Below, one piece after another: positions 1 to 64,000 of a stretch of DNA of 64,000 bases. Positions within the stretch are counted from its first letter, which is position 1. Each line of letters begins with the position of its first letter. The notes under the pieces were generated by a model. That model saw nothing but the letters and a program-made list of their open reading frames with translations. It was not told the DNA's origin and searched no databases. Source of the DNA: Desulfobulbus propionicus (GTDB taxonomy: Bacteria > Desulfobacterota > Desulfobulbia > Desulfobulbales > Desulfobulbaceae); assembly GCA_002747135.1 (NCBI GenBank), contig PDTE01000024.1:1-64000 (forward strand). The letters are read 5' to 3'. Made by a program: the position numbers and the translations under genes.

Positions 1-97
1 CAGGTTATCCAGATTCGGGCAAGCGCGATTGGCAGCTATAGCCCCTCTATGCGGCGGGTCGCGATCGCCAGAAGATGGGTGACCTGAGAGCAGTTAC
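1..97 (+). repeat. Family A repeat, right part, cut by window edge
   Basis: The stretch carries the family A core (gattggcagctatagcccct) and ends in gagagcagttac, the typical right terminus. Its left end lies outside the window. It abuts the 3' end of the serine hydrolase gene on the minus strand. Confidence 0.8.
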
Positions 98-118
98 CTT
101 TAGCTTTATTTTACTTAT

Positions 119-1231
119 TTAAATAAGTACCATTAACTGGTCGTGAAAATATGGTCTGAATTGTTTTATTTTTGTATTTTCTCTGCTTGGGTGAACCCTG
201 TTTGTTAATAAAATGACAATTACCTCTTTTTCAGGATCCATCCAAAAAGATGTTCCAGTAAAACCAAGGTGACCAGCACTTTTTGCTGTAAAATAATGAC
301 CACTGCTTGATTTTCCTTTTGTTGGGGTATCAAACCCTAAATACCATGTTTTATTTTTACCTGGTTTTCTAAAAATCTTCCTAACATTTTCTTTTTCAAA
401 TAGAAAAATTTTATTACTCTCTCCCTGCCAGATATCAAAAAGATATTCACAAAGAAAAAGAACTCCATTTACATCACCAAAAAGACCGGAATGACCGGAA
501 ACGCCACCCATAAGCCAGCAATGCTCGTCATGGACCTCTTTATGAATATATTTGTTTCTCCATGAACAAAATTCTGTAAAAGCTACTTTTTTTTCTTTTT
601 CAATATGTTGATTATTATCAAGAGGTAGGAAAAAAAGATTATTTTCAAGTTCTAAAGGAACTGTTATTTTTTCTTTGTAAAATTCATTTAAAGATCTACC
701 ACTTATTTTTTCTATGGCAAATCCAAGAAGCATAAAACCTAGATCACTATAACAGTTATTTTTACCAGGTTGGAAAAGAAGATGTTCATTAATAATGCTG
801 TCAAATATAAATTTTTTCTTATTTTTATCAAAAACTGGAGGGCTTTGCTTAAAAAAAGGTTTATACGCTGGTAACCCTGAACTATGCGAAAGAAGATGTG
901 TCAGGGTTATTTGATTTTTGTCACATTCTTTTTTTAACGGAAAAATGGAACCTAGAGGAGTATCCCAGCAAACAGCTTGCTCGTCTATAAGATGGAGAAG
1001 CAATAAAACTGTACAAAGCGGCTTGGTCAAGGAAGCCAGGTCAAAAAAGGTATATTCATTTACCTTTGAGTTTCCATATACATTTCCCTCTTTTCCAGCT
1101 GCATATACGCATCTTTTCCAGGAAGAACCTTTTTTGTAACTTACAGCTGCGGAGCATCCAGGAAATACTCCGGTATCAATACCATGGTTACAGACCTTTT
1201 CCATAGCTCTTATAATACTTCTTTCTGCCAT
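119..1231 (-). CDS. Serine hydrolase, beta-lactamase (PF00144-like) family
   Basis: The 370-residue product belongs to the class C beta-lactamase/penicillin-binding-protein-like serine hydrolases. Visible landmarks are the SxxK nucleophile motif SLTK near residue 67, a YSD triad (the YxN-type motif) near 160, and HLGFTGT near 320 in the position of the third catalytic box. No signal peptide is evident, which points to a cytoplasmic esterase or peptidase-like role rather than a secreted lactamase. The substrate cannot be told from sequence. The gene is AT-rich like the adjacent dnaN and is divergent from it, with repeats in between. Its start MAERSII follows ggggagtataatgg-like sequence. Confidence 0.8.
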   Translation of the reverse strand: MAERSIIRAMEKVCNHGIDTGVFPGCSAAVSYKKGSSWKRCVYAAGKEGNVYGNSKVNEYTFFDLASLTKPLCTVLLLLHLIDEQAVCWDTPLGSIFPLKKECDKNQITLTHLLSHSSGLPAYKPFFKQSPPVFDKNKKKFIFDSIINEHLLFQPGKNNCYSDLGFMLLGFAIEKISGRSLNEFYKEKITVPLELENNLFFLPLDNNQHIEKEKKVAFTEFCSWRNKYIHKEVHDEHCWLMGGVSGHSGLFGDVNGVLFLCEYLFDIWQGESNKIFLFEKENVRKIFRKPGKNKTWYLGFDTPTKGKSSSGHYFTAKSAGHLGFTGTSFWMDPEKEVIVILLTNRVHPSRENTKIKQFRPYFHDQLMVLI

Positions 1232-1300
1232 TATACTCCCCGAAAAAAGGTAATCGATTACTAATATTTATTTGAATTTTCAGTTTTATTTTATTATTTT

Positions 1301-1415
1301 GTTACTACTCGCAGGGCATGTGCACCACCCGCACCACCTTGGCTTCACTTGCTTTACGTTTATAACTGCTTCCAGTTCGCCCGGATTTAGGTAAGTGCGA
1401 TTGGCAGCTATAGAT
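1301..1415 (+). repeat. Family A' repeat, left part
   Basis: It begins gttactactcgcagggcatg, followed by the accaccttggcttcacttgc block and, about 50 bp in, the inner end motif taactgctt. It stops after ggcagctatagatag, so the right end is missing. It lies in the 582-bp gap between the serine hydrolase and dnaN. Confidence 0.7.
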
Positions 1416-1431
1416 AGTCTGAAGATAATAG

Positions 1432-1586
1432 ATAACTGATCACCGGTACTTCATCTTTGCCCGAGCACTCTTTCCCGCATACTCTTGTCCAGCGAAAAAG
1501 AGTGCTTGCCCGATTCTGTTGCACCCGTGACCAATTAGGTCAGAACCAGAGAATAACATCCAGGCACAAACCCCGTGATTGGTTAC
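1432..1586 (-). repeat. Family B MITE-like repeat with near-perfect 8-bp target duplication
   Basis: This 155-bp unit runs from ataactgatcaccgg to ccgtgattggttac, so its ends are inverted copies of GTAAC(T/C)nATCAC. It is flanked by GATAATAG (1424-1431) and GATAATAA (1587-1594), a 7-of-8 direct repeat expected from transposition. ORF 1440-1625 in the track is only this repeat read through and is not a gene. Confidence 0.8.
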
Positions 1587-1639
1587 GATAATAAAGACGA
1601 GAGCAGGTACAAAAAAATTGTTCATAACCTGTTTATGTT

Positions 1640-1813
1640 TTTGTTACTTTTTTTTTGATATCTTGAATCAGGCAGTATTCCTCTTTCTATACAGAATAAT
1701 CAACAAAAATTATAAAATATAAATATCAAATAATTTCTTTTAGTTATATAAATAATAAACAGAATAACATTCTTAATAACAACAATATTTTTTTTAAATA
1801 AGGAATAAAAATT
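1640..1813 (+). promoter_or_regulatory. AT-rich leader upstream of dnaN
   Basis: This very AT-rich stretch contains a possible promoter: TTGAAT at 1663-1668 and TATACA at 1688-1693, spaced 19 bp, which is slightly long. aaggaata before the ATG may serve as ribosome binding site. I saw no DnaA-box cluster here, so an origin role is unproven. Confidence 0.3.
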
Positions 1814-2947
1814 ATGGCTTTTCAATTTAATGTTAACAGAGATGAACTTTTGAGTGCCATAAGTACACAGCAAAATATAACAAACAGAAAAGGAACCCTT
1901 GCCATTCTCACCAACGTACTTCTTGAAGTGAATAACAATGAGATTATCTTAACAGGAACCGATTTAGAGATCGGTTTAAAACAGATTATTCCAGCTGAAG
2001 TACTTGAAACCGGAACATTAACACTCCCTTCTAAAAAATTGTTTGAGGTAGCCAGGGAATCAGGTTCACAGGTGCTTAGTTTTCAGGAAAAAGAGAATAA
2101 TTGGGTTGAAATAACTGCCGGACCCAGTGTGTATAAATTAGCAGGTATGGTAACTGACGAATTTCCTCAGTTTCCCGAATATGATGAAAGCAGGATGGTT
2201 GCATTGAACAGCGAAATTATGGCTGATCTTATTGATAAAACATATTTTTCAATAGCTCTTGACAAGGAAAATATGTTCAGCCTGACAGCGGCTCTTCTTC
2301 AAAAGACAGAACAGGAAGATAATTCAATTTTTTTAAAAATGATATCTTCTGATGGTCACAGGTTAACCATAATGAGTAAACAGGTTGATGAAAGTGCCCG
2401 TGAATTGAGTATGAATCCGGTTACACTTATACCAAGAAGAGGTATTAAAGAAATAAGAAAATTTTGCGAAAATACAGATATTTTTTCTTTCGGTATTGAA
2501 GAAAAACAGGCGGTTTTTAAAAGTAATAATTCTTTATTAATTATACGATTAATGGAAGGAGAGTTTCCAGATTATCAATCAATATTAAATAGTTTAGTTG
2601 AAGATAATATAATAACTATAGAAAAAAACAGGTTTCTTGAAAGTTTAAAGAGAATTAGTTTATTTACAGAAGATATATTTCATGCAATAAAATTAGAGAT
2701 TAGTAATAATAATATATTACTTACTTCTCAAAATGCAGATTATGGATCAGCTAAAGATGAATTTGATGTTGAATATGAAGGGGAAGACCTTTCTTTAGGG
2801 TTTAACTGTAGATATTTTATTGATACTCTTCAAGTTGTAGAAGGAAAAAAAATAGAAGCAAGTATATTATCAGATAAAAGCCCTTGTGTTATAACTTCTT
2901 CTGATGATAAAGGATTTTTAAGTATAATAATGCCAATGAAATTATAA
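1814..2947 (+). CDS. dnaN: DNA polymerase III sliding clamp (beta subunit)
   Basis: The 377-residue product is the ring-shaped processivity clamp that holds DNA polymerase III on DNA. Three repeated clamp domains (about 1-120, 130-250 and 255-377) fit the family length. The C-terminus IMPMKL matches the conserved clamp ending MPM(R/K)L, and the N-terminal MAFQFNVNRDELL is typical. gyrB starts 21 bp downstream, so the two are probably co-transcribed. The gene is notably AT-rich compared with recN or ruvB. dnaA, its usual upstream partner, is not in the window; a serine hydrolase and repeats lie there instead. Confidence 0.97.
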   Translation: MAFQFNVNRDELLSAISTQQNITNRKGTLAILTNVLLEVNNNEIILTGTDLEIGLKQIIPAEVLETGTLTLPSKKLFEVARESGSQVLSFQEKENNWVEITAGPSVYKLAGMVTDEFPQFPEYDESRMVALNSEIMADLIDKTYFSIALDKENMFSLTAALLQKTEQEDNSIFLKMISSDGHRLTIMSKQVDESARELSMNPVTLIPRRGIKEIRKFCENTDIFSFGIEEKQAVFKSNNSLLIIRLMEGEFPDYQSILNSLVEDNIITIEKNRFLESLKRISLFTEDIFHAIKLEISNNNILLTSQNADYGSAKDEFDVEYEGEDLSLGFNCRYFIDTLQVVEGKKIEASILSDKSPCVITSSDDKGFLSIIMPMKL

Positions 2948-2968
2948 ATTATATATACAAGGAATAAT

Positions 2969-5395
2969 GTGAAGGAAAAAGAAAATAACAAAAATGATAT
3001 TACATTATATAGTGCTGAAAATATAAAAGTTCTTGATGGTCTTGAAGCTGTTAGAAAAAGACCTTCTATGTATATTGGTAATACAGGAGAAGAAGGTTTA
3101 CATCATCTAATTTATGAAGTTGTTGACAACTCAATAGATGAAGCATTAGCAGGATATTGTGATAGAATTTATGTGACTATTCTTCATGATAACAGTGTAA
3201 CAGTAAGAGATAATGGCCGGGGGATACCGGTAGATCTGCATCCTACAGAAAATATGTCAGCACTTGAGCTGGTGATGACTACCCTCCATGCAGGTGGAAA
3301 ATTTGATCATTCTACCTACAAGGTTTCAGGTGGACTGCATGGCGTAGGAGTTTCAGTTGTCAATGCCTTGAGTGTGCACGCATTTGCAGAAGTATGTCGA
3401 AACGGAAAAATATTCCGCCAGACCTACGCATACGGTGAGCGTACCAGCGACCTTGAGGAAAAAGGAATAACAGAAAAAACTGGAACAACAATTTCTTTTC
3501 AGCCTGATCCGGCTATTTTTACAGAAACAACTGTCTATAAATATGAAATAATAAAAAACAGGCTTCGTGAGTTAGCCTTTTTAAATAAAGGCGTAAGAAT
3601 TTATTTAAAAGATGAGCGTTCAGGGGAAGAAGATAAATTTTATTATGAAGGTGGAATATCTTCCTATGTTGAATATCTGAATAGAAAAAGAACGCCAGTA
3701 CACCAGGAGCCAATATTGATAACTGGTGAAAAGGAACAGGTTCAGGTTGAGATTTGTTTCCAGTATTTTGATGGGTACTCAGAACGAATATTTTCCTATG
3801 TAAACAATATAAATACCAAGGAAGGCGGAACTCATGTAGCTGGATTCAGAGCCGCTTTAACCAAATGTATAAATAAATATGCCAGTGATGATGTAGTTCC
3901 CAAGAATTTAAAAGAAAAGATGGGCGGGGATGATGTACGTGAAGGGTTGACCTGTATTATTTCTACCCGCGTGCCAAATCCGCAGTTTGAAGGTCAGACA
4001 AAGACTAAACTTGGAAACTCTGAGGTTAAATCCATTGTTGAGACCACGTGTCATGAAAAGCTTTCCGTTTATCTTGAACAAAATCCAGCGGTTGCAAAGC
4101 GAATATTAAGCAAGGTGGTTGAAGCGGCCAGAGCAAGAGAAGCTGCAAAAAAAGCACGTGAACTTTCCCGAAAAAAGGGCGGCCTGTCAGTTATGATGGC
4201 AGGAAAGCTGGCAGAATGCCAGAGTAAAGACCCTAAAAAAAGAGAGCTTTTTATTGTGGAAGGGGATTCTGCTGGTGGTTCTGCCAAGCAGGGTAGAGAC
4301 CGGACAGTACAGGCGATTCTTCCCTTGCGTGGAAAAATAATGAACGTGGAAAAAGCCAGATTTGATAAGATATTGAATTCAGATGAAATAAAACAGCTTA
4401 TAGCATCTCTTGGCACTGGAATCGGAAGAGAAGAATTTGATATTGAAAAGCTTCGTTACCATAAAATTATTATTATGACTGATGCAGATGTAGATGGAGC
4501 CCATATCCGAACCCTGCTTCTCACTTTTTTTTATCGCCAGATGTTACCACTGATTGAAAATGGTTTTGTCTATATAGGTCAACCCCCTCTATACAGGCTA
4601 GGTAAAGGGAAAAAAGAACGATATTTCATAGATGATGATGAACTCAACAGTTATCTTTACTCCCTGGCCAGCGAGACACTATCTATAGAACTGGCAGACA
4701 ATGAACTCGTTTCCGGCGGCCAGTTGGTCGATATATTGAAAAAGCTTTCTTATTTTGAACGGATATTAATTCATCTGGAAAGGCAGAATATCCAGGAAGA
4801 CTTGACCTTTTTCCTACTGAAACAGGGAGTAAAATCAGCAGATCAATTTTCAGACCGCGGGTTTGTTGAAAATTTACTGGATAAACTTAAACCATTGCAG
4901 CCAACTATTGGTAATATAAGGCCATGCAGATGGAGACCTTCCTGCTGGGAGGTTGATATTACTTTCAGGGGACAATCATTGCTTATGTCAACACTTGGGC
5001 CTAATATACCTTTGGTCAGTGAATACAGACAAGCACTTGATTTGTATAAAGATATTCAAAAATATCTGCAATCATCCTTTAATCTGGTAAAAGGTGCGGA
5101 CAGTGAAAACAGACATGTAGTTCATATAGATAACTGGCATGATTTGATTAATATTGTGCGCAGCGAAACCTTTAAAGGCAGTCACCTGCAGCGTTATAAA
5201 GGCTTGGGGGAAATGAATGCAGATCAGCTTTGGGAAACCACCATGAATCCTGCAAACAGAACCCTTGTTCAGGTAAAAATAGATGACGCGGAAACAGCAG
5301 ATGATATATTTTCAACACTCATGGGTGACAAGGTTGAACCACGCAGGGATTTTATCCAGAATCATGCCCTTGAAGTTACAGATCTCGATATTTAA
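2969..5395 (+). CDS. gyrB: DNA gyrase subunit B
   Basis: This is the ATPase subunit of gyrase, which introduces negative supercoils together with GyrA. The GHKL ATPase part carries DNGRGIPVD and [11 protein letters not shown]. The TOPRIM part carries [15 protein letters not shown] and the metal site [10 protein letters not shown]. The C-terminal [10 protein letters not shown] tail is present. At 808 residues it has the insertion before the tail typical of Proteobacteria (about residues 560-720). The start is GTG (gtgaaggaaaaag) with aaggaat upstream. The first roughly 240 bp share the extreme AT-richness of dnaN, after which composition becomes more balanced. A family A' repeat begins right after the stop codon. 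Confidence 0.98.
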
Positions 5396-5403
5396 GTAAA
5401 AAC

Positions 5404-5561
5404 ATACCTGCTCCCATCTCACTTACCTTCAGACGAGTATGACTGGCAACATAGAGGAGCTCTAACTGCCAGGCGCGCTTGCCCAGATTCAGGTGAGCTG
5501 AAAACAGATACAGACGTAAAGCAAATGAAATCAGGGTGGTATATGCCCTGTGAGTAGTTAA
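5404..5561 (-). repeat. Family A' MITE between gyrB and gyrA, perfect 8-bp TSD
   Basis: This 158-bp unit is inverted relative to the gyrA-side copy. It runs from atacctgctccc to gagtagttaa and includes the block caggcgcgcttgcccagatt. Both flanks carry GTAAAAAC (5396-5403 and 5562-5569), an exact 8-bp direct repeat. The left copy starts one base after the gyrB stop codon. Confidence 0.88.
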
Positions 5562-5580
5562 GTAAAAACCAGGATACTCC

Positions 5581-8055
5581 ATGACAGATTTGTCTGATTT
5601 TACAGAAAAAAATACCCCAACTATATCAATAGAAAAAGAGCTGCGTAAATCCTATTTGGATTATGCAATGTCAGTTATTATTGGTCGAGCCCTGCCAGAT
5701 GTCAGAGACGGCCTCAAGCCGGTTCATCGCCGTACCCTGTATGCAATGCGTGAACTTGGTAATACCTTTAACAGACCATATATAAAATCAGCCCGAATTG
5801 TTGGGGATATAATAGGTAAATACCATCCCCATGGGGATACAGCTGCCTATGATACGCTTGTGCGCATGGCGCAGGTTTTTTCCATGCGCTATCCTCTTGT
5901 GGACGGCCAGGGTAACTTTGGTTCCATGGATGGCGATTCAGCTGCGGCAATGCGTTATACAGAAGCCAGGATGACCAGGCTTGATCAGGAAATAATTGCT
6001 GACCTGGGCAAGGATACCGTAGATTTTGTTCCTAATTATGATAATTCCCTGCAGGAGCCTGCAGTGCTTCCTGCAAAGATACCAAATATTCTCATTAATG
6101 GATCAGAAGGAATTGCGGTTGGTATGGCTACAAAGATACCTCCCCACAATTTAACCGAGGTCATTAATGGTCTTTTTGCCTTAATTGAAGATCCCAGTGT
6201 GAGTATTCATAAACTCATGGAGATAATCACTGGTCCGGACTTCCCCACAGGTGGTTTTATCTGCGGACGGGCAGGTATAAGAGAAGCTTATGAGACAGGC
6301 AGAGGAGTGATAACAGTTCGTTCACGCAGTCACATAGAGCAGAGAGGAAAAAATGGGGAATCAATAGTTATTACCGAAATTCCTTATCAGCAGAACAAGG
6401 CTGCTCTGGTGGAAAAAATAGCCATGCTTATGAAGGAAAAACGGCTGACTTCCATCGCAGAGATTCGTGATGAATCTGATCGCCAGGGTGTTCGTATCGT
6501 CATTGATCTGAAAAAGGATGAAATACCTGATATTATCCTCAACCAGCTTTATAAAATGACGCCGCTGCAAAAAACCTTTGGTATCATTTTGCTTTGTATA
6601 GTGAACAATAAACCGGAGATTCTCAATCTTAAACAGGTTTTAGAACACTTCCTGGCCCATCGCCGCACAGTTGTTTATCGAAGAACAGCGTATGAGTTGA
6701 GAAAAGCGGAAGAAAAAGCTCATGTCTTGGAAGGGTTAAAAATTGCCATAAGCAATCTTAATGAAGTCGTTGAATTAATAAAAGCGGCAGCAAATCCGGC
6801 AGAAGCCAGGGAACAACTCATAAGGCGTTACGAGCTATCAGAAATACAAGCTCAGACTATCTTAGATATGCGTCTGCAGCGACTGACAGGTCTTGAACGT
6901 GATAAAATAATCCAGGAATATAAAGAGATAATTGAAAAAATTGGATGGCTGAAAAAGGTCCTTAATGATGATACACTGATTATTCAGATCATTCGAAAGG
7001 AATTTGAAGAGATAAAAAATACTTATGGAGACGGACGCCGAACCGAAATTATTGACGCTCCGGATGATATTCTTCCTGAAGATCTGATTATTCCTGAGGA
7101 AATGGTCGTTACGGTTTCCCATACAGGTTATATAAAGCGTAATCCTCTTAATCTTTACAGGGCACAGAAAAGAGGCGGTAAAGGTGTAAAAGGAATGACC
7201 ACACTGGAAAATGACTTTGTCACCAGTTTGTATACAGCCTCAACTCTTGATACCTTTCTCTTTTTTACCAACACAGGACGGGTGTTCTGGCGTAAGGTAT
7301 ATGAACTGCCACTGGCAGGTAGAGCAGCACGAGGCAAGGCCATTGTTAATCTGCTTGAATTGGGTAAAGAGGAAAAAGTCGCAGCTATCCTGCCTGTTGC
7401 AGACCTCGCAAATGCAGAAGATTCACAGACCGTGCTGACGGTTACAAAGCTTGGCCGGGTGAAAAAAACATCCATAGCCGAATATAAACGACCTCTTCGT
7501 AAAGGAAAATACGGTCTGACTATCAAAGATGAGGATGAAATAATTACCGCAGCTATAACATCTGGAAATGATGAAATATTTTTGGTTACCAGAAAAGGAA
7601 TGTCCATACATTTTCATGAATCTGATGTTCGGGTTATGGGAAGGCTCGCTTCTGGTGTTAAAGGAATCACTTTAGGCGATGACGATGTAGTGGTGGGTGT
7701 TGCTGTACTCAAGAGTGACGACTCCATCCTCACTGTTACAGAAAACGGCTATGGAAAGCGTACAGCCGTTTCAGAATACAAAATACAGACCAGAGGCGGA
7801 AAAGGAGTATATACCATAAAAACCAGTGAGCGTAACGGCAACGTTGTTGGGGTGCTGGCTGTAGATGATGAAGATCAGGTTATGCTTATTGCTAACTCTG
7901 GCAAGGTAATACGGATGGCCATGGATAACGTTCGTATAATTGGTCGAAACACGCAGGGGGTCAGACTGATAAACCTTGATGAAGAAGAAAAGGTGGTGGC
8001 TCTTTCCATGCTTGTCAAGGAAGACGAGGTAGAGGAAGAAATGGAAGAAAGATAG
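5581..8055 (+). CDS. gyrA: DNA gyrase subunit A
   Basis: This is the DNA-cleaving and rejoining subunit of gyrase. The winged-helix part carries [17 protein letters not shown], corresponding to the quinolone-resistance region with Thr at the E. coli Ser83 position and Asp retained at the Asp87 position. The catalytic Tyr lies in [10 protein letters not shown] near residue 126. The C-terminal beta-pinwheel contains the GyrA-box-like AQKRGGKG, which supports supercoiling gyrase rather than topoisomerase IV. The 824-residue length is usual. The stop codon TAG straddles the target duplication and first base of a downstream family A repeat. gyrB lies 185 bp upstream. Confidence 0.98.
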
Positions 8056-8212
8056 TACCTGCTCACTGGGTGTGTAACTCTCTGGTTTTACCTACCTCAA
8101 ACGTGTAACTGCTCTCAGGCTGCCCCTATCTGGTCAAGCACGATTGGCAGCTATAGCCCCTCTATGCGGCGGGTCGTGATCGTGCAAAGAGGGGTGAGCG
8201 GTGAGGAGTTAC
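8055..8212 (+). repeat. Family A MITE at the gyrA stop codon, perfect 8-bp TSD
   Basis: This 158-bp unit has the order outer end gtacctgctcactgggtg, a 50-bp arm, the inner end motif gtaactgctctcagg, the core, and the right end gaggagttac. GAAAGATA flanks it on both sides (8047-8054 and 8213-8220). The identity continues into gtacctgctca on the right because the target itself abutted an older repeat end. Confidence 0.9.
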
Positions 8213-8251
8213 GAAAGATAGTACCTGCTCAAAAGGGTACCGGTACAATCC

Positions 8252-8324
8252 TGTTGCACCCATGACCAGTTACACGTCAGAAGCAGAGAATAACACTTAA
8301 AGTACAGACCCCGTGATTGGTTAG
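8252..8324 (-). repeat. Family B repeat fragment
   Basis: The stretch holds one arm of family B in inverted orientation: tgttgcacccatgaccagtt, then agaagcagagaataacac, then the terminus ccgtgattggttag. The other half is missing. It lies just upstream of gpsA, so the 290-bp gap between gyrA and gpsA is almost entirely repeat. Confidence 0.7.
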
Positions 8325-8345
8325 AGATAAAAAGCTGACACAAAA

Positions 8346-9359
8346 ATGATACCAAAACCTGATAAAATAGCCGTAATAGGCGCTGGCAGCTGGGGCACGG
8401 CCCTGGCTGTTTTACTTGGCGGAAAGGGAAAAGATGTATGGCTTTGGGGACATGATCCAGGGCACATGAACCTGCTTGCAAAAAAACGGTGTAACCCGCT
8501 TGATTTGCAAAAAGTGTCTTTTCCTGATACCCTTCAGGTATCAGATAACCTGGAAAAAACCCTTATCAATGCTTCGTGCATAGTTATGGTGGTGCCATCA
8601 CATGCCTTTCGCGATGTCTTTAAACAGGTAGTTAAGATTCTTAAAAAAAGGACACTTATTGTTTCAGCGACCAAGGGAATTGAAATAGAATCGAGAATGA
8701 CCATGAGTCAGATTATGGCAGAAATGACTCAAGATTCATCGCATTTTTTGGGTGCATTGAGTGGACCAAGTTTTGCCATTGAAGTTGCCACAAAACAGCC
8801 AACCGCTGTTACCGTTGCCTTTGCCGATGAAAAGGCAGCTCGTATCATTCAACAGCTTTTTGCAACAGATTATTTTCGTACTTATTCGTCAACTGACGTT
8901 ATTGGTCTAGAGTTATGTGGTGCAATAAAGAATATCATTGCCATTGCCGCAGGTATTTCGGACGGACTGGGGTATGGTCTGAATACCAGAGCAGCACTTA
9001 TCACCCGAGGACTTGCCGAGATGAGTAGAATGGGCCTGGCTATGGGAGCTGATCCGGCTACATTTGCCGGACTTGGCGGGTTAGGTGATCTGGTTCTAAC
9101 CTGTACAGGTAATTTAAGCCGTAACCGAACAGTTGGTTTAAAGCTCGGTAGCGGCAAAAAACTGAACCAGGCTTTAGCCGAGATGAATAATGTTGCAGAA
9201 GGAATCAAGACAACAAAATCATGCTATATTTTGGCTAGATCTCTCAATGTTGATATGCCTATTTTAGATCAAGTATACCAGGTGCTTTATAAAGATAAAC
9301 CCTGCACACAGGCTGTAAGTGAGCTGTTTAGCCGAGACCTAAAAAAAGAATCTGAGTGA
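8346..9359 (+). CDS. gpsA: Glycerol-3-phosphate dehydrogenase [NAD(P)+]
   Basis: The enzyme reduces dihydroxyacetone phosphate to sn-glycerol 3-phosphate, the backbone precursor of phospholipids. The Rossmann motif GAGSWGTA sits at residues 12-19. VSATKGIE, LSGPSFAIEV and the catalytic region GLELCGAIKNIIAIAAGI with its conserved Lys are all present, and the 337-residue length is typical. The ATG follows a degenerate repeat. The stop codon overlaps the GTG start of the following lipoprotein gene, suggesting translational coupling. Confidence 0.96.
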   Translation: MIPKPDKIAVIGAGSWGTALAVLLGGKGKDVWLWGHDPGHMNLLAKKRCNPLDLQKVSFPDTLQVSDNLEKTLINASCIVMVVPSHAFRDVFKQVVKILKKRTLIVSATKGIEIESRMTMSQIMAEMTQDSSHFLGALSGPSFAIEVATKQPTAVTVAFADEKAARIIQQLFATDYFRTYSSTDVIGLELCGAIKNIIAIAAGISDGLGYGLNTRAALITRGLAEMSRMGLAMGADPATFAGLGGLGDLVLTCTGNLSRNRTVGLKLGSGKKLNQALAEMNNVAEGIKTTKSCYILARSLNVDMPILDQVYQVLYKDKPCTQAVSELFSRDLKKESE

Positions 9360-10447
9360 AAATTTTACAGGCAATATTGTTCATAACATTTTTATCTATA
9401 CAGGCCTTTACCGGGTGTACAGTTAAAAATGACAGTTCTGATAATTCAGAAAAAACAGGAAATACTGACTTTCCTGTTCAGCTTCCAGCGACTTTTTCCG
9501 GAAAAATTGCTGATCAGGAGTGCGACTTTTTACAGATTAATCTTAATCTGCGCCTGGATCATCTTTACCAGATGCGTACAACCTGCTATGTAAACAACAA
9601 CGTACAATGGATAAAGGCCCACCTGCGGCATTGGAGGTACAATAATCAAGAACGCATCGTTATTCTTGGAGAAAGCAAGAATACCTTAAAAACCTGCCTT
9701 GTAGAAAATGCTGACAATCTAAGGTTTCTGGATAAGATTGACTCTGCCTCCGGCAGAAAAGAAACAGTCCCTGGTTATTTGTTGACAAGAGAAAAAAAAT
9801 ATGACCCTTTTCTTGATACAGTGACACTGCATGGCATGTATTCTTCCATTGGCAACAGGCATGTGCTTACCGAATGTTCCAGTGGCAAGAATTTTCCGGT
9901 TGACCCCAGCGGAAATTTTAACGAACTGGAAAAGGTTTACAGAAAAACTCCGCATCAAAAAAATGAAGCGTTATTGGTTTCTTTTGAAGGCTCTCTCTTT
10001 CCAACTCCAGGAGGCAGAAAATTAAGGGACAGGGATGTAGTAATAGTAAAAAGTTTTAACCGGATATATCTTGACCAGGACTGTAGAGGTAAAAAAACAA
10101 AAAAATCAATATTTGATATCCAGTGGACCGCTGTTGAGATAGAAGGGGAACCGGTAACCCCTAAGGAAAAACAGAGAGCGCCATGTATTACCCTTACCGC
10201 CAGCGGCAACCAGGTAAGCGGGTTTTCCGGCTGTAACAGGTTGAACGGAACCTTTCTTTTTAAAGGAAACGTTCTTTTATTCAACAAGCTTGTCTCTACC
10301 CGTATGGCCTGTGCCCATGGGGTTTCACTGGAAAACCGCTTTATAGATGCGCTGGACAAAACCGAATATTATCTCCTGGATAAGGAAAGCCTGTTTCTTC
10401 TAGATAGAAAAGACAAGCTGATAATGCGACTGAAGCCCAACAGGTAA
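9356..10447 (+). CDS. Putative lipoprotein with C-terminal META (HslJ-like) domain
   Basis: The 363-residue product starts at GTG, overlapping the gpsA stop by 4 bp. A hydrophobic signal stretch ends in the lipobox-like AFTGC near residue 21, so it is predicted to be a lipoprotein in the outer or inner membrane. Residues about 250-355 match the META/HslJ pattern: WTAVEIEGEPV, then the hallmark SGFSGCNRLNGTF and a conserved RMAC. The middle part may be an NlpE-like or MliC-like domain, but that is weak. Such proteins are linked to envelope stress and small-molecule resistance; the function here is unknown. The stop codon lies inside the direct repeat that flanks the downstream element. Confidence 0.7.
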   Translation: MKILQAILFITFLSIQAFTGCTVKNDSSDNSEKTGNTDFPVQLPATFSGKIADQECDFLQINLNLRLDHLYQMRTTCYVNNNVQWIKAHLRHWRYNNQERIVILGESKNTLKTCLVENADNLRFLDKIDSASGRKETVPGYLLTREKKYDPFLDTVTLHGMYSSIGNRHVLTECSSGKNFPVDPSGNFNELEKVYRKTPHQKNEALLVSFEGSLFPTPGGRKLRDRDVVIVKSFNRIYLDQDCRGKKTKKSIFDIQWTAVEIEGEPVTPKEKQRAPCITLTASGNQVSGFSGCNRLNGTFLFKGNVLLFNKLVSTRMACAHGVSLENRFIDALDKTEYYLLDKESLFLLDRKDKLIMRLKPNR

Positions 10448-10450
10448 AAC

Positions 10451-10602
10451 ATTACTGCTCACAGGGCATGAGCTACCCTGGTTTCACTTGTTTTTAGTGT
10501 ATACCAGTAATCGAGACAATATTTTTCAGGGGTAACAGCTCTTAGGGTTAGAGAGGTACACCACCTTGAAACCAAGGTGGTGCATACCCTGTGAGCAGTT
10601 AT
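10451..10602 (+). repeat. Family A' repeat with long inverted termini and 10-bp direct repeat
   Basis: This 152-bp unit runs from attactgctcacagggcatg to gtgagcagttat. Its two arms are inverted copies over more than 30 bp, and the right arm holds the hairpin caccttgaaaccaaggtgg. CAGGTAAAAC occurs directly at 10441-10450 and 10603-10612, consistent with a target duplication. The left copy contains the stop codon of the upstream lipoprotein gene. Confidence 0.82.
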
Positions 10603-10628
10603 CAGGTAAAACAATAAAAGGTGTGTTT

Positions 10629-10862
10629 ATGCAGATATCAATTACTTATTGTACTCAGTGAAATTATCAACCAAGGGCTTCCGGTCTGGAAGCCGAGATC
10701 AGGCAGGCAATTGGTTCTCAGGTAGAGGTAACTCTTATTCCCGGTTCAGGAGGGGTTTTTGAGGTACTGTGCGATGACCGCCTGGTTTTTTCAAAAAAGG
10801 AAAAGAACAGATTTCCCGATCCTGGTGAGGTGGTGAAGCTTCTTCAAAGCACACCGGGATGA
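10629..10862 (+). CDS. SelW/Rdx-type selenoprotein with in-frame UGA (Sec)
   Basis: This is absent from the ORF track because of an in-frame TGA at 10659-10661. Reading TGA as selenocysteine gives 77 residues beginning MQISITYCTQU, which carries the CxxU redox motif of the Rdx thioredoxin-like family (SelW, SelT, SelH). The rest fits: a GLEAEIRQ helix, the IPGSGGVFEV strand-turn and a C-terminal RFPDPGEVV. The reading frame stays open after TGA to a stop at 10860-10862, and a SECIS-like hairpin follows the TGA. The start is atgcagata with aaaaggtgtg upstream. recN begins 17 bp downstream. The probable role is redox; substrates are unknown. Confidence 0.88.
10662..10694 (+). promoter_or_regulatory. 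Bacterial SECIS-like stem-loop
   Basis: Fourteen bases after the UGA, ggcttcc (10676-10682) pairs perfectly with ggaagcc (10688-10694) around the loop ggtct. A G-rich GGUC-type apical loop at this distance is what SelB recognises in bacterial SECIS elements such as E. coli fdhF. The hairpin lies within the coding sequence, as expected for bacteria. Confidence 0.82.
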
Positions 10863-10879
10863 GTGACAGCTGAAAGAAT

Positions 10880-12574
10880 ATGCTGCAGGAACTGCGTGTT
10901 AATAATCTGGCCCTGGTTGATGAGCTGCACTGTGATCTCTCTGAACGGGACGCCGGGCTGGTGGTGCTGACAGGAGAGACAGGTGCAGGGAAATCCATCA
11001 TACTGCAGGCTCTCCATCTCCTCGGTGGCGGACGTGGTGCCGTGTCCTGGGTACGAAGCGGCTGCGAACAGGCAGATATTGAAGCCCTGTTTTCCATCAG
11101 CAGCCAGCATCAGGAAGTAAAACGCCTGCTGGAGGGGTATGCTCTTGATGGGGGTGCCAGTGATATTATCATTCGGCGGTTAATCGCAAGCACAGGCAAA
11201 AGCAAGCTGTATGTGAATGACAAACTTGTCACCGCCAGAATTGCAGGAGAACTTGGAGCAGCTTTGGTAAATATTGCCAGTCAACACGATAATCAACAGC
11301 TGCTCAGAGAGCGAAATCATCTTGACCTCCTGGATAGTTACGGAGAGCTGTGGGCCATGCGCAGACAATTTTCTCTTTTGTTCGAAACATGGCAGAAGAT
11401 GTCGAGTCAGCTGCGTGAACTTCAGGAAAAGGAGCAGGAAAAGGAGCAGCACAGAGATTTTCTGCGCTATCAGCTTCAGGAAATAGAAAGTGCCCAGCTC
11501 AAGACCGGGGAAGACGAACAGCTTCTTCAGGAGCGGGAACGGTTAAAGGCTTCCGCCGCTTTAAGGGAGATTTCCGGAAAGGCAGCGGTGCTGTTTTCCG
11601 GTTCAATGCTTGACGCCATGGTTGAAGCACGCAAGGGGCTTGAGCAGCTCGCCCGGATTGATCCGGAGGCGACCGCGCTTGCTGACCGGGCCGTGTCAGC
11701 CTGTTTTGAGGTTGAGGACATAGAGCAGGAACTGACAAAATACAGGGATTCTATTCCGTCAGATACTGGCCGGTTACATGAAATAGCAGAACGTCTGGCC
11801 GTTCTCAAGCAGCTCCAGCGAAAATATGGGCCGACTCTGGAAGAGGTACTTGCCTTCTCGGACAACGCCAGACAGGAACTGGCACAGCTTGAACACCTGG
11901 AAGATGAGATAACTGATCTTGAGGTGGAGGTCGAGAAAATAAGTACCGAGGTGCAGTTTAAGGCAGTTGAGCTTTCCCGGGCGAGAAAAGAGGCAGCTGA
12001 ACGCCTGGGAAATGCCATGGAAAAGGAATTGGCCTCGCTGAACTTTCAGCAGGCTGTTTTTCAGGTGAAGGTGGAATCTCCCGAATGGTTTGGGCCTGAT
12101 GCCGTTCAACCAAGTGGTAAGGATACAGTTACCTTTCTTTTTTCAGCCAATCCTGGGGAACCACCAAAGTCGCTCGCCAGGATTGCCTCAGGGGGAGAGC
12201 TGTCCCGGCTGCTGCTTGCCATGAAATGCATCCTGGCCCGGCGTGATCAAGTAGATACCGTTATTTTTGATGAGGTTGATGCCGGGATAGGGGGCCAGGC
12301 CGCCGCCGCAGTGGCCTTGAAAATCAAGGAGCTTGCCGGGCATCATCAGGTGCTGTGCATAACCCATCTCCCCCAGATAGCGGCCCTGGCCGATATTCAT
12401 TTCCGGATTGAAAAACAGGTGCGGCAAGATAGCACCAGAACCCTGATTAACCGGCTTGATGAGAAAAGCCGGGTTGAAGAACTGGCCCGTATGCTTGGAG
12501 GCCGGGAGCCGACAGGTAAAACCTTGCTCTACGCCAGGGAGCTGATTGAGCAGGGCCGGGAGCGTAATTCTTGA
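10880..12574 (+). CDS. recN: DNA repair protein RecN
   Basis: RecN is an SMC-like ATPase that acts early in double-strand-break repair. The Walker A motif GETGAGKS is near residue 34. A long coiled-coil middle follows, rich in Glu, Lys and Leu. Then come the ABC signature ASGGELSRLLLAMK and Walker B VIFDEVDAGIGG. The 564 residues match the family. The sequence is clearly more GC-rich than dnaN. Its TGA stop overlaps the TTG start of the next gene (TTGA), so coupling is likely. Confidence 0.96.
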   Translation: MLQELRVNNLALVDELHCDLSERDAGLVVLTGETGAGKSIILQALHLLGGGRGAVSWVRSGCEQADIEALFSISSQHQEVKRLLEGYALDGGASDIIIRRLIASTGKSKLYVNDKLVTARIAGELGAALVNIASQHDNQQLLRERNHLDLLDSYGELWAMRRQFSLLFETWQKMSSQLRELQEKEQEKEQHRDFLRYQLQEIESAQLKTGEDEQLLQERERLKASAALREISGKAAVLFSGSMLDAMVEARKGLEQLARIDPEATALADRAVSACFEVEDIEQELTKYRDSIPSDTGRLHEIAERLAVLKQLQRKYGPTLEEVLAFSDNARQELAQLEHLEDEITDLEVEVEKISTEVQFKAVELSRARKEAAERLGNAMEKELASLNFQQAVFQVKVESPEWFGPDAVQPSGKDTVTFLFSANPGEPPKSLARIASGGELSRLLLAMKCILARRDQVDTVIFDEVDAGIGGQAAAAVALKIKELAGHHQVLCITHLPQIAALADIHFRIEKQVRQDSTRTLINRLDEKSRVEELARMLGGREPTGKTLLYARELIEQGRERNS

Positions 12575-13614
12575 ATACCGTCGCCCTGGGCCTTTTCTCT
12601 GGAGGGCTTGATTCTATTCTTGCCTGCCGACTGCTTGTACAGCAGGGGATCACAGTTGTCTGCCTGAAGTTTGTCACCCCTTTTATTGACTATAACCTCC
12701 TTGAACGGCAGGAAGAGTATATTGCTGCAATGAAAAACCGGTTTGCTTTGGATGTGGTGGTTGTCGATATAAGCAAGGGCTATCTGGAGATGCTGCATAA
12801 TCCGGCTTATGGTTTTGGCAAGAACTTTAATCCCTGCATAGACTGCAAGATACTTATGCTCAGACAGGCCAGGAAGCTGATGGCCAGGTACAACGCCTCT
12901 TTTCTGGTTACCGGTGAAGTGCTCGGGCAGCGCCCCATGTCGCAGCGCCGCGATACAATCAGGGTGATTGAGCGGGATGCTGGTTGTGAGGGAATTATCC
13001 TCCGGCCCCTGTCCGCCAGGATACTCCCTGCAACGAATGCAGAAAAGGAGGGAAAGGTAGATCGCTTACAGCTGTGTTCCATTTCCGGAAGAGGACGAAA
13101 AAAACAGATACAGCTTGCAAAAGAGTTGGGCATTCGCGATTATCCGAAACCGGGCGGAGGCTGTATTCTTACTGATAAGCAGCTTGGCAGGCGAATAGAA
13201 CGAGTATACAGTGGAGAAATACTTTTAGGAACAAGGAAACTCAGCCCTGCTGATATTAAGCTGCTGATTATTGGCCGCCAGTTTCTGCTGCTGGAGAAAT
13301 ATTGGTTTATCCTGGGGCGTAATGAAAAAGAGAACGACCAGCTGAATGCTGCTCGCCAGAAGGACGACTGGTTGTTTTCCATGCCTTCTCACCCCGGCCC
13401 GGCAGGGCTTCTCCGCCGGGCAAAAGAGATAAAGGATCGCCAGACCCAGGAGGCAGTCGCTGCCGCTGCCGCAGGCCTGGTGGCCCGTTTTGCCAAAAAA
13501 ATTGACGGTCATTTCCCGGCAGGGAAAATTTTGATTGACAAGGGTGACACCTCTTGCTCCCGCATGACTGATGCGTTGACAGATGAAGTCTTCTCTTCCT
13601 GGAAGATAGCTTAG
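12571..13614 (+). CDS. PP-loop ATPase, ThiI/MnmA-like putative tRNA sulfurtransferase
   Basis: The 347-residue product starts at TTG overlapping the recN stop. The PP-loop FSGGLDSILA at residue 8 binds ATP and adenylates a substrate. NPCIDCK near residue 87 gives a CxxC pair, and GEVLGQRPMSQ resembles the central region of ThiI and MnmA-like tRNA thiolases. A second cysteine region, GGGCILTD, follows. A role in RNA thiolation is inferred from these motifs; the exact nucleotide is not known. It differs from the bona fide MnmA further along. Its stop codon TAG coincides with the end of an element E half copy. Confidence 0.65.
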   Translation: MNTVALGLFSGGLDSILACRLLVQQGITVVCLKFVTPFIDYNLLERQEEYIAAMKNRFALDVVVVDISKGYLEMLHNPAYGFGKNFNPCIDCKILMLRQARKLMARYNASFLVTGEVLGQRPMSQRRDTIRVIERDAGCEGIILRPLSARILPATNAEKEGKVDRLQLCSISGRGRKKQIQLAKELGIRDYPKPGGGCILTDKQLGRRIERVYSGEILLGTRKLSPADIKLLIIGRQFLLLEKYWFILGRNEKENDQLNAARQKDDWLFSMPSHPGPAGLLRRAKEIKDRQTQEAVAAAAAGLVARFAKKIDGHFPAGKILIDKGDTSCSRMTDALTDEVFSSWKIA

Positions 13615-13680
13615 TGTCACGTCAACGCTGAAATGGCGGTATATTGCGCCGGATTTTTCTTGTCCTTATGGAGTCCTTTC
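13611..13680 (+). repeat. Element E, half copy
   Basis: It begins ttagtgtcacgtcaacgctg, followed by tatattgcgccggattttt and cttgtccttatg. This matches one arm of the palindromic element at 62669-62836 read in reverse. Its terminal TAG is the stop codon of the upstream PP-loop gene. Confidence 0.7.
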
Positions 13681-13732
13681 TACCCGGCGTTCAGGAAGAG
13701 AAATCAGGTGGAGAAACACGCTTGCCCCCGAT

Positions 13733-15274
13733 ATGAGCCGAAACAAGACCACCCCCGTCCACTCTTCCGTGATTAGCCGTCATCAGCTTGAAGCCCTTTT
13801 ACCTTCATGGCTGAGGAGTGCCCTTTCTTCAATACAGCAGAAACAGAAATGCCCGATATATCTGGTTGGCGGCACCGTCCGAGATCTTCTTCTGGGTAGG
13901 GTCAGTCATGATGTTGATTTCACTGTACCAGTCGCTGCCATTGCCTGGGCTGAGCTCCTGGCGGCAGCAACGAGAGGGACTTTTATTGCCCTTGGAAGAA
14001 CGGAAGATGCGGCCAGAGTAGTGATTGACGGGCTGACCGTGGATTTTTCTTCGTATAGAGAAGGCGCGGAAACATTGGCTGAAGAGCTGATGCTCCGCGA
14101 TATCACCATCAATTCTCTGGGCTTATGTCTTGACCCCTTACTGGAACCAACCCTGACGCCGCAGGAGATATTTTTTGTGGAAGATCCCTGTGGAGGGCTG
14201 GAAGATTTGGGGCAAAAAAGAATTCGGGCGACTTTTGCTGACACCTTTGGGCATGATCCCCTGCGAATGCTGCGTGTCTACCGTTTTGCCTCACTCCTTG
14301 ACTACAGCCTGGATAAAGATACTGAAAATCTTATACAGGACCATTGCCATAGAATTGCGGGTATTTCCCCGGAAAGGATTCAGCATGAAATTGAGGAAAT
14401 CATGGCTTCGGACAGGGCTGCCGCTGCCTGCAAAGCTATGACGAAAAGCGGGCTGCTCTGGCAGATTTTTCCAGAGCTTGAACGCGGAAAAGACATGGCG
14501 CAACCTGAAAGCCACCATCTGGATGTTTTCGGTCACAGCCTGGAAGCACTTGTGCAGATGGAGGAGCTGCTCTCTGGAGGGTACAGGCAGTACTTTGGCC
14601 ATGATTCCTCCATATCTTTCTATGCAGCAGTAAAGAAAAACAGGAGTGTGTTAAAAATATCAGCCCTGCTGCATGATGTGGGTAAACCCGAAACCTGTTT
14701 CGTCGATCATGGCCGCGATGATCGCATTACCTTTTATGGTCATGATCAGGCCGGGGCTCGCACAGTCCGAACTATTGCAGAAAAATATCGCTGGAGCAGG
14801 CAGGATATGCTGCAGGCAGCCCGCCTGGTTTCCAATCATATGCGTCCTTTTCATCTGCTTAATGTTGGCCGCAGGGGAGAGGTTACGCCAAAAGCCTGCC
14901 TGCGTCTTTTGCAAAGTGTTGGCGAGGATCTGCCAGGATTATTTCTGTTGGCCCTGGCCGATTCACTTGCAGGAAAAGGAAAGCAGAGCCCCGAGGGAAT
15001 TGAGAAGGAACTTGTTTTGTTATATGAACAAATAGAACAGCTGCGCTGTGAACAGGTGATGCCTGTCCTGAAAAATTCTCCGCTTATAAATGGCAAGGAC
15101 CTGATACGGGAACTGCAGCTTGAACCAGGGCCGTTGTTTCGCATAATTCTCGACGCCGTTGTTGAGGCCCAGATAGAGCAGACTGTGCGCAGCCGGCAGG
15201 AGGCGTTTGCTTTAGCTCGGAGTATAATCAAGGAAAAAGGAACCTGTCAGGAACGAAGGCATGCGAAAAGTTAA
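13733..15274 (+). CDS. CCA tRNA nucleotidyltransferase / poly(A) polymerase family protein with HD domain
   Basis: This is a class II nucleotidyltransferase. The N-terminal head has YLVGGTVRDLLLG near residue 45 and the catalytic Asp pair in HDVDFTV. The RNA-binding part includes LRDITINSLG and DPLRMLRVYRFA. An HD phosphohydrolase-type domain with LLHDVGKPE is near residue 315. The 513-residue length and HD domain fit bacterial CCA-adding enzymes or their A-adding relatives, which need each other in some lineages; which activity this one has cannot be read off. The 3' end overlaps rlmE by 14 bp. Confidence 0.85.
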   Translation: MSRNKTTPVHSSVISRHQLEALLPSWLRSALSSIQQKQKCPIYLVGGTVRDLLLGRVSHDVDFTVPVAAIAWAELLAAATRGTFIALGRTEDAARVVIDGLTVDFSSYREGAETLAEELMLRDITINSLGLCLDPLLEPTLTPQEIFFVEDPCGGLEDLGQKRIRATFADTFGHDPLRMLRVYRFASLLDYSLDKDTENLIQDHCHRIAGISPERIQHEIEEIMASDRAAAACKAMTKSGLLWQIFPELERGKDMAQPESHHLDVFGHSLEALVQMEELLSGGYRQYFGHDSSISFYAAVKKNRSVLKISALLHDVGKPETCFVDHGRDDRITFYGHDQAGARTVRTIAEKYRWSRQDMLQAARLVSNHMRPFHLLNVGRRGEVTPKACLRLLQSVGEDLPGLFLLALADSLAGKGKQSPEGIEKELVLLYEQIEQLRCEQVMPVLKNSPLINGKDLIRELQLEPGPLFRIILDAVVEAQIEQTVRSRQEAFALARSIIKEKGTCQERRHAKS

Positions 15275-15878
15275 CGATTTCTTCTTTCATAAAGCAAAGA
15301 AAGAGAAGTATCCGGCCAGATCAGTATACAAGCTGGACGAGGCGCAGCAGAAATATACCTTTTTAAAGAAAGGCCAGAGGGTTATAGATTTTGGTTGTCA
15401 TCCGGGAAGCTGGAGCCTGTATGCAGCAGAAAAGGTTGGAGAACGTGGTGTGGTTGTCGGGCTTGATCTGCAGCCGACAGATATCCCCCGGCAAAAACCC
15501 AATGCTGAAATTCATTGGCTCTGTTATGATGTCTACGCAGAAGACATCGTGTCGGTGTTAAAAAAACAATGGCCGGGCTTTCATGTTTTCCTCAGCGATA
15601 TGGCACCGAGAACCACCGGAAGCCACTATGCAGATCATCAGCAGTCAATGCGTCTGGTAGGACGGGTGATGGAGCTGACTTCATACCTGTTGCACGAGAA
15701 CGGGACCCTGTATTGCAAGGCCTTTCAGGGAGAGGATTTTCCGGCCTTAATACAGGAATGCAAGTCCTTTTTTCAAACGATCAAGGTGGTAAAACCGCAG
15801 AGTTCGCGGACAGAGAGCAGGGAAGTGTTTATACTGGGCCGCAGGTTCCGTCCTGGTATCTGGAAGAAAGAGGGGTAG
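15261..15878 (+). CDS. rlmE: 23S rRNA (uridine-2'-O-)-methyltransferase RlmE (FtsJ/RrmJ)
   Basis: The enzyme uses S-adenosylmethionine to 2'-O-methylate a uridine in the A-loop of 23S rRNA. The K-D-K-E tetrad is visible: Lys in RSVYKLDEA, Asp in FLSDMAP, Lys in YCKAFQG and Glu in SRTESREVF. The SAM-binding VIDFGCHPGSW is also present. The 205-residue length is typical. The start lies inside the end of the preceding gene, indicating coupling, and yebC follows after 36 bp. Confidence 0.94.
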   Translation: MRKVNDFFFHKAKKEKYPARSVYKLDEAQQKYTFLKKGQRVIDFGCHPGSWSLYAAEKVGERGVVVGLDLQPTDIPRQKPNAEIHWLCYDVYAEDIVSVLKKQWPGFHVFLSDMAPRTTGSHYADHQQSMRLVGRVMELTSYLLHENGTLYCKAFQGEDFPALIQECKSFFQTIKVVKPQSSRTESREVFILGRRFRPGIWKKEG

Positions 15879-15914
15879 CCAGCTGCAATCAAAAAACGAG
15901 AAGGGAGTAAGGTA

Positions 15915-16664
15915 GTGTCTGGACATTCGAAATGGAGCACAATTAAACGTAAGAAAGGGGCAAATGATGCCAAGCGCGGCAAGATTTTTACAAAACTTAT
16001 CAAGGAGATAACCATTGCCGCCCGGATGGGCGGGGGAGATCCTGAAGGTAACCCCCGCCTGCGCAGCGCAATCACCGCTGCCAAGTCGGAAAACATGCCC
16101 AAAGATAACATTGACCGCGCCATCAAGAAGGGTACCGGAGATCTTGAAGGCGCAGTGTATGAGGAAATCCTGTACGAGGGCTATGGCCCCGGAGGGGTGG
16201 CCGTGCTTGTGGAAACCATGACCGATAATAAAAATCGGACCGTTTCCGATGTGCGTCATTTTTTTGCCAAAAGCGGGGGCAATCTCGGGGAATCAGGCTG
16301 TGTTGGCTGGATGTTCGATAAAAAGGGAATGATCGTGGTGGATAAAGGTGATATTGACGAAGAAAAACTTATGGATATCGCCCTGGAAGCTGGTGCTGAA
16401 GATGTCGTGGAAGAGGATGACTCGTTTCAGATCCTCACTGCTCCTGAGGATTTTAACGATGTGGTTGAGGGGCTGGAACAGGGTCAGGTGAATTTTTCAG
16501 AGGCCTCTATTTCCATGATACCGCAGAATGTAGTTGAGCTGGTAGAGGAAAAACCGGCGCGTTCTCTTTTAAAATTGCTGGAAAATCTGGAAGATCATGA
16601 TGATGTCCAGAAGGTGCATGCCAATTTTGATATCCCGGAGGAGTTAATGGATTCGCTTTCCTGA
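15915..16664 (+). CDS. YebC/PmpR family regulatory protein
   Basis: The 249-residue product starts at GTG. The N-terminus [20 protein letters not shown] is the family signature, followed by acidic domains with GYGPGGVA and [10 protein letters not shown]. YebC-type proteins are DNA-binding regulators in some species and help ribosomes through proline stretches in others. The neighbouring ruvC is the classic yebC-ruvC-ruvA-ruvB arrangement. The stop codon is one base before the ruvC start. Confidence 0.93.
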
Positions 16665-16665
16665 C

Positions 16666-17163
16666 ATGACCGGATCTCCTGTTCGCATCCTTGGGATTGA
16701 TCCCGGTTCACGCTCTACCGGTTACGGGATCATTGAAGCAAGTGGGAGTGAGGTAGGATTTGTTGCCTGCGGCACCATCAGGACAACCTGTGAAGCGCAG
16801 CTTCCCGGGCGTCTGACCATTATATTTAACGGATTATGTGAGGTGATCCTGGCGCATAAACCTCAGATTGCAGCAGTGGAAGAGGTATTTGTTGATCGCA
16901 ATCCCCGTTCAGCGTTGAAGCTTGGGCAGGCAAGAGGTGCTGCTATTGTTGCCGCAACCCAGCATTTACTGCCTGTATTTGATTATTCAGCCAGAAAGGT
17001 CAAGCAGGCTGTTTCCGGATATGGTCAGGCCGGGAAAGATCAGGTGCAGCATATGGTTAGCGTCTTGCTTGACCTGGAGAAAAAGCCATCGACTGATGCT
17101 GCTGATGCCCTGGCAGTGGCCCTGTGTCATGCCCAGCACATGCTGCGGGGTGAATTTCTATAG
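16666..17163 (+). CDS. ruvC: Holliday junction resolvase RuvC
   Basis: RuvC cuts Holliday junctions made during recombinational repair. The acidic active-site residues are visible: Asp in GIDPGSRSTGYG, Glu in AAVEEVF, and the DAADALAVALCH pair near the C-terminus. The 165-residue length is standard. It starts directly after yebC. A family A repeat inserted at its stop codon (target duplication AGCTTAAG overlaps TAG) now separates it from ruvA. Confidence 0.96.
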   Translation: MTGSPVRILGIDPGSRSTGYGIIEASGSEVGFVACGTIRTTCEAQLPGRLTIIFNGLCEVILAHKPQIAAVEEVFVDRNPRSALKLGQARGAAIVAATQHLLPVFDYSARKVKQAVSGYGQAGKDQVQHMVSVLLDLEKKPSTDAADALAVALCHAQHMLRGEFL

Positions 17164-17169
17164 CTTAAG

Positions 17170-17327
17170 GTAACTACTCACTGGGTGTGTAACGCTCTGG
17201 TTTTACATACCTCAAACGTGTAACTGCTCTCAGGCTGCCCCTATCTGGACAAGCACGATTGGCAGCTATAGCCCCTCTATGCGGCGGGTCGTGATCGTGC
17301 AAAGAGGGGTGAGATGTGAGGAGTTAC
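17170..17327 (+). repeat. Family A MITE between ruvC and ruvA (type copy), 8-bp TSD
   Basis: This is the clearest 158-bp copy. The outer end gtaactactcactgggtgtg is followed exactly 50 bp later by the second end motif gtaactgctctcaggctgcc; then come the hairpin-forming core and the right end gtgaggagttac. Flanks are AGCTTAAG (17162-17169) and AGCTTAGG (17328-17335), 7 of 8 identical. Confidence 0.9.
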
Positions 17328-17370
17328 AGCTTAGGTATTGGCTCATTCGTCTGTGAGCAGATAATTACTC

Positions 17371-17994
17371 ATGATAGCATTTCTTAGCGGAGTTCTTCGT
17401 CACAAAACACCTGGGGCAATCATTCTGGACGTTCAGGGCGTGGGGTATGAAATTTTTCTTTCCACCCGTACCTATGACGCCCTGCCTGCGACCGGCGAGC
17501 CCTGTTCCCTCTTTATCCTGACCAGCGTAAGGGAAGACGCTATTGCTCTTTTTGGTTTCGAGGATCAGGAAACAAAAGATATCTTTATTCTTCTGACCAG
17601 TATTTCAGGTGTTGGGCCCAAACTTGCCCTGGCGATTCTGTCTGGAATCGGCAGACTGGAATTATGCGCTGCTCTGCGGTTGAAAGACATTAACCGGTTG
17701 ACAACTATTTCCGGAGTGGGAAAAAAAACAGCGCAGCGCTTGTGTATGGAATTAAGCGAAAAGGTCGGAGGGATGGGGGGCGGCGAAAGTGAAGGCGTCT
17801 TTATACAAGTCGCTTCGACTCAGCAGGAGGGTAATGTTTTTCAGGATGCGGTGTCTGCCCTGGTAAACCTTGGCTATCCCCAGCATACCTCCTGGCAGGC
17901 CATGCGCAATGTCCAGAAACAGCATGGTGATGCGATAAACGAGATGGCTGTGGAGGAATTGATTCGCCTTTCCCTGCAGGGGTTGGCTCAATGA
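17371..17994 (+). CDS. ruvA: Holliday junction branch-migration protein RuvA
   Basis: RuvA binds the four-way junction and recruits the RuvB motor. The N-terminal OB-fold (MIAFLSGVLRHKTPG) is followed by two helix-hairpin-helix motifs, SISGVGPKLALAIL and TISGVGKKTAQRL, and a C-terminal RuvB-contact domain (DAVSALVNLGYP). The 207 residues fit the family. It lies 207 bp after ruvC because of the inserted repeat, and ruvB follows after 57 bp. Confidence 0.96.
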   Translation: MIAFLSGVLRHKTPGAIILDVQGVGYEIFLSTRTYDALPATGEPCSLFILTSVREDAIALFGFEDQETKDIFILLTSISGVGPKLALAILSGIGRLELCAALRLKDINRLTTISGVGKKTAQRLCMELSEKVGGMGGGESEGVFIQVASTQQEGNVFQDAVSALVNLGYPQHTSWQAMRNVQKQHGDAINEMAVEELIRLSLQGLAQ

Positions 17995-18051
17995 GCGTAA
18001 GGCTTGAAGCAAGGGAAAGCAAAAGGCTGCTGGCCCTGTGAGTAGTTACGT

Positions 18052-19095
18052 ATGAAGCATGAAGAGGAAATAACGGGCAGAAGGCTTGTTGCTGCTGATG
18101 AGCAACGACTGGATCAGCATGGTGTTGACCTGCGGCCAAAAACGCTTGACCATTATATTGGGCAGGAGCCGCTGAAAAAAGGCTTACGTATCTTTATTCA
18201 GGCTGCACTGCAGCGAGGGGAACCCCTGGATCATGTGCTTTTTCATGGCTTTCCCGGGCTGGGTAAAACTACCCTTGCCTATATTATTGCTGAGGAGATG
18301 GGAGCCGGCATAAAGGTAACCTCAGGGCCGGTAATTGAACGTCCGGGTGATCTGGCCGCGATCCTTACCAGCCTTCAGGCAGGAGATGTCCTCTTTATTG
18401 ACGAGATCCACCGACTTAACCATGTGGTGGAGGAGATACTCTATCCGGCAATGGAAGATTACCAGCTTGATCTGGTGATAGGTCAAGGACCTGGGGCACG
18501 TTCTGTCAAAATGGATCTGCCCCGCTTTACTCTGGTTGGCGCGACCACCAGAACCGGTTTACTGACGCCGCCACTTCGTGATCGTTTTGGGGTGATCCTG
18601 CGGCTGGAGTATTATAAACCAAAGGAATTGCAGACCATTGTCCAGCGTTCAGCCCGGCTGCTGAAGGTGAAGATCGATGATGAAGGAGCACTGGAACTGG
18701 GCCGCCGTTCCCGCGGAACACCCAGGATTGCAAATCGCCTTTTGCGGCGGGTTCGGGATTTTTCCGAAGTGGCCGGTAACAGGGTGATTAACAGGAAAGT
18801 TGCCGACGATGCCCTGAACATGCTTAATGTGGATGAGCTGGGCCTGGATGATATGGACAGGAGAATCCTGCTTACCTTGATCGAGCGCTTTCAGGGCGGG
18901 CCAATCGGACTTGAAACTTTGGCGACGGCAGTATGTGAAGAAAAGACGACCCTGGAAGATGTCTACGAACCCTTTCTCATCCAGTCCGGTTTTCTGGTGC
19001 GAACACCACGCGGCAGAATGGTCACCGAGGCGGCCTGTGCCCACTTTGCCTGTTCTGTCCCTAAGCGTATGCAGCAGGCTTCTCTTTTTGAGTGA
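18052..19095 (+). CDS. ruvB: Holliday junction ATP-dependent helicase RuvB
   Basis: RuvB is the AAA+ ring motor that drives branch migration with RuvA. Walker [12 protein letters not shown], Walker [10 protein letters not shown], the sensor region [18 protein letters not shown] and the C-terminal winged helix ([10 protein letters not shown]) are all present. The 347-residue length is typical. A short family A end fragment (cctgtgagtagttac) lies immediately before its start, so the leader may derive from a repeat. Confidence 0.97.
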
Positions 19096-19141
19096 CTAAC
19101 CCGTATTGCTCATGGACATTTTGTCGAAATTTGAGAAGAAA

Positions 19142-19187
19142 GTACCTACTCACTGGGTGTGTAACGCTCTGCTTGTACCTGCCTCAA
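19142..19187 (+). repeat. Family A left-arm fragment overlapping the mnmA 3' end
   Basis: gtacctactcactgggtgtg followed by taacgctctgcttgtacctg matches the outer 46 bp of family A. The core and right end are missing. On the minus strand it encodes the last residues and stop codon of mnmA. Confidence 0.8.
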
Positions 19188-20208
19188 TTATGCCACTGCC
19201 TATAAGAGTATCTTTCTCGTAAAAGGCGGCAAACTGTCCCGGGGTGATGGCTCGCTGCGCCTTTTTAAAGGTTACAACGACCTTGTTTTTCTCTCTGATA
19301 TCCAGCTGCGCCCATGCTGGTTTATGGGTCGAACGCAGCTGAATTTTTCCTTCCCAGGGAAATGAAGCCGGCCTGGCAAACCAGTGTAAGCTTGAAAGAG
19401 AAAGCGATCGCGTAAACAGTTCGCTTTCTTTTCCCACTTTAACTTGATTGCTGTGGATGTCAATTCCGGTTACATACCATGGGGTTGCATCCGGCAGGCC
19501 CAGACCTTTTCGCTGGCCGATGGTATAGTGGGCAACGCCCTTGTGAGTACCAAGCCTTTGTCCGGCAGGACCAATAATAGAACCAGGTTTTTCAAGACAG
19601 CCGTATTCCTGCAGAAAAGAGCGCAGATCACCATTCAAAAAGCAGACATCCTGGCTTTCTTTTTCTGGAAAATCAAAGCCAGTCTGTGCTGCTTTTTGGT
19701 ATACATCTCGTTTTAACCAATGACCAAGAGGAAAGACCAGACAAGCTAGCTGTTTAGGGGGCAGTCTGCATAAAAAATACGATTGATCTTTTGTGGTATC
19801 ACGTGCGCGGGCAAGAACTGGTTTGCTGCCAGAACGTTTTAATATGGCATAATGACCGGTAGCGCAAAGTTCCATGCCTTGTCTGTGCATAGCATCCAGC
19901 AACAAGTTACCTTTGATCTTTTTATTACAGATGACGCATGGGTTTGGCGTCAGCCCCTGGTTATAGGTGGTGAGAAGATAGGTTATGACGTGTCGGTGAA
20001 ATTGTTCTCTAAGATCGACGAGATGCAGAGGGATGTCCAGCTGCCGTGCTCTTCTGGCTGCCAGCCTGGTCTGTTTTTGCAGATCAGGTAAGGGGAGCTG
20101 CATGAAAAAACCATGCACGTCATACCCTTTTTCCTGCATGAGGATAGCCGCAACTGTTGAATCAATCCCGCCACTTAAGGCTATGCCAGCTTTAATCCGC
20201 TGGTTCAT
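19150..20208 (-). CDS. mnmA: tRNA-specific 2-thiouridylase MnmA
   Basis: MnmA thiolates U34 of the tRNAs for Lys, Glu and Gln. The PP-loop SGGIDST is at residue 13. One catalytic Cys lies in NPCVICNKKIKG and the second in DQSYFLCRL. The ATP and tRNA-binding regions TGHYA and YTIGQRKGLG are present. The 352-residue length is normal. The natural ending is near GSGIIEA; the last residues (GTSRALHTQ) and the stop come from a family A repeat arm, so the C-terminus has been replaced by mobile DNA. The gene is convergent with ruvB. Confidence 0.95.
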   Translation of the reverse strand: MNQRIKAGIALSGGIDSTVAAILMQEKGYDVHGFFMQLPLPDLQKQTRLAARRARQLDIPLHLVDLREQFHRHVITYLLTTYNQGLTPNPCVICNKKIKGNLLLDAMHRQGMELCATGHYAILKRSGSKPVLARARDTTKDQSYFLCRLPPKQLACLVFPLGHWLKRDVYQKAAQTGFDFPEKESQDVCFLNGDLRSFLQEYGCLEKPGSIIGPAGQRLGTHKGVAHYTIGQRKGLGLPDATPWYVTGIDIHSNQVKVGKESELFTRSLSLSSLHWFARPASFPWEGKIQLRSTHKPAWAQLDIREKNKVVVTFKKAQRAITPGQFAAFYEKDTLIGSGIIEAGTSRALHTQ

Positions 20209-20425
20209 GATGCCTGTATCGGGATAGCTTGCCGCCCCTGCTCATAACGCTGGACAGCTTTGTGAGAGACTCCTGGCAGTCCGGCAGGTTGTCTTTCGGT
20301 GCTGCCAGGTCTGGTTCTGGCTGCAGCAAATCTGTAACGGTTCATCTCTTTTTGTCTCCGGGTGTTAAAAAGAGTACGTGACTATGGACAGGGTGATACA
20401 TATCCTGTGATAGTTACGATAGAGC
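20209..20425. other. Non-coding gap with a family A' end fragment
   Basis: The first part, upstream of mnmA, shows no convincing ORF. Near 20385-20417, gacagggtgatacatatcct followed by gtgatagttac is a degenerate family A' terminus. It is separated by exactly eight bases (gatagagc) from the IS66 terminal repeat at 20426. Confidence 0.5.
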
Positions 20426-20700
20426 GTAACTATTCACCCCTATCAGGGTAAATCTGTCCAGCAAGGGTCATGTGGATAGCGACCAGTGGGTTGTACCCTT
20501 TCTTCGCCATGGTTTGCAGGTAGCTGGTGATACGGTAGCAGGTTTTGGCGAACTTTATTGTCCTGAACCATGACGACAGTGATCACAGGAAAGATACGAT
20601 TGCCAGCAGTCATGGATAATAACCCCGCCATAGGGTGGGATAATGCCAATTTGTTCAATTGCTTCGAGTTCCCGTTCAGGACGGACTCACTATGATGTCA
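20426..20700 (-). pseudogene. IS66-family transposase 3' remnant with terminal inverted repeat
   Basis: Reading the minus strand in two frames recovers the C-terminal part of an IS66 (TnpC, COG3436) transposase: IPPYGGVIIHDCWQSYLS, then after a deletion ITSYLQTMAKKGYNPLV and AIHMTLAGQIYPDRG. These match the HDxW and SxxRKQGxN-type segments of the family. The stop codon TAG lies inside GTAACTATTCACCCC (20426-20440), which is the element end. IS66 ends begin GTAA and generate 8-bp duplications. The 5' two thirds, tnpA and tnpB are gone. ORF 20443-20658 is one frame of this remnant. Confidence 0.7.
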
Positions 20701-20817
20701 AAAAAATTCTTTGCTCAACAATCTGCTGGAATGTACAGTGTTGAATTGAGTACGATGATTGATGAGGGGAAGGAGAGTGAGTGATTACTATAATATATAC
20801 AAATGGTTACCCTGTTT

Positions 20818-20975
20818 GTAACTACTCACTGGGTGTGTAACTCTCTGGTTTTACCTACCTCAAACGTGTAACTGCTCTCAGGTTGCCCCTATTTGGCCAA
20901 GCACGATTGGCAGCTATAGCCTCTCTATGCGGCCGGTCGTGATCGTGCAAAGAGGGGTGAGATGTGAGGAGTTAC
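20818..20975 (+). repeat. Family A MITE, near-complete
   Basis: This 158-bp copy runs from gtaactactcactgggtgtg to gaggagttac, with the second end motif 50 bp in. Its flanks are ccctgttt and cctgttct, which share CCTGTT with a one-base offset and look like a slightly eroded 8-bp duplication. The 117 bp before it hold no recognisable gene. Confidence 0.85.
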
Positions 20976-21023
20976 CCTGTTCTTGAAAACCTTTAACCGG
21001 ACAGTGGCAAGCTCAGGTCTTGA

Positions 21024-21689
21024 CTAATGCACATTATCTTCAAACGCTGAATGATCTGGTTTAGGTGGTTTAATTTCGTCCATGCGCTGTTTTAGCCATT
21101 TTTTTATTTTACCTGCTTCAGAGGCAAACTCTGCCAACGCCTTTCCCCGGTGACTGACTCTGCCTTTTTCTTCAAGGGAAACCTCTGCAAAGGTTTTGCC
21201 AAATTCTTCAAAATAAAAAAGCGGATCATAGCCAAACCCTGATTCTCCTTTCTTTTCCAAAAGAATTTTTCCATCACATTTTGCTTCCCAGGTAAGAGCT
21301 GGCCCCCTGGGGGTGGCGAGAGACAGGACGCAGATAAAGGAGGCTGAGCGGTCATTTTTATCTTTCATTTCAGCAAGCAGTTTTGCACAGTTTTCCGCAT
21401 CACTGGCATTTTCACCTGCATAACGGGCAGATAGTACCCCTGGTTGTCCGTCAAGTGATTGTACAACCAGTCCAGAATCATCGGCCAAGCATGGCAGACC
21501 AAGTATTTTGGAGTAATGCAGGGCTTTTTTATAGGCATTGTCATCAAAGGTGGCTCCATCTTCTATCACTTCCGGCATGGGACCAAAATCGCTGATAGTT
21601 TTTATGACAATATCCGTATCTTTAAGTAAAGCTTTAATTTCCTTTATTTTATTTTGGTTTCCTGTTGCCAGAACGATTATGTTATGCAT
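21024..21689 (-). CDS. rdgB: Non-canonical purine NTP pyrophosphatase (RdgB/HAM1)
   Basis: The enzyme hydrolyses dITP and XTP to monophosphates, keeping deaminated purines out of DNA. The signatures VLATGNQNKIKEI, ADDSGLVVQSLDGQPGV, SARYAG, GFGYDPLFY and the C-terminal SHRGKAL are all present. The 221 residues are slightly longer than usual because of an extra Lys- and Pro-rich tail (IKPPKPDHSAF). Its start overlaps the 3' end of queH by 8 bp, so the two are probably read together. Confidence 0.95.
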   Translation of the reverse strand: MHNIIVLATGNQNKIKEIKALLKDTDIVIKTISDFGPMPEVIEDGATFDDNAYKKALHYSKILGLPCLADDSGLVVQSLDGQPGVLSARYAGENASDAENCAKLLAEMKDKNDRSASFICVLSLATPRGPALTWEAKCDGKILLEKKGESGFGYDPLFYFEEFGKTFAEVSLEEKGRVSHRGKALAEFASEAGKIKKWLKQRMDEIKPPKPDHSAFEDNVH

Positions 21690-22260
21690 GGTATATGGCT
21701 ACCTTTTCTTTCTTTTTTCTTTTTTTGCCCATTTTTTTGTCATAGCGTTCCTGTTCGCTGTATATGCAGCCGCAATAGGGTTGTCTATACAGGTCCATTT
21801 CAATGGATCTGTCGATTCCATACTGCCAGCCTTCTCTGAAGTCCTGGTAATGGAAATAAAGATTATATTTTAAAGCAAAATATTCGCATTTTTTCCGGAT
21901 GATTTCATGTTTCTGATATTTCGAGTAAAGCAGGGTGGTGGTAAACGCATCGGCACCAATCTTGACAGCGTACAGTGCTGTTGTCTCAAGACGCATATCA
22001 TAACACTTGACGCATCGATCGTTTTCATAAAAAACCACCTGCCTTAAAAAATCTTTTAAACCGTAGTCAGCTTCTATTGTTACCTGAAAATTGGCTGTAT
22101 CTGCAAGCTGGCGCAAGGCAGCTATCCGTTTTCTGAATTCGCGGAAAGGATGAATATTAGGGTTATAAAAATAGCCAGTAATTGTATGCCCGTATTTTTG
22201 CAGCTGTTCAACTGGATAAACCGAACAGGGGCCACAGCAGGTATGAAGAACTATGTGCAT
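21682..22260 (-). CDS. queH: Epoxyqueuosine reductase QueH
   Basis: QueH carries out the last step of queuosine tRNA modification, replacing the unrelated QueG in many anaerobes. Cysteine motifs for the Fe-S and metal centre are visible: CCGPC at residues 8-12, CVKCYDMR, and YCGCIYSE near the C-terminus. The 192-residue length fits. It is probably co-transcribed with rdgB downstream. The RKKKEK-rich end is low-complexity. Confidence 0.9.
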   Translation of the reverse strand: MHIVLHTCCGPCSVYPVEQLQKYGHTITGYFYNPNIHPFREFRKRIAALRQLADTANFQVTIEADYGLKDFLRQVVFYENDRCVKCYDMRLETTALYAVKIGADAFTTTLLYSKYQKHEIIRKKCEYFALKYNLYFHYQDFREGWQYGIDRSIEMDLYRQPYCGCIYSEQERYDKKMGKKRKKKEKVAIYHA

Positions 22261-22335
22261 TATTTTACCTTAACAGGAGTTATACTGGGAGTGGTGATCG
22301 TGCAAAAATGACGTGCTCCTGAACAAATTACCATT

Positions 22336-22425
22336 GTTTAGTGACTTACTCCTCAATTTTTGTCTTAAAAAACAAGAGATTATTTGCGGTGTAAGGCCTC
22401 CTGGGTTGCGGGTTTTTCGTGTTAG
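22336..22425. repeat. Family D repeat, copy 1
   Basis: The block with cttactcctcaatttttgtc, aacaagagattattt and cctgggttgcgggtttttcg recurs at 56795-56886 in the same orientation with moderate divergence. Read on the minus strand both copies share a peptide like RKTRNP..LT.QIISCFL, so it may be a remnant of a mobile gene. The rest of the gap 22261-22604 holds a degenerate family A fragment (gtggtgatcgtgcaaa) and no gene I can support. Confidence 0.6.
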
Positions 22426-22604
22426 ACTGCCCTGAAGAGTAGATAAAGAGGGCAGGTTTCTGGTGATTTCGTCCAAACAGGTAAGGTTTTTCAGTTCATA
22501 CTCCAGTGTCAGGGAGCCGACAACATCTTTTTTCATCGTTTTTATGGCGAGGAGACGGTTGACAGTGTCTCCTTGAAATGGTAATTACTCCGCATCTGTA
22601 GTAT

Positions 22605-22690
22605 GGAGGGATGGCCGAGTGGTTTAAGGCGGCGGTCTTGAAAACCGTTGAACGAAAGTTCCGTGGGTTCGAATCCTACTCCCTCCGCCA
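22605..22690 (+). tRNA. tRNA-Ser (anticodon TGA)
   Basis: The acceptor arm GGAGGGA pairs with TCCCTCC, followed by a G discriminator and encoded CCA. The anticodon loop CTTGAAA places TGA at 22639-22641. A long variable arm (as in type II tRNAs) and the T-loop GGTTCGAATCC are present. Confidence 0.95.
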
Positions 22691-22726
22691 TATCGCAAGA
22701 GTAGTATATTACAGTATTCTTTTTTC

Positions 22727-22819
22727 GGAGAGATGACCGAGTCGGTCGATGGTGCTCGCCTGCTAAGCGAGTGTGGGGGTTATACTCCACCGAGGGTTCG
22801 AATCCCTCTCTCTCCGCCA
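22727..22819 (+). tRNA. tRNA-Ser (anticodon GCT)
   Basis: The acceptor GGAGAGA pairs with TCTCTCC, followed by G and encoded CCA. The anticodon stem CTCGC/GCGAG closes the loop CTGCTAA, giving anticodon GCT at 22762-22764. A long variable arm (tgtgggggttatactccacc) confirms a type II serine tRNA. It lies 36 bp after the other tRNA-Ser and is probably in the same transcript. Confidence 0.96.
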
Positions 22820-22827
22820 GTTTTTTT

Positions 22828-22857
22828 AAAGCCGGTTGAGCACAATCGGCTTTTTTT
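22828..22857 (+). terminator. Rho-independent terminator after the tRNA-Ser pair
   Basis: The stem aaagccggttg/caatcggcttt closes the loop agca and runs into a T-tract (ttttttt), starting 9 bp after the CCA end of the second tRNA. Confidence 0.85.
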
Positions 22858-23035
22858 GACTGTGATGCTCTTTCTAGCATATCCACCTCGAGTCCACAAC
22901 AGCAAAAACAACTTATCCGGGTAACGGCGGTGGACTCCAAAAACTGGACACTGTGGTAAGCTATGAGTCAGACCAAATATTCAGGAGGAGTTGACAAGGG
23001 GCAAAAAACGCACAATACACAGTTCAAGGTAACGG
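22858..23035. other. Non-coding stretch, possible IS3-type end
   Basis: There is no supported gene. ggtggactccaaaaactgga, then cactgtggtaagct and a short reading frame starting MSQTKYS, resembles the left end and first codons of an IS3-family orfA, but it is too short to be sure. Confidence 0.3.
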
Positions 23036-23138
23036 GTACTCTCAGTTCACCCATTTTCCGGCGATCACGACAGGACACTAGAGGGGCTATAGCTGCCAAT
23101 CGTGCTTGTCCAGATATGGGCAGCCTGAGAGCAGGTAC
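23036..23138 (-). repeat. Family A core repeat, inverted
   Basis: It runs from gggtactctcagttcaccca to cagcctgagagcaggtac and contains ctatagctgccaatcgtgct, the reverse of the family A core. After it, ctgtttcttttcagatcaga plus caacatgttc matches a sequence near 51113-51143 (family C-related). Confidence 0.7.
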
Positions 23139-23274
23139 ACGTTTGAGGCAGGATCTGTTTTTATCTGTTTCTTTTCAGATCAGACAACATGTTCAGGAGA
23201 AATCCGGGGTAGAAGCGATACACTCAGAGAAATCGCGCTATATCATAACCCTGGGAATTTGCCTGTACCGGATT

Positions 23275-25047
23275 TTAGCCATAGATTTGTCTGACGAAGC
23301 CTTTTTCCATAACTGATCTGGAGAAAGCAACACACAATATCGTTATAAGTATGGGCAAGACCTGGAGAGTCAAACGATTCCAGGCAGTACCAACCAACCA
23401 GTACACATCATCATGATGAAAGACGACAATTGTAAAATACCCCAGAATCATAAAAACAGGCAAAAGCAGAGTAGCCTTATCTTCTGCTTGCCAGATTAAC
23501 AGGCCCCATGTCACAAGGGCACCCCATAAAACGATTGACCATTGCTTTGCATCAAGCCACATGGCGACAATTTTCCTCGCGGCTCCTGGAATTCTGTCCC
23601 AGGCATGATGTAAACTTTCAGCGGTTATAATCAGGCCTTGCGCCGCATGGGAATGCAAATCTAAAACCAGCCTTGACCAATAAAACCAAGGGGAATAACC
23701 AATTACAAAAACAACGGAAAAAATCGCAAGGGCGGGCAGGCGATGGTTTTCTTTTTGCATAATCAACCAGAAAGTCATCAGGACTATACAGAGCATAGCA
23801 TCATTTTTAGTATACGCGGCTGCCAGGGCCAATAAAGCAGCAACCACCAGTAAACTCATGCTTTTCTGCCTTTTCCATCGTAAAAGCACCCCAAAGCTAG
23901 AGAGCAAAAGAAACCAGAGTGGAGCCTCGGCATAACTCCATGAAACTACAACTGGCGCCATCGGTACAGAAGCAAAAAGTGCCGCTCCTGTCCATGCCAG
24001 GTACTTTTTCCCTGTCTCCTGCTGAATGACAAGACCCATTTCCCACAAACAAAGAACAAAAAAAACACTTCCCCAGCCTCTGCTCCACATCTCTTCCCAG
24101 CCACCGGAACAAAAGCCGCTAAAGGCCCATATAGAGGGCCAAAGCAGAGGATAATCTTTATGGCCAAAAAGAGTCACATCAGACAGTGGACCCGAGCCAA
24201 GGGCCAACACCTTTGCTTTAGCACCCCATATTGCCCAGGCATCCCAGTCATCCGGAACAACAATGACAGACATTAATAAAGTCCACAGAACGCTGATGCC
24301 TATGAGCAAGACACATGAAAACAGCAACAGGTTACTTCGTGAAAAAACAAGATGAGATGCCATATTTTTTTTATTGGCAATATGTTGCCTGAGAAAATTG
24401 AAAGCAGTTCGCCAATAATAAAAAAGCGCTAACAGCCAACCAGCTGCGCCGCTAAAGCCTGAAATATAAAAAGCTGGTATGGCAGAACCACCTGCCGCTC
24501 TGGTTCCTGTCACGACAACAGTGACTATCAAAGAGGCCAGACCAAAAAATTCAGGAATAGTCAGCATGGTATTTCTGAATATAACTTTTAGCCCGGCAAC
24601 AATTCCTGACACAAGAAAAATTGAAAGCAGCCAGCCTCCAATGCCAGGTTGAGAATGAACAATGTTCTCGCTTACTGTTTCCTCTTGATATTTCATGGTA
24701 TATGAGGCATCATCACTCAATATATAGGAAGTCTCTCTGTGTTTTGCCGGCAGTCTGGGCAACAAAAGGTAGCCCGCATAGGAAAGCTGGTTAAAGTTAC
24801 CTTTTTGTTGATATATGACAGTATCAGGCCAGTTCTGAATAATTTCAGGAAGTACTTCCAATAGTTTCTGGGAGAGTCCAGCCTTTTTCCATATTACAGT
24901 TCTCTGTACCTGAGCATCTTTTCCAAGGTACTCCGCTCGTTCTCGTCCCCACCATAATTTATACATCCCTGCAAAAGCAACACAACTGATCCCGATCCAC
25001 AACAGAAGAAAACTGATCGCCAACCTCTTCCAATTCTGATTACTCAT
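23275..25047 (-). CDS. Polytopic membrane protein, GT-C glycosyltransferase-like
   Basis: I chose the start MSNQNWKRLAIS (25047), which overlaps the stop of the upstream DUF2304 gene in ATGAGTAA; the longer track start runs deeper into that gene. The roughly 590 residues contain at least ten hydrophobic segments. An acidic-aromatic loop, PDDWDAWAIWGAKAK (about residue 265), lies between membrane spans, similar in placement to the catalytic loop of GT-C (ArnT/PMT-like) enzymes. With the DUF2304 partner, a role in polyprenol-linked surface glycan synthesis is likely but not proven. Confidence 0.55.
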   Translation of the reverse strand: MSNQNWKRLAISFLLLWIGISCVAFAGMYKLWWGRERAEYLGKDAQVQRTVIWKKAGLSQKLLEVLPEIIQNWPDTVIYQQKGNFNQLSYAGYLLLPRLPAKHRETSYILSDDASYTMKYQEETVSENIVHSQPGIGGWLLSIFLVSGIVAGLKVIFRNTMLTIPEFFGLASLIVTVVVTGTRAAGGSAIPAFYISGFSGAAGWLLALFYYWRTAFNFLRQHIANKKNMASHLVFSRSNLLLFSCVLLIGISVLWTLLMSVIVVPDDWDAWAIWGAKAKVLALGSGPLSDVTLFGHKDYPLLWPSIWAFSGFCSGGWEEMWSRGWGSVFFVLCLWEMGLVIQQETGKKYLAWTGAALFASVPMAPVVVSWSYAEAPLWFLLLSSFGVLLRWKRQKSMSLLVVAALLALAAAYTKNDAMLCIVLMTFWLIMQKENHRLPALAIFSVVFVIGYSPWFYWSRLVLDLHSHAAQGLIITAESLHHAWDRIPGAARKIVAMWLDAKQWSIVLWGALVTWGLLIWQAEDKATLLLPVFMILGYFTIVVFHHDDVYWLVGTAWNRLTLQVLPILITILCVAFSRSVMEKGFVRQIYG

Positions 25048-25426
25048 TATCTTCAGATTCAATTTTATCCTCATCACAGTCAAGATGTGACAGGGCTTCT
25101 TTTCTGGTCAATTCTGAAATATTCTGTTCTATTTTTTCAATGGCCGAGAGCAGTTTAAAAATAATCAAAAACACCATTAAAAAACCTATCATGACCACAG
25201 CGTTGAAATTATCCTCCATACCTATCAGTCTGGCAAAGTAAAGAGTTGAGTTAGGATAGACAGCGATTGTACCCATTCCTCCCCACACCACCAGCCTTAC
25301 AGAAAATTTCAGGGCAGTTTGGCCGGATTCTCTATTAAAAAATCCTTTGGCTCCCTGAAAAAGCATTATTGAGGAAATTGCAATAACCGCTATTTGATAT
25401 AGTTGAATTTTGACCATATTATTCAC
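25040..25426 (-). CDS. DUF2304-family small membrane protein
   Basis: The 128-residue product has three hydrophobic segments, a GGMGTIAVYPNST motif in the middle and a charged C-terminal helix (KIEQNISELTRKEA). This is the architecture of DUF2304 proteins, which typically sit next to surface-glycan glycosyltransferases. Its stop overlaps the next membrane gene, so the two are translationally coupled. The biochemical role is unknown. Confidence 0.7.
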   Translation of the reverse strand: MNNMVKIQLYQIAVIAISSIMLFQGAKGFFNRESGQTALKFSVRLVVWGGMGTIAVYPNSTLYFARLIGMEDNFNAVVMIGFLMVFLIIFKLLSAIEKIEQNISELTRKEALSHLDCDEDKIESEDNE

Positions 25427-25546
25427 TTGCTGCTCAAGGTTTCATCCTACCTTAGGTTGTTGAAAAAAACTCACTAACAGAAGAACAGGTGAAAGAGCAA
25501 GAATTGGGTAAGAAGAGCGAACGTCGTCTTATCAGTAAAACGTCGT

Positions 25547-26656
25547 CTATCCCGCCGGATACTGTCGTATCCCGGAAAAAAGAAAGTCAGGGCCAACTTG
25601 TCTCACCGATGTTTCTACAAAGCTCAGCCCTGCCTCTTTGTTTTCTATGCTGTAATCACGGACAACGCTTACCCCTTTATCGCCAATAACAAAAGGAGCA
25701 TAGTAGAGTAAAATCTGGTCGTAAAGAACCTCCCGGAGAAAGGTGCCATGTATCCTTGCTCCTCCTTCAACCAACACCGAAGTTACTCCTTTGTCGCCCA
25801 GATCTTTCAACACGGCACTCATCTCCACCCCGGCTTCTTTGCCGGCTTTTATGCGACAAATTATGGCTCCCGCCTTTTCCAGCTGTTCTTGTCTTATCAG
25901 GGACGCATCCTGTGAACAATATATCCAGGTTGCAGCACCTGATACCTGGGACAACATTTTTGCCTGCAGGGGAAGACGAAGCGAGGTGTCAATAACGACG
26001 CGAACAGGGTCTTTTCCTTTTCGGTTTTCTGGCAGACGAGTTGTGAGACCTGGATCATCAATCAGCGCAGTACCTGCACCAATGAGTATGGCGTCAACCT
26101 GATCCCTTATGGTGTGGACATGTACGTGTGATTCCTTGCCGGTTATCTCGCCGCCGGCATCATGTTTATAGGCGATTTTCCCATCAAGACTCAAACCAGC
26201 CTTCATAATAACCCAGGGCAGTCCAGTGGTTATATGTTTTATAAAGGGATAATTTATTGCCCGGCACTCTTGTTCCCGTATCCCGGTGACAACTTCAATG
26301 CCATGAGTTCGAAGGCAGTTAATGCCACTTCCGGAAACGTGAGGATTGGGATCAGTCATTCCCACCACAACCCTGGCGATACCGCTTTCTATAATTGCTT
26401 CGGTACAAGGAGGAGTACGACCAGTATGATTACATGGTTCCAGGGTGACATAGATGGTCCCCCCCTCAGGGGAATCAGTGACATTTGCCAGAGCAACTCT
26501 TTCTGCATGAGGTTGTCCTGCTCTCTCGTGGAAACCTTTGCCAATAACCGTACCGTTTTTAACGATAACTGCACCCACTGCAGGATTTGGTGAAGTCCTC
26601 CCTGCAGCCTTCTTTGCTTCAGCTAAAGCCAGCTGCATATATCCATGATCGGACAT
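25547..26656 (-). CDS. ribD: Bifunctional riboflavin biosynthesis deaminase/reductase RibD
   Basis: RibD catalyses deamination and then side-chain reduction of the pyrimidine intermediate in riboflavin synthesis. The N-terminal zinc deaminase carries HAERVAL and PCNHTGRTPPCTEAI. The C-terminal reductase has MKAGLSLDGKIA, GAGTALIDDPGLT and the VEGGARIHG loop. The 369-residue length is standard. nrdR lies 11 bp upstream, a common pairing. No FMN riboswitch was recognised upstream. Confidence 0.96.
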   Translation of the reverse strand: MSDHGYMQLALAEAKKAAGRTSPNPAVGAVIVKNGTVIGKGFHERAGQPHAERVALANVTDSPEGGTIYVTLEPCNHTGRTPPCTEAIIESGIARVVVGMTDPNPHVSGSGINCLRTHGIEVVTGIREQECRAINYPFIKHITTGLPWVIMKAGLSLDGKIAYKHDAGGEITGKESHVHVHTIRDQVDAILIGAGTALIDDPGLTTRLPENRKGKDPVRVVIDTSLRLPLQAKMLSQVSGAATWIYCSQDASLIRQEQLEKAGAIICRIKAGKEAGVEMSAVLKDLGDKGVTSVLVEGGARIHGTFLREVLYDQILLYYAPFVIGDKGVSVVRDYSIENKEAGLSFVETSVRQVGPDFLFSGIRQYPAG

Positions 26657-26667
26657 AACAGAAAAAG

Positions 26668-27132
26668 TTACTCCTCATTGGGTTTGTTAAGAAAGACTTT
26701 CAACTCGTCCATAAACTCGTTAACATCTTTAAACTGGCGATAGACAGAGGCAAAACGTACGTATGCCACTTCATCAAGGCCTGGCAAGGCTTCCATTACC
26801 CACTCTCCGATCTGACTTGTGGGGATTTCCTTGCCGCCGGCATCCTGAAGCCGCAACTCAATGTCATCAACAAAAGAGTCTATTTCAGCAAGGCTGACCG
26901 GGAGTTTTTCACAGGCTTTTTCCAGCCCGTGTATTATTTTCCCTCTGTCCCAGGGTTCACGCCGTCCATCTTTTTTAATCAGCATGGGCAGCATTAACTC
27001 AATGCGCTCATAAGTTGTAAAACGCTGTTCACAGGAGAGGCAGGCTCGCCGTCTACGAATAATTGTCTTGTCTTTGTTGACTCGCGAATCAATTACCCTG
27101 TTTTCCAAATGACTGCAATACGGGCACTTCAT
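26668..27132 (-). CDS. nrdR: Transcriptional repressor NrdR
   Basis: NrdR senses ATP/dATP and represses ribonucleotide reductase genes. I start it at [11 protein letters not shown] (27132), the conserved beginning; the track adds eleven unrelated residues. The zinc ribbon has CPYC and CLSCEQRF with the RVIDSR and RRRRAC hallmarks, followed by the ATP-cone ([15 protein letters not shown]). The 154 residues fit. It is co-directional with ribD. Confidence 0.96.
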
Positions 27133-27157
27133 ACATAACCTCAGGCAAGAGCCGCCA

Positions 27158-27315
27158 GAAACCAATCACGGGGCCTGTACTTTAAGTGTTATTCTCTACT
27201 TCTGACGTGTAACTGGTCATGGGTGCAACAGAATTGGGCAGGGACCCTTTTCCGCTCTCCAGGAGTATGCGGGAAAGAGTGATCGGGCAATGATGAAGTG
27301 CCTGTGATCAGTTAC
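27158..27315 (+). repeat. Family B repeat, complete
   Basis: This 158-bp unit runs from gaaaccaatcacggggcctg to gtgatcagttac, with the inner end motif gtaactggtcatgggtgc about 51 bp in. No clear target duplication remains. It fills the gap between nrdR and rpiB. Confidence 0.82.
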
Positions 27316-27326
27316 TATGGAGGCGT

Positions 27327-27758
27327 TCACCTTGAATCGAATTTATCAATTCTTTGCTGGTGCCGTCCACCCTTGAAATCCGTCTCCAGCCAGGTGCGGA
27401 CAATATCTTTTGCCAGCTCAAGGCCAACAACACGCTCTCCCAGACATAATATATTGGCATCATTGTGTTCCCTGCTCATCCTCGCTGAAAAGGATTCTGT
27501 ACAAAGAGCAGCCCTGATCCCCTGAAATCGATTTGCTGCCATGGACATGCCAATGCCCGTTCCGCAGATCAGTATACCGCGCTCACTTGAAGCAGCGAGC
27601 ACATGTGCGCAAACCCTTGTGGCAAAGTCTGGATAATCAACAGATTCCTCTGAATCACAGCCTGCATTAAATACTTCATGTCCAAGCAGTTCAAGCAGCT
27701 TGCCTATTTCCTGCTTCAGCTTTATGCCGCCATGATCCGAACCAATTGAAATTTTCAA
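27327..27758 (-). CDS. rpiB: Ribose-5-phosphate isomerase B
   Basis: RpiB interconverts ribose 5-phosphate and ribulose 5-phosphate. The 143-residue product has the family start MKISIGSDHGG, the GTGIGMSMAANRF loop carrying phosphate- and base-binding residues, and HNDANILCLGERVVG. Upstream lies fabF, separated by a nested repeat. Confidence 0.95.
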   Translation of the reverse strand: MKISIGSDHGGIKLKQEIGKLLELLGHEVFNAGCDSEESVDYPDFATRVCAHVLAASSERGILICGTGIGMSMAANRFQGIRAALCTESFSARMSREHNDANILCLGERVVGLELAKDIVRTWLETDFKGGRHQQRIDKFDSR

Positions 27759-27842
27759 AAAATAACCTCTGGTATTGCTGAGTAAACATGTTGGGTAATA
27801 CTCGCTGTGAACGTATCAATTTGATTTCATATACCTTAAAAC

Positions 27843-28113
27843 CTACCTACTCACAGGTCGTATAACCTCTTTGTTTTACAAGATTTACGGTAACTGCTCT
27901 CAGGCTGCCCCTATTTGGACAAGCACGATTGGCAGCTATAGCCCCTCTATGCGGCGGGTCGTGATCGTTCAAAGAGGGGTGAGATGTGAGGAGTTACGAT
28001 TTACGTATGTAATTGCTTTCAGATACCCCATATTTGGGTAAGTGGACTGACAAACAGGTTCCATATGAAGACAATCGTGAACATCCGAAAATGGATGAGC
28101 TGGGAACAGTTAC
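27843..28113 (+). repeat. Older family A' repeat split by a nested copy; its end provides the fabF stop codon
   Basis: The outer element runs from ctacctactcacaggtcgta to gagctgggaacagttac. It is interrupted by the 108-bp core copy at 27890-27997 plus an 8-bp duplication. Removing those leaves 155 bp, the usual element size. The terminal gttac contains the reverse complement of the fabF TAA stop. Confidence 0.8.
27890..27997 (+). repeat. 108-bp family A core MITE, nested, perfect 8-bp TSD
   Basis: The unit runs from gtaactgctctcaggctgcc to gatgtgaggagttac, without the 50-bp outer arm. GATTTACG is present on both sides (27882-27889 and 27998-28005). This defines the minimal mobile unit and its exact ends. 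Confidence 0.92.
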
Positions 28114-29351
28114 CATTTTTTCATGACAATGACACCATTTGTTCCGCCAAAACCAAAGGAATTTGAAAGTGCAATCTCAGGACTCGTCTCTCTGGCCGTC
28201 AATGGAACATAATCAAGATCACACTCTGAAGAGGGCGAAAACAGATTCATGGTCGGTGGAATTATTCCAGTATGAAGAGTAAGGGCTGTAAAAGCTGCTT
28301 CAATACCACCTGCGGCTCCCAACATATGGCCAGTCATGGATTTGGTGGAACTGACAGCCAGTTTTCTGGCGTATTCCTGAAAAACAGTTTTTATCGCGAC
28401 CGTCTCACACCTGTCATTGAGCGGAGTCGAGGTGCCATGTGCGTTAATATAATCTACCTGTTCAGGAGCAATGCCTGCATCACGCATCGCAGCCGCCATG
28501 CAGCGGGCAGCACCTTCGCCATCCTCAGGTGGGGCGGCAATATGATAGGCATCACTTGTCTGGCCGTAACCTATTATTTCGGCATAGATTCTGGCACCTC
28601 TTTTTTTTGCCTGTTCACCCTCCTCAAGCACCAGCATACCGGATCCTTCTGAGATAATAAAACCGTCCCGTTCCTTATCAAATGGCCTGGAAGCATGTTC
28701 AGGGTCATCATTTCTGGTGGACAATGCCTTCATGGAGCTGAACCCGCCGATCGCCAGAGGACAGATTACTGATTCAGTGCCACCGGTAATGGCAATATCG
28801 CAATCACCATAGGCTATGTGCCGAAAGGCCTCCCCCACAGCATGCGTGCCAGCTGCGCAGGCTGTAGTTTGTGTCAGGTTTGGTCCTTTACTGCCCAAAT
28901 CCATGGAGATATGCCCGGAAGGCATGTTGGGAATAACGCGAGGGATAAAAAAGGGCGTTATCTTACGGGCTCCTCTTTTTATCAGCACCTGATTATATTC
29001 TTCAATAGTGGGCAGGCCCCCCATGCCGCAGCCAGTAATGACACCAATTCTCTCACAATTTTCATCTGTAATGGACAGGCCGCTGTCCTTCCAGGCCATT
29101 CGCGCTGCCACTATTGCATACTGGACAAATAAATCCAGATTTTTGGCCTGTTTTTTTTCAAACCAGTTTTCAGACTCAAAATCTTTTACTTCAGCGGCTA
29201 TCCGAGAGGCCTGGTCGCTGGCATCAAAACGGGTAACCGGGCCGATGCCGCTTTTTCCACACACCAAGTTGCCCCAGGTCTTCTCAGTCCCGGTGCCCAG
29301 AGGTGTAACCATCCCTATTCCAGTAACAACGACCTGTCTCTTCACAAACAT
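28110..29351 (-). CDS. fabF: 3-oxoacyl-[ACP] synthase II FabF
   Basis: FabF is the elongating condensing enzyme of fatty acid synthesis. The Cys-His-His triad is visible: TTACAAGTHAVGEA, NAHGTSTPLND and KSMTGHMLGAAGG. The 413-residue length is typical. It is the last gene of the lipid operon after acpP. The stop codon TAA comes from the terminal gttac of the adjoining repeat, so the original 3' end may have been altered. Confidence 0.97.
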   Translation of the reverse strand: MFVKRQVVVTGIGMVTPLGTGTEKTWGNLVCGKSGIGPVTRFDASDQASRIAAEVKDFESENWFEKKQAKNLDLFVQYAIVAARMAWKDSGLSITDENCERIGVITGCGMGGLPTIEEYNQVLIKRGARKITPFFIPRVIPNMPSGHISMDLGSKGPNLTQTTACAAGTHAVGEAFRHIAYGDCDIAITGGTESVICPLAIGGFSSMKALSTRNDDPEHASRPFDKERDGFIISEGSGMLVLEEGEQAKKRGARIYAEIIGYGQTSDAYHIAAPPEDGEGAARCMAAAMRDAGIAPEQVDYINAHGTSTPLNDRCETVAIKTVFQEYARKLAVSSTKSMTGHMLGAAGGIEAAFTALTLHTGIIPPTMNLFSPSSECDLDYVPLTARETSPEIALSNSFGFGGTNGVIVMKKW

Positions 29352-29359
29352 CCTTTAGT

Positions 29360-29389
29360 GTAACTACTCACAGGGGCAGGTACCCCTTA
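29360..29389 (+). repeat. Family A' end fragment between fabF and acpP
   Basis: gtaactactcacaggggcag is a clear family A' terminus; the rest is absent. It occupies the short acpP-fabF spacer inside the operon. Confidence 0.6.
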
Positions 29390-29390
29390 G

Positions 29391-29624
29391 TTATTGCTGA
29401 ATATTGGCGACATAATCTATGGCATTTTGAACAGTCACGATCTTTTCTGCCTCTTCATCCGGTATTTCAACATCAAATTCCTCTTCCATGGCCATGATCA
29501 GTTCAACCAGGTCAAGGGAATCGGCGCCAAGATCATCAACAAATGAAGCCCCGGGTACAATTTTCTCTTTATCTACACTGAGTTGCTCGACTATTATATC
29601 TATCATCTTTGCTTCGACAGCCAT
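29391..29624 (-). CDS. acpP: Acyl carrier protein
   Basis: The protein carries growing acyl chains on 4'-phosphopantetheine. The attachment Ser lies in [16 protein letters not shown] start it at [10 protein letters not shown] because aggag lies seven bases upstream of that ATG; the track start is seven residues longer. The 77 residues are acidic, as usual. It sits between fabG and fabF, the classic order. Confidence 0.96.
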
Positions 29625-29663
29625 TTTATTCTCCTGCATTTTCATTATTTATTGTTTTTCTGG

Positions 29664-29763
29664 CGTAACTACTCGTAGGGCATATAATTCCCTTATTTCA
29701 CTTGATTTTAAGCATGCAGCTGCTTTCAGGTTGCCCGAAGATGGGCGGCCTGGGAGCAGATAC
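29664..29763 (+). repeat. Family A' repeat, internally deleted, between acpP and fabG
   Basis: The sequence starts gtaactactcgtagggcata and carries the inner motif (agctgctttcaggttgcccg), then jumps to the right end tgggagcagatac. The hairpin core is missing. Confidence 0.65.
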
Positions 29764-29779
29764 TTTCTGGCATTGTTTA

Positions 29780-30529
29780 CTAATTACTCATATACATTCC
29801 ACCATTGACATGCAGGGTTTGCCCTGTAAGGTAACTGCTGTCATCGGTTGTCAGAAAGGCAACGGCAGCAGCCACATCCTCGGGTGTGCCCAGTCGTTTT
29901 AGTGGAATCTGTCGCAGTATCTCCTGCTGAATATCTTCTGCTAATGAGTCGGTCATATCCGTGATAATATATCCGGGAGCCACGCAGTTTACGGTGATAT
30001 TTCGTCCGGCAAGTTCTCTGGCCATGGATTTGGTCAATCCAGCCAGCCCCGCTTTTGCAGCCCCATAATTTACCTGGCCACCATTACCCAGGAAACCAAT
30101 AACCGAACCAATATTAACGATACGGCCCCAGCGTTTTTTCATCATTGACTTCATCACTGCCTTACTGCATAAAAAGGCTCCCTTGAGATTGGTATTGAAT
30201 ACAGCATCCCAATCCGACTCTTTCATGCGTGCCATCAAGGCGTCACGGGTTATGCCGGCATTGTTAACCAAAATAGTAATGCTTTCATGCTCGTCAATGA
30301 TTTTTTTTACGGCTTTCTGGACTCCTTCACTGTCTGCGACGTCAAACTGGGCCAAAAAACCTGTACCGCCCACTGCCTCCACCTGTGCCAGCGTTTCTTC
30401 AGCAGCTGACGGATTGGCAACAAAGTTAATACCAATTGTGACACCCTTTCTGGCAAGTCTAAGGCAGACGGCTCTGCCTATTCCTCTGCTTCCTCCTGTT
30501 ACCAAAGCAACTTTTTTCTCAATTGCCAC
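29780..30529 (-). CDS. fabG: 3-oxoacyl-[ACP] reductase FabG
   Basis: FabG carries out NADPH-dependent ketoreduction in fatty acid elongation. The glycine-rich TGGSRGIGRAV is at residue 11. LVNNAGIT and the catalytic YGAAKAG with upstream Ser (NIGSVIG) are present, and the C-terminus reads GQTLHVNGGMYMSN. The 249 residues are standard. Its 5' end overlaps etfA by 11 bp, showing that the Etf genes are in the same operon. Confidence 0.96.
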   Translation of the reverse strand: MAIEKKVALVTGGSRGIGRAVCLRLARKGVTIGINFVANPSAAEETLAQVEAVGGTGFLAQFDVADSEGVQKAVKKIIDEHESITILVNNAGITRDALMARMKESDWDAVFNTNLKGAFLCSKAVMKSMMKKRWGRIVNIGSVIGFLGNGGQVNYGAAKAGLAGLTKSMARELAGRNITVNCVAPGYIITDMTDSLAEDIQQEILRQIPLKRLGTPEDVAAAVAFLTTDDSSYLTGQTLHVNGGMYMSN

Positions 30530-31715
30530 GCTTCACCTCCTGGATCTCTTTGATAAGCGCAGGTATCACCTCATACAGGTCGCCAACAACTCCAAAGGTG
30601 CACAAATCAAATATCGGCGCATTTTTATCGCGATTAATAGCAATTATTGTATCTGCAGACTGCATGCCAACAGCATGTTGCACAGCTCCTGATATCCCGC
30701 AGGCGACATACACCTTTGGGCCAACGGTCTTTCCTGTCTGCCCAACCTGGTGATGATATGGTATCCAGCCGGCGTCAACTGCTGCGCGGCTTGCGGCAAC
30801 AGCGGCGCCCAGCTCATCAGCTAACTCTCGTATCAGTTCAAAACCCTTTTCTGATTCAAGCCCTCGACCACCGGCAACCAGTATTTCTGCCTCCTGAATA
30901 TTAACAAAATCCTCATCACTTGTCACAGTGTCAAGGACCTCGATTTTCGAAACCAGCACTTCTGCAGCAACAGTTATTTCTTCAACTTCTCCCTGTCGAC
31001 TTTCATCAGGTATAGAGGCCGGCATGACATGTGGACGCACCGTCGCCATCTGCGGCCTTGTCTCAGGACATTCAATGGTTGCCATGATATTGCCGCCAAA
31101 AGCGGGCCTGGTCTGGAGAAGCATTCCGTCACTTTCCCGTATTCCAAGCCGGGTACAATCAGCTGTCAAACCAGCACCAACAGCGGTTGCCACAAAAGGA
31201 ATGACCGAACGTCCAATAGCAGTGGCCCCAGCCAGAACAATCTCTGGCTTTTTACTCCTGATTGCCTCTTCAAGGACAGCAGCAAAAACATCCTCTCGAA
31301 AGTCGCGCAATTCTTTACCTTCTACCAGATAAACCACATCAGCTCCGGCAGCAATCAGAGACGAACAGTGCCTCCTGACATCGTCGCCCAGCATGATAAC
31401 ACTTAATCTGGTACACCTTGCGTCGGCAAGTTTTCGCCCGATCCCCAGGAGCTCAAAGGTAACGGGCGCGATGACCCCATGGCGAAATTCACCAAAAACC
31501 ATCACTCCCGACCAGGCGGTCAAGTCTTTCGCGCGTTCTTTTTTGACTACTGTAATGGACAGTGCCTCTACAGGGCATGTCTCTATACAGGAACCACACA
31601 GAGTACAGCTTTCGTTGACAACAGCACAGTCGTTTTCAATATTGATTGCCCCAAAAGGGCAGCTTGACTCACAAACCCCACATACTACGCATTTATCACA
31701 ATCAATTGTCAGCAT
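30519..31715 (-). CDS. etfA: Electron transfer flavoprotein alpha subunit with N-terminal 2[4Fe-4S] ferredoxin domain
   Basis: The 398-residue product begins with a two-cluster ferredoxin module (CDKCVVCGVCESSCP and CTLCGSCIETCP, residues 6-50). EtfA domains follow, with a FAD-binding C-terminal part (LVAGGRGLES, GQTGKTVGPKVYVACGISGAVQH, NRDKNAPIF). The fused ferredoxin suggests electron exchange with low-potential carriers, as seen in many anaerobes. It pairs with etfB downstream of the acyl-CoA dehydrogenase in transcription order. Confidence 0.95.
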   Translation of the reverse strand: MLTIDCDKCVVCGVCESSCPFGAINIENDCAVVNESCTLCGSCIETCPVEALSITVVKKERAKDLTAWSGVMVFGEFRHGVIAPVTFELLGIGRKLADARCTRLSVIMLGDDVRRHCSSLIAAGADVVYLVEGKELRDFREDVFAAVLEEAIRSKKPEIVLAGATAIGRSVIPFVATAVGAGLTADCTRLGIRESDGMLLQTRPAFGGNIMATIECPETRPQMATVRPHVMPASIPDESRQGEVEEITVAAEVLVSKIEVLDTVTSDEDFVNIQEAEILVAGGRGLESEKGFELIRELADELGAAVAASRAAVDAGWIPYHHQVGQTGKTVGPKVYVACGISGAVQHAVGMQSADTIIAINRDKNAPIFDLCTFGVVGDLYEVIPALIKEIQEVKRGN

Positions 31716-31770
31716 TGGATTATATCATTTTCTCAGGCACAGATACTCTTGGGCCGAGGATAGAGGAATG

Positions 31771-32550
31771 TTATAAATGGGCCTTGAGTTGTTCGACCAG
31801 GTCATGCACCTGTTCAGCAACTGTTCCGGAAAATATCTGGCGGTCACCTCTTGCCTCTGGTGAAAAAACCCGGGCAACCTTGGTCGGGGAACCTGCCAGC
31901 CCAAGTCTGTGAGGTTCTGCGCCAATATCATCTGCAGTGACCACAGGTATATTAATCTTTTTGGCCTTCATCTTTCCCTTCAGCGACGCCACTCTTGGTT
32001 CATTTATATCTTTTACCACAGTAATTAAGGCGGGAAGCGGTACTTTCACCACGTCAAACCCGTCATCCATCATGCGTTCTACAATGATGTAGCCACTCTT
32101 CACTTCACGGGTTTTCTGCACACAGGTTACAAAAGGCATATTCAGTCGGCAGGCAATACCAGGCCCGACCTGAGCGGTGTCACCATCAATGGCCTGTTTA
32201 CCACACAAGACAAGGTCAACATCTCCGATGGTAGTCATTGCCTTTGCCAGAGTATACGAGGTTGCCCACGTGTCTGAACCGGCAAAAGCGCGATCTGAAA
32301 CAAGAAGCGCTTCATCAGCTCCGCAGGCAATGGCTTCGCGCAGAACCTGCTGCGCCTGTGGCGGTCCCATTGACACGACGACCACCTTGCCGCCCGAATG
32401 TTCCTTTATTCTAACCGCCTCCTCCAGGGCATGACGATCATATGGATTCATTATGGATTCGACCCCTTCCCTCGTCAATGTGTTGGTTTGGGGATCAAGC
32501 CGCACATCTTTTGCATCAGGAACCTGTTTGACACAAACTACAATATTCAT
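31771..32550 (-). CDS. etfB: Electron transfer flavoprotein beta subunit
   Basis: The 259-residue product starts MNIVVCVKQVPDAKDVRLD, the EtfB hallmark. LVLCGKQAIDGDTAQVGP, in the nucleotide-binding region, and VPLPALITVVKDINEPRVASLKG, in the ETF beta signature region, are present. It partners the adjacent EtfA to take electrons from the acyl-CoA dehydrogenase. Whether it bifurcates electrons cannot be decided by eye. The gene is 10 bp from acd and 55 bp from etfA. Confidence 0.96.
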   Translation of the reverse strand: MNIVVCVKQVPDAKDVRLDPQTNTLTREGVESIMNPYDRHALEEAVRIKEHSGGKVVVVSMGPPQAQQVLREAIACGADEALLVSDRAFAGSDTWATSYTLAKAMTTIGDVDLVLCGKQAIDGDTAQVGPGIACRLNMPFVTCVQKTREVKSGYIIVERMMDDGFDVVKVPLPALITVVKDINEPRVASLKGKMKAKKINIPVVTADDIGAEPHRLGLAGSPTKVARVFSPEARGDRQIFSGTVAEQVHDLVEQLKAHL

Positions 32551-32560
32551 GCCTGACCGC

Positions 32561-33712
32561 CTATGCTGAATATTCCTTGTTGAGTTCCTGGCCGATTACG
32601 TTTCGCTGAATCTGGTTTGTTCCTTCATATATCTGCAAAATTTTGGCGTCACGCATCATTTTTTCCACCGGATACTCCTTCATATACCCATAGCCACCCA
32701 TCACCTGCACCGCATCAGTGGTTACTTTCATGGCCATATCTGTCGCAAAGACCTTGCACATGGAAGATGCCTTGGACATATCCTTTGGATTATTGTCAAT
32801 ATGGCGTGCTGCGGCATATACCAGCGCTCGTCCTGCTTCAACCTGAATAGCCATATCAGCCAGCATATGCTGTATGGCCTGAAAGGCAATAATGGGTTTT
32901 CCGAATTGAACGCGCTGCTTGGAATACATTGCGGCCTCATCCAGGGCAGCCTGTGCCAGACCAATCCCAAGCGAGGCAATGCCAGGCCTTGAGATATCCA
33001 GCGTTTTCATCACGGTGATGAAGCCGGTTCCCCTTCTTCCGACCAGGCGTTCTTTGGGGATACGGCAATCCTTCATAATCAGTTCTCTCGTGGAGGAAGC
33101 ACGAATACCCATCTTGTCTTCTTTTTTACCGTAAGAAAAACCTGGATCACCATCTTCCACAACAAAAATTGAGGCACCTCTGGCCCCTTTCTGCGGATCT
33201 GTCAGGGCTACGATAGTATATATCTGGGACTCACCTCCGTTGGTAATCCACTGCTTGGTTCCGTTAAGCACCCATTCGTCACCTTCAAGCACGGCTGTTG
33301 TCTGTATCCCGGAGGCATCACTGCCGGCATTGGCTTCAGTCAGCCCGAAGGCAGACCATTTTTCACCTGTGGCAATAACCGGCAAATATTTTTGCTTGAG
33401 TTCTTCGCTCCCGGCAATAATTACCGGAAATATTCCCAAAGCACTTGCCGCATAACTGGTTGCAACCCCAATACACCCTCTCGCCAGCTGCTCCATGGCC
33501 AGGACTATATCAAAGCAGGTGCCTCCGAACCCACCATATTCCTCTGGAATAAAAATCGAGAACAGATCAGCCTTTGCCATATCTTCAAGGATACTCCTGG
33601 GAAATTCGTTTTTTTCATCCAGTTCGGCACGAACAGGAATAATTTTTTCGTCGGTTATCTCTCTGGCAGTTTCAACTATCATCTGCTGTTCTTCGGTTAA
33701 CAGATATTCCAC
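32561..33712 (-). CDS. Acyl-CoA dehydrogenase
   Basis: This FAD enzyme introduces or, with suitable redox partners, removes an alpha-beta double bond on acyl thioesters. The 383-residue product has AFGLTEANAGSDASG, WITNGG and the C-terminal MGGYGYMKEYPVEKMMRDAKI, with the presumed catalytic Glu in IYEGTNQIQ. It resembles short-chain (butyryl-CoA type) enzymes. It occupies the slot where fabD normally sits, between fabH and fabG, and is read with etfB and etfA. The substrate could be acyl-CoA or acyl-ACP. Confidence 0.93.
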   Translation of the reverse strand: MEYLLTEEQQMIVETAREITDEKIIPVRAELDEKNEFPRSILEDMAKADLFSIFIPEEYGGFGGTCFDIVLAMEQLARGCIGVATSYAASALGIFPVIIAGSEELKQKYLPVIATGEKWSAFGLTEANAGSDASGIQTTAVLEGDEWVLNGTKQWITNGGESQIYTIVALTDPQKGARGASIFVVEDGDPGFSYGKKEDKMGIRASSTRELIMKDCRIPKERLVGRRGTGFITVMKTLDISRPGIASLGIGLAQAALDEAAMYSKQRVQFGKPIIAFQAIQHMLADMAIQVEAGRALVYAAARHIDNNPKDMSKASSMCKVFATDMAMKVTTDAVQVMGGYGYMKEYPVEKMMRDAKILQIYEGTNQIQRNVIGQELNKEYSA

Positions 33713-33729
33713 AAATGTCTCCTTTACAT

Positions 33730-33780
33730 GTACCTACTCACAGGGCATGTACTACCCTGATTTCATTTGTTTTACATATT
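33730..33780 (+). repeat. Family A' left-arm fragment between fabH and acd
   Basis: gtacctactcacagggcatg followed by actaccctgatttcatttgt matches the outer 50-bp arm of family A'. The fabH stop codon follows directly. Confidence 0.7.
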
Positions 33781-34758
33781 TTACCAGCGGATGAGCATGG
33801 CTCCCCAGGTAAGGCCTGCCCCAAAAGTACAGAGCAACACCACATCATGTTTCTTCATACACCCTTGCTGATTCGCTTCATCCAGGGCAATAGGAATACT
33901 GGCGGCGGAGGTGTTGCCGTATTTATCAACATTGACAAAAAGATTCTCATCAGGGATCTTCAACCGTTCCTGCAATTTTCTCAAAATACGAATATTGGCC
34001 TGATGAGGGATCACCAGGTCAACTTCATCAATGGTCAGCGAATGCTGGTCAAGCACTTCCACAACAACACTGTGCATCGCCCGGACAGCATGTTTGAAGA
34101 TATCGCTGCCGTTCATGCGTATAAGCGCTCCTTTCCAGTTTTCTGTTCTTAAACTGACGTTCTGGCTTTCAGGTCCGTCCATATGGAGGAGCTTCCACAA
34201 GGTCCCGTCTGAATGCAGTTTGCTGCCAAATATCCCTCTGCCGTTCTCTGTTCCTGTGAGGACCGCCGCTCCTGCCCCATCACCAAATAACACACAGGTA
34301 TTTCTGTCTTTCCAGTCCACCCTGGTTGAAAGCGTTTCAGAACCAATTACCAGGGCCTTCATGTGAGGTTGACACTGAATATATTTTGAGGCAAGATCAA
34401 GCCCGTACGTGAACCCTGTGCAGGCTGCATTGATGTCATAGGCAAAGCACTTGGTCGCGCCAAGCTCGGCCTGTACAAAACAGGCGGTTGACGGCATGAT
34501 TTTGTGTGGTGAAAGAGTGGCAACTATAATGAGATCGAGTTCAGAGGCATCTACTCCTGCACTTGCCAGCGCCTTTTTTCCTGCTCCTGCCGCCAGCAGA
34601 TAATTATACTCGTTTTCCCCTGATATTCTGCGAGTTTTGATGCCTGTTCTAGCTGATATCCATTCATCCGAGGTATCTACCATCCGTTCAAGCTCTTCAT
34701 TTGTCAACACTTTTTCAGGAAGGCAGGATCCTGTCCCCAGTATAACTGCTTTACTCAT
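33781..34758 (-). CDS. fabH: 3-oxoacyl-[ACP] synthase III FabH
   Basis: FabH starts fatty acid synthesis by condensing an acyl-CoA with malonyl-ACP. The Cys-His-Asn triad is visible: DINAACTGFTYG, IPHQANIRIL and YGNTSAASIP. The 325-residue length fits. It follows plsX by 14 bp in the usual plsX-fabH order. Confidence 0.97.
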   Translation of the reverse strand: MSKAVILGTGSCLPEKVLTNEELERMVDTSDEWISARTGIKTRRISGENEYNYLLAAGAGKKALASAGVDASELDLIIVATLSPHKIMPSTACFVQAELGATKCFAYDINAACTGFTYGLDLASKYIQCQPHMKALVIGSETLSTRVDWKDRNTCVLFGDGAGAAVLTGTENGRGIFGSKLHSDGTLWKLLHMDGPESQNVSLRTENWKGALIRMNGSDIFKHAVRAMHSVVVEVLDQHSLTIDEVDLVIPHQANIRILRKLQERLKIPDENLFVNVDKYGNTSAASIPIALDEANQQGCMKKHDVVLLCTFGAGLTWGAMLIRW

Positions 34759-34772
34759 TATATTTTGCCTGG

Positions 34773-35783
34773 TTAAGCTACGGGCACATCAAGCGCATCA
34801 ATGATTACGTCATTGATCCTGTTGCGTACCATATCTGATGCGACCTGAATTGCATTGCGGATAGCAGTGGAATTTGAAGAGCCATGACAGATAATGCCGA
34901 CCCCGTTTATGCCGAGCAAGGGGGCACCACCATACTCGGCATAATCCACCTTTTTTCTGACCCCGGAAAAAGCTTTGCGGACAAGGAGGTATCCCAGCTT
35001 TGCCCGCCAGGATTTCATTATCTCTCTTTTCAGCATAAGCATGGCTGCCTCGGCCAGACCTTCACTGATTTTCAACGAAATATTACCAACAAAGCCATCA
35101 CATACTACCACATCGACATCACCTTTATATACATCTCTCCCCTCAACGTTACCAATGAAGTTCAAAGAGCTTTTCTGCAGGAGTTCATGCGTTTCTTTTA
35201 CCAGGGAATTTCCCTTTCCTGTCTCTTCACCTATACTCAACAGCCCGACCCGGGCATCCTTTCTTGCAAGTAGCAACCTGGAACAGGAAGCTGCCATGAT
35301 TGCAAACTGACAAAGATGCTGTGGGCGGCAATTTACATTGGCACCGATATCCATCATCATTACCGGCTCTTTCAAGGTTGGAAAAAAACTTGCTATTCCA
35401 GGCCGTAAAATCCCTGGAAGTCGACCAAGTTTACGAACTCCGGCAGCCAGGGTCGCGCCCGAGTTGCCGGCAGAAACAACGGCGTCGGCCTCTTCATTTT
35501 TCACCAGATCAAATCCCACCATAACAGAAGATCTTTTTTTCCTGCGCACCGCGTCAACCGGAGATTCTTCCATGCCAATAATGTCGGGGGCATGCTGGAT
35601 GGACAATTGATTGTAAATATATGTATTTTTCCTTGCTATCGCAGCGACAGACTGGTGAAGGTACTCCTCCGGACCGACGAGAATTACTTCTATATCAGCA
35701 CGTTGTTCAATAGCTGCCATGGCACCACGAATCAGCTTCTCAGGGCCGTGATCGCCCCCCATGGCATCAAGAGCTATGCGCAC
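34773..35783 (-). CDS. plsX: Phosphate acyltransferase PlsX
   Basis: PlsX makes acyl phosphate from acyl-ACP for phospholipid synthesis. The family start MRIALDAMGGDHGPE, the VSAGNSGATLA loop, MMDIGANVNCRP and the YAEYGGAPLLGINGVGII region are present. The 336-residue length is typical. rpmF lies 9 bp upstream, so the chain rpmF-plsX-fabH is intact. Confidence 0.97.
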   Translation of the reverse strand: MRIALDAMGGDHGPEKLIRGAMAAIEQRADIEVILVGPEEYLHQSVAAIARKNTYIYNQLSIQHAPDIIGMEESPVDAVRRKKRSSVMVGFDLVKNEEADAVVSAGNSGATLAAGVRKLGRLPGILRPGIASFFPTLKEPVMMMDIGANVNCRPQHLCQFAIMAASCSRLLLARKDARVGLLSIGEETGKGNSLVKETHELLQKSSLNFIGNVEGRDVYKGDVDVVVCDGFVGNISLKISEGLAEAAMLMLKREIMKSWRAKLGYLLVRKAFSGVRKKVDYAEYGGAPLLGINGVGIICHGSSNSTAIRNAIQVASDMVRNRINDVIIDALDVPVA

Positions 35784-35792
35784 AATGACAGC

Positions 35793-35981
35793 CTAGTCCA
35801 GCTCGTCGCCAAGCTGAACAATTGATTTTCCTTTATACATACCGCATCCACCACACAGTTGATGCAGCATTTTGGGTTCACCACATTCAGGACATCTGCT
35901 GACATTTGGTTTTTTTAATGCATCATGAGCGCGACGTTGTCGCGTTCGGGAACGCGAATGCCTTCTTTTTGGTAATGCCAT
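35793..35981 (-). CDS. rpmF: 50S ribosomal protein L32
   Basis: The 62-residue basic protein begins MALPKRRHSRSRTRQRR and has a four-Cys zinc ribbon (CPECGEPKMLHQLCGGCGMYKG). It is the head of the plsX-fabH operon, downstream of yceD. Confidence 0.97.
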   Translation of the reverse strand: MALPKRRHSRSRTRQRRAHDALKKPNVSRCPECGEPKMLHQLCGGCGMYKGKSIVQLGDELD

Positions 35982-36013
35982 ATGTTTTCTCCTGTATAAA
36001 AATATGCCAGTAC

Positions 36014-36529
36014 TTATTTTTTCAATTTTGACAACACGGCAAATGGTGATTCAAGCTCTGTTTCCGGGCAAAAGCAGTCTTCTTTGTTTTTGTTTTTACC
36101 GCATTGGCTGCATAAACCTTTACAGTTCGCAGTACAAATTCTCTTATGAGGAAGTGAAAGTTCTATTTGTTGCTGTAATATGTCATGTACATCAATTTCA
36201 GGTGATTCCAGGAAAATGGTGTCCAGTTCACGGGGGCCACACTCAATCTCCCGAACATTGCGGTCATTACCCGCCAACACTTCAAAAAAAAGGTGAAAAT
36301 CTGCTTGTATATGACAAGCAAAAGTGTCCAGACACCTGTCACACACGACAAGGGGTTTCACCTTCAGCTCCCCTTTTAGTTCCGCTTTATTGCCGCTTTT
36401 TTTCTGCAGGATACAAGCAGCATGAAATCCATCTCCCAGGGAAGCGTAACTGGCATGTCGATTCTCTGTAATTTCAAATAGTTCGTATTGATTTCCACAG
36501 GGTGAAATCTCGTTGAATCGGACTAGCAC
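36014..36529 (-). CDS. YceD/DUF177 family protein
   Basis: I place the start at GTG 36529 (MLVRFNEISP), with a G-rich stretch just upstream; the track extends into a hydrophobic leader that is probably untranslated. The 171 residues show the DUF177 signature VVCDRCLDTFACHI and a C-terminal metal-binding CKGLCSQCGKNKN with CFC. The family is the standard upstream partner of rpmF and has been linked to 23S rRNA maturation in some bacteria and plants. Confidence 0.85.
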   Translation of the reverse strand: MLVRFNEISPCGNQYELFEITENRHASYASLGDGFHAACILQKKSGNKAELKGELKVKPLVVCDRCLDTFACHIQADFHLFFEVLAGNDRNVREIECGPRELDTIFLESPEIDVHDILQQQIELSLPHKRICTANCKGLCSQCGKNKNKEDCFCPETELESPFAVLSKLKK

Positions 36530-36775
36530 GATACAGCCCCCAGTGCAAGATAAAAAAGAATTGCGTAAAAATATATATCTTACACAAAAAAAAAAGAGAA
36601 AGCCAGTGAAAATATGACCAAAGTATATAACCATTTAATAAAAATAGAGATATTCATACAATGATTTGTAAGTCAATAAGAGGGTGCGGGAAAGGGTGAC
36701 CGTACAAAGAAAAGAGGTACATGCCCTGCGGGCAGTTATGTTACAATACAACAAGGGAAGAAGCCTGAAGCAGCC

Positions 36776-36952
36776 AGTAACGGGGTCTGTGTTTCCCCGT
36801 GATTCTCTGTTTCTGACGTGTAACTGGTCACGGGTGCAACAAAGTGGACAAGCACCATGTCCCGCAGGTAAGCAGGCGAAGTGAGACGTTCGTGTACAGG
36901 AGTAGGCGGGCAATGGTGATCAGGCAAGGATGAAGTGCCCGTGATCTGGTAC
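36776..36952 (+). repeat. Family B repeat, long variant
   Basis: It starts gtaacggggtctgtg, has the inner motif gtaactggtcacgggtgcaa, then an extra block gcaggtaagcaggcgaagtg followed by agacgttcgtgtac that is absent from the 1432 copy, and ends gtgatctggtac. Upstream, at 36700-36741, gtacatgccctgcgggcagt is a family A' end. The 338-bp gap is therefore repeat throughout. Confidence 0.75.
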
Positions 36953-36972
36953 CTCGGTTCAGCCGCGCCGGA

Positions 36973-37743
36973 TTAGTGTTCAAAGTGAAAATTGACTTCA
37001 AATTCGTCGTGTTGACGAAGCGTTTTTCGATTTTGAAAGTAATAGTCACGTAGAGCGACATAGGGATCAAAGCTCAATTTTTTTACATCTTCTATTTTAT
37101 CCAGGTTCAGAGAGACATTATTGATCATTTCAACTGACTGGATGGACGCCACGACCCAGTAATCATCAATCAGGGTATAAGGAGACAAGACACTGAAACC
37201 GATCAGATCTCCTGAAAAATCGCGCATGGTCGAAGGACCAAGGATGGGCACCACAAAATATGATCCATCGCCTATGCCCCATTCTCCCAGCGTTTCACCA
37301 AAAGTCGCCTCAATGGGAGGAACATGAAATTCTCTGGTAGCCGGGTCACCAAAACCAAAAACACCGCAAACAGTATTGATAAAAAAACGGGAAAAAACCC
37401 AGGCAGACTCTTCAAACCGCCCTTGTAACAGACAATTTACAAACCTGACAGGCTCCCCGATATTTCTGAAAAAATTCGAAACAGCTCCACGCGCATCCTG
37501 TGGCATAATTTTGCTGTAACCTGTTGCAACTGGTTTCAGTACATGCTCGTAGGCCTCGCTGTTAAATGTGAAGATTGCCCTGTTATACTGTTCAAGTACA
37601 TCAGGGCAGGATTCTTCAACGTATTCATCCATATAAAAATCATCATCCAGAAAATCGAGTTCATCAGCTGAATAAACTGGAGTCGTTACGCTGAAAATAA
37701 CGATAATCAAGATAAAAAAACTTGGATATCGCACAATGCGCAT
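36973..37743 (-). CDS. mlaA: MlaA/VacJ family phospholipid transport protein
   Basis: The 256-residue product belongs to the family that extracts mislocalised phospholipids from the outer membrane. A signal peptide (FFILIIVIFSVTTPVYSA) is followed by an acidic linker and the VacJ core: YNRAIFTFN, FFRNIGEPVRFVNCLLQG, GVFGFGDPAT, FGETLGEWGIGDGSYFVVPILGPST. No lipobox cysteine is visible, so this one looks secreted by signal peptidase I rather than lipidated. It follows mlaD by 4 bp. Confidence 0.9.
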   Translation of the reverse strand: MRIVRYPSFFILIIVIFSVTTPVYSADELDFLDDDFYMDEYVEESCPDVLEQYNRAIFTFNSEAYEHVLKPVATGYSKIMPQDARGAVSNFFRNIGEPVRFVNCLLQGRFEESAWVFSRFFINTVCGVFGFGDPATREFHVPPIEATFGETLGEWGIGDGSYFVVPILGPSTMRDFSGDLIGFSVLSPYTLIDDYWVVASIQSVEMINNVSLNLDKIEDVKKLSFDPYVALRDYYFQNRKTLRQHDEFEVNFHFEH

Positions 37744-37747
37744 GGCC

Positions 37748-38197
37748 CTATTTTACCTGACCAAAAGCAAACTTTGAAATAAGAGATTCAATATCAACGG
37801 ATGATTCGGTATCAAGCACCACTTCACCGGCTTTATAGGATTCCTCGTCTCCACCCAAAGTCACCTGCAGGTATTTCTCGCCAAGAATCCCCTGTGATTT
37901 TACCGAAACTATAGAGTCAATCGGTACCTTGATACTCTTATCCAACTGCATGGTGACAACAGCCAGTCCGTCTTTATTTAAGCGTGTTTTTTTTACCAGA
38001 CCAACTGATACGCCTGATATCTGTATCTCAGAGCCAGGTTTAACCCCTGATATATTTTGAAATTCAGCATCCAGTATATAGGTTTTCGAACCGGAAAAAA
38101 GTGACACTTCTCCAAGTTGAAGTGCCAGCCAGCCGAAAGCGGCAAAGCCTATCACCAAAAAAATACCGACTGTTATCTCAACACCTGTATGACGCAT
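37748..38197 (-). CDS. mlaD: MlaD-type MCE domain protein
   Basis: The 149-residue product has one N-terminal membrane helix (VGIFLVIGFAAFGWLAL) and a single MCE domain with LDAEFQNISGVKPGSEIQISGV and the GILGEKYLQVTLGG strand pair. MlaD forms a hexameric ring that passes lipids between the MlaE-MlaF transporter and periplasmic partners. It lies between mlaF and mlaA. Confidence 0.93.
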   Translation of the reverse strand: MRHTGVEITVGIFLVIGFAAFGWLALQLGEVSLFSGSKTYILDAEFQNISGVKPGSEIQISGVSVGLVKKTRLNKDGLAVVTMQLDKSIKVPIDSIVSVKSQGILGEKYLQVTLGGDEESYKAGEVVLDTESSVDIESLISKFAFGQVK

Positions 38198-38224
38198 AAC
38201 AAAATTCTCTTCTCTATTTTTTTA

Positions 38225-39001
38225 TTACTGAACAGCCATACCGACAGTTTTTTCAGCAAACTCACGAATGAAAGATTGTTTTGAACAGGCAATCTCCTCA
38301 ACCGTGTCAAAAACTTCCAGCTGCCCTTTATTCAGGACAATTATCTGATCAGCCAGGGCAAAAACATCAGGAATATCATGACTTACGATTACAGCTGTAT
38401 AGCCCAGCTCCTGCTGAATTCTTGTAAATAAATCATATATTTCCCGTGTCATAACCGGGTCAAGCCCGGTTGTGGGTTCGTCGTAGAGCACGATTTCAGG
38501 CTCGAGCTGCAGTGCCCTGGCAAGGCCCACACGTTTTTTCATCCCTCCGCTCAATTGAGCCGGGTACTTCTGGTCATGCCCAGTCAGCTCCAGCTGCTCC
38601 AGGGTGACATCAATCCTGGCCTTTATTTCATTGTCAGTTAACCGGGTTCGCTCCCGGAGAGGCAAGGCAATATTTTCATAGACATTCATTGAATCAAACA
38701 ATGCCGCCCCCTGAAACAAAACCCCAAATTTCATGCGCAAGGCTTGCAGTGACTTGTACCCAATCTTTGTTATATCTTTTTCTCCAACTATAACAGTTCC
38801 TTCATCCGGCTGCAAAAGACCGAGAATCAATTTTAAAATAACACTTTTTCCCTGCCCGCTCCCACCGGCAATGACAGTTGTCCTGCCAGCAGGAAGAGAA
38901 AAACTAACTCTATCCAGTACTACATGCGGTCGATCTGAGGTGCCAAATCTTTTCGTCACATCAACAAACTGCACGGCATAATCGTTTATTTTTTTCTTCA
39001 T
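38225..39001 (-). CDS. mlaF: MlaF-type ABC transporter ATP-binding protein
   Basis: This is the ATPase of the MCE lipid transporter. Walker A GGSGQGKSVIL, the Q-loop region KFGVLFQGAALFDSM, the signature LSGGMKKRVGLARAL and Walker B IVLYDEPTTGLDP are all clear. The 258 residues fit. It is preceded by mlaE and followed by mlaD on the same strand. Confidence 0.95.
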   Translation of the reverse strand: MKKKINDYAVQFVDVTKRFGTSDRPHVVLDRVSFSLPAGRTTVIAGGSGQGKSVILKLILGLLQPDEGTVIVGEKDITKIGYKSLQALRMKFGVLFQGAALFDSMNVYENIALPLRERTRLTDNEIKARIDVTLEQLELTGHDQKYPAQLSGGMKKRVGLARALQLEPEIVLYDEPTTGLDPVMTREIYDLFTRIQQELGYTAVIVSHDIPDVFALADQIIVLNKGQLEVFDTVEEIACSKQSFIREFAEKTVGMAVQ

Positions 39002-39003
39002 CA

Positions 39004-39068
39004 GTAATTACTCACAGGGCATGTACCACCTTGGTTTCATGTGCTTTACATCTGTAACTGCTTTCATT
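39004..39068 (+). repeat. Family A' left-arm fragment between mlaE and mlaF
   Basis: gtaattactcacagggcatg, accaccttggtttcatgtgc and, 50 bp in, gtaactgctttcat reproduce the arm-plus-inner-motif layout. The core and right end are missing. Confidence 0.75.
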
Positions 39069-39080
39069 ATTGGCGTTCCC

Positions 39081-39908
39081 TCACAACAGGATCGCGGTGA
39101 GCAGATAGTCAAAAATCAAGACGGAAATTGAAGAGACAACCACAGCTTGGGTCGTCACCTTACTCACACTCTCAGCCCCAAAGCCAACTCCCCGAATCTG
39201 ATGGACAAAATATCCGCGCCCGGTACAGATCCAAACCACTGTCAAGCCAAAGACAAAGGATTTAATGATACCCAGCCGTATGTCATGATTCGTAACACTT
39301 TGTTCCATGCCGGCAAAAAAAGCACCGGCATTAACCCCCATAAGTTTTACTCCTGCGAGGTATCCACCAAAGATACCAACAACATCAAAAAAAACCGTCA
39401 AGAGCGGAACAGCTACAATCGTAGCCAGCAGCTTCGGGGTAATCAGGTAACGAAAAGGGTCGATGGCCATACATTCCAGTGCGTCTATCTGTTCCGATAT
39501 CCGCATAATACCGATCTCTGCACACATAGCGGAACCGGCTCTGCCTGTTACCATGAGTGCGGTAAGCACGGGCCCCAGCTCCATAATAAGAGACAGCGAT
39601 ACGGCTGAACCAAGCATTCCCTCAGCCCCAAACTTGCTTAAGGAATAATATCCCTGAAGGCCAAGAACCATACCGGTGGAAAGGGCTGTGAAAAAAATAA
39701 CTGTCAGGGAGCCAGCTCCGACAAACCGTACCTGCCGCAACAGCTCTCTGCCCCTGAAAGGACGCTTACCCATGCCAAGGCAAGAGTAGAAGAGAAAAAT
39801 TCCCATTCTGCCCAGGTCTGAAAGGACATAAAGCACCCGGTTTCCAAGAAGACCAAAATAAGTGGTTACAGCTGCGCGTGAAGATGGAGAATAGTTTTTC
39901 ATAAACAA
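39081..39908 (-). CDS. mlaE: MlaE-type ABC transporter permease
   Basis: The 275-residue membrane protein has five to six hydrophobic segments and the MlaE family motifs: TALSTGMVLGLQGYYSL, LSLIMELGPVLTALMVTGRAGSAMCAEIG, ALECMAIDPFRYLITPK, and the C-terminal GVGFGAESVSKVTTQAVV. It is the first gene of the mla set here. No mlaC (periplasmic carrier) is seen in the cluster. Confidence 0.94.
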   Translation of the reverse strand: MFMKNYSPSSRAAVTTYFGLLGNRVLYVLSDLGRMGIFLFYSCLGMGKRPFRGRELLRQVRFVGAGSLTVIFFTALSTGMVLGLQGYYSLSKFGAEGMLGSAVSLSLIMELGPVLTALMVTGRAGSAMCAEIGIMRISEQIDALECMAIDPFRYLITPKLLATIVAVPLLTVFFDVVGIFGGYLAGVKLMGVNAGAFFAGMEQSVTNHDIRLGIIKSFVFGLTVVWICTGRGYFVHQIRGVGFGAESVSKVTTQAVVVSSISVLIFDYLLTAILL

Positions 39909-39976
39909 GACTCTACCATAACTGCTAAATAATTATAAAGGAAATAACGCCTACACCCATCCCGTTTCCATACATC

Positions 39977-41326
39977 TTACAGCATACTGTCAACTGTACG
40001 AATAATTTCCCTGGCGTCAGCACTCTTGACAATAATCGCATCCGCACCAGCTTCAAGGCATTGATCCTTGAGCTGTTCATCATTTTCTGCGGTAAACATA
40101 ACAATTTTTATGGCGTTACTGTTGTGCTTTGTCCGGATTGTTCTGCAGACATCCAGCCCGGAGATCCCAGGGAGAAGATAATCAACTATTGCAGCGGCCG
40201 GCTTTTCTTTATCAATGAGCAAAACACCTTCCTCTCCATTATCAGCCGTAAAAGGGTGATAGCCTGCTTTGTGAAATAACCTGCTGAACAGGCGAACAAT
40301 GACAGGATTATCATCTATAATAACAAGTTTTTTCCTGGTTTCTTCTGCTCCCTCAGCATATGTTCCCCCTTTTGCGGTCTTGAAGACATAGAGAATATCC
40401 CCTTCCTGAACACGTCTGTCCGTGTCTGGTTCCAGGTAATCTGTTTCCTGGCTCCGAATACCTATTATCTCCATGGAAGCGGAAGTTGTTATTTCCCTGA
40501 GCGTTTTACCAAGCAGTGGAGATTCCGGGCCAACCGGCACCCATTTTGGACTGGAAACCAGTTTTTCAGGAGAAGATATGGCTATCTCCTGCTGCATTCC
40601 TGTAGCCGCAAGCAACTGATGAGCAATGCGTCGGCCAGCTGAATCAAAAGGAGATATAATGGAGTCTGCACCGGCACGCAGTATTTTCTTTTCTGTATGC
40701 CTGTCCTCGGATCGAGCTATAATATGGAGCGTTGGGTTTAACTCCCTGGCGGTTAACACGATAAAAAGGTTGAGCGGATCAGAACCAGCCAGCGCCAGGA
40801 GGCCACAAGCCTCTTTAACCCCGGCATTCAGCAGCATACTCTCTCTGGTGGCATCGCCTTCCAGGTAGAGTATTCCCTGTTCCAGACACTTCTCCTTTCC
40901 GCTGCCAGATGAGTCAATTACCACAAAGTCCACTCCGGCCTCCTGAAGGTTCTGCCCCGCCACTTCACCGACCCTTCCAAATCCACAGATGATATAATGT
41001 TTTCTCAGGCGATCGATTTTTTTCTTCATCTTTTTCTCCAGCACATTGCCGCTCCACAGTTTCTCCAGCATTGACTCAACCAGAGAGTGACCAGCAAAGC
41101 CAAGTACAACAAAACCAAACATAATAAGGACAACGCTAAACAGTCGCCCCCACGGGGACAGAGGATGCACCTCCCCGTAACCGACAGTCGAAATGGTGAT
41201 GACGCACATGTACATGGCATCAAGTAATGGATAATCATCTATGAGCTTGAAGCCAAGCGTGCCAAAGGCTATGATAAAGACAAGAAACAGGAAAGAGAGC
41301 GCGATTTTGTTTGGTTGAGTCCACAT
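39977..41326 (-). CDS. Potassium channel with RCK (TrkA-N/TrkA-C) domains fused to a response-regulator receiver domain
   Basis: I start it at MWTQPNKIALS (41326). TM1, a pore loop with the K+ selectivity filter TVGYGE, and TM2 occupy about residues 5-95. The RCK-N nucleotide-binding fold (HYIICGFGRVGEVAGQNL) and an RCK-C domain (SPLLGKTLREI to GDILYVFK) follow. The last roughly 115 residues are a CheY-like receiver with the acidic pair IIDDNP, phospho-acceptor Asp in AIVDYLLPG, Thr in MFTAEND and Lys in IIVKSAD. Ligand-gated K+ conductance is expected; the receiver implies control by a histidine kinase, and none is adjacent. This fusion is unusual. Confidence 0.88.
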   Translation of the reverse strand: MWTQPNKIALSFLFLVFIIAFGTLGFKLIDDYPLLDAMYMCVITISTVGYGEVHPLSPWGRLFSVVLIMFGFVVLGFAGHSLVESMLEKLWSGNVLEKKMKKKIDRLRKHYIICGFGRVGEVAGQNLQEAGVDFVVIDSSGSGKEKCLEQGILYLEGDATRESMLLNAGVKEACGLLALAGSDPLNLFIVLTARELNPTLHIIARSEDRHTEKKILRAGADSIISPFDSAGRRIAHQLLAATGMQQEIAISSPEKLVSSPKWVPVGPESPLLGKTLREITTSASMEIIGIRSQETDYLEPDTDRRVQEGDILYVFKTAKGGTYAEGAEETRKKLVIIDDNPVIVRLFSRLFHKAGYHPFTADNGEEGVLLIDKEKPAAAIVDYLLPGISGLDVCRTIRTKHNSNAIKIVMFTAENDEQLKDQCLEAGADAIIVKSADAREIIRTVDSML

Positions 41327-41472
41327 CGTGATATGTCCCTCAATGGTTGTTTCCACCTTTCACGGTAATGCCCCTCAGGGCAGGTGATCCTTATTTACCT
41401 CGCTGTCTTTACTCTTAAAGCAGACAAAATGTTCATGAAAATCCGGGCTAACTGCCGTTACAAAGATAATAT

Positions 41473-41591
41473 GTAACTGCTCGCTGGGTGTATAACTCTC
41501 TGATTTTACATGCCTAAAACGTGTAACTGCTCTCAGGTTGCCCATCTTTGGACAAGCGCGATTGGCCGCTATAGCCCCTCTATGCGGCGGG
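41473..41591 (+). repeat. Family A repeat lacking its right end
   Basis: The order is gtaactgctcgctgggtgta, the inner motif gtaactgctctcaggttgcc, and a core up to cctctatgcggcggg; then sequence switches to the thiL 3' end. Just upstream, agcagacaaaatgttcatga (41431 region) matches family C-type sequence. The 246-bp gap before thiL is mostly repeat. Confidence 0.75.
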
Positions 41592-41602
41592 ATATGGTAT
41601 TA

Positions 41603-42616
41603 TCATCTGCTGCTGGAAGATAACGGGGAAGGTGATTTGAAATGGTCAAATCCTCCATCGGAAATAGAACGTTTTGCCCCGTTTTCTGCAACAAGACTGA
41701 CTTCTTTTCCTTCTTCAAATTGACCGATGCAGCAAAAAGCAAGCTCCCCTTTTCTGGCAATATGTTCAATAGTTGAAACGTGCTGCGGAGATACCGCAAA
41801 CAGCAGCTCATAATCCTCGCCGCCTGTCAGGGCAAGATGTTCAGCTGACAGCTGCAACTCTTGCGAGGCCGCAAGCAGAGCAGAAGAAAGTGGTAAAAGT
41901 TCAGTCCGTACCGTTGCCCCCAGCTGCGACTGACGACACAAATGAGCCAGATCCGTTGCCACCCCGTCGGACATATCCATCATGGCATGAACAACACCGC
42001 ATTTCGCCAATTGTTGCCCAACATCAACTCTGGCCGCTGGATTCAGATGGGCCTGAAGCAGTTCTTCGTACTCCGGTTTTTTCGTTATCTTGTTCCGGCA
42101 GAGCTCAAGCCCTGCTGCCGCGTTTCCCAGGAGGCCGCTTACCCATATCAGGTCCCCGGCCTGTGCGCCACTCCGGTACACGACCTGATTCTGCAAGGCC
42201 TCACCAATTGCGGTTACAGTAAAGGTATATCCATTGGGACTGTGTACTGTGTCGCCGCCAGCAAGAAAACAGCCATACTGCCTGCTGGCTTCAGCCACTC
42301 CCCGGGAAAAAGCAGCAAACCACTGATCATCGAACCCCTGAGGCATTCCCAGAGAAAGAAGTATACATCGGGGTTGTCCTCCCATTGCCGCGATATCGCT
42401 GATATTGACCGAGACAGTTTTCCTCCCTAACAAGTCCGGAGGATGCCAGGAACGATCAAAATGCACGCCTTCTATCAGGGTATCCATTGTGAGCAGCCAT
42501 ACTGAAGAGCTGTCCTTTTTGATGACGGCGCAGTCATCTCCTATTCCCTGGACGACTGATGTATCAGACAGATCTGCCAGAGAGGCGATATGCTGTATTA
42601 TTTCACGTTCATTCAT
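41603..42616 (-). CDS. thiL: Thiamine-monophosphate kinase
   Basis: ThiL phosphorylates thiamine monophosphate to the active cofactor thiamine diphosphate. The N-terminal GIGDDCAVI, MDTLIEGVHFD, VSVNISDIAAMGG, AGGDTV and DMSDGVATDL motifs are all present. The 337-residue length is normal, but the tail (FKSPSPLSSSSR) looks irregular and ends beside a broken repeat, so the C-terminus may have been rewritten. Confidence 0.95.
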   Translation of the reverse strand: MNEREIIQHIASLADLSDTSVVQGIGDDCAVIKKDSSSVWLLTMDTLIEGVHFDRSWHPPDLLGRKTVSVNISDIAAMGGQPRCILLSLGMPQGFDDQWFAAFSRGVAEASRQYGCFLAGGDTVHSPNGYTFTVTAIGEALQNQVVYRSGAQAGDLIWVSGLLGNAAAGLELCRNKITKKPEYEELLQAHLNPAARVDVGQQLAKCGVVHAMMDMSDGVATDLAHLCRQSQLGATVRTELLPLSSALLAASQELQLSAEHLALTGGEDYELLFAVSPQHVSTIEHIARKGELAFCCIGQFEEGKEVSLVAENGAKRSISDGGFDHFKSPSPLSSSSR

Positions 42617-42649
42617 TGAAACATAACCTGTTGTTATTTCCTTTCTTTT

Positions 42650-42699
42650 TATAGCTGCTTTCAGGTCACCTCAAAGATGGTTGCCATGGGAACTGTTAC
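42650..42699 (+). repeat. Family A' right-part fragment; its end provides a stop codon
   Basis: tagctgctttcaggtcacct resembles the inner motif, and the stretch ends ccatgggaactgttac, an element terminus. The gttac supplies the TAA stop of the HD hydrolase gene on the minus strand. Confidence 0.6.
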
Positions 42700-43295
42700 G
42701 GTTTTTTTTCAAAAGCGAGCTGGGAAGAGTCCCTGTTCATCAAAAGTTCATCAAGAACCCTTCTGGACAGCTCCCATTTATATTGTGGAAATTTTTCTTC
42801 AGCTTCTTGTATTTTTACTGAAAACCGGCTTTGAAGAAGCGTGATAACTTTTTTTGCATGTGTGCCAATACCTTCAATCGTTATAAACACCAGAGCGTCG
42901 ATCATATCAGCTAACTTGATTACAACAAGATATTCTGGATGGGTGGCTTTAATCTCCTCCTTCATCTGGTTGAGCCAGGGGGCGATTTCATGCTCAATTT
43001 GATCAATTGGATTATGCTCACCACATATTTGATCAATATGCCACTTCAAGGGACTTGGAAGGTCACCGGTCAATAATTCCGGAGTATCATGCAGTGATGC
43101 ATATTCCATTATCTGGAGCAGCCCTGAATCTGTCAACGAACTGCCAAATATATCCCTGGCCAGTTTACTGGAAATCCTGGTAACCATATAATGATGTTCA
43201 GCCAGAGTTTGATCACGGGAGGTTCGTACACTGTGCCAACGGGTCACATGCCCAGATCTGGCCAGATCAGCAAGGGTCAACTTCGGCAAACTCAT
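42696..43295 (-). CDS. HD-domain phosphohydrolase, YfbR (5'-deoxynucleotidase)-like
   Basis: The 199-residue product has the HD metal-binding pattern: WHSVRTSRDQTLAEHHYMV, the His-Asp pair in ASLHDTPELLTGDLP, and a later Asp in KLADMIDAL. This matches YfbR-like enzymes, which hydrolyse deoxynucleoside 5'-monophosphates. The substrate is inferred. Its stop codon is formed by the end of a repeat (gttac). Confidence 0.8.
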   Translation of the reverse strand: MSLPKLTLADLARSGHVTRWHSVRTSRDQTLAEHHYMVTRISSKLARDIFGSSLTDSGLLQIMEYASLHDTPELLTGDLPSPLKWHIDQICGEHNPIDQIEHEIAPWLNQMKEEIKATHPEYLVVIKLADMIDALVFITIEGIGTHAKKVITLLQSRFSVKIQEAEEKFPQYKWELSRRVLDELLMNRDSSQLAFEKKP

Positions 43296-43334
43296 ATTTC
43301 TTCCTCAATAATATCAAAAGGATGCTTGCTGATC

Positions 43335-43494
43335 GTACCAGCTCTCAGCTTATCCATCTTCGGACGATTATGATTGGTCGCATAGAGGGACTATAGCTGC
43401 CAACCACGCTTGCCCAAAAAACTGGGCAGCCCGGGAGCAGATCCATAGGTAAAACAGGTGAAACCAGGGTGGCAACAGACCCTGTGCGTGTTAC
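43335..43494 (-). repeat. Family A' repeat, inverted, diverged
   Basis: This unit of about 160 bp runs from gtaccagctctcagcttatc to gaccctgtgcgtgttac, with gactatagctgccaaccacg in the core and gtgaaaccagggtggcaaca in the arm. Target duplications are not recognisable. It fills the gap before the membrane glycosyltransferase gene. Confidence 0.75.
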
Positions 43495-43560
43495 CTTTTT
43501 GGAGTGAAGTATAAAAAAATCCGGCTAACAGTGAACGATAAATCATCTGGCCAAGACATG

Positions 43561-45492
43561 TCACTGGTAAACTGTTTCCCTCCATGTATATATTGAAATA
43601 TCTTGATTATCAAAAACCCGTATGAACCTTGGATCATCCTTTAAGGAGCGAACAAAATAATCAGGATATACTCCAAGGTTAGTAATTTTATCATCTACCG
43701 GCGAAACCAGATATTTCTTAATCACTATTGCTCCAACACCATTATCACGCAGCATCTGTATTCTTTTTTTATTGTCAGCTCTCCAGAATTGACGAAGTCG
43801 ATAGCCAAAGTACCATTCATGTGCAACGGGAAAATAACGATAATTGCCTTCCGGGTACATAAAAATCTTTGGCGGATCAGGGAGATTTTTTCGCAGGTAA
43901 TCAATTGCAGATCTTGTCTCCATAGAGATATCCCTTAATGTATATACCTTTGCTAACACCATGCCAGACTGAAGCAATGAACAGGAGAGTACAACAGCAA
44001 TGACGTACTTTGCTTTGGGCATCCTTGCCACTTTCTCTGATAAAGGTAAAAGAATAAAGGGAAGAGCTGGAAAGAAAAAGCGGGCATCAGGAGAACTGTG
44101 ACAGAAATATGCTGTAAGAAGAAGATATGACCCGCCAACAGCCCAAAGCCACCATGATGATGCAGATGTAGTCTTTATTTTTAACAATCGTCTCCAAAAA
44201 TACAAGCTCTGAGACAGGGCTCCCAAAACAACAACTACCCATAAAACCCCTCCTCCGTATAGTAAGAAGTTCTTTTTTATTCGCAAATCTCCCGGGTGGT
44301 TCGCAATAACAACAGGTTTGTTCTCAACGGTCTTTTTTCCTGCATATTTGTCTTTTTTTTCTAATTGAAGAACTCTCTCATATTGATCAACAATGGGATG
44401 TTTGTCCCTGTTGATCAATATTTCAATTTTAGATTTTGCCACAGCCCAGATCTTCTCTACCTTTCTTTGCGGGTAAAAAGAAGACAATGCATATATATTG
44501 ATTGCCCGTCCCAGGCACCAGGTTGCTCCGAGAACAATCATTATGGAACACACAAAATGAAGAACAACTTTTTGCCATTGCTGATTTTTGCATAATAAAA
44601 AAAATAAATAGAAAAAAAAGGCAGGAAAGAACAGAATAGCGGTTACTTTCATAAATATGGCAAAGGCCATAAATGCTGATGCCATAATCCACCGCCTTTT
44701 TCTTAAACAGAGAAAGGCGGTCACAACTTGAGCGGTCATGGGGATATCTTGATAAAAGGCGACAGAAAAAAGAAGGGTAACTGGTACCGATCCCAGCGTT
44801 GCGAGGTATAATCCAGTAGCCTGACTCTTGTAATTATTTCTGTCCCTAGACAGCAAAAAGGAGGCAACAAGCAGTTGTGCTAAAAAAAAGAGCTGATATA
44901 GCTGAACCGCTACAATACTATGCCCAAACAGACGATAAACAATTGCTCCTAAGTAGTGCCAGCCAAAAGAATGCGGGTATCTCCGTATATCAATATCTCC
45001 ATACTCGGTGGGAATATAGGAAAAAAAATTAATAGTTGAAAGGTCTACGGACTGTCTTTTCAACATATAAAAATGAGTTACTTCATCACCGATCATTACC
45101 TGCGGTGTATTTACCCCAACGAGCGCAACACCAAAACAGACCAGCATAATAATGAAGATGCTTGTTGCAGCTGCAATGTTATCATACAGGGCATCACTTC
45201 TACGGAAAAATCTCAGAATGATGATCCCTGTCAGCAACAGCAACAGACAACTGATCCACCCGCGAAGAAGCATTTCCTGCGATAAAGGAATAATAGCAGA
45301 AAAAAAAGTGTAATATGCGACGGAGATTCCCGCAACAGGACCAAGTGCGCAAAGGGAATAGTTTACCCTTTTTTGCCAGTACAGTATACAGGTAGTTACC
45401 GTGAACAGGATGCTGATATAAATGATTAAAATATCAGTAGTGCTTCCCAGCCAGTTTTCTATGAAAGATGTAATAAGAGGTAAAAAGGGCAT
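43561..45492 (-). CDS. Polytopic membrane glycosyltransferase-like protein (GT-C type)
   Basis: The 643-residue product has roughly a dozen membrane helices and a soluble C-terminal part. An acidic loop after the fourth to fifth helix (QVMIGDEVTHFYMLKR) has the Asp-Glu arrangement of GT-C enzymes that take sugars from lipid carriers. RRYPHSFGWHYLGAIVYRLFGH resembles the mannosyltransferase-type second loop. No exact family is assigned. It lies at the 3' end of a glycan cluster (gmd, GT4, GT2). Confidence 0.6.
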   Translation of the reverse strand: MPFLPLITSFIENWLGSTTDILIIYISILFTVTTCILYWQKRVNYSLCALGPVAGISVAYYTFFSAIIPLSQEMLLRGWISCLLLLLTGIIILRFFRRSDALYDNIAAATSIFIIMLVCFGVALVGVNTPQVMIGDEVTHFYMLKRQSVDLSTINFFSYIPTEYGDIDIRRYPHSFGWHYLGAIVYRLFGHSIVAVQLYQLFFLAQLLVASFLLSRDRNNYKSQATGLYLATLGSVPVTLLFSVAFYQDIPMTAQVVTAFLCLRKRRWIMASAFMAFAIFMKVTAILFFPAFFFYLFFLLCKNQQWQKVVLHFVCSIMIVLGATWCLGRAINIYALSSFYPQRKVEKIWAVAKSKIEILINRDKHPIVDQYERVLQLEKKDKYAGKKTVENKPVVIANHPGDLRIKKNFLLYGGGVLWVVVVLGALSQSLYFWRRLLKIKTTSASSWWLWAVGGSYLLLTAYFCHSSPDARFFFPALPFILLPLSEKVARMPKAKYVIAVVLSCSLLQSGMVLAKVYTLRDISMETRSAIDYLRKNLPDPPKIFMYPEGNYRYFPVAHEWYFGYRLRQFWRADNKKRIQMLRDNGVGAIVIKKYLVSPVDDKITNLGVYPDYFVRSLKDDPRFIRVFDNQDISIYTWRETVYQ

Positions 45493-45503
45493 AGAGTGAA
45501 ATC

Positions 45504-45687
45504 GTAACCAATCACGGGGACTGTATTTTTGTGTTATTCTCTGTTTCTGACGTGTAACTGGTCACGGATGCTTAAGAATTGGGCAGGCATTCTTCCCCGC
45601 AGGTAAGCAGGCGAAGTGAGACGTTCGTGTACAAGAGTATGCGGGAAAGAGTGATCAGGCAAAGATGAAGTGCCTGTGATCAATGAC
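45504..45687 (+). repeat. Family B repeat, long variant, at the original gmd 3' end
   Basis: The unit runs from gtaaccaatcacggggactg to gtgatcaatgac, with the inner gtaactggtcacggatgc and the extra block gcaggtaagcaggcgaagtg. Its right end would have supplied the gmd stop codon before the family A insertion at 45695. Confidence 0.8.
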
Positions 45688-45694
45688 TCTTGTC

Positions 45695-45852
45695 GTACCT
45701 ACTCACAGGGTGTGTAACTCTCTGGTTTTACCTGCCTCAAACGTGTAACTGCTCTCAGGCTGCCCCTATCTGGACAAGCACGACTGGCAGCTATAGCCCC
45801 TCTATGCGGCGGGTCACGCTCGTGCAAAGAGGGGTGAGCGGTGAGCAGTTAC
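45695..45852 (+). repeat. Family A MITE inserted in the gmd 3' end, perfect 8-bp TSD
   Basis: This 158-bp copy runs from gtacctactcacagggtgtg to gtgagcagttac. CTCTTGTC flanks it at 45687-45694 and 45853-45860. The terminal gttac provides the gmd TAA stop (45849-45851). Confidence 0.92.
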
Positions 45853-46829
45853 CTCTTGTCTTTTTTTATCGGCTTGCCCTGGCGCTCTTCCTGAACCATC
45901 ATCGAGACAATATCTTCGAGAGTATGTCGCGCCCTCCATCCCAGGATACGTTTAGCTTTTGCAGGATTGCCTGAGCTTAATTCAATATCTGATGGTCTGT
46001 AAAGCTCTTCTTTGATTTCTACGTGGTCTCTCCAGTCAAGATCAACCTCTTGAAAGGCAAGGGCAATAAAGTCCTCAAGCTTTCGTGATGTTCCGGTTGC
46101 AACAACAAAATCATCAGGCTGCTCTAATTGCATCATACGCCACATGGCCGCAACATATTCCGGTGCCCATCCCCAGTCACGGGAGATAGAGATATTACCT
46201 AGAGACAGTCTTTCTCCGCTTCCATCAGCTATCCTGCAAGCAGTTGTAATTATTTTTCTGGTCACAAATCTTTTTGGTCTCAATGGTGATTCATGATTAA
46301 ATAAAATCCCTGTTGCAGCAAAAAGACCATATGATTCCCGATAGTTGGCAACCAACCAATAGGCTGAGGCCTTGGCAACGGCATAAGGGCTTTTTGGATA
46401 AAACGGAGTTGTTTCATCAGCGGGGCTTCCCTTTGTGTCACCAAAAACTTCGCTTGACCCGGCATGATAAAGCTTTATATTTTTGCCGGTAAATCGAATA
46501 GCTTCCAGTAAGTTCAACGTGCCGACAGCAACACTTTCTATTGTCTCAACAGGCTGTTCAAACGACAACCCCACAGAGCTCTGTCCGGCAAGATTATATA
46601 TTTCGTCCGGTTCTGTTTGCTGAATAACCTGGAGAACGGACCTGAAATCTGTTATGGCAAGGCTTACAGGGGTAACGCGATCCCTGATGCCCAGATATTC
46701 CAGGTTGGTAAAGGAGGATATTTGTGCATCTCTGGAAGCACCGTAAACAGTGTATCCTTTCTCCAGTAACAACTGGGCCAGATATCCTCCGTCTTGCCCG
46801 GAAACTCCGCATATCAATGCTTTTTTCAT
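45849..46829 (-). CDS. gmd: GDP-mannose 4,6-dehydratase
   Basis: Gmd converts GDP-mannose to GDP-4-keto-6-deoxymannose, the precursor of GDP-fucose, GDP-rhamnose and related surface sugars. The NADP-binding GVSGQDGGYLA, HAGSSEVFG, the catalytic YPKSPYAVAK and the dimer and cofactor loop ISRDWGWAPEYV are present. The 326-residue length is normal. The C-terminal residues and stop are shaped by a family A insertion. Upstream lie GT4 and GT2 genes of the same cluster. Confidence 0.94.
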   Translation of the reverse strand: MKKALICGVSGQDGGYLAQLLLEKGYTVYGASRDAQISSFTNLEYLGIRDRVTPVSLAITDFRSVLQVIQQTEPDEIYNLAGQSSVGLSFEQPVETIESVAVGTLNLLEAIRFTGKNIKLYHAGSSEVFGDTKGSPADETTPFYPKSPYAVAKASAYWLVANYRESYGLFAATGILFNHESPLRPKRFVTRKIITTACRIADGSGERLSLGNISISRDWGWAPEYVAAMWRMMQLEQPDDFVVATGTSRKLEDFIALAFQEVDLDWRDHVEIKEELYRPSDIELSSGNPAKAKRILGWRARHTLEDIVSMMVQEERQGKPIKKDKR

Positions 46830-46851
46830 TCAAACATCCTTATCTTATGCT

Positions 46852-47991
46852 TCAGGCAATTTCCCTGAATACCTCAAACATCGTTTCAACAGAGCGCTGC
46901 CAGGTAAAGGTTTCGGCCCATGCTCTGGCCTGGGCGATATGCTCTTTTCTCTTTGTTGTTGAAAGCTTGTAAACCTGTAACAAATTCCTGGCAACTTCAT
47001 TTTTGCAGACAGCATTCATATAAAATGCTTTTCCTCCGGCAACCTCGGCCAGGGAAGCCTCTTGTGTCGTAATAACCGGAGTGCCGGCCAGCATTGCCTC
47101 TATAACCGGAAGGCCAAAGCCTTCGTACGCTGATGGCAGCACAAACATGTCGGCATGTTGAAAAAGGGCCAGTAATGCAGCATAAGGCACTCCGTTTTTA
47201 AATCTGATATACCGGCTTTTGTCTGATAGCTGCCCAACTGCCCTGGCTACAGCTCCTTCGCCCCGGCGCTCTTTTCCGACAAGGATGAGTCGATGAGGGA
47301 TTTGATCCATGACATCAGCAAAACCTTCAACCAGCAAGTGCACCATTTTATGGGGATAGGTATGAGCCACACAGAGAATATATGGTTCATCATCAGACAT
47401 CTGGCCAGCTAAAAGTGAACGGATCTCCTTTGAAGAATGTTCATGGCCAAAAGCTTTGTCTGCTCCAAGCAAAACCGTATGAACTTTTTCTTTCCGGGCA
47501 AATTTGCAACGAACTATTTCCTGCCGGGAAAACTCTGATATTGCCAACACCTTGTCACATCTGCGACAGGCGCCTTGTACCAAGAAATTCAGGGTGTTTC
47601 GTGCCAGCCAGGACATATCTTCCGGATATCGCCTGTACTGGAGGTCGCATACAGTGACAACCTGAGGACAAAAAGAAAGAAAAGGTGCTGTATATCCTGG
47701 AGACCACAATATATCCAGATCGTACTTTCTGGCCGCCAATGGCAGCCGGATCTGTTCCAGAATTATTCGCAAGGGGCGATTTGCAGCATTGAAGTTCAAG
47801 CAATCACAGGAAACATTTGCCTTTCCTGCAAACATTTCCTGAAAAAGGGCATCATTTTCATTATTCGTAAATAGAACATAATCTACTTCCGTAAATCGCT
47901 CCACTGCCGTCAGGAGCGATTTACGCACATAGGTTTCTGTCCCTCCTACATCTCCGGGAACCATAAACAACGTATTAACACCTAAACGCAT
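46852..47991 (-). CDS. Glycosyltransferase family 4 (GT-B)
   Basis: The 379-residue product has the GT-B retaining glycosyltransferase layout: an N-terminal acceptor domain with FMVPGDVGGTETYVR, and a C-terminal donor-binding domain with LVGKERRGEG and the EGFGLPVIEAMLAGTPVI acidic motif. It probably adds mannose or a 6-deoxysugar made by the adjacent Gmd. No signal or membrane segment is seen. gmd starts 22 bp downstream. Confidence 0.88.
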   Translation of the reverse strand: MRLGVNTLFMVPGDVGGTETYVRKSLLTAVERFTEVDYVLFTNNENDALFQEMFAGKANVSCDCLNFNAANRPLRIILEQIRLPLAARKYDLDILWSPGYTAPFLSFCPQVVTVCDLQYRRYPEDMSWLARNTLNFLVQGACRRCDKVLAISEFSRQEIVRCKFARKEKVHTVLLGADKAFGHEHSSKEIRSLLAGQMSDDEPYILCVAHTYPHKMVHLLVEGFADVMDQIPHRLILVGKERRGEGAVARAVGQLSDKSRYIRFKNGVPYAALLALFQHADMFVLPSAYEGFGLPVIEAMLAGTPVITTQEASLAEVAGGKAFYMNAVCKNEVARNLLQVYKLSTTKRKEHIAQARAWAETFTWQRSVETMFEVFREIA

Positions 47992-48012
47992 CAGCTGGTT
48001 TCACTCAATAAA

Positions 48013-48807
48013 TTATCTGTTTCTCAAGGCTGACATCACCGAATATGCACCAATGATTCCCCAGCGAGTAAAAAAGTGAAGCAGGTTTTGCAAAGAAAAA
48101 ACACCGCTCTCTGCAACAGCAACGTCATACTCTTCCTTGAACTGTATCTTGAAATGCTGGCCACTGATAGATTGATCATGCCAGCGAAAAGCTGAAAGAC
48201 GCTCTCCCGGAACAAGGACTCCATTGCCATCCTGCCACAATCGAAGTATAAACTCATAATCCCAGGCTGCAACCATGTCTTCACGCAACAAACCGATTTT
48301 TTCCCGGACATTTCGACGAAAAAACATGGCAGGCTGAGAGATATAATTAATACATTGAAAAGTAAAACGTGATGAAATCGGAAAAAATAACTCCTTGAAC
48401 CTGGTGACTGGCTGACGAATTTCTAGGCCCTGTTCATTTATAATCACGCACTTCCCAAAACAAAAGGAGGCCTTCGGCTCCTTTTCCATAACCTCTTCCG
48501 CCCGCATCAGGGCGTTGGGATAATAGATATCGTCGGCATTCAACCAGGCAAGTATATCTCCAGTCGCCAGGATCAACCCTTTATTGATAGCGTTGGCCGG
48601 GCCGGTGTCAGGCTCGACAATGAGATGATCTATCTCTGCTTTGAATTGTTGCAGTATTTCTGTTGTTATATCAGTGCTGCCTCCGTCAACTACAATTAAC
48701 TCCAGATCTGTGCCGACATGTCGCTGAACAAGAATACTGTTCAAGGTCTGCTCAAGATATTTACCGCTATTATAACTGGGAACAATGATGGAAAAGGTAT
48801 GTTTCAT
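48013..48807 (-). CDS. Glycosyltransferase family 2 (GT-A)
   Basis: I set the start at MKHTFSIIVPSYNSG (48807), where ATGA overlaps the stop of the upstream membrane gene; the longer track start runs through that gene in another frame. The 264 residues carry the GT-A signatures VVDGGSTD and the DxD-like WLNADDIYYPNA, plus a donor loop ending in the WHDQS region. The acceptor is unknown. It is translationally coupled to the membrane protein gene. Confidence 0.9.
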   Translation of the reverse strand: MKHTFSIIVPSYNSGKYLEQTLNSILVQRHVGTDLELIVVDGGSTDITTEILQQFKAEIDHLIVEPDTGPANAINKGLILATGDILAWLNADDIYYPNALMRAEEVMEKEPKASFCFGKCVIINEQGLEIRQPVTRFKELFFPISSRFTFQCINYISQPAMFFRRNVREKIGLLREDMVAAWDYEFILRLWQDGNGVLVPGERLSAFRWHDQSISGQHFKIQFKEEYDVAVAESGVFSLQNLLHFFTRWGIIGAYSVMSALRNR

Positions 48808-50888
48808 TGACAGTGGCCCTTCATTCTTGCACGCCCTGCTCTCCAGCGCTGAAAATCGAGCAAAAGAACCGGCCCGAGAAAGAGACCGCCAAGGCAGACA
48901 TAATAATAATACCGCCAGTTCATAATATTGGTAATAACCAGAAGCGCCAGTACCTGAATCAGGATAAAACTGCTCAATATCGCGGCTAACGGTGTACGGC
49001 GAAAGCATAAAACGGTTACGGGCATCAAGGCAAGAACATGCAGCGGGTTCCAGGTAACATAGACCCATGGGGCTTCATAACTCTTCCAATATAGATACAT
49101 AAAGATCTCTTTTAGGCCGCTGGCAACTGAGTTGGCCTGACCAAGAAACGGATATACATCATTCCACTGAGCGTGTCGTAAAAACCAGTATGCGGTTCTG
49201 TCTCCCAGAAAATAATGCCATAAATCCCAGCCATAAACCGTTTGATTAACGTTTAAAATGCCCCAGTAATTATTCCATACCCTCTGAACGGCCTCGCCAA
49301 TGTTTCCGGAAAAAACTTCCTGCAGATAGCTATAAGTATGAGCAAAAAAGAAGCTTGCATCTGCTGCTTTCTCACTTTTCTGCAGGACAAAGAGCAGAGC
49401 GACTATTCCCGCCATCCCTGCAACTGTTACCCAAAAAAACCTCTTTCTGTCTACAAGCCCCAGGCAGAAAAAATACAATGGCACCACAAACAGATAAATA
49501 AGACCGTTATGCCTTGTCAAGGCGAGGGCAAGCAGCAGAAGCAGCAGAACTAACTTTTTTTCGAGAGAAAGGGAAAGGGTCCCTTCACGTTTTTCTAGAT
49601 AAAGCTCTATTAATGTATATCCCCAGTAAATGATCAACAGGGCAAAGGGGATATCCTTCCAGAGAACTATATTGTACAGGCTGACAGGAAGTGACGTGAT
49701 AAGAAGAAGATAAAATGGCAGGAGCCATACAATGGGTACGCCCTTACTGTGGATCGAAGCAAAAACATAGGCTGTCAGCAGTGAAATCATCACAATATGA
49801 AAAAGAGGAACGATTGCCGGATTGTGCCAGAGCTGTGAAAGGTAGGTGTATAAAACAACATTAAACAATGGGTGATCGTTAAGAAAAACCTCCGGTAACA
49901 AGGCCGCACGCCAGATTTTTAATGAGTCAATTGACATTACTCCTGGCCAGAAGGGAAGCAACCATAAAAAAAATGCTCCGGCAGCGCCAAAGCCAAATAA
50001 CCAGAACACCTTCCGTTGACCGCTGAACAAAGCTTTTATCCCCCCAACCCTTCGCCATTGTCTTATAAGTGCATATACCATCCAGGTGGTCAGCAGGGAA
50101 AAGACGACCTGAAATCCACCCTGCATGCTCTTCCAATAATGATGGGGGCGGACATGCTGAAAGAAAAAGGTGGTGGTGTTCCCCCTGGTCTGAAACTGAA
50201 CAGGGGAAAGAGTGCCTTTTTCTTCAAGCATAATGGAGCGTATCAGAAACTGATCGCCAGCATTGGCATGTGAAATCTTGAAATTTTCGATCCGGTAGCG
50301 CGGCACCTTCACCCGCACTGAAAAATGATCATTATCAAGAAACCAGTATTTGTACACTTGCGTCTTGGCTTCTATATTGGCCATGTATAAATCTTTCTTG
50401 TAGTATTCAGCTCCTATGAAAAGACCTGCTATCCCGGAATGATTATTTGTGAGCAGTTCTATCTCAAGCCCGGAGCGTATAAGCGCGTTGAAAACCACCT
50501 CAGGACAATGTCTGTCTAGTCTCAGGCCTTGAGTGCGGTGGTTATCATCTTTTTCAGAACAAAAAGCGGACAGATTTTGGGAAAGACCGTCGATAGAAAC
50601 CTGCCTGAGAACAAATTCCCGCGATAGGGAAGCACCGTTTTTTTCCTTTATATATCGGATGGAAACCGGCAGAGGCTCTGTTGCCCTGCTCAAGCGATCA
50701 AAAAAAGCAAAAGATTCTTTTTCGTACTCGTTGTAGCCGTTTCCAGAATCCCATTGCACGGAAAACTGATCTGTTTGCGCAGCCGTCCCTTCAATCACCA
50801 GCTCTGTTTCTTCATACCATCTGCCAGACGTGACAAAGAAAGCCAGAACAAGCACAAAAAAACAGCTCCACGTAAACGCTTTTGGCAT
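48804..50888 (-). CDS. Large polytopic membrane protein with N-terminal extracytoplasmic domain
   Basis: The 694-residue product has an N-terminal hydrophobic anchor, about 220 residues of beta-rich soluble sequence, then at least ten membrane helices. Within the helices, WPGVMSIDSLKIWRAALLPEVFLNDHPLFNVVLYTYL carries acidic and His residues in the first loop, as in GT-C/DUF6020-like proteins; this assignment is tentative. Position at the head of the glycan cluster and coupling to a GT2 gene support a role in building or exporting a surface polysaccharide. Confidence 0.55.
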   Translation of the reverse strand: MPKAFTWSCFFVLVLAFFVTSGRWYEETELVIEGTAAQTDQFSVQWDSGNGYNEYEKESFAFFDRLSRATEPLPVSIRYIKEKNGASLSREFVLRQVSIDGLSQNLSAFCSEKDDNHRTQGLRLDRHCPEVVFNALIRSGLEIELLTNNHSGIAGLFIGAEYYKKDLYMANIEAKTQVYKYWFLDNDHFSVRVKVPRYRIENFKISHANAGDQFLIRSIMLEEKGTLSPVQFQTRGNTTTFFFQHVRPHHYWKSMQGGFQVVFSLLTTWMVYALIRQWRRVGGIKALFSGQRKVFWLFGFGAAGAFFLWLLPFWPGVMSIDSLKIWRAALLPEVFLNDHPLFNVVLYTYLSQLWHNPAIVPLFHIVMISLLTAYVFASIHSKGVPIVWLLPFYLLLITSLPVSLYNIVLWKDIPFALLIIYWGYTLIELYLEKREGTLSLSLEKKLVLLLLLLALALTRHNGLIYLFVVPLYFFCLGLVDRKRFFWVTVAGMAGIVALLFVLQKSEKAADASFFFAHTYSYLQEVFSGNIGEAVQRVWNNYWGILNVNQTVYGWDLWHYFLGDRTAYWFLRHAQWNDVYPFLGQANSVASGLKEIFMYLYWKSYEAPWVYVTWNPLHVLALMPVTVLCFRRTPLAAILSSFILIQVLALLVITNIMNWRYYYYVCLGGLFLGPVLLLDFQRWRAGRARMKGHCQ

Positions 50889-50930
50889 CGGCTTGTTATT
50901 CAGTAATTTTTCAGGGATGAGAACTCAGGG

Positions 50931-51050
50931 TTAGCCCGGATTTCTCATCAGCTCAGGCGGTGCCAGGTTCGCCAGTATTTTGGTAACTCATTATACTCAG
51001 GTATATGTGTTGCCAAAATACTGGCGAAGATGGTGCCGCCTGGGCTGACC
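50931..51050 (+). repeat. Family C long inverted repeat, copy 1
   Basis: After ttagcccggatttctcatca, an arm of about 45 bp (gctcaggcggtgccaggttc...) pairs with tggcgaagatggtgccgcct-type sequence around a centre at tatactcaggtata. The same element occurs inverted at 60846-60970. It would fold into a long hairpin as RNA. Confidence 0.8.
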
Positions 51051-51140
51051 TCTGGTGAACATTTTGGCGAAATTCAAGACTGCTTACGGACATCACATTC
51101 ATCTGTTTTTATGTGTTTCTTTTCAAATCAGACAACATGT

Positions 51141-51653
51141 TCAATCGAAAGGTAATTCTGAATCATGGGGAGTATGCATATTGGATTCAACAACGGTGCA
51201 GTCTACGCGCACCTTGCGACCTTTTTCAATCCCTTCATCCTGGGCACACTTGAGCAGCACCTTGTTCATTTCCTCCCAGGTAGCTTCAGATATGGCTTTG
51301 ATTGTTTTTTGCAGTGTGGATTTTTTTACCTGTTTTCCAGGTGGTATTCTGCAGAAAAGGCTTAAGGCCCTTGGATCAGCGAGACAGAACTCCGGTTCCC
51401 TGTAGCTGCAGCCCTTTATTTGCTTTACGAATGCTGCAGGTATAACCTGCTCTGCGGTTCATACCAGCGGCACCGGTTTTAGCATCGTTACTGCTTGATA
51501 ATGAGCCAGGATCTTGTAGAACCAGGTCGTATATGACAGCGTTGTCAGCAAGTATATCACTGATCGTTTTCAAATCTTTCGCCTTGGGATGGTCAGGGGC
51601 TGCTTCTGCCAGAGGCAGCTACTGATCAGCTGCTGATTGTGAGATTTTCGCAT
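51141..51653 (-). pseudogene. ISNCY-like transposase remnant, frameshifted and truncated
   Basis: Three minus-strand frames joined give a recognisable transposase N-terminal half: a start MRKSHNQQL, then DLKTISDILADNAVIYDLVL, then CRIPPGKQVKKSTLQKTIKA, and ISEATWEEMNKVLL followed by EKGRKVRVDCTVVESNMHTP. These match the ISNCY-type pattern in which VD(S/C)T.VE precedes the catalytic core. At least two frameshifts are seen, and the gene stops at 51141 where a family C-like arm begins. ORFs 51055-51405 and 51376-51573 are shadows or fragments of it. Confidence 0.72.
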
Positions 51654-51772
51654 CTTTTCCTGGCCTCTGAAAAGTTTAATTCAGTATTTTTAGATGGTTA
51701 CTGAATAAAGCTTACCGGAAACCGAGAAAAAGTCACCCCGTTAAGGCGATTTTCTTCCTCAAAAACAATAAA

Positions 51773-52055
51773 TTAACTTCTCGCGGCCAGACACTAACTC
51801 AGAAATAACTTCACCTTTGACTTGAAGCTTTGTCTGCAGTGATTTTATCTTCAAGGATTGAGGCTTCTTTGTGTTTGCCTCAACTTCTCCAAAGCTGCAG
51901 CCCCATTTTCAAAAAATTCCTTTTGCCAACGGTAAAAAAACGCTGGCTGGAGATCATACTGATCACACAGTTCCGAGACAGGGATGCTGTCGACAAGGTG
52001 TTGTTTGAGGATGGCTACTTTCTCTTCGGGGCGGTACGTGTATCGTTTTTTTCAT
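51773..52055 (-). pseudogene. IS3-family OrfA (helix-turn-helix) remnant
   Basis: The minus strand reads KKRYTYRPEEKVAILKQHLV, DSIPVSELCDQYDLQPAFFY and RWQKEFFENGAAALEKLR, then after a frameshift a coiled-coil tail TKLQVKGEVISELV. This is the leucine-zipper OrfA of an IS3-type element. A one-base deletion in the A-tract after ATG breaks the start. OrfB (the DDE part) is absent. Confidence 0.75.
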
Positions 52056-52137
52056 GGAAATCTCCTTTGGTTGAGTATGTTACCTCAAGCAGCGAAAACT
52101 TCCTGTTCCCGTTGAACCACTACACACATGATACCTT

Positions 52138-52983
52138 CTACGACGAAAGTACCCGGGTATCCTCAAGCGTAATCTCCAGTTCCGCCAGATCAATTTCAGA
52201 CAAATTCAGCAGACTTGCCTCAAGGGTTGCCGGAAGAACCAGCGAGGCATCCTGAAAGAAACCTATCCCCATTTTATGGCAGACCAGATTCGCCATCCGG
52301 ACAATAATAAGCAGATAGTCTTTAGTATCAAACTCTATTTCATCATGATCACGGGCAACAAGACAGAATTTTTTCGGCATGTTCCACTTCATCATTAAAC
52401 GATAGCCATGCGAGGTATGCAGTTTCTGCATGGCTTCTTTGAGCAGAGTATCGGTAATTTTCGTTTTGGACGACCTTTTTTTGATAATTTCAACGACCAT
52501 AAGGATGAATAGTTTGCCGACGTCATGCAGCAGACCGGCAAAAAAGACATGGCTCGTGTCTACGCCGTACTCGTGTCTCTTTGCTATCCAGACTGCTCCA
52601 TAGGCGCATCCAACGGAATGCTGCCAAAGCTTTTTCATGACTACGTTTATTCGCTTGTCAGCACTGTTGAAGTGCTTTTTTGAGGCAGCCAGTAAAACGA
52701 CATTACCGATCTCTTTTATCCCCAGACGCATAATCGCAGCATGGACCGTTGAAACCTCGGAGAGTCCCTTGTAAAATGCCGTGTTCGCAATTTTGAGCAC
52801 CTGACCGGAAAGTGACTGGTCTGCAGTGATTATTCTCTCCAGCACTTTGATATCAGGCTCTTTTTTTGCAGTCTCCTGCTGTACCCGCATGGCGGATTCA
52901 TTAAATACCGGGAGGGTGAATTGTTCTGATTCTATGAAATGATTAACAATATCGATAAAAGAAGCCGGTTCACTCATGCTCAT
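52138..52983 (-). CDS. HDOD domain protein
   Basis: I start it at MSMSEPASFIDIVNHF (52983), where ATGA overlaps the GspE/PilB stop. The 281 residues match the HDOD domain: LPVFNESAMRVQQ, the region ITADQSLSGQVLKIANTAFY, AIMRLGIKEIGNVV and FFAGLLHDVGKLFILMV, in which the HD pair is retained. HDOD proteins are signalling scaffolds often tied to motility, pili or c-di-GMP networks. Its coupling to a pilus/secretion ATPase supports regulation of that machine. An IS graveyard follows. Confidence 0.85.
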   Translation of the reverse strand: MSMSEPASFIDIVNHFIESEQFTLPVFNESAMRVQQETAKKEPDIKVLERIITADQSLSGQVLKIANTAFYKGLSEVSTVHAAIMRLGIKEIGNVVLLAASKKHFNSADKRINVVMKKLWQHSVGCAYGAVWIAKRHEYGVDTSHVFFAGLLHDVGKLFILMVVEIIKKRSSKTKITDTLLKEAMQKLHTSHGYRLMMKWNMPKKFCLVARDHDEIEFDTKDYLLIIVRMANLVCHKMGIGFFQDASLVLPATLEASLLNLSEIDLAELEITLEDTRVLSS

Positions 52984-54848
52984 ACTCCGACCAGGCGTTT
53001 GAGTTCCATCAGGGGTCTGGGAGGTTGAAAGATTGGTAGACAACGAAGCACCTCATCAATGGTGGTCATCCCTGATGCAGCCTTTACGAGACCGTCTTCA
53101 AGAAGTGTGACCAGCCCGGAATTATTAATACTGATATTTCGAATTTCATAACTGGTTTTCTGCTCAAGGATTGCATCACGTACCAACTCATCTAAAACGA
53201 GCAGTTCAAAAACCCCTATCCTTCCTTTGTAGCCTGTTTGCTTGCATTCCCTGCATCCGCGTCCTTTTTTGAACTGAGCTCCATGAAATGAGTCCAGGGT
53301 GGTCTTCATTCGCTGTACCTGTATGGGGGCAGGCTTTGTCTCAACGGCACAGTAAGGGCACACTTTTCTCAGCAGACGCTGGGCCAGGACAGAAACGACG
53401 GTTGAAGAAACCATAAAAGGAGCAATATCCATGTTCAATAATCTGATCAGTCCGCCTATGGAGTCTTCAGTATGAAAGGTTGAGAGAACCTTATGGCCGG
53501 TAAGCGCAGCCTGAACAGCAACCTCGGCAGAATAGGTATCACGGATTTCCCCAATGACAATGATATCGGGATCCTGCCGGACTATATGTCGAAGTGTTTC
53601 TTCAAAGGTAAGGTCAATTTTGGGGTCAATGGAGCATTGGGATATTCCCTCGATAACATATTCAACAGGCTCTTCGGCCGTGACAATACTGACATTTGGT
53701 CCTTTTAAGGTATGGATGCAGCTGTAAATAGACGACGTCTTCCCTGAACCAGTCGGCCCTGTGACCAGCAGCACACCGCTTGGCTGAAAGACAGCTTCAT
53801 CAAGAAAACGGGAGAGCATTCGGGGCTGCAGTCCGATGGATTGAATATCGAGCAATTCCTGTTTTTTATTAAGAAGTCGAAGAACTATCTTCTCTCCATG
53901 AACAGTGACAAAAAAGGACGCGCGTAAATCAAGTTCGCCCTCATCATATTCAAATAATATCCTTCCCCCCTGATGCCTTCGTTTTTCCGCTATATTTGCG
54001 TCGCACATAATCTTGAATCGGCTGGTTAAGGCGGGAATAATATCATGTGGATAGGTGTTGAAATGTTGCAAAACTCCATCTTCCCGAAAACGAACCTGCA
54101 ATCTGTCTGGAAGAGGTTCGATGTGAATATCACTGGCATTGTTGTTAATTGCACCGAGTATAATTGTATTGGCAATACCGACCACCGTTTTGTTGTCCAC
54201 CGAGATCCTGGTTTTGTTTTTTTTATCCACCAGCAACTCAATGGTCTTCTGCAAGGCATCCCGCTGGGCCAGGGCAAAGGTAACCTTTTGTCCCAAATAT
54301 TTCCGGGCAGCAACCTTTGCAGTCTGATCAAGCGGATCAGCAAGAGCTACCTTGGCATTTTCATCCTCACTGTGTACAGGAAGCAGATTGTGCGAAATCA
54401 GGATTTTTTTGGGTATCCTGGCGCATGCATCCATGTCAACTACATTAAGGTTAGGCTCAACCAGAGGAAAACCCATCTGGATCGAAAGGACTTCGATAAG
54501 CAGCTGCTCTTCAATAAAATTATGGGTTATCAGGATATCACCGAGCTTTTTTTCTCCTCCCTCTGCCTTCTGAATACGAATTGCTGCGCTGAGATCATCG
54601 GGCGTTATGTAGCCAAGCTCAGTCAACAGATCACCGATGCGAATGTTATGGGTACTGCGGACAGCCTCCTTTATATCACTTTCGTTTATATACTTCAGGT
54701 CGACACATACCTTCAGCAGGGGCTGAGGGGTACTGAGTTTAGTGTGTACCCGTTGAGCATGCTGGAGCTGTTTGGAAGAAAGTTTTTTCTGCGCAACCAG
54801 CAGGTTGACTATTCGCCCATATGCCTCTGCTCCGCTGTTGTCAGCCAT
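52980..54848 (-). CDS. GspE/PilB family type II secretion / type IV pilus ATPase
   Basis: The roughly 622-residue product (start MADNSGAEAYG) powers assembly of a pilus or pseudopilus. N-terminal T2SSE_N-type domains (ELGYITPDDLSAAIR, LQMGFPLVEPNLNVVD) precede the ATPase: Walker A GPTGSGKTSS, the Asp-rich box IDPKIDLTFEETLRHIVRQDPD with Walker B IIVIGEIRD, and AALTGHKVLSTFHTED. The tetracysteine zinc motif CPYC...CREC is present, as in PilB and GspE. No other pilus or secretion genes are in the window. Confidence 0.93.
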   Translation of the reverse strand: MADNSGAEAYGRIVNLLVAQKKLSSKQLQHAQRVHTKLSTPQPLLKVCVDLKYINESDIKEAVRSTHNIRIGDLLTELGYITPDDLSAAIRIQKAEGGEKKLGDILITHNFIEEQLLIEVLSIQMGFPLVEPNLNVVDMDACARIPKKILISHNLLPVHSEDENAKVALADPLDQTAKVAARKYLGQKVTFALAQRDALQKTIELLVDKKNKTRISVDNKTVVGIANTIILGAINNNASDIHIEPLPDRLQVRFREDGVLQHFNTYPHDIIPALTSRFKIMCDANIAEKRRHQGGRILFEYDEGELDLRASFFVTVHGEKIVLRLLNKKQELLDIQSIGLQPRMLSRFLDEAVFQPSGVLLVTGPTGSGKTSSIYSCIHTLKGPNVSIVTAEEPVEYVIEGISQCSIDPKIDLTFEETLRHIVRQDPDIIVIGEIRDTYSAEVAVQAALTGHKVLSTFHTEDSIGGLIRLLNMDIAPFMVSSTVVSVLAQRLLRKVCPYCAVETKPAPIQVQRMKTTLDSFHGAQFKKGRGCRECKQTGYKGRIGVFELLVLDELVRDAILEQKTSYEIRNISINNSGLVTLLEDGLVKAASGMTTIDEVLRCLPIFQPPRPLMELKRLVGV

Positions 54849-54925
54849 ATTCACTCATGTAATTTTTTTGGGGGGATAAGCACTCAGCGTTTTTTGCAAG
54901 GCAAAAAGTTGAAAGAGCACCTTTT

Positions 54926-55106
54926 GTAATCTGCCACGAAGCCTGTATCTCTTCGTTATTCTCTGCTTCTGCCGTGTAACTGGTTATAGGTGCCTCAGGT
55001 TTGTGCAGGCCCGGTTTCGAGCAGGTAAGCAAACACAATGAGACCTGCGTACGAGAGTATACGGGGACTTGTTATCAAGCAAAGATGGGTGTTCGTGACC
55101 AGTTAT
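54926..55106 (+). repeat. Family B repeat, long variant, diverged
   Basis: It starts gtaatctgccacgaagcctg, has the inner gtaactggttataggtgc and the block gagcaggtaagcaaacacaa, and ends gttcgtgaccagttat. It is the first of four repeats filling the 819-bp gap 54855-55673, in which I see no gene. Confidence 0.7.
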
Positions 55107-55122
55107 TTATACTTATTCCGGC

Positions 55123-55282
55123 GTAACTGCTCTCAGGTCACCCATCTTCGGACGATCACGACAGGCCGCATGGAGGGGCTATAGCTGCCAATCGTGCTTG
55201 CCAAAATCCGGGCAAGCTGAAAGCGTTTACAGGCTTAAAAGCAAGTACAACCAGGGTGATATATGGCCCATTGAGTAGCTGC
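55123..55282 (-). repeat. Family A' repeat, inverted, full length
   Basis: gtaactgctctcaggtcacc, the core ggctatagctgccaatcgtg, the arm caagtacaaccagggtgata and the end attgagtagctgc make up about 160 bp. Confidence 0.8.
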
Positions 55283-55368
55283 CGACCGTCTTTTAGGTTT
55301 TTCTAAGATTCAGTGTAGCAAGAATTTCAAATATGTCCAGACACAATCAACAAATAACAGGCTTGTCG

Positions 55369-55527
55369 GTCACTGATCACGGCCACTTCATTCTCGGGCG
55401 GTCACGATTGGCGGTATAGAGAAGCTATAACTGCCAATCGCACTTGCCTGAATCTGGGCAGGCTGAAAGAAAGTTACAGGCTTGAAGCAAGTAAAATAAA
55501 GAGGTGACATGCCCTGTAGGTAGTTAG
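55369..55527 (-). repeat. Family A'/B hybrid repeat
   Basis: The left terminus gtcactgatcacggcc resembles family B, while the core (gaagctataactgccaatcg) and the right arm (gaggtgacatgccctgtagg, then tagttag) are family A'. It looks like a mosaic of the two families. Confidence 0.6.
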
Positions 55528-55528
55528 T

Positions 55529-55640
55529 CCGTATTTTTCATGAGCATTGTGTCTCATTTGAGAAAAAATACATAACAACACATGCCTGTGATGTCAGTGA
55601 GCAGACTCAAATCTTGCCAAAATCCTGGTTAGGTGAAAAT
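55529..55640 (+). repeat. Family C-related repeat, half element
   Basis: ccgtatttttcatgagcatt, gtgtctcatttgagaaaaaa and cacatgcctgtgatgtcagt recur at 60738-60850 with few changes. Both copies are followed by sequence like cttgccaaaatcctggttag. Confidence 0.7.
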
Positions 55641-55673
55641 AAAAAGAAGTGGGCGTCAATCACGAAAGGCAGG

Positions 55674-56159
55674 TCAGGTGTTGGTGGGTTTGCGCTGAAA
55701 TTCATAAATTGTACAAGGAATGTCATCCAGAAGTGTTACGTGACCGCGCAGAATAAATTCGTCTACAGGTATATCAGGAAAAAACGTATCGCCAATGAAA
55801 TCCTGGTGAACAACGGTAAGCAATAAGGTGCTCGCGTGTTTCAACCCTTCCGCAAAAACGCCTGTGCCTCCGACGACGAAGACTTTTTCCTCGTTTTCGC
55901 AAAAGACCAGGGCCTGCTCAAAAGAAGTGGCGTGAAGACAATCACTGCAGTCTTCCAGAGGACGTGTACTCAAAACTATTTTTCGTCTCCCGGGCAACGT
56001 GCTGCTAAGAGATAGCCAGGTTTTTCTGCCCATGAGTAAACAGTGTCCCATGGTGACCTTTTTAAAAAACTGCAGGTCAGATTTTAAGGACCAGGGAATG
56101 GTGTTTTTGTAACCTATGACCCTGTTGGGCGTCATGGCAGCAAGGAGTATCACGTCCAT
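55674..56159 (-). CDS. folA: Dihydrofolate reductase
   Basis: The enzyme makes tetrahydrofolate with NADPH. The 161-residue product starts MDVILLAAMTPNRVIGYKN and has the active-site IPWSLKSDLQFFKKVTMG, the nucleotide loop LLMGRKTWLSL, and VFVVGGTGVFAEGL. The family position after the Trp holds Lys-Ser-Asp, keeping the catalytic Asp. It stands alone, flanked by repeats. Confidence 0.94.
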   Translation of the reverse strand: MDVILLAAMTPNRVIGYKNTIPWSLKSDLQFFKKVTMGHCLLMGRKTWLSLSSTLPGRRKIVLSTRPLEDCSDCLHATSFEQALVFCENEEKVFVVGGTGVFAEGLKHASTLLLTVVHQDFIGDTFFPDIPVDEFILRGHVTLLDDIPCTIYEFQRKPTNT

Positions 56160-56181
56160 TATATTTTATTATTTTCTTTAC

Positions 56182-56348
56182 TTAATTGAGGGCTTAATTG
56201 AGGGCCTATACCACCCTGGTTTCACCTGCTTCAAGGTTGTGTCACCGCTTACAAATCGCCCGGATTTGCGCAAGCATGACTGACACCCATAGCCTTTCTG
56301 TGCGGCCAATCGTGACGGACGGAAGATGGATGACCAGGAAGCAGCTAC
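56182..56348 (+). repeat. Family A' repeat with a short tandem duplication at its end
   Basis: cttaattgaggg is present twice in tandem at 56181-56204, then ataccaccctggtttcacct, a diverged core (tgacacccatagcctttctg) and the end gaccaggaagcagctac. The rest of the gap to 56503 shows family C-like ggatttttcatgaacattct and no gene. Confidence 0.65.
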
Positions 56349-56503
56349 CCCGGATTTTTCATGAACATTCTGGCGAAATCTTCTCATGGGAAAAATGCGG
56401 GACAGAAAACCAGCAAAAAAGAGTCTGCTGTCTTGCAAATTTTTATCTTTTTTTTTATAGTAACTTTTCATTATTATGATCAATATAGACGAAGGAGAAA
56501 AAC

Positions 56504-56680
56504 ATGACTCAAGACAGCAAGCAATCTGTATGCCCCACCTGTAATGGAAAAAAAACAATCGATGGTGTTTGCGAAACAAACGGCGAATGGACAGGACATG
56601 ATGACCGTGACGGTGAAGTATGCACGCCTGATGCAGAATGTCCAACCTGCAAAGGAACTGGCACGGTTGCAGCAGGGTAA
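56504..56680 (+). CDS. Small double-CxxCxG protein (DnaJ-type zinc finger-like)
   Basis: This gene is too short for the ORF track. ATG at 56504 follows gaaggagaaaaac, a good ribosome binding site. The 58-residue product has two knuckles, SVCPTCNGKKTI and AECPTCKGTGTV, resembling the CxxCxGxG repeats of DnaJ, plus two lone cysteines (DGVCETNG and EVCTPD) in an acidic middle. Zinc or metal binding is likely; the function is unknown. It is an isolated plus-strand gene among minus-strand genes, with a family A core starting 18 bp after its stop. Confidence 0.7.
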   Translation: MTQDSKQSVCPTCNGKKTIDGVCETNGEWTGHDDRDGEVCTPDAECPTCKGTGTVAAG

Positions 56681-56697
56681 CAATCATGCTGAAGCCG

Positions 56698-56792
56698 TAA
56701 CAGCTCCCAGGTCACCCATCTTCGGGCGATCACGATTGGCCGCATAGAGGGGATCGCGCCTGCCCAAATCTGGGCGACCTGAAAACAATTAT
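56698..56792 (-). repeat. Family A core repeat, shortened
   Basis: gtaacagctcccaggtcacc, then cgatcacgattggccgcata, and the end gcgacctgaaaacaattata form a short core copy directly before the family D block. Confidence 0.65.
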
Positions 56793-56794
56793 AA

Positions 56795-56886
56795 GTTTAG
56801 TACCTTACTCCTCAATTCCTGTCATAAAAAACAAGAAATTATTTGAGACGTAAGGTCTCTTGGGTTGCGGGTTTTCCGCGTTAGGA
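56795..56886. repeat. Family D repeat, copy 2
   Basis: The stretch contains taccttactcctcaattcct, aacaagaaattatttgagac and cttgggttgcgggttttccg, the counterpart of 22336-22425. The following 170 bp to 57057 hold no gene I can support. Confidence 0.65.
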
Positions 56887-57057
56887 AATAGTCTACTGTT
56901 TTCCGGCTACCTGCAAAAAAGAGCTATACCCCGCCTCAAAAGATTTTTCTGCCCATCCAGCATTGTCAACAAAAGGCCCAGCAGCACCTTCTCTGGTTCA
57001 GTGGTTCAGCCATACCCAGGGCAAAAATAATCCGCTCTTCAGGGACTATTATGGTGT

Positions 57058-57390
57058 TCATGCTTTGATCAGTTCTTCGGCCAGCATGGTATCAACATAG
57101 TCAAAAACAAATTCCCGCTGCGCCCTTGTCGCCTGGGCAATACAGGAGCAGTGCATAGTACTGGCACTGCGAACCAGTAGTTCAAACTTTATCGAGCTGC
57201 TTTCAAGGATCACTGAAAAGTAAAAGGGTCCGCACTTTTCATGGCCCCGCTGCGCCTCGCCCAGAAGATCAGGCGCAACTTCCAGGAAAAAGACCCCGTC
57301 CAGTCCGCCTGGCCTCAATGTTCGTTTCAGGTAGCTTTCCAGGTTGTCCCGCTCCAGAAAAGAAAGCTCGTCAATCATATAGTATCGCAT
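57058..57390 (-). CDS. Hypothetical protein
   Basis: The 110-residue product is not recognised. It starts MRYYMIDELSFLERDNLESYLKR and is mixed alpha/beta by composition with no membrane segment. The C-terminus reads EFVFDYVDTMLAEELIKA. It lies 15 bp downstream of pepP on the same strand, so it is probably the last gene of the rsmB-side operon. The coding frame is clean and codon use matches its neighbours, supporting a real gene. Confidence 0.6.
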   Translation of the reverse strand: MRYYMIDELSFLERDNLESYLKRTLRPGGLDGVFFLEVAPDLLGEAQRGHEKCGPFYFSVILESSSIKFELLVRSASTMHCSCIAQATRAQREFVFDYVDTMLAEELIKA

Positions 57391-57405
57391 GGTTTCCTGG
57401 TATCC

Positions 57406-58515
57406 CTATATATCCAGAAAAGTCGTATCATTATTGATAACTTCACAGCCGTCTTCCTGTACAATCACCATATTTTCCAGACGAACACCTCCCCATTCAG
57501 GCAAGTACATACCAGGTTCCACCGTCACGACCATGCCGGCGCGAAGTTTCTTCCTGCTTAGGCTCGACAAGCGCGGCTCTTCATGGACAGCCAGCCCTAC
57601 TCCATGTCCGAGGCTGTGCCCAAAGGCTTTAGCAAATCCTCCCTCTTTAATTATATCTCTTGCAGCCTTGTCTACATGAGCACCAGTGACGCCTGCCTTG
57701 ATGGCTGCTATTCCCGCCAGCTGTGCCTTGCGGACCAGCCGTGAGCGTGCTTTGAATATATCTCCCGGTTTTCCGGCCACAAAGGTCCTGGTCATATCCG
57801 AGCAGTAGCCTCTATAAATCAGGCCCATGTCTATGAGTACCAGATCACCAGCCTCAAGCGCCCGGTCCGTGGGTACAGCATGCGGTTTGGCAGCATTGGT
57901 GCCAAAGGCGACAATGGTATCAAAGCTTGGTCTTTCAGCACCCATTTCATGCATGGTTAATTCAACGGCTAGGGCTATTTCCCGTTCAGTCATCCCCGGT
58001 TCTATGGAATTATACACCGATTGAAACACCTTTTCATTGATCCGGGTGGATTCACGAAGAAGGGACAGTTCCTGTTCAGACTTTAGGCAGCGCATCTCCT
58101 CAACCATACCGCTGACAGGTTTGAGGCGAAGATGTATTTTTTTAGCCATTTGGGTGAGTCGATCAGCTGTTGAGTGCAGGGTATATCCGCTTTCAAAGGC
58201 AAGATTGACCGCCCCCAGCTTACCAAGCAATGTTTTGAGTGTGGGCAGCAACCCTTTGGCACAGTTGGTTATCTGATAATCAGGAGCCTCTTCCTCTGCC
58301 TGGAGAATAAACCGGGAATCGGTCAACAGACAGGGCTTGCCGGAGCAAGGTATGAGAAGAACACCGGAACTTTCCTGGATACCATGGTCAAGGGCGCTGT
58401 AACCACTTAAATATCTTCGATTCTCAGGCTGCGTTATAAGAATGGTATCCAGTTTATTGCGCTTGAGCCGTCTTTGGAGCTTTTCTATACGTTTTTGAAA
58501 AATATTATTTTTCAT
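57406..58515 (-). CDS. pepP: Xaa-Pro aminopeptidase (M24B family)
   Basis: This is a metallopeptidase cleaving N-terminal residues before proline. The creatinase-like N-terminal domain is followed by the pita-bread fold with all five metal ligands in context: LIDMGLIYRGYCSDMTRTF, HSLGHGVGLAVHEEP, VTVEPGMYLPEWGGVRLENM. FGTNAAKPHAVPT provides the substrate His. The 369-residue length fits PepP or PepQ-like enzymes; the exact specificity is inferred. It overlaps nothing but is 2 bp from the next gene upstream. Confidence 0.93.
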   Translation of the reverse strand: MKNNIFQKRIEKLQRRLKRNKLDTILITQPENRRYLSGYSALDHGIQESSGVLLIPCSGKPCLLTDSRFILQAEEEAPDYQITNCAKGLLPTLKTLLGKLGAVNLAFESGYTLHSTADRLTQMAKKIHLRLKPVSGMVEEMRCLKSEQELSLLRESTRINEKVFQSVYNSIEPGMTEREIALAVELTMHEMGAERPSFDTIVAFGTNAAKPHAVPTDRALEAGDLVLIDMGLIYRGYCSDMTRTFVAGKPGDIFKARSRLVRKAQLAGIAAIKAGVTGAHVDKAARDIIKEGGFAKAFGHSLGHGVGLAVHEEPRLSSLSRKKLRAGMVVTVEPGMYLPEWGGVRLENMVIVQEDGCEVINNDTTFLDI

Positions 58516-58517
58516 GT

Positions 58518-59108
58518 TCAGGCCCCTAATCGCATTGAAAGCTGCTCTCTATACTGATTCAGCACCTGTTCGTACTGTCCGTTTAGTTCACCTTCAATAC
58601 GAGCCCATTCCTCCTTGAATTTTGGCTCTATGGTCGGATCAATGTTCAATCCCTCAACCGAGCTTCCGGTTTTCATGGCAACGACCTGCTCAATCTGCAT
58701 AAGTATCTGCTCCTTGAGCTGCTCGTAATATTGTTTGCGATGCTTGCTGTACTGACCGATAATACCCTGCAGTTCCTGGCATATCCCGGCAATATCTCCT
58801 CCCCCGCCTCCCAGTTCAATTAAACCGGTCAGGGCGCAGCCGACCCGTTCAAAACCAGGATCATCCCTTGCAAGGAATAGATTACGAAGTAAAACGTCCA
58901 GCATGCCCTTTCTCACTTCGTTTTGCATGTTACTGGATTCTTTGGCAAGCATTTCCGTAAGCGGCCCTTTTTTTTCGTTCAAATATTCTGCGGCATATTG
59001 CCTGCCTTTTTGATTGGCAGAATCAAGTTCCATTTCTTCGGGTGTAGCCCTGCCCATTTTTGCGGCCCGCTCCATAACCAGATCTATGGTAGATCGTATT
59101 TCAGCCAT
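58518..59108 (-). CDS. Conserved hypothetical protein, helical
   Basis: The 196-residue product is not firmly recognised. It is almost entirely charged helix (AAKMGRATPEEMELDSANQKGRQYAAEYLNEKK) with a Gly run LIELGGGGGDIAG in the middle and an EWARIEGELNGQYEQVLNQYREQL tail. A link to DUF6657-type proteins is a guess. It sits directly upstream of pepP in the operon, with rsmB upstream. Confidence 0.65.
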   Translation of the reverse strand: MAEIRSTIDLVMERAAKMGRATPEEMELDSANQKGRQYAAEYLNEKKGPLTEMLAKESSNMQNEVRKGMLDVLLRNLFLARDDPGFERVGCALTGLIELGGGGGDIAGICQELQGIIGQYSKHRKQYYEQLKEQILMQIEQVVAMKTGSSVEGLNIDPTIEPKFKEEWARIEGELNGQYEQVLNQYREQLSMRLGA

Positions 59109-59172
59109 CGTTTATTGCTCCTTGAAATTGTATAGGTCACTGGCGTCTGATTATAAGCATAAAAGCTGCAAA

Positions 59173-60561
59173 CTACAAGAAGCTGGTTCGTCGTTGAAGA
59201 ACGGCAGCAAAAAAACCGTCATGTTCCGGGCCGGGGAGCGGTCGGAAAAACCCCTGACTGTCCACAAGTTCAGCTGATGAATCTGGCAGATACTTCCGCG
59301 CATCAGCGAGAAAAAAGGTAGGATGTCTTTTCAGAAAATTTGTTACGATCTGTTCATTTTCTTCCGGCTCCAGCGAGCAGGTTGCATATACCAGTCTTCC
59401 ACCGGCTGCAACCAGGGAGGAGGCAAGTGAAAGAAGCTGTGACTGTCTTGTTGCCAATTTTTCCAGATCAGCCAGCTCTCTCGTCCAACGGATATCCGGC
59501 TTCCTGCGGATCACCCCGGTACCAGAACAGGGAACATCAAGGAGTATTCCGTCAAAAGGCTCTGGTTTCGTTGCAGCGTATTCTTCCAGGTTACTCTTGA
59601 GAATGTTTACCTGGCTGGTCAATTGCAGGCGTTTGAGGTTCTCTTTCAATAAATTGTTCCGCCTGTGGTCAGGTTCAACCGCAACCAGCGTACCGGCACC
59701 AGGCAGATCCTGGGCAATATGCGTTGTTTTCCCGCCCAGCCCGGCACAACCATCAAGAAACCGCTTGCCCTGATTGCCCACTCCAAGCAATAACGTGGCC
59801 AGCTGGGCTGAAGTATCCTGCACAGCAAAAGCTCCCTGCCTGTATCCGGGCAATTCTGTTATTGCCCCAGATGCCCTGGGCAGCAGTATGCCTACAGGAC
59901 TGTAGGGACAGAGCCGGGCAGCAATTCTGTTCTCTACAAACATGGTAACCAGCTCTTCTCTGCTAAGCAGGCGGGTATTCACTCGAAGAGTTAAAACCGG
60001 TGCATAATTATTGACTCGACAAATCTCGAGGCAGATTTTTCTTCCAAACCGAGCTGCCCAGCGTTTCACCTGCCATTCTGGGTGATTCAGTATTGGCTGC
60101 TTGTCCTGCATGGCATTGTCAGAACCAGGTAAACTATCGGTGTTTTTTGCAACAGTCCGCAGCAATCCGTTGACAAAACCAACGAGCCAGCGGGGCTGCC
60201 CTGATGCCTTAAAAGCACCAACAGTGCTGTGTACCGCTGCTGATTCGGGTACATGGTCCATAAAAATCAGCTGTGCCACGCCGATTTCCAGGGTAATGAT
60301 TGTTTTTGGCTTCATTTTGTGCAGCGGGTATCTGGAGAAAAGAGTAATCACGTGCTCCAGATATTGCCTTTGCCTGAGCACAGTATATACCAGGGATCGA
60401 CAAAACGCCTGATTCTGCGGAGAAAGCCCGGATGCAATTTTATGTATATACAGGTCTAATGGTTTTTTCCCCTTACTCCAGGCAAGGAGGATTTCCATCG
60501 CTGCCGCCCTTGAGCATAAAAGGTCTTTTGATTTTTTTCTTGTTTTCGCGTGCTTGCTCAC
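59173..60561 (-). CDS. rsmB: 16S rRNA (cytosine-967-C5)-methyltransferase RsmB
   Basis: RsmB methylates C967 of 16S rRNA. The N-terminal NusB-like domain precedes the SAM domain with FLDGCAGLGGKTTHIAQ. The two catalytic cysteines are LDVPCSGTGV and YATCSLEPEEN. The 462 residues fit. The start is GTG (60561), and this codon with its neighbours (gtgagcaagcacg) belongs to the terminal repeat of a family A' element, so the start appears to come from mobile DNA. A later ATG (AAAMEILLAW) is possible but would shorten the NusB domain. Confidence 0.93.
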   Translation of the reverse strand: MSKHAKTRKKSKDLLCSRAAAMEILLAWSKGKKPLDLYIHKIASGLSPQNQAFCRSLVYTVLRQRQYLEHVITLFSRYPLHKMKPKTIITLEIGVAQLIFMDHVPESAAVHSTVGAFKASGQPRWLVGFVNGLLRTVAKNTDSLPGSDNAMQDKQPILNHPEWQVKRWAARFGRKICLEICRVNNYAPVLTLRVNTRLLSREELVTMFVENRIAARLCPYSPVGILLPRASGAITELPGYRQGAFAVQDTSAQLATLLLGVGNQGKRFLDGCAGLGGKTTHIAQDLPGAGTLVAVEPDHRRNNLLKENLKRLQLTSQVNILKSNLEEYAATKPEPFDGILLDVPCSGTGVIRRKPDIRWTRELADLEKLATRQSQLLSLASSLVAAGGRLVYATCSLEPEENEQIVTNFLKRHPTFFLADARKYLPDSSAELVDSQGFFRPLPGPEHDGFFAAVLQRRTSFL

Positions 60562-60705
60562 GGGACATCCAACTCTCTGATTTCACTTACTGCAAGTCTG
60601 TAACTGTTTTCAAGTGCCAGGATTTGGTGAAGCGTGCCTGACAGCTATAGTCTTTCTATACGGGCAATCGTGATCACCCAATAAGGAGAACCGGGAAGCA
60701 GTGAC
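60549..60705 (+). repeat. Family A' repeat overlapping the rsmB start
   Basis: This diverged unit of about 157 bp has gtgcttgctcacgggacatc at one end, the inner gtaactgttttcaagtgcca, tgacagctatagtctttcta in the core, and the end ggaagcagtgac. No target duplication is recognisable. Confidence 0.7.
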
Positions 60706-60737
60706 TAAAAAATACAATTATGTCTTAAAACGCGGGC

Positions 60738-60850
60738 TAAGATCTAGCCCATATTTCTCATGAACATTTTGTCTCATTTGTGAAGAAATACATACAAACA
60801 CATGTCCGTGATGTCAGTGAGCTGACTCAGATTCTGCCAGAATGTTCACC
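60738..60850 (+). repeat. Family C-related repeat, half element
   Basis: cccatatttctcatgaacat, tttgtctcatttgtgaagaa and tgtccgtgatgtcagtgagc match 55529-55640. It leads directly into the family C hairpin. Confidence 0.7.
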
Positions 60851-60970
60851 AGAGGTTAGCTCAGGCAGCACCATCTTTGGCAGTATTCTGGCAGCACATA
60901 TACCTAGGTATAATGAGGTACCAGAAATTACCGAACCTGGCACCACCTGGGCTGATGAGAAATCCGGGCT
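60846..60970 (-). repeat. Family C long inverted repeat, copy 2
   Basis: tcaccagaggttagctcagg, accatctttggcagtattct, the centre atatacctaggtataatgag and the end gggctgatgagaaatccggg form the reverse complement of the 50931 element with point changes on both arms. Confidence 0.8.
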
Positions 60971-61007
60971 GGCTGACCATGCTTGCTTCAAGGTTGTGCA
61001 AGCGTAA

Positions 61008-61063
61008 TGTAGAGCAGGCGAAGCGAGCGTGGGCGTAAAGATGAAGCGCCTGATATCAGTTGC
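61008..61063 (+). repeat. Family B right-end fragment adjoining the bioC stop codon
   Basis: gagcaggcgaagcgagcgtg and aaagatgaagcgcctgatat followed by cagttgc match the right third of the long family B variant. It ends exactly where the bioC stop codon begins. Confidence 0.65.
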
Positions 61064-61873
61064 CTATGGCCTGGGTTGCGCCACAAAATACATTGGATGA
61101 TAAGTGAGGCTAACCCCTTTTTCCCCTGAAAAACGGCATGTATATTGATCGATAAAACGCTTTAAATCCCTTCTGGTCCAGGCTTTTGAACCAAGAGCGT
61201 TTACACCTGTCTGCCTGAGGTGCTGCAACACTTCCATAGGTGAAGAAAACCAGGCTTGTTCTAATGCCTGGTCACTGTCAAGAATTTCAAACTTACTGCT
61301 TATGGCATCCTGTAGATGGGCCATGTTCAAATAGTTGAGTCCAATCCCTGTAATACTCTTAATTTCTTGAACATTTTTTGTTCCATATATGGAAAAAGCT
61401 AAAATACTCTCTGTTTTTAGAAGGGTGTGCAGCTTACTGAAGAGGGCTGGTAAATCATATATCCAGTGAAGAGTAGATGAGGAAATGATAACATCATAAG
61501 TCCCATGAATATCAATTGTTTCAATGTCACCACTTAAAAAACTGACAGCACCGTTCAGCTGTTTCGTTTTCTCTTCAATAAAAGGTTTAAATGATGGAGA
61601 GAGGTCAGTTACCAGCAAGGTATGAAGTTGTGGGAAACGCTGGACAAGGTAGGAAGTGAGCAGGCCCGTACAGCAACCGATTTCAAGAATTGATGCCGGT
61701 TCTTTTTTGAGCTGGCTATCAATCATTTTCAGCAGTTTTTTGGCAACAGAATGTTGAATACCTGCCTGTTTTTCATAGGTCAGGGCAGCTTTAGCAAACC
61801 GCTGTTCTATTAGTTTTTTATCGGGAAACATGGTGTTGGTTGCTGCAGAGCTTCTGGAGTCTGTCAGATACAT
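61064..61873 (-). CDS. bioC: Malonyl-ACP O-methyltransferase BioC
   Basis: BioC primes pimeloyl synthesis for biotin by methylating malonyl-ACP. The 269-residue product has FAKAALTYEKQAGIQ, the SAM motif ILEIGCCTGLLTSYL, VTDLSPSF, and the BioC-like SSTLHWIYDLPALFSKL and QHLRQTGVNAL stretches. MFPDKKLIEQRF (residue 15) is an alternative start. No other biotin genes are near. The substrate is inferred from the family; a general methyltransferase is possible. Confidence 0.82.
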   Translation of the reverse strand: MYLTDSRSSAATNTMFPDKKLIEQRFAKAALTYEKQAGIQHSVAKKLLKMIDSQLKKEPASILEIGCCTGLLTSYLVQRFPQLHTLLVTDLSPSFKPFIEEKTKQLNGAVSFLSGDIETIDIHGTYDVIISSSTLHWIYDLPALFSKLHTLLKTESILAFSIYGTKNVQEIKSITGIGLNYLNMAHLQDAISSKFEILDSDQALEQAWFSSPMEVLQHLRQTGVNALGSKAWTRRDLKRFIDQYTCRFSGEKGVSLTYHPMYFVAQPRP

Positions 61874-61900
61874 ATTTCGGCCTACCTGTCCAAAAATAGT

Positions 61901-62371
61901 TTAAAAGCCCCACAATAAACTACGTTTGATCCATCCTTGCACGCCTTTTTCGTGTTCAACCTTTACCCACCCGCTTTTTTGCTGAATGGTCCGGAAGACG
62001 ACGCCGTAATATGCCTTAGCTACAATTCGGCTGTTCAGGCCTGGCCCGCTTCGTACATTAATTCTTTTTTGACTGTTTTTATTGGCCTTGACAATCATAT
62101 GCCGCTTTGGAGTGGTTACCATTTTATGAACCCAGCCAATACTTCCCTCAAAATCTTGTACCCTGTACCAGCTTCCTTTTTGTTTTAGGATCTGTAAAGG
62201 GTAGCCGGAACCAAGCTTCCAGAGAATTTTGTAACTCGTACCGGGGCCGGAACGCATGTTTATATTATCGCCTTTTATTGATACCATTTTGGCCTGGACG
62301 GTAATCGCTGGAATTGTGAGCAGAAGAAGTATACTCAAGAGAATAACGAAGTAGTTTTTAGGTTTCATCAC
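61901..62371 (-). CDS. Secreted protein with two bacterial SH3 domains
   Basis: The 156-residue product has a signal peptide (LLSILLLLTIPAITVQA) and two SH3_3 repeats: DNINMRSGPGTSYKILWKL to SIGWVHKMV, and RINVRSGPGLNSRIVAK to VQGWIKRSLLW. Such proteins bind peptidoglycan or act as envelope scaffolds. It lies 28 bp upstream of bioC in transcription order. Confidence 0.85.
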   Translation of the reverse strand: MMKPKNYFVILLSILLLLTIPAITVQAKMVSIKGDNINMRSGPGTSYKILWKLGSGYPLQILKQKGSWYRVQDFEGSIGWVHKMVTTPKRHMIVKANKNSQKRINVRSGPGLNSRIVAKAYYGVVFRTIQQKSGWVKVEHEKGVQGWIKRSLLWGF

Positions 62372-62504
62372 TACTGTCCGGTTAAAGAATTTTAAGAATA
62401 AGGTAACTGCCTGTATATACTAAGTATATGAAATAAAATGTCCATAGTCGACTTGAAAACACATCTATTTCTGAGGAAGATATTCGGTAAAAGCCTGCGA
62501 GGGG

Positions 62505-62672
62505 TACCCAGATGTTTACCGGCCGATTGATTTCATACCGTTGCCAACTTTTCGCCGCTGCGTGGCCAAATACCGAATCGATTTCAGAACAAGAACATTC
62601 TCATACCTGGCACAGGTTTTTATGCATGGCATTCGCCCAAATCTGTACAGGGAAATATCTGGCGCAACCTAG
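62505..62672 (+). pseudogene. IS4-family transposase N-terminal (DUF4372-like) remnant
   Basis: Two plus-strand frames combined give VYRPIDFIPLPTFRRCVAKY, a broken RTRTFSYL, then HRFLCMAFAQI and NLYREISG. This matches the DUF4372 start of IS4 transposases (DF.P..EF..CV.RY, then QFLCMAFAQLTYRESL). It is frameshifted twice and cut off where element E begins. Confidence 0.65.
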
Positions 62673-62836
62673 TGTCCTGTCAACGCTGCTCTGTCGTATC
62701 CTGCTTGTCTTTTTCAGCCCTTATGCAGCCTTGTCCTGTGTCACATAGTACTACTATGCAACACTGGGCAAGGCTGCATAAGGACAGGAAAAATCCGGCG
62801 CAATATATTGACATTTCATCGCTGACAGGACACTAG
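62669..62836. repeat. Element E, 168-bp palindromic element bounded by CTAG
   Basis: Both ends read CTAGTGTCCTGTCA followed by a near match in inverted orientation. An inner perfect stem ccttatgcagccttg/caaggctgcataagg surrounds atagtactactat. The 62837-63199 stretch after it shows nothing I can support. Confidence 0.82.
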
Positions 62837-63199
62837 TTTCAATATATTGCTGGCGTAATCCACTTTCCGCTAGACACCTGACCGCTTTAGTATTTTACTC
62901 CTAGAGTCTTACACTTCATCCTGTTTAACCCGGCAATCATATGAGAAGCGTTGTTATGAAACAAGCAAACCTTGCCTTATTCTATCCATGACCTCTTCTG
63001 CTTCAGGAAATTGAATCCTGGCAAAATCATGTACATGGTCCGAGACTCAGTAAAAAAGTATTTATTAAAAAATAACACAATTTCCAGGAGATGTATTAAT
63101 TTTCAGCACCCTTTAAATATGATTTTTGTACCCATATTTGGGAAATATACCCTGACGTGCTCTATTTGTTGGTAGTCTACTTTTTCCTTCTGGCAACTC

Positions 63200-63262
63200 A
63201 CAGGATGACCAGTTACACCCCAGAAGTAGAAAACAACGCAGAAGCACAGCTCCCCAGGTGAT
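63200..63262 (-). repeat. Family B fragment
   Basis: gatgaccagttacaccccag, aagtagaaaacaacgcagaa and ctccccaggtgatcatgg match an inverted arm of family B with decay. Up to 63383 nothing else is recognised. Confidence 0.5.
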
Positions 63263-63383
63263 CATGGAAGCACAGAGGAGGGCAGCAAAACTGGTTTCAC
63301 ATGCAATAATGTCCTGAATAATCAGACTTTTCGCTCACAACACAATGAAGAAGAACGAAAAGGTATTCCCTGAGCAATCAGGG

Positions 63384-64000
63384 CTAATTGGACAGCAGGC
63401 TGACTATCCGATCCAGATCATCGCTTGAATAATACTCTATTTCCAGTTTTCCTCTTTTGCCGTTTTGGATGATTTTCACCTTGGTATCCAGGTAATTGGT
63501 TATTTGTCTGGCTATGGTTTTGCAATAGGAGCTTGGCAGTACCTCGCCAGGCATCATTTTACCGGGCACCTGTTTCGGGCTTTTGGCAGAAGGTGTTTTT
63601 CCCTTACACAGTTTCTCGGCAGCTCTGACAGAAAGTCCCTTAGTAATTATTATATCCCTCAGTTCCTGTAGTTGTCTCTGGTCATCTTTTAGACGCAGCA
63701 GCACCCTTGCGTGCCCCTCCGAGAGGGTGCCGGAAATTATGTCCTGCTGAATCACCTCAGGCAGATTAAGCAGGCGCAGTACATTAGTAATAGTGGATCT
63801 TTTTTTGCCAACCTTGCGAGCGATGTCCTCCTGAGACAAGGAAAATTCCTGGATAAGTCTGGTGTAGGCAAGGGCTTCTTCAATAGGGTTCAGGTCGTGA
63901 CGCTGAATATTCTCGATGAGAGCCAGCTCCAGGTTCGTACAGTCATCTCCGTTTTCCATAACGACAACTGGAACGTCTTCCCGGCCAGCCATTTTTGCGG
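63384..64000 (-). CDS. parB: Chromosome-partitioning protein ParB (partial)
   Basis: The reading frame continues past the window edge (AKMAGREDVPVVV), so the N-terminus with the CTPase start is missing. Present are LALIENIQRHDLNPIEEALAY, the helix-turn-helix SQEDIARKVGKKRSTITNVLRLL, and the C-terminal dimerisation tail (TKVKIIQNGKRGKLEIEYYSSDDLDRIV). ParB binds parS near the origin and segregates it. Its presence with dnaN/gyrB at the other end suggests an origin-proximal window. Confidence 0.95.
   Translation of the reverse strand, partial: AKMAGREDVPVVVMENGDDCTNLELALIENIQRHDLNPIEEALAYTRLIQEFSLSQEDIARKVGKKRSTITNVLRLLNLPEVIQQDIISGTLSEGHARVLLRLKDDQRQLQELRDIIITKGLSVRAAEKLCKGKTPSAKSPKQVPGKMMPGEVLPSSYCKTIARQITNYLDTKVKIIQNGKRGKLEIEYYSSDDLDRIVSLLSN

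What the first reader, a model, noticed from the sequence alone, without database searches (positions are those of the whole stretch)
20426..20700. An IS66 transposase remnant shares the repeat termini, identifying a likely parent
Seen: the decayed transposase ends inside GTAACTATTCACCCC, closely matching the MITE end GTAACTACTCACTGGG. Exactly eight bases (gatagagc) separate it from another repeat end (gtgatagttac). Known: IS66 elements have ends starting GTAA and make 8-bp duplications, the same size as found around the repeats. Inference: families A, A' and B are IS66-derived and were mobilised in trans.
Basis: partly seen in the sequence, partly recalled or inferred. Interest (0 to 1): 0.8.

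Follow-up and report, generated by a model that had tools for sequence, protein, structure and literature searches.

The report
IS66 relic shares miniature-transposon ends
A broken jumping-gene enzyme of the IS66 family ends in the same short sequence as hundreds of tiny repeats in this bacterium, and intact IS66 elements in related bacteria confirm that the repeats are very probably miniature transposons once moved by IS66 enzymes, though the broken copy here is probably a cousin of their parent rather than the parent itself.

Summary
The finding is largely right. Window 20426-20683 holds a decayed IS66 TnpC (internal deletion, frameshift, catalytic Glu region lost) whose stop codon lies inside GTAACTATTCAC. 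Two other IS66 relics in this MAG end the same way. Intact relatives carry GTAACTACTCAC at both ends with perfect 8-bp duplications (20 or more copies in one complete genome of the same family). The repeats are real transposons: 37 elements in 461 kb have GTAAC ends plus exact 8-bp duplications, against 0-2 in shifted controls.

Three corrections. (1) This relic matches the repeats only over the terminal 12 bp; beyond that CCCC faces TGGG/AGGG. (2) A second single-ORF IS66 clade (sub2, ends GTAACYRATCACRGGGT, 1546 bp, 8-bp duplication, intact in relatives) fits family B and the left ends of A and A' better, so 'parent' should read 'IS66 family', not this element. (3) Repeat interiors share nothing detectable with any IS66, so mobilisation in trans is supported but descent by internal deletion is not shown. 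The 8-bp spacer is real but is not a target duplication of the relic. No intact IS66 was found in this 69%-complete MAG. A good member of a known kind: IS-powered MITEs.

The parts
20433..20555 (-). C-terminal piece of a decayed IS66 TnpC (FAKTCYRITSYLQTMAKKGYNPLVAIHMTLAGQIYPDRGE*)
   Evidence: 53-62% identical to IS66 C-termini of same-genus genomes G002 and G003, 72-74% to two other relics in the same genome
20558..20683 (-). Middle piece of the same TnpC (RPERELEAIEQIGIIPPYGGVIIHDCWQSYLSCDHCRHG), joined to the C-terminal piece by a deletion of about 130 codons and a frameshift
   Evidence: up to 76% identical to intact IS66 TnpC of another Desulfobulbaceae MAG; NF033517 transpos_IS66 E 6e-4 for the joined pieces
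20426..20440 (+). Right terminal inverted repeat of the IS66 relic, GTAACTATTCACCCC, overlapping the tnpC stop codon
   Evidence: same end in relics at C40 and C44 of the genome and in intact IS66 copies
20777..20788 (-). Possible left end of the relic (GTAATCACTCACTCTCC), 2 mismatches from the motif; no matching duplication
   Evidence: weak, only position and motif; the 105 bp between it and the coding remains has no detectable IS66 similarity
20370..20417 (-). Truncated A'-type repeat end (GTAACTA-TCACAGGATATGTATCACCCTG)
   Evidence: score 20.5 against shuffled maximum 14.5
20418..20425 (.). 8-bp spacer gatagagc between the two outward-facing ends
   Evidence: not found as a duplication beside either element
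20818..20975 (+). MITE family A, 158 bp, next to the relic
   Evidence: about 40 copies at 91-96% in this genome; own flanks match 4 of 8
8055..8212 (+). MITE family A with perfect 8-bp duplication GAAAGATA
17170..17327 (+). MITE family A, duplication 7 of 8
45695..45852 (+). MITE family A with perfect 8-bp duplication CTCTTGTC
5405..5560 (-). Diverged A-like element (67%) with perfect duplication GTTTTTAC
27890..27997 (+). 108-bp inner part of A with its own perfect duplication GATTTACG: the inner end-like motif at A +51 serves as an end
29665..29763 (+). A'-type element, 99 bp, perfect duplication TTTCTGGC
27160..27315 (+). MITE family B
   Evidence: 81% to the B reference
45504..45687 (+). 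MITE family B
1433..1586 (-). MITE family B
36774..36952 (+). MITE family B

Best explanation
Families A, A' and B are non-autonomous miniature transposons (MITEs), about 100-240 bp, that were moved by transposases of single-ORF IS66-family elements (ISBst12-like) acting on their GTAAC...TCAC ends and leaving 8-bp target duplications. The relic at 20426-20683 is the fossil 3' part of one such IS66 element, of a clade whose ends are GTAACTACTCAC. A second clade, with ends GTAACYRATCACRGGGT, is the better candidate mobiliser for B and possibly for A and A'. Shown: end identity, 8-bp duplications for both IS66 and MITEs, IS66 identity of the relic, intact IS66 copies with these ends in relatives. 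Inferred: that the transposase acted in trans, and which clade did it.
For: Relic is IS66: and the tree (groups with the clade of intact TnpC, nearest a Desulfobulbaceae MAG, support 93/70; only 15% of columns filled). Three of three relics of this clade in the genome end in GTAACTAYTCACCCC at the stop codon. Intact relatives: G080, 1692 bp, GTAACTACTCAC at both ends (one end with one mismatch in one copy), perfect 8-bp duplications at all 4 loci read; nearly all of the 42 GTAACTACTCAC motifs in G080 fit as ends of its IS66 copies by position (my reading). sub2: 1546 bp, 12/12 inverted repeat, perfect 8-bp duplications, PF03050 E 7e-31. MITEs: 22 of 51 full A copies have 8/8 duplications, mean 5.3 of 8 against a shuffled maximum of 3.0; 37 elements with exact 8-bp duplications against 0-2 in shifted registers and few at other lengths. 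End score: all 18 B ends are best scored by the sub2 profile. End types run in parallel in the family: GTAACTATTCAG on both IS66 (G081) and MITEs (G060, G082), and GTAAGCG on IS66 and on an 83-bp MITE.
Against: No intact IS66 in the held genome, so the mobiliser is not seen beside its clients; the MAG is 69% complete. Similarity between MITE and IS66 stops after 12-19 bp. The right ends of A and A' (GTAACTCCTCAC, GTAAGTACTCTC) are imperfect matches to every IS66 end found. G080, with its 20-plus intact copies, has no A-type ends at up to 2 mismatches.
Confidence: 0.82

Rival explanations
1. The MITEs were mobilised specifically by the relic's own clade (GTAACTACTCAC, CCCC-type IS66).
For: Exact 12-bp identity of A and A' left ends with this clade, including position 8 (C) where sub2 has A; three relics of this clade and no sub2 relic in the genome; the right end of A scores best with this clade.
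Against: Subterminal bases: CCCC/ACCC in IS66, TGGG/AGGG in the MITEs; B ends differ at positions 6-8 and all fit sub2 better.
Confidence: 0.3
2. The MITEs were mobilised by the second IS66 clade (sub2, ends GTAACYRATCACRGGGT).
For: 15-16 of 18 terminal bases shared by A, A' and B left ends and by the B right end; same-genus G001 carries a sub2 relic ending in GTAACTGATCACAGG, identical to the B right end over 15 bp; intact copies in G087 and G091.
Against: No sub2 gene or relic found in this genome (one search has no positive control of its own); A and A' differ from sub2 at position 8.
Confidence: 0.45
3. Another transposase family with 8-9 bp duplications, such as IS256, moved the repeats and the end match with IS66 is convergence.
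For: Decayed IS256-type transposases exist in the genome (C36 and C9).
Against: No MITE-type end lies at the boundaries of these relics; on C36 the nearest are over 1 kb away; a 12-bp exact match plus shared duplication length is improbable by chance; DDE_Tnp_1 elements were not found.
Confidence: 0.05
4. The 8-bp spacing between the A' end and the relic's end marks insertion of one element into the other's target duplication, or a circle-like junction.
For: Two other outward pairs are exactly 8 bp apart, C48:8212-8220 and C3:10916-10924; in both the spacer equals the duplication of the left element and the start of the same element follows, a tandem arrangement.
Against: Here the spacer is not repeated beside either partner and the partners are of different families; only a handful of neighbouring pairs exist, so one case may be chance.
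Confidence: 0.25

Closest known systems
IS66 family, ISBst12 group (example ISDge4 of Deinococcus geothermalis, PMC12898284)
   Same: Single-ORF TnpC of about 450-510 aa, ends GTGACTACTCAGCA / GTAACTGCTCAGCA, 8-bp duplication, transposition observed; the intact relatives here have GTAACTACTCAC/G ends and 8-bp duplications
   Different: The copy in the window is a 3' fossil; membership of the ISBst12 group was judged by organisation and ends, not by aligning with ISBst12 or ISDge4 themselves
Bacterial MITEs tied to an IS by shared ends, e.g. MITECca01 with ISCca4/IS982 (PMC9769881), MITEPye1 with IS1182 (PMC11578231), MITEPsy1 with ISPsy2 (PMC3189936)
   Same: Short, no gene, inverted-repeat ends like a co-resident IS, many copies or target duplications; the Cardinium case also comes with an eroded IS remnant that keeps the 3' end of the transposase gene
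   Different: The partner is IS66; copy number is high (180 A-type ends in 1.3 Mb); no intact partner in the held genome; three related families, with an inner usable end in A

Membership tests
IS66 family (the relic) | TnpC-type DDE transposase homology | tested here: met
   intact homologue hits PF03050 at 1e-38
IS66 family (the relic) | Termini beginning GTAA | tested here: met
   right end GTAACTATTCAC; left end only tentative (20788)
IS66 family (the relic) | 8-bp target duplication | tested here: not met
   no matching 8 bp around the relic, as expected for a truncated fossil; met in intact relatives of the clade. The relic is therefore filed as a fragment of an IS66 element, not as a complete member
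IS66 family (the relic) | Complete D-D-E catalytic set | tested here: not met
   NNRAERDLRM region deleted in the relic; present in the intact homologue
MITE (families A, A', B) | Short, multicopy, no coding capacity for a transposase | tested here: met
MITE (families A, A', B) | Terminal inverted repeats and target duplications of fixed length | tested here: met
   exactly 8 bp
MITE of IS66 | Ends matching an autonomous IS66 element | tested here: met
   12-16 terminal bases against two IS66 clades; intact partner found only in relatives
MITE of IS66 | Internal homology showing descent by deletion | tested here: not met
   no similarity beyond the termini
MITE of IS66 | Mobilisation in trans by the IS66 transposase | not testable with these tools
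   needs a transposition assay

The most novel reading that the evidence does not exclude
A family-wide MITE system in Desulfobulbaceae tracks several IS66 clades, with MITE ends co-varying with the ends of the local IS66 clade (CAC, CAG, RATCACRGGG, GTAAGCG), and with bipartite MITEs that carry an extra inner end allowing a 158-bp or a 108-bp unit to move. This would be the first described IS66-powered MITE radiation.
Probability: 0.4. Interest if true: 0.55.

Novelty: new member of a known kind. Interest (0 to 1): 0.42.

Why it matters
IS66 transposition is poorly understood, and I found no paper in the library that ties MITEs to IS66. Hundreds of natural end variants with scorable 8-bp duplications, plus intact partners in relatives, would allow the ends recognised by single-ORF IS66 transposases to be mapped. 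For this genome it explains a very dense repeat population by an ordinary mechanism.

Tried and rejected
Pfam hmmscan of the two relic pieces gave nothing (too short); NCBIfam and tblastn identified them. Search for an intact IS66 in the own genome: none. A test for a general excess of 8-bp spacings between outward ends: too few pairs to conclude. A search for an autonomous IS66 with ends exactly GTAACTACTCACWGGG: the 20 places read in G001, G003, G023, G059 and G082 gave no IS66 gene. The relic in G017 with GTAACTACTCACTGG is a deletion joint, not a true TGG-type end. IS256 relics as parents: ends do not coincide. Plasmid search with A: no match. A first hmmscan of the intact TnpC by coordinates failed on a wrong frame and was redone with the protein letters.

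Full report
What is there. The minus strand of 20426-20683 encodes two pieces of a transposase: RPERELEAIEQIGIIPPYGGVIIHDCWQSYLSCDHCRHG and FAKTCYRITSYLQTMAKKGYNPLVAIHMTLAGQIYPDRGE*, in different frames. The second ends in a TAG stop that lies inside the motif GTAACTATTCAC (20426, + strand). Against the intact homologue of genome G080 (507 aa), the pieces correspond to residues 295-331 and about 460-507; the stretch between, with the catalytic Glu motif NNRAERDLRM, is deleted. The joined pieces hit NF033517 transpos_IS66 at E 6e-4; the intact G080 protein hits PF03050 at 1e-38.

Same end on other IS66 copies. Two further relics of the same clade lie in the genome, C40:33767 and C44:3840, and both end in GTAACTACTCACCCC at the stop codon. 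No intact IS66 is in the held assembly. In relatives there are intact ones: G080 (same family, complete genome) has more than 20 copies of a 1692-bp element; at the four loci read the ends are GTAACTACTCACACCC and GTA(A/G)CTACTCACCCC with perfect 8-bp duplications. Of the 42 exact GTAACTACTCAC motifs in that genome, nearly all pair at 1692 bp around the IS66 genes (pairing read by eye from coordinates). Related elements in G030, G087 and G088 end in GTAACTACTCAGCC, also with 8-bp duplications. The published ISDge4, an active ISBst12-group IS66, has ends GTGACTACTCAGCA / GTAACTGCTCAGCA and an 8-bp duplication (PMC12898284).

The repeats are transposons. In 461 kb of this genome, 22 of 51 near-full copies of family A have an exact 8-bp duplication and 27 have at least 7 of 8; the mean is 5.27 of 8 against a maximum of 3.0 in 500 shuffles. 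A search for GTAAC-type ends, inverted repeat of at least 8 of 12 and exact 8-bp flanking duplication gave 37 elements; shifting the register gave 0-2, and duplication lengths of 7, 9 and 10 gave 3, 1 and 0. All but one (a 5.9-kb pair that looks like chance) are 94-384 bp, too short for a transposase. They fall into A (158 bp), A' (about 100 bp) and B (156-242 bp). A and B are 67% alike over 136 bp, and A and A' share both outer stretches, so they form one superfamily. The genome has 180 A-type ends at up to 2 mismatches, against 0 for the reversed pattern.

Which IS66. The relic's clade shares only the terminal 12 bp with A and A'; then CCCC or ACCC faces TGGG or AGGG. A second clade was found through a relic in same-genus genome G001 that ends in GTAACTGATCACAGGGGGCTC, identical to the right end of B over 15 bp. 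Its intact members in G087 and G091 are 1546 bp, encode one 481-aa protein (PF03050 E 7e-31), have 12/12 inverted repeats GTAACTAATCACAGGGTA and perfect 8-bp duplications. Scored with 18-bp profiles of four IS66 end types, all 18 B ends and the left ends of A and A' prefer this second clade, while the right end of A prefers the relic's clade (profiles were built by hand from the ends found, several of them without a verified duplication). The tree puts the two clades apart with strong support. So the statement that survives is 'IS66-family transposases', not 'this element'.

Descent. Outside the terminal 12-19 bp there is no convincing similarity between any MITE family and any IS66 element examined. 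The MITEs may be old deletion derivatives whose interiors drifted, or may have assembled from ends alone.

The 8-bp spacer. The outward-facing end at 20417 is a truncated A' end. The spacer gatagagc is not repeated beside either partner, and the region just beyond the relic's tentative left end reads tataatat, so it is not evidence of a target duplication here. Two other outward pairs exactly 8 bp apart do have a spacer equal to the duplication of the element on the left, followed by the beginning of the same element again: a tandem arrangement at 8055-8231 and at C3:10755-10970. With so few pairs I leave this open.

Rivals. IS256-type relics exist in the genome, but their boundaries do not carry these ends. 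DDE_Tnp_1 elements were not found. Other families with 8-bp duplications were not searched.

Taxonomy. This is inference.

Literature. Searches for IS66 with MITE terms returned papers that list IS66 among other families but none, in the passages read, that assigns a MITE to IS66. The library lacks most subscription papers and ISfinder itself was not available, so absence of a report is weak evidence of novelty.

Noticed in passing
window 19142-19187: The last dozen codons and stop of mnmA (ORF 19150-20208, minus strand) lie in a fragment of a family A end (89% over 46 bp): a MITE end apparently supplies the C-terminus of a tRNA-modification enzyme.
   Followed up: no
window 8055-8231 and C3:10755-10970 (L135): Tandem arrangement: duplication, element, duplication, then the start of the same element again (11 bp of A; about 48 bp of B) before the sequence changes.
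   Followed up: partly
window 27890-27997; A +51 to +158: A and B carry an inner end-like motif near position 50; the 108-bp inner unit of A occurs alone with a perfect 8-bp duplication, so the MITEs seem to have two usable left ends.
   Followed up: partly
family A, 51 copies in 461 kb: The first base of the 8-bp target is C or G in 36 of 51 copies while the middle is AT-rich, hinting at a target preference.
   Followed up: no
L094, L096, L097, L102: Some members of the relic's IS66 clade are about 2250-2280 bp between ends, some 600 bp longer than the 1692-bp form, with room for a further gene before tnpC; no exact duplication seen.
   Followed up: no
window 20818-20975: Family A folds as a long hairpin as RNA (-58.6 kcal/mol, z = -3.45 against shuffles), as its long inner inverted repeat implies; it could matter as RNA structure when transcribed.
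   Followed up: no
G016, G025, G020, G028, G082: Other genera of the same family hold many repeats with GTAACTGRTCACAGGG-type or related ends, several with 8-bp duplications.
   Followed up: partly
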